Assembly: GCA_020216925.1 (NCBI GenBank)
Contig: JAIWOL010000094.1
Coordinates: 1 to 10,000 of the forward strand
DNA: 10,000 nucleotides
Reading direction: 5' to 3'
Origin: Thiobacillus sp.
GTDB taxonomy: Bacteria > Pseudomonadota > Gammaproteobacteria > Burkholderiales > Thiobacillaceae
A program made the translations under genes and the position numbers. The notes under the pieces were generated by a model that searched no databases, had not been told where the DNA came from, and saw only the letters and a program-made list of their open reading frames with translations. Of the stretch, positions 1-10,000 are shown piece by piece (positions within the stretch are counted from its first letter, which is position 1; each line of letters starts with the position of its first letter).

Positions 1-89
1 CCCCCACCCCGATCACGTCGGAAAGTTGATTAACCCAGGGGGTCAATTCCAGATGTCGTCAGGGGGTTAAATCTGCGTGTCGCTTGACA
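1..89. mobile_element. Terminus of an IS21-family-like insertion sequence (partial, runs off the left edge)
   Basis: Two adjacent imperfect 24-base direct repeats (37-60 and 61-84, 16 of 24 bases alike, both starting AGGGGGT and containing TGTCG) are followed by TTGACA at 84-89. On the minus strand the outer end reads TGTCAAG. Repeated blocks inside the terminus and a TG...CA end are known traits of IS21-family elements. The reading frame entering from the right (92-191) loses its natural-looking sequence at this point. No transposase coding is visible because only the tip lies in the window. The family assignment and exact boundary are inference. Confidence 0.5.
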
Positions 90-91
90 CC

Positions 92-191
92 CCCAGGCGA
101 TCTGGCTGTGCGGATCGAAATAAGTGGTCAATTGGGTGAACGCATTGCCCTCGGGTTGCAGGGTTGTGCGTACGGCTTGCAGATGCGCCAT
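92..191 (-). pseudogene. 5' fragment of an interrupted gene, possibly an RpfF-like enoyl-CoA hydratase
   Basis: A minus-strand frame opens with ATG at 191, preceded at good distance by GGAGAG, and reads MAHLQAVRTTLQ followed by GNAFTQLTTYFDP and QIAWG. It then runs into the IS-like terminus, and the fused frame stops at 30. The phrase 'QLTTYFDP...IAW' resembles the N-terminus of DSF-synthase-like (RpfF) crotonase-family proteins, which continue with a proline-rich PRPCF segment; that segment is missing here because of the break. About 33 native codons remain, so the catalytic crotonase fold is absent and the product is presumably non-functional. The fragmentary state is well supported. The family name rests on a short stretch and is tentative. 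Confidence 0.45.
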
Positions 192-354
192 GTCTCTCTC
201 CAAGGATAGCTGCCAGGGGCCGGCACAGACCGGTCGCCACAGGCTAACGCGAGCGGGACAAGGACTCAAGCATGTAACGATGAATTTTTGTGCAGTCCAT
301 ATCTTGCTGCGCGTAACCTTCGGATGCCCCTTATCTTGTGGCAATACGCCGGGG
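192..354. other. Intergenic region between the interrupted gene and the permease gene
   Basis: These 163 bases lie upstream of the truncated gene and downstream of the permease stop. I see the GGAGAG ribosome site of the truncated gene near 192-200 but no convincing -35/-10 pair and no hairpin with a T-run that would end the permease transcript. Confidence 0.5.
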
Positions 355-1164
355 TCAGAGCGTCCACGCCATGCGTATGGCCAGCACGGCCAGCAACACT
401 GCGAAAACACGCTTCAGTTTGCGTACCGGCAGCCGGTGCGTGGTACGCGCGCCCAGGGGGGCGGTGAGCACACTGCCCAGAACAATCCCGCCCAGGGCAG
501 GCAGGTACACAAAACCCAGACTGCCGGCGGGCAAACCGGAATGGGCCCATCCGCCGACGAGGTACCCAACGGTGCCCGCCAGTGCAATGGGAAAGCCGAT
601 CGCCGCCGAGGTGGCAATGGCGCGATGCAGGGGTATGTTGTGCCATAGCATGAACGGCACCGAGAGCGTGCCACCGCCGATGCCGACCCAGCTCGACACC
701 GCACCGATCACGCCGCCGGCAGCCATGCTGCGCACGCTGCCAGGCATGGACCGATGCGCTGCCGGCTTGAAATCCAGCCACATCTGGATCGCCGCATAGG
801 CAAGAAAAACGACAAAGAACAGTTTCAGAATCTGCCCCGGCACCCTGGCCGCCAGCAGGGCGCCGGCCAGGGTGCCAACCAGCGCTCCGCCGGCAATCCG
901 GCGCACCACCTGCCATTCGACCGCCCCATGCCGGTGATGGGCACGCACACTGGACAGCGAGGTGAAGACAATCACGGCAAGCGAGGTGCCCAGCGCGATC
1001 TGGGCTTCAATCCCGGGGGCCAGTCCGGCCGCATGCAGTTGCACGATCAGCACCGGGACGATGATCAGGCCGCCGCCCACGCCCAGCAGGCCGGCAACAA
1101 ATCCGGTCGCCAGCCCCAGGATGAAGTAGCCCGCCAGCAGGCTGGGGGCCAGGTCCGGGATCAC
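355..1164 (-). CDS. TauE/SafE family membrane permease (sulfite exporter-like)
   Basis: Predicted 269-residue integral inner-membrane protein of the TauE/SafE (DUF81) family, whose members move sulfite, sulfoacetate or related organosulfur anions; the substrate here is unknown. The family signature appears twice, as expected from its internal duplication: GLLGVGGGLIIVP near residues 24-36 and WVGIGGGTLSVP near 160-171. Hydrophobic segments run through the length (about eight), with a basic KLKR loop before the last one. The start is taken as GTG at 1164 because it overlaps the stop of the EVE-domain gene by four bases (GTGA), a typical sign of translational coupling. A longer frame reaching 1449 merely reads through the EVE gene in another frame. 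Likely co-transcribed with argB and the EVE gene. Confidence 0.85.
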   Translation of the reverse strand: MIPDLAPSLLAGYFILGLATGFVAGLLGVGGGLIIVPVLIVQLHAAGLAPGIEAQIALGTSLAVIVFTSLSSVRAHHRHGAVEWQVVRRIAGGALVGTLAGALLAARVPGQILKLFFVVFLAYAAIQMWLDFKPAAHRSMPGSVRSMAAGGVIGAVSSWVGIGGGTLSVPFMLWHNIPLHRAIATSAAIGFPIALAGTVGYLVGGWAHSGLPAGSLGFVYLPALGGIVLGSVLTAPLGARTTHRLPVRKLKRVFAVLLAVLAIRMAWTL

Positions 1165-1616
1165 AAATGCTTGACGATGAAGTTGTATTCGGCGGGATCT
1201 ACCGGCGTGATCGACAGGCGGTTGCCGCGCTGCATCAAGCGCATGTTGGCAAGCTCGGGGTAGCCGCGCATTTCCGCCAGCGGCATCAGCCGGGTCTTTT
1301 TCACCAGCTGCACGTCCACGTTGAACCAACGCGGATTTTCGCGCGTAGCCTTGGGGTCGAAATATTTGCTGGCGGGATCGAACTGGGTTTCGTCGGGATA
1401 GGCCAGTTTCGATACCCGGGCCAGCCCGGCCACGCCCGGCTCGGCGCACGAGGAATGATAAAACAGCACCTTGTCGCCCACCCGCATCTGGTCGCGCATG
1501 AAATTGCGCGCCTGATAGTTGCGGATGCCATACCAGGCAACGCTTTGATCGGGAAAACCGGCAAGGTCGTCAATGCTGACGTCGCCGGGCTCGGATTTCA
1601 TCAGCCAGTAGCGCAT
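1161..1616 (-). CDS. EVE domain-containing protein
   Basis: A 151-residue protein matching the full length of the bacterial EVE family (related to human THYN1 and distantly to PUA/YTH folds), thought to bind modified bases in nucleic acids. Typical phrases are the opening MRYWLMKSEP, the segment WYGIRNYQARNFM (residues ~28-40), VGDKVLFYHSS (~47-57), and PRWFNVDV (~95-102). It starts 31 bases after argB on the same strand and overlaps the TauE-like gene by four bases, so the three are probably one operon. The ribosome site is weak. The 10-mer AGCCAGTAGC occurs both inside the start (1603-1612) and just upstream (1623-1632). The biological target is unknown. Confidence 0.88.
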   Translation of the reverse strand: MRYWLMKSEPGDVSIDDLAGFPDQSVAWYGIRNYQARNFMRDQMRVGDKVLFYHSSCAEPGVAGLARVSKLAYPDETQFDPASKYFDPKATRENPRWFNVDVQLVKKTRLMPLAEMRGYPELANMRLMQRGNRLSITPVDPAEYNFIVKHL

Positions 1617-1647
1617 GGGAAAAGCCAGTAGCAGTGGGGAATGGGGG

Positions 1648-2562
<915 letters not shown>

Positions 2563-2570
2563 TTACGCCA

Positions 2571-2597
2571 AGAAAAAGGCGGCGCGCGGCCGCCTTT
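2571..2597 (-). terminator. Rho-independent terminator of the hsp20 gene
   Basis: A perfect 9-base-pair stem (2575-2583 with 2589-2597, core GGCGGC/GCCGCC) with a 5-base loop is followed on the minus strand by a T-run (TTTTTCT, 2571-2577). It sits 18 bases past the hsp20 stop and before argB, so it should separate the stress gene from the biosynthetic one. Confidence 0.85.
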
Positions 2598-2614
2598 ACC
2601 CGGTCAAGCCGGCT

Positions 2615-3037
2615 TTACTGGATGCTGATGCGCCTGGCGGCAGTTGCAGCCTTCTTCGGCAGCATCAGTTCCAGCACGCCATCCTGATATTTTGCCGACG
2701 CCGCGGTTTCGTCCACTTCATGCTCCAGCGCGAAACTGCGGCTTACCCTGCCGGCATATCGCTCGCGGCGCAGCACTTTTTCGCCTTCCTTCTGCTCGGC
2801 GTGTTTCTTCACCTCGGCGCTGATCGACACGGTATTGCCATCGATGGTGACATGGATATCGTCCTTGGCCACGCCCGGCATGTCGGCGTGGACGGCATAG
2901 GCTTTATCATCTTCTTTCACATCCATGCGAATCTGCGGCATGTCCCTGTCCATCTGCACCGGACGCAAGAATCCGCGAAACAGGGTATCGAGGGCATCGG
3001 TTCCCTCGAAGGGATCGTAGCGGGTGATACGGCTCAT
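2615..3037 (-). CDS. Hsp20/alpha-crystallin family small heat-shock protein
   Basis: A 140-residue ATP-independent holdase chaperone that binds unfolding proteins. The alpha-crystallin domain spans about residues 35-128, with the phrases ADMPGV (51-56), the strand ERYAGRVSRSFAL (92-104) and GVLELMLPKK (120-129). The C-terminal RISIQ (136-140) supplies the I-x-I motif that docks into a neighbouring subunit during oligomer assembly. The start at 3037 is chosen over an upstream in-frame ATG (3172) because AAGGAG lies seven bases before it and the alternative would include the promoter. A sigma-32-type promoter lies upstream and a strong terminator downstream, so it is probably a single-gene heat-shock unit, divergent from the ECF sigma gene. 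Confidence 0.95.
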   Translation of the reverse strand: MSRITRYDPFEGTDALDTLFRGFLRPVQMDRDMPQIRMDVKEDDKAYAVHADMPGVAKDDIHVTIDGNTVSISAEVKKHAEQKEGEKVLRRERYAGRVSRSFALEHEVDETAASAKYQDGVLELMLPKKAATAARRISIQ

Positions 3038-3075
3038 GACATTCTCCTTGCATTTGAGGTTTGCGGGTAAACACC

Positions 3076-3104
3076 ACATGGCTGCTGCGACTCCTGGTTT
3101 CAAG
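3076..3104 (-). promoter_or_regulatory. Sigma-32 (heat-shock) type promoter for hsp20
   Basis: On the minus strand CTTGAAA (3098-3104) is followed after 14 bases by AGCCATGT (3076-3083). This fits the known sigma-32 consensus CTTGAAA / CCCCATNT at the right spacing, missing two bases at the start of the -10. It would start transcription near 3069, about 30 bases before the hsp20 ATG. Confidence 0.7.
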
Positions 3105-3170
3105 AGGCCGCTTGTAGCTTTGCTTGCCTGCATCCAGAATGCTCGCATCTGCGTATTTCGGAACAGGCAC

Positions 3171-3737
3171 ATGACGCACAGACTCGACGCGCATACCTGG
3201 CTGGCCGAACACGGCGACTATCTGTTCCGCGTAGCCAGACGGCAACTGCATTCCGACGAACTGGCCGAGGATGCGGTACAGGACACGCTTCTTGCAGCCT
3301 TGTCCGCCCAGCAACGCTATGCAGGTGACGCCAGCCCGCGCACCTGGCTCGTGGGCATACTCAAGCACAAGATCGTCGACATCATCCGGCGGCGCGTGCG
3401 CGAGGTGGAACTACCCCGGGACGAAACAGGCGAAGAAGCCGTCGATGCCCTGTTCAGGCAGGACGGTCATTGGGCCGAACCGCTCCGCGACTGGGGAAAC
3501 CCGCAGACCGAGGCGGAACTGGGGCAACTGCGGCGTGTGCTGGAAGCATGTGCAGACCGCCTCAAACCGGTCATGGCGCAAGTATTCAGCCTGCGGGAAG
3601 CCGGCGGCATGGACACGGAGGAAATTTGTAAGGAACTGGGCATCACCCCGACCAACTGCTGGGTTTTGCTGCATCGCGCACGACTGTTCATGCGGCAGTG
3701 CCTGGAATCGAACGGTTATTCAGGAGCGGGGGCATGA
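3171..3737 (+). CDS. ECF-type (extracytoplasmic function) RNA polymerase sigma factor
   Basis: A 188-residue group-4 sigma factor that would direct RNA polymerase to a small stress regulon. Region 2 lies at about residues 14-75 (DYLFRVARRQL, ELAEDAVQDTLLAAL, then TWLVGILKHKIVDIIRR, the -10 recognition part). Region 4 lies at about 125-180 (VFSLREAGGMDTEEICKELGITP followed by TNCWVLLHRARL, the -35-binding helix-turn-helix). The linker is acidic. The ATG at 3171 gives the normal family length; a longer frame from 3024 would read back through the divergent promoter region. Its stop overlaps the start of the anti-sigma gene (ATGA). Sigma factors of this kind next to DUF692/DUF2063 genes are known from Neisseria (RpoE with MseR) and Haemophilus. 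Autoregulation and control of the downstream peptide operon are inferred. It carries four cysteines (126, 153, 163, 177). Confidence 0.93.
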   Translation: MTHRLDAHTWLAEHGDYLFRVARRQLHSDELAEDAVQDTLLAALSAQQRYAGDASPRTWLVGILKHKIVDIIRRRVREVELPRDETGEEAVDALFRQDGHWAEPLRDWGNPQTEAELGQLRRVLEACADRLKPVMAQVFSLREAGGMDTEEICKELGITPTNCWVLLHRARLFMRQCLESNGYSGAGA

Positions 3738-3988
3738 AATGGGTGACGACGTGCAAGGAAACGACCGAGCTTGCTTCGCGTGCCATGGATGCGCGCTTGT
3801 CCTTCGGCGAGCGGCTGGCGTTACGGATACACCTGGCAATCTGCACCAATTGCTCGCGTTTTGCCCGACAGATAGAAGACATGCGCAAGGCTTTGCGTAT
3901 GGACGCAACAGACGATGCGGGGGCGGGCCTGTCTGAAGCAGCCCGTCAACGCATCGAAACCGAATTGCAGAACAAGCTCGATCGTTGA
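3734..3988 (+). CDS. Short soluble zinc-finger (ZAS/zf-HC2) anti-sigma factor
   Basis: An 84-residue protein expected to hold the upstream ECF sigma factor inactive. It has the H-x3-C-x2-C signature of zinc-containing anti-sigma factors (H33, C37, C40) and an upstream cysteine, C7, in place for a fourth ligand. No membrane segment is present, unlike RseA-type anti-sigmas, so it should act in the cytoplasm, as ChrR- or RsrA-type proteins do, and could release the sigma factor when the cysteines are oxidised or bind another metal (inference). The ATG at 3734 overlaps the sigma stop by four bases and is preceded by AGGAGCGGGGG, which supports coupled, stoichiometric production. A longer frame from 3698 lies inside the sigma gene and is unlikely to be used. 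Confidence 0.88.
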   Translation: MKWVTTCKETTELASRAMDARLSFGERLALRIHLAICTNCSRFARQIEDMRKALRMDATDDAGAGLSEAARQRIETELQNKLDR

Positions 3989-4007
3989 GCCTTTTGCAGG
4001 AAGCCGG

Positions 4008-4033
4008 GTAACCGGTCGATGTAGTTGTTAACC
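4008..4033 (+). promoter_or_regulatory. Candidate promoter/operator of the peptide operon (TAACC direct repeat)
   Basis: The 66-base gap before the peptide gene contains GTAACC (4008-4013) and TTAACC (4028-4033), whose TAACC cores are exactly 20 bases apart, about two helical turns. GTAACC resembles the -35 element reported for some ECF sigma factors that control such operons. No clear matching -10 was found, so it may instead be an operator or chance. Confidence 0.3.
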
Positions 4034-4054
4034 ATCCATTTAGGAGAGAAAACC

Positions 4055-4393
4055 ATGTCCAAAAAATCCCTGATCGCAGCTGCTGTCGGCACCGCTTTTG
4101 TCGCCGGCATGTCCGCCGCACCCATCGCCGCCGCCGAAAATCCCTTCGCACTCTCGGCGCTGTCGTCCGGCTACCAGGTCGCCGACAACCAAAAAGCCAA
4201 GGAAGGCAAGTGTGGCGAAGGCAAGTGCGGCGGCGACAAGGCCAAGGCCAAGGAAGGCAAATGCGGCGAAGGCAAGTGCGGCGGCGACAAGGCCAAGGCC
4301 AAGGAAGGCAAGTGCGGCGAAGGCAAGTGCGGCGCCAAGGCCAAGGCCAAGGAAGGCAAATGCGGCGAAGGCAAGTGCGGCGCCAAGAAATAA
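4055..4393 (+). CDS. hvfA: HvfA/bufferin-like RiPP precursor with eight EGKCG motifs
   Basis: A 112-residue exported peptide precursor. Residues 1-27 form a classical Sec signal peptide (KK, hydrophobic stretch, A25-A26-A27 before E28). A short linker (28-49) precedes a Lys/Gly/Cys-rich core holding eight EGKCG motifs, at 50, 55, 67, 72, 84, 89, 100 and 105, arranged as four pairs. All eight cysteines (53, 58, 70, 75, 87, 92, 103, 108) are in these motifs and there are none elsewhere. In HvfA and bufferins such cysteines are converted by the MNIO enzyme and its partner into copper-binding rings (oxazolone-thioamide or thiooxazole in published cases); the same is inferred here. The start at 4055 has AGGAGA at proper distance. 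The modifying genes follow directly. Proposed role: secreted copper sequestration under metal stress. The chemistry is not proven by sequence. Confidence 0.85.
   Translation: MSKKSLIAAAVGTAFVAGMSAAPIAAAENPFALSALSSGYQVADNQKAKEGKCGEGKCGGDKAKAKEGKCGEGKCGGDKAKAKEGKCGEGKCGAKAKAKEGKCGEGKCGAKK
4202..4390 (+). repeat. In-frame tandem repeat encoding the EGKCG core
   Basis: Four near-identical units begin at 4202, 4253, 4304 and 4352, with periods of 51, 51 and 48 bases; the last unit is cut short by the stop. Each unit encodes a pair of EGKCG motifs; the first three end in a GDKAKAK- or AKAKAK-type spacer and the last in AKK. Differences are nearly all third-base changes (for example TGT for the first cysteine and TGC for the rest), and one codon is missing from the third spacer. 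The units probably arose by recent tandem duplication. Confidence 0.95.
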
Positions 4394-4402
4394 GCTGACG
4401 TC

Positions 4403-5257
4403 ATGACTCCCCGCCCCCCCTCGGGTGCGGGGCTCGGGTTTCGGCGCGAAATGCTGCCTGCGCTGAACACCCGGGTACCCGACGCCATCGGTTTTTTCGA
4501 GCTCGCGCCAGAAAACTGGATCGAGCTTGGCGGTCTGCATGCACGCGATCTGCGCCGCTTCACGGAGCGCCACCCCTTTGTCTGCCACGGCCTGTCGCTC
4601 TCACTTGGCGGCATCACGCCGCTCGACGAACTGCTGCTGGTCAAAATCCGTCAATTCATGGACGCGCACGGCATCGCGCTCTACACCGAACACCTTTCGT
4701 ATTGCTCGGACGACGGCCATCTCTATGACCTGCTGCCGATTCCCTTCACCGAAGACGCGGTGAAATACGTGGCCGCCCGCATCCGTCGCGCACAGGACAT
4801 CCTCGAACGCCGCATCGCCATTGAAAACGCCTCGTACTACACCCCTTCTCCCATTGCGGAGATGGACGAACCCGCGTTCATACGCGCGGTTCTCGAAGAA
4901 GCCGACTGCGATCTGCATCTCGACGTGAACAACGTTTATGTCAACAGCGTCAACCATCGGTATGACCCTGTCGAATTTTTACAGGCGATGCCATCCGAGC
5001 GCATCGTTTACATGCACATGGCCGGGCATTACAACGAGGCCCCCGACCTCATCGTCGACACGCACGGAGCCGACGTGATCGAGCCCGTCTGGTCGCTGCT
5101 CGATGCGGCGTACCGCATTCATGGCGTTGCGCCCACCCTGCTCGAGCGTGATTTCAACATCCCCCCTCTTCATGAACTGGTGCATGAGGTCGAACGCATC
5201 GCCGGCATCCAGCGCCAGCACAGACAAATCGATGAGCCAATCCGTCGCGCGTCCTGA
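4403..5257 (+). CDS. hvfB: MNIO (DUF692) family peptide-modifying oxidase, HvfB/BufB-like
   Basis: A 284-residue TIM-barrel multinuclear non-heme iron-dependent oxidase expected to modify the EGKCG cysteines of the preceding peptide together with the following DUF2063 protein, in the cytoplasm before export. Family phrases in order: GLGFRREM (10-17), FFELAPENW (31-39), [10 protein letters not shown] (61-70), YTEHLSYC (94-101), IENASYY (140-146), [10 protein letters not shown] (173-182), MHMAGHY (204-210), DTHG (219-222) and LLERD (246-250). Probable iron ligands lie among H62, E96/H97, E141, D174/N176, H205/H209, D219/H221 and E248, all present, so the enzyme looks intact. The start lies nine bases after the peptide stop, in the same frame, with no good ribosome site and a GC-rich hairpin just inside the gene, suggesting lower yield than the peptide. 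Confidence 0.92.
4409..4432 (+). promoter_or_regulatory. GC-rich hairpin at the start of the MNIO gene
   Basis: CCCCGC (4409-4414) pairs with GCGGGG (4427-4432), with further C/G pairing possible inside the 12-base loop. It begins four bases after the ATG. It has no T-run, so it is not a standard terminator. It could reduce translation of the enzyme relative to the abundant peptide (inference). Confidence 0.4.
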
Positions 5258-5996
5258 TTTCCAGCGCTACCAGTTGGCCTTTACCGCGCACATCCGCGAC
5301 CCGCAGGCCAACCCGCGCCCGCCCGGCGTGGAAGCGCGTCGCATCAATATCTACAAGGATCTGCTCTACAACAACGTGGAAGGGTTTTTGCTGGCGTGTT
5401 TTCCGGTTCTGCGGCGAACGCTGGGGGCACGCAAATGGACCCGCATGGTGCGCGTGTTCTTTGCCACGCATCGCTGCCACACACCCTATTTCCGGCAAAT
5501 TCCGGATGAATTCATGCAGTTTCTGCAATCCGAATGGACGCCGCCCGACGACTACCCGCCCTGGCTCGTTTCCCTGGCACATTACGAATGGATCGAGCTG
5601 GTGCTGTCCGTTTCAAACCGGGTGCCCGAGCGCACGTTCGATCCGGCCGGCGACCTGTTGACCGGCAAGCCTCTGCTCAATCCTGTTCTCGCCAATCTGC
5701 GCTACGACTGGCCGGTGCACCGTATCGCCCCGCGGCGCAAATTTGCCCCCGCCGAAACCTTCCTGTTGGTTTACCGAGACGCTGACGATTCGGTGCGCTT
5801 CGACGAGATCAATGCCTTCACCGCCCGGCTGCTGGCCCTGCTGGAAGAGGGTTCGAGCACCGGACGTGCCGCGCTCGACACCCTGGCCGCCGAAAGCCGC
5901 CACCCCGACCCGGAATTGATTATCCGTGCCGGTCGCGACTTGCTGGAAGACCTGCGCCGCCGGGGAGCCATCCTCGGCGCCTGCATCGATCAGTGA
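5232..5996 (+). CDS. hvfC: DUF2063 partner protein of the MNIO enzyme, HvfC/BufC-like
   Basis: A 254-residue protein of the DUF2063 family, which works with MNIO enzymes, probably by binding the precursor peptide and presenting it. The N-terminal helical domain shows the family phrases [18 protein letters not shown] (37-54), [10 protein letters not shown] (56-65), [12 protein letters not shown] (76-87), IPDEFMQFL (90-98) and [11 protein letters not shown] (115-125). The C-terminal half (about 160-254) is more variable, containing a short beta-type segment and then a winged-helix-like region (peptide binding inferred from studied homologues). The ATG at 5232 overlaps the MNIO gene by 26 bases, indicating coupled translation. 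Its stop overlaps the convergent copper-chaperone gene by seven bases. No DoxX-type membrane gene follows on this strand, although many related operons have one. Confidence 0.9.
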
Positions 5997-6442
5997 TGAT
6001 GGCCGTGCGGCATCCCTCCCGTGCCAGGCGCACGGGCCGTTGCCTTGATGTCCACCGTCTGCCGCTTGCCCCCCGATTCGATGGTGAGGGTCAGCGGCAC
6101 GCTCTCGCCCGCCACGATAGGCTGCTTCAGGTTCATCAGCATGATGTGATATCCGCCCGGCTCCAGGCTGACCGGCTTGCCCTTGGGCAGGTCGATGAAC
6201 TTGATTTCACGCATGCGCATCACATCGCCGTCCATCTTCATCTCATGGATTTCGACGCGCGAGATGGCAGCACTGGTCACGCCGACCAGTTTTGCATCGG
6301 TGTCTGAGCGGATTTTCATGTAGGCACCGCTGACCTTCTGCCCCGCAACGGTGGCCCGCACCCAGGCATCGGTCACACGCACCTCGGCAGCCTGAGCCAA
6401 CGCACTCGCGAACAGCGCAGCAATGAGCAAGGGGATCTTCAT
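5990..6442 (-). CDS. PCu(A)C-type periplasmic copper(I) chaperone
   Basis: A 150-residue exported protein of the PCuAC (DUF461) family, which delivers Cu(I) to the CuA or CuB site of cytochrome oxidase. Signal peptide at residues 1-19 (MKIPLL..., cleavage near AQAA-EV). The copper motif is complete and exactly spaced: H66, then M77 (x10), then H99 (x21), then M101 (H-x-M), with M68 and M75 nearby. The tail MPHGHHH adds a His-rich site that could bind Cu(II), as in several homologues. The start at 6442 has GGAG upstream. A very long upstream extension of this frame overlaps the sensor kinase antisense and is not real. The gene converges on the DUF2063 gene with a seven-base overlap and is divergent from the RegB-like kinase. 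Its presence beside the peptide operon supports a copper theme. Confidence 0.93.
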   Translation of the reverse strand: MKIPLLIAALFASALAQAAEVRVTDAWVRATVAGQKVSGAYMKIRSDTDAKLVGVTSAAISRVEIHEMKMDGDVMRMREIKFIDLPKGKPVSLEPGGYHIMLMNLKQPIVAGESVPLTLTIESGGKRQTVDIKATARAPGTGGMPHGHHH

Positions 6443-6478
6443 GAAAACTCCGGAATAGGGTGTCTGCGACATTGTCAC

Positions 6479-6506
6479 ACGAACAGAGCGTCCTGCACCT
6501 GTTCGT
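6479..6506. promoter_or_regulatory. Inverted repeat in the divergent intergenic region (possible operator)
   Basis: ACGAACAG (6479-6486) and CTGTTCGT (6499-6506) form a perfect 8-base inverted repeat around a 12-base spacer, 37 bases upstream of the copper-chaperone start. Half-site centres are 20 bases apart, which suits a dimeric regulator. The regulator is unknown; no clear -35/-10 pair was found for either flanking gene. Confidence 0.4.
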
Positions 6507-6658
6507 CTCTTGCACAAAAACCCCGCATCGCGCGGATATATGGCGGCAAGCAAGGCAGGTGTAGCGCCCTGCCACTCTAGTCGCCGCGCACCCGCCTCAC
6601 AATGAGACAAATTGCCGCAGCCGCAGCAGGGACGAGGCGGCGCATTACAATCCCGCCC

Positions 6659-7912
6659 ATGCCGCCTTCCGACGCCACGCTGCTGTCCACCCTGCCTGCC
6701 CGCGCCCTGCTGGGACGGCTGGTGCTGGTCCGCCTCGCGCTGATTGCCGGATGGACGGCCGGCATAATCTGGCTGCACTGGGGGCTGGGTATCGTGCTGC
6801 CGCTGGCGCCGATGGCGTCGGTGCTGGCCCTGATGCTGCTGTTTTCGCTCAGCACGGCGTGGCGATTGACCAGGCCGGCCCCGGCCACCCAGCTGGAGTT
6901 TCTGGCGCACCTTCTGGCGGATCTCACCGCCTTCGCCGTGCTGGTGTTTTTCAGTGGCGGGGCGACCAATCCCTTCGTCTCGCTGATGCTGGTCCCCGTC
7001 GTGATCGCGGCCGTCAGCCTGCGGCCGCGCTGGGTCTGGCTGCTCGCCGCCGTGGCCGGCGGCTTTTACGCGCTGCTGCTGTTCGTCTACCAGCCCCTGG
7101 CCATCGCCGACCCCATCGCCGCCTACGGCATGCATCTCGGCGGCATGTGGTTCAATTTTCTTGTCAGCGCCGCGCTCATCGCTTTCTTCGTCACCCGCAT
7201 GCACGCCGCCCTGCGATCGCGCGACCGCGCGCTCGCCGGCCTGCGCGAGAAGCAACTGCGCGACGAGCGCATTCTTGCCCTGGGCACGCAGGCCGCGCTG
7301 GCGGCCCACGAGCTCGCCACGCCGCTCGCCGCTATCCAGACCACCGCGCACGAACTTGCCGCCGAATTCGCCAACGACCCCGAAATCGGCGATGCCTGCC
7401 GCTTGCTTGAACGCCAGGCCCGGGTCTGCAAACGCATTCTCACCGAGCTTGCCGACCGCGCCGGGGAAACACGTCCGGCCACACTGCCGCTCGATGTCTG
7501 GCTCAACCGGCTGCTCGAACGCTGGCAGATCCTGCGGCCCAGCGCCCGCATCGAATCGGTTCTGCCTGCCGACAGCCGGCCCTTCGCCGCGCCGGACGGC
7601 CTCGAACCGGCCGTTCTCAACATCCTCAACAATGCAGCGGATGCCGCCGCCACGCCGGTCGAATTTCAGGCCTGTGCGGACGAACAGGCTCTCCTGCTCG
7701 ATATAGCCGACCGCGGCGCAGGCTTCACGCCGAACCAGCGGGCACAGGCCGGACGGGTCCTGATGCCCAGCCCCGGCGGTCGCGGCTGGGGTGTCGGGCT
7801 GGCGCTCACGCATGCCACGCTGGAACGCGCAGGCGGCCGCATCGAAGTGACAGAACGGGCGGGGGGCGGCACCCGTGTCCGGATTGTCGTCCCCTGGGGA
7901 ACCCCGGTATGA
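6659..7912 (+). CDS. regB: RegB/PrrB/ActS-like redox-sensing histidine kinase
   Basis: A 417-residue inner-membrane sensor kinase. About six hydrophobic segments fill residues 18-180. Between them lies GGATNPF (100-106), matching the conserved GGxxNPF quinone-sensing motif of RegB. The dimerisation domain has the phosphorylated histidine H217 in HELATPL, and the redox-active cysteine of the family is present as C257 (QARVCKRIL). The ATPase part shows the N box LNILNNAADA (320-329), G1 DRGAGF (351-356) and G2 GRGWGVGLAL (374-383). RegB normally reports quinone or oxygen status and phosphorylates RegA to control respiration and energy genes. The ATG at 6659 gives normal length; an in-frame ATG at 6602 is possible but adds an unmotivated Ala/Arg-rich stretch. 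It overlaps the regulator gene by four bases. Confidence 0.92.
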   Translation: MPPSDATLLSTLPARALLGRLVLVRLALIAGWTAGIIWLHWGLGIVLPLAPMASVLALMLLFSLSTAWRLTRPAPATQLEFLAHLLADLTAFAVLVFFSGGATNPFVSLMLVPVVIAAVSLRPRWVWLLAAVAGGFYALLLFVYQPLAIADPIAAYGMHLGGMWFNFLVSAALIAFFVTRMHAALRSRDRALAGLREKQLRDERILALGTQAALAAHELATPLAAIQTTAHELAAEFANDPEIGDACRLLERQARVCKRILTELADRAGETRPATLPLDVWLNRLLERWQILRPSARIESVLPADSRPFAAPDGLEPAVLNILNNAADAAATPVEFQACADEQALLLDIADRGAGFTPNQRAQAGRVLMPSPGGRGWGVGLALTHATLERAGGRIEVTERAGGGTRVRIVVPWGTPV

Positions 7913-8442
7913 ACATGAAGCTCCTGATCGTCGAAGACGACACCGACTTTGCCCAAGCCCTGGCCCGGGCCCTGTCCCGGCGCAATATCGACACGGCACA
8001 CGCAGGCGATGCCATCGCCGCCCGCCAGGCTGCAGACAGGTTTCAGCCCACGCACGCCGTAGTCGACCTCAAACTACCCGGTGACTCCGGACTCAGGGTG
8101 GTCGCCGATCTCGCTGCACGCCGGCCCGCGCCGGCCATCGTCGTGCTGACCGGCTACGCCAGCATTACCACCGCCGTGGAGGCGGTGCGCCTGGGCGCAC
8201 GTCATTACCTGCCCAAGCCTGCCAACGCCGACGAAATCCTGGCCGCCCTCACCCGCGACACGCCGGACGCGGCGCTCGATATTGCACCCGAACCCCTGTC
8301 CGTGGCGCGGCTGGAATGGGAACACATCCAGAAAGTCCTCGCCGAACACGACGGCAACATTTCCGCCACCGCCCGCGCCCTGAAAATGCACCGGCGCACC
8401 CTGCAACGCAAGCTCGACAAGCATCCGCCCAAACCCACCTGA
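7909..8442 (+). CDS. regA: RegA/PrrA/ActR-like response regulator with Fis-type DNA-binding domain
   Basis: A 177-residue partner of the preceding kinase. The receiver domain (about 3-118) has the acidic pocket D10/D11, phospho-acceptor D53 in VVDLKLPGDSGL, switch T81 and K103 in YLPKP. After a short linker the C-terminal helix-turn-helix (about 137-170; phrases WEHIQKVLAEHDGNIS, ATARALKMHRRTLQRKL) is the highly conserved Fis-type domain of the RegA group. The start ATG overlaps the kinase stop (ATGA), so translation is probably coupled; a second ATG two codons later is an alternative. It likely controls respiratory and redox genes. Direct control of the neighbouring copper genes is untested. 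Confidence 0.94.
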   Translation: MNMKLLIVEDDTDFAQALARALSRRNIDTAHAGDAIAARQAADRFQPTHAVVDLKLPGDSGLRVVADLAARRPAPAIVVLTGYASITTAVEAVRLGARHYLPKPANADEILAALTRDTPDAALDIAPEPLSVARLEWEHIQKVLAEHDGNISATARALKMHRRTLQRKLDKHPPKPT

Positions 8443-8502
8443 AACGGGAACCCGGCATCGCCGCAAGCGTCACAATGCCGTGTTCCACCCTCACTGAAAA
8501 AC

Positions 8503-9171
8503 ATGAATATTCAATCCATGCTCGACCAGCTTCTCGGCGCCGGCCAGTCGGTCGCGCAAAAGGCCGACCAGTCCGGCTACGCCAATTTTGGCACCGGCAT
8601 GCTGGCAGGCGGCGCGCTGGGGCTGCTGCTGGGCAACAAACGGGTGCGCAAATTCGGCGGCAAGGCGCTGACCTATGGTGGCGCAGCGGCACTCGGCGCA
8701 CTGGCCTTCCGCGCCTACAGCAACTGGCAGCAGCAAAAATCCGCGGCGGGCGCAGCCCCCGCGCCTGCCGCGCAACCTGCGCAATTCCTGCCCGCGCCGG
8801 ATGCCGAAGACCACAGCCGTGCCGTACTCAAGGCCCTGCTTGCGGCAGCCAAATCCGACGGCCACATCGACGCGCGCGAACGCAGCCTGATCGAGGAACA
8901 GCTGGGCCGCATGGCCGGCGACGCCAGCCTGCGCCGCTGGATCGACGCAGAGATCGCGCGTCCGCTGGACCCGGCAGAGGTCGCCACGGCAGCGAACGGC
9001 TCAATGGAAATAGCAACCGAGATGTATCTGGTGAGCGTGCTCGCCGTCGACAGCGAAAGTTTCATGGAACGCGCCTATCTCGACGCCCTGGCCACGCAAC
9101 TCAAGCTGCCGGCCGACCTCAAGTCACAACTCGAAGCCGAGGCAAGGCAGGCCGCTGCCGCGAGCGCCTGA
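8503..9171 (+). CDS. DUF533 / TerB-like membrane-associated protein
   Basis: A 222-residue protein of the DUF533 (YebE-like) family. The N-terminal part has two glycine/alanine-rich hydrophobic segments (about 31-45 and 57-70) that could insert in the inner membrane, then an Ala/Pro linker (about 79-100). The C-terminal helical domain (about 103-210) is of the TerB type, with the acidic phrases KSDGHIDARERSLIEEQL (117-134) and AVDSESFMERAYLDAL (181-196), positions used in TerB for metal binding. The cellular role is unknown; family members are linked to envelope stress. It starts 60 bases after the regulator, with a weak ribosome site, and ends two bases from the convergent uppP gene with no terminator visible between. 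Confidence 0.87.
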   Translation: MNIQSMLDQLLGAGQSVAQKADQSGYANFGTGMLAGGALGLLLGNKRVRKFGGKALTYGGAAALGALAFRAYSNWQQQKSAAGAAPAPAAQPAQFLPAPDAEDHSRAVLKALLAAAKSDGHIDARERSLIEEQLGRMAGDASLRRWIDAEIARPLDPAEVATAANGSMEIATEMYLVSVLAVDSESFMERAYLDALATQLKLPADLKSQLEAEARQAAAASA

Positions 9172-9173
9172 TT

Positions 9174-10000
9174 TCAGTGGCCGGCGCCCCAGTCGATTAC
9201 ACCCAGATACGCAGTTAACAGCACCAGCCCGCCGAACACGATGCGGTACCAGGCGAACACCGTGTAGTCGTGCCGGCTGACAAACTTGATCAGCGTGCGC
9301 ACGGCGATCAGGGCGCTGACAAACGAGGCCAAGCCCCCCACCAGAAACAGCGGCAGGTCGCCGGCATCGAACAGGGCCCAGTTCTTGTACAGGTCGTAGG
9401 CCGTGGCCGCGAACATGGTGGGAATGGCGAGAAAGAACGAGAACTCGGCGGCCGCCTTGCGCGACAGACCCAGAAACAGCCCGCCGATAATGGTGGCCCC
9501 GGAACGCGAGGTCCCGGGAATCATCGCCAAGGCCTGGGCGAAACCGATCCCCAGCGCCCGCCGCCAGGACAGTTCATCGACGGTTTCGGTGCTGATCGTA
9601 TGCCTGCGTCGCTCGGCCCACAGGATGAGCACCCCGCCGATCACCAGCGCCGAAGCCACGACCAGAGGATTGAACAGGTAGCCCTTGATTTCCTTGTAGA
9701 ACAGCAGGCCCAGCACTGCCGCTGGCAGAAACCCCGCCATCAGATTCACGACCAGACGGCGGGATGCCGGTTCGGTGCCGAGCGTCGTCGCCACATGCGC
9801 GAGCTTCACCCGGTACTCGTAGACCACCGCCAGAATCGCCGCAAGCTGGATGGCGATCATGAACACCTTGGCCTTTTCGCCCGTGAATCCGATCAACTGA
9901 CCAGCCAGGATCAGGTGTCCGGTGCTGGAAATGGGCAGGAATTCGGTCACCCCCTCGACAAGGCCAAGGATGAGCGCGTGCAGTATCAGAATCGGATCGG
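9174..10000 (-). CDS. uppP: Undecaprenyl-diphosphate phosphatase (5' end beyond the window)
   Basis: An integral membrane enzyme that removes a phosphate from undecaprenyl diphosphate to recycle the lipid carrier for peptidoglycan and other wall polymers; it also gives bacitracin resistance. 274 residues are visible, beginning [16 protein letters not shown], so only the start codon (probably immediately before the D) seems missing. Both catalytic signatures are present: [15 protein letters not shown] near the start and [15 protein letters not shown] in the middle, with several hydrophobic helices. An internal Met-Thr-Glu start at 9950 would remove the first active-site residues and is rejected. 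It is convergent with the DUF533 gene, with a two-base gap. Confidence 0.96.

Follow-up and report, generated by a model that had tools for sequence, protein, structure and literature searches.

The five genes at positions 3171-5996 of the window (the whole 10,000-nucleotide stretch of a Thiobacillus sp. contig analysed here) most likely form an HvfABC/captophorin/oxazolin biosynthetic cassette, of the EGKCG, 5-thiooxazole kind, with its own sigma/anti-sigma switch; we put the probability of this reading at roughly 0.87. Its product is very probably an exported peptide that binds copper through modified cysteines, made under the control of a dedicated stress switch. We infer part of the mechanism, with copper binding and cysteine modification taken from characterised relatives.

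A tightly packed HvfABC-type gene block

All five genes lie on the + strand and follow one another in the order and over the span given by the initial annotation, with family assignments (Pfam/NCBIfam) far above chance. The features are listed below with the basis for each in brackets.

3171-5996, + strand: whole five-gene set: ECF sigma, zinc-type anti-sigma, precursor, MNIO and DUF2063/RRE partner (reading frames and profile matches)
3105..3142, + strand: promoter-like block whose end lies 28 nt upstream of the sigma ATG, a diverged copy of a genus-wide block with core CTGC[CA]TCTAAAGTGC (alignment)
3171..3737, + strand: ECF sigma factor, 188 aa (PF04542, PF08281; TIGR02943)
3734..3988, + strand: small zinc-type anti-sigma (ZAS), 84 aa, C7/H33/C37/C40 (PF13490; NF052368)
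4003..4016, + strand: small candidate hairpin in the anti-sigma/precursor gap, weakly indicated (pairing across genus loci)
4055..4393, + strand: HvfA-type precursor, 112 aa, 8 Cys, 8 EGKCG (NF050137, NF050188)
4055..4135, + strand: predicted Sec-type signal peptide, residues 1-27, ending AAA before ENP (judged by eye from the sequence)
4139..4183, + strand: conserved segment NPFALSALSSGYQVA, candidate recognition element directly after the predicted cleavage site (conservation)
4202..4381, + strand: EGKCG array, four EGKCG pairs at spacings of 17, 17 and 16 residues (sequence, DNA repeat)
4403..5257, + strand: MNIO enzyme, HvfB type, 284 aa (PF05114, 339.8 bits; NF003818; PDB 3bww)
5232..5996, + strand: HvfC-type partner, DUF2063 + NGO1945_C, 254 aa (PF09836, PF22106; NF050145; PDB 3dee)
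5990..6442, - strand: PCu(A)C copper chaperone adjoining the cassette edge (PF04314, 133.4 bits)

The sigma and anti-sigma frames share an ATGA (3734-3737), 66 nt separate the anti-sigma gene from the precursor ATG, which is preceded by a plausible ribosome-binding site (AGGAG), and the MNIO and partner reading frames overlap by 26 nt. The gene identities and family memberships are directly established. In the HMM comparison that the initial annotation had proposed, the curated HvfA, HvfB and HvfC models all scored above their cut-offs, narrowly for the precursor with NF050188 (98.6 bits against 95) and by more for the precursor with NF050137 (103.7 against 19.5), the enzyme (NF003818, 428 against 360) and the partner (NF050145, 288.6 against 142). 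PF05114 and NF003818 place the enzyme within the MNIO family, the placement on which the annotation had staked its reading. Enzyme and partner also matched PDB 3bww (E 2.9e-78) and 3dee (E 2.3e-18), which PMC13097082 names as MNIO and partner.

The precursor lies 9 nt before the MNIO gene and, as had been noticed, has exactly eight cysteines (residues 50, 55, 67, 72, 84, 89, 100 and 105), every one inside an EGKCG; its DNA is a 51-bp tandem repeat of 3.7 copies with 94% matches. The core had been called unusual, but twin-EGKCG repeats of this kind are published, and of 7995 proteins scored, 7362 match the precursor. The neighbourhood, described in the same way, recurs throughout the genus Thiobacillus, and the idea of an unusual core and neighbourhood therefore finds no support. 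We agree that the class is a recognised one, and see in the cassette a good but unremarkable example of a family known from other bacteria. Next to the predicted cleavage site, P30, F31, G39, Y40 and A43 are invariant across 34 precursors chosen by similarity, and 57 of 66 precursors, drawn from 65 loci, show the pattern F.{2,4}L..GY. A beta-helix has been reported for another member (PMC12452194). It was not reproduced for this EGKCG array by AlphaFold2, run on a shallow alignment (34 sequences) without metal or modifications, in which the array was predicted to be disordered (mean pLDDT 42.9, pTM 0.12).

The MNIO carries R14-R15 and D250-F251, candidate substrate-selectivity residues that we matched by motif to the two arginines and Asp-Phe of FonB described for Lys-Cys enzymes (PMC13097082). 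Arg-Arg and Asp-Phe are present in 25 of the 26 MNIOs of the tree set (24 from the genus, 2 others), the exception (L025) being cut by a contig end. In three distant MNIO homologues (L029-L031; 41-45% identity), RT/RP and ERDD take their place.

Several described systems resemble this one. The HvfABC/oxazolin system of Haemophilus influenzae shares the three core genes by curated model and a signal peptide (predicted by eye for the window precursor) followed by paired EGKCG motifs, although it has six of these where the window precursor has eight (PMC13419390). In the same species, a doxX operon of matching gene content (COG3767, COG3220 and DUF2063 genes), which we equate with hvf, is controlled by RpoE2, an ECF sigma whose small anti-sigma is cytoplasmic; there the sigma pair lies next to msrAB rather than beside the RiPP genes, and doxX belongs to the operon (PMC7907618), whereas the scan of nine window proteins turned up no DoxX, and the single DoxX match in the genome is on a different contig. 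Fontiphorin of Fontimonas thermophila has an EGKCG precursor, an MNIO with Arg-Arg and Asp-Phe, and a partner protein, but seven modification sites against the eight EGKCG motifs here (PMC13097082). The Neisseria operon NMB2140-NMB2145/NGO1943-1948 (gonophorin) likewise brings together a sigma factor, an identically spaced ZAS and MNIO-partner genes (PMC2893595, PMC13097082). Sigma-E and MseR of N. meningitidis share a transcript with NMB2140-2143 (PMC2893595), the gonococcal counterpart of which includes NGO1945, the DUF2063/RRE partner of PDB 3dee (PMC12452194, PMC13097082). By gene numbers, DoxX comes first and the sigma pair last in that operon (PMC2893595), while in the window the sigma pair comes first.

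Proposed working and probable metal

In the working we propose, stress in the cytoplasm, probably from oxidised thiols or excess metal, would cause the zinc-type anti-sigma to release the ECF sigma, which may then transcribe its own operon from the promoter-like block conserved in the genus. The precursor would be made in the cytoplasm, where, by analogy with relatives, the HvfC-like partner may bind it by the signal peptide and possibly by the NPFA..L..GYQVA segment as well. As in fontiphorin, oxazolin and gonophorin, the MNIO would convert each EGKCG cysteine to a 5-thiooxazole (-4 Da each, up to eight per peptide). After Sec export and signal removal, the peptide would sequester copper in the periplasm or outside. 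As to the signal, MseR is described as giving no response to the oxidants tried in meningococci (PMC2893595).

The most serious alternative, which we consider unlikely although it deserves real weight, is that the peptide serves another metal or general thiol/oxidant buffering instead of copper. Related sigma systems respond to hypochlorite and regulate methionine sulfoxide reductase (PMC7907618), and the metal specificity of such peptides has been termed unresolved (PMC13097082); set against this, gonophorin, an EGKCG-type product, was found copper-bound (PMC13097082) and oxazolin is described as copper-binding (PMC13419390).

The sigma/anti-sigma pair and the class of the system

The sigma factor scored 189.4 bits against TIGR02943 (cut-off 162.2) and the anti-sigma 68.5 against NF052368 (cut-off 50). 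The latter has the ZAS pattern H-x3-C-x2-C with an N-terminal cysteine 26 residues before the histidine (C7-x25-H33-x3-C37-x2-C40), a spacing that 23 of 24 genus loci share. MseR (C4/H30/C34/C37) and RsrA are described with equal spacing, which bears out the Neisseria-like arrangement proposed at the outset (PMC2893595). A search by sequence for solved-structure relatives of the anti-sigma gave none, two rows at E 0.55 and 0.97 being taken as chance.

The linkage of the sigma pair to the enzyme across the genus is directly established. Among 36 genus genomes, 24 have both sigma and MNIO orthologues, two the MNIO only, one the sigma only and nine neither (Fisher p 5.5e-6, uncorrected for relatedness). 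The tie is not absolute, because two genomes (G030, G035) keep the enzyme without an intact sigma, a third (G020) has hsp20-sigma-anti-sigma adjoining PCu(A)C with no RiPP genes between, the enzyme being absent at the site, and only 20 of 80 wider loci have both sigma and anti-sigma within 3 kb. G020, G030 (RiPP genes without the sigma) and the 57 of the 80 wider loci that lack a sigma match within 3 kb speak for an unrelated regulator, for instance one serving hsp20 or PCu(A)C, that sits upstream by chance. We nevertheless regard this as improbable, given the joint occurrence in the genus on one strand at close spacing, the presence of PCu(A)C in 11 of the 12 genus genomes that lack sigma, MNIO or both, and the Neisseria and Haemophilus precedents as described (PMC2893595, PMC7907618).

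The promoter-like block is conserved in the genus. Of 21 genus loci having an intact sigma start, 18 carry its core, TCTAAAGTGC, with no more than one mismatch; the window copy of this 10-nt core is diverged, with three mismatches, which counts against the reading. A longer pattern, searched in 37 genomes (23 of the genus, 14 others), found one site in each of 11, all upstream of the sigma orthologue, and its reversed control gave no sites. No targets beyond sigma genes were found in these genomes, but further sites may be missed because the pattern finds only 11 of the 15 sigma-bearing genomes, the window's own being among the four missed. A short, looser pattern was uninformative in the genome itself (18 matches against 6 for the control). 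In the anti-sigma/precursor gap, the candidate hairpin is paired in 87% of cells over 18 of the 25 genus loci, the other seven being left out, and its covariation is modest, 29 of 500 shuffles reaching the same level. As an attenuator it was set aside and kept as a lead, since the pairing is conserved yet this stretch in the window has no folding advantage over shuffles (z -0.20). An Rfam scan of the window gave nothing at the gathering threshold.

Caulobacter is a host of bufferins, and the initial annotation had named the set as HvfABC or bufferin-type. The first half holds, because the HvfA, HvfB and HvfC models are above their cut-offs and the bufferin-enzyme model is below its own. A bufferin-type system proper (DUF2282/Buf1 or Buf2) is very improbable: it has in common the enzyme superfamily and the DUF2063 partner, a Sec signal (predicted here), a copper context and, in some Buf1 clusters, sigma genes (PMC12452194), and the maturase model NF050167 (BufB) reaches 251.7 bits, but the cut-off is 310, the precursor has no Pfam (DUF2282) match and carries an EGKCG array, the enzyme has the Arg-Arg and Asp-Phe of the Lys-Cys class, and bufferins proper have DUF2282 or 6/12-Cys precursors and an NrsF-type anti-sigma in place of a ZAS, the same authors labelling the EGKCG group 'Buf_EGKCG/oxazolin' (PMC12452194). 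The methanobactin-type enzyme model TIGR04159 (MbnB) gave 36.9 bits against a cut-off of 325.

Distribution and precursor types in Thiobacillus

Nine genus genomes have neither a sigma nor an MNIO orthologue. In eight of them argB and PCu(A)C are still neighbours; in seven of these nothing of the cassette or hsp20 was detected between them, and one (G013) has hsp20 there. No match to PCu(A)C was obtained in the ninth (G022). Because empty sites keep argB and PCu(A)C as neighbours, the sigma/HvfABC set appears to be a cassette gained or lost. On the same grounds we do not count PCu(A)C as part of the system: the gene directly adjoins the cassette, yet position alone is no evidence of shared function.

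Precursors in the genus are of a repeat or an EF-hand type, and repeated switching between them is suggested by the best tree, which needs five changes of type both for the MNIO and for MNIO plus partner. As an established result this fails: few branches are well supported and those force only one change, and holding the seven EF-hand rows together was not rejected (AU p 0.188). The type label was neither clearly clustered nor clearly scattered relative to shuffles.

Our broader proposal is tentative, and we lean slightly against it: in Thiobacillus, sigma/ZAS/HvfABC may be a self-contained cassette that is acquired and lost between argB and pcuC. A single orthologous HvfBC pair would serve two interchangeable kinds of precursor (bare EGKCG arrays and EF-hand fusions), recognising both by a common signal peptide and NPFA..L..GYQVA segment, and exchange of the metal-binding body with retention of the docking segment would be a normal mode of evolution. 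A recently defined class of copper-associated thiooxazole peptides is now placed in sulfur-oxidising Thiobacillus. The genus offers a natural comparative series, comprising the full cassette, the cassette without sigma, sigma without the cassette and the empty site, so that the sigma's target and the docking segment of the precursor both lend themselves to testing.

The gene set and its family

The initial annotation had placed five packed genes on the + strand of the window, and their positions match exactly. The source assembly is 2.04 Mb in size and 84.6% complete, with the window on its contig 86. The five genes and their flanks are as follows.

Left of the five genes: argB, named from its own sequence
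Left of the five genes: hsp20 gene
3171-3737, +: ECF sigma factor
3734-3988, +: zinc-type anti-sigma factor (ZAS)
4055-4393, +: precursor peptide
4403-5257, +: MNIO enzyme
5232-5996, +: DUF2063 partner
Right of the five genes: PCu(A)C chaperone gene, convergent
6602-8442, right of the five genes: histidine kinase/response regulator pair, RegB/RegA-like

Against the curated RegBA models the two-component pair scores well short of the cut-offs, at 193 of 350 and 173 of 250 bits.

Of the two classes first considered, HvfABC or bufferin-type, only the former stood. In the HMM comparison that had been proposed as a check, the precursor, MNIO and partner passed the NCBIfam cut-offs for HvfA (98.6 bits, cut-off 95), HvfB (428, cut-off 360) and HvfC (288.6, cut-off 142), while the bufferin maturase model stayed under its own cut-off for the window MNIO (251.7 vs 310 bits). 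By sequence, the MNIO and the partner match PDB 3bww and 3dee, the entries named as MNIO and partner structures in a study describing 5-thiooxazole on fontiphorin, oxazolin and gonophorin (PMC13097082). For the enzyme, the same study points to two arginines and an Asp-Phe pair; in the window MNIO these residues are R14-R15 and D250-F251. Both features are present in 25 of the 26 MNIOs of our tree set (24 genus loci plus loci L026 and L028), the sole miss being an MNIO interrupted by a contig end (L025). Three distant homologues at 41-45% identity (L029-L031) carry RT/RP and ERDD instead. Both residue patterns, as scripted, fit 71 of 80 named loci and fail in 9 (best 80 of at least 577).

The core had also been called unusual, a description that did not hold. 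Published EGKCG precursors consist of 17-residue repeats with two EGKCG motifs each, or belong to a second type with EF hands, in a group its authors name Buf_EGKCG/oxazolin (PMC12452194). The window array comprises four such pairs, spaced 17, 17 and 16; the precursor scores 103.7 bits against the NCBIfam twin-EGKCG domain model (cut-off 19.5), and 7362 of 7995 candidates scored in a database search matched the window precursor (120 listed). Thiobacillus is absent from the main texts of the MNIO-enzyme papers listed in a literature search, whose supplements may well include such loci. The system is a member of an already described class.

Proposed sigma control and its spread

The Cys and His residues of the window anti-sigma factor are spaced as in MseR and RsrA (PMC2893595), and 23 of 24 genus loci share this spacing, with a decayed copy (L012) as the exception. 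Of 21 loci whose sigma start is intact, 18 have a core TCTAAAGTGC with 0-1 mismatch upstream of the sigma gene; the others show 2 (L021), 3 (the window) and 4 mismatches (L011). A search of 37 genomes (23 genus, 14 other) with a longer pattern of the block gave a single site in each of 11, always upstream of a sigma orthologue. Fifteen of the 37 genomes carry a sigma orthologue, and the 11 are among these; the reversed-pattern control gave 0 sites in the 37 genomes. TCTAA of the block is reminiscent of the -10 consensus of Neisseria sigma-E, CGTCTAAH, the -35 part having no clear match (PMC2893595). Sigma control of such clusters has direct precedent, given that the N. meningitidis sigma operon is autoregulated (PMC2893595) and that, in H. 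influenzae, a doxX operon including DUF2063 and COG3220 genes is under the sigma factor RpoE2 (PMC7907618).

We also scanned genome contigs more widely. Among the best 80 of at least 577 loci, ranked by identity, a partner match was present in all 80, a precursor by script criteria in 65 (none in 15) and PCu(A)C within 3 kb in 4. Sigma matches lay within 3 kb in 23 and were joined by an anti-sigma in 20, so loci with a sigma/ZAS pair close by are in the minority in this sample; distant regulators may be missed, since window proteins were the sole queries and 10 of the 80 loci had no more than 1500 bases upstream. In those 20 loci, sigma lay upstream on the same strand in 13, on the other strand in 5 and otherwise in 2. 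Four loci (L066, L073, L098 and L103, three of them titled Dechloromonas) are divergent, with a sigma-like gene on the opposite strand and an anti-sigma-like ORF preceding the precursor on the MNIO strand.

A cassette within the genus

Among 36 genus genomes, our own included, 24 carried both sigma (at least 80% identity) and MNIO (at least 77%) orthologues, two MNIO only (G030, G035), one sigma only (G020) and nine neither; the MNIO counts include orthologues matched in part at a contig end or in split form (G018, G019, G032). Sigma and MNIO orthologues went together (Fisher p 5.5e-6, ignoring kinship and with several assemblies incomplete). Because argB and PCu(A)C adjoin in eight of the nine genomes lacking both orthologues, the sigma-to-partner set behaves like a cassette that has been gained or lost at a single site. 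The gap between matched stretches is 81-273 bp in seven of these eight; in G013 it is 668 bp, with hsp20 inside. G022, with neither orthologue, gave no PCu(A)C match. In G020, argB is followed by hsp20, sigma, anti-sigma and then PCu(A)C, and the stretch contains no RiPP genes. The precursor is of the EF-hand type in G030 and G035; of sigma and anti-sigma, G035 retains just short remnants, and none were detected in G030. PCu(A)C was present in 22 of 25 genus loci fetched; of the remaining three, L023 and L025 lie at contig ends and span little sequence, and L005 lacks it within the fetched stretch.

At L012/L158 (G035, contig 4), the EF-hand precursor, MNIO and partner look intact, next to sigma and anti-sigma genes decayed to remnants. 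L009/L034 (G003, contig 218) has sigma, anti-sigma, MNIO and partner, but the stretch from anti-sigma to MNIO yielded no precursor, and the cassette would seem to lack one. L033 (Thiobacillus sp. 0-1251, 3296-6852) carries the sigma/anti-sigma/precursor set twice in succession, with a shortened sigma in the second, ahead of one MNIO; on its contig 15, the matching genome, G016, bears a further MNIO and sigma orthologue. L042 (JAIBEL010000046.1), titled Rhizobium sp., shows the Thiobacillus arrangement, is the same locus as in G005 and is probably mislabelled.

Precursor types and leader

Assigned by eye, precursors at the 25 genus loci were repeat-type in 15, EF-hand-type in seven, both in tandem in one (L025), not found in one (L009) and a fragment in one (L027, a partial match in another comparison). 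Repeat-type and EF-hand precursors share a segment, NPFA..L..GYQVA, after the predicted signal. Of 66 precursors from the named loci (best 80 of at least 577 loci), 57 fit F.{2,4}L..GY, and P30, F31, G39, Y40 and A43 are invariant in all 34 aligned precursors, a set picked by similarity to the window. Loss of the signal leaves HvfA poorly modified (PMC13419390), so the signal acts as leader, and we infer that the conserved segment belongs to this leader.

At L025 (G032, contig 77, about 484-1490 on the MNIO strand), a single MNIO is preceded by a tandem of one repeat-type and one EF-hand-type precursor; such a locus may be an intermediate in precursor switching. What the analysis adds to knowledge of this class is small: the cassette behaviour at genus level and the finding that both precursor types co-exist.
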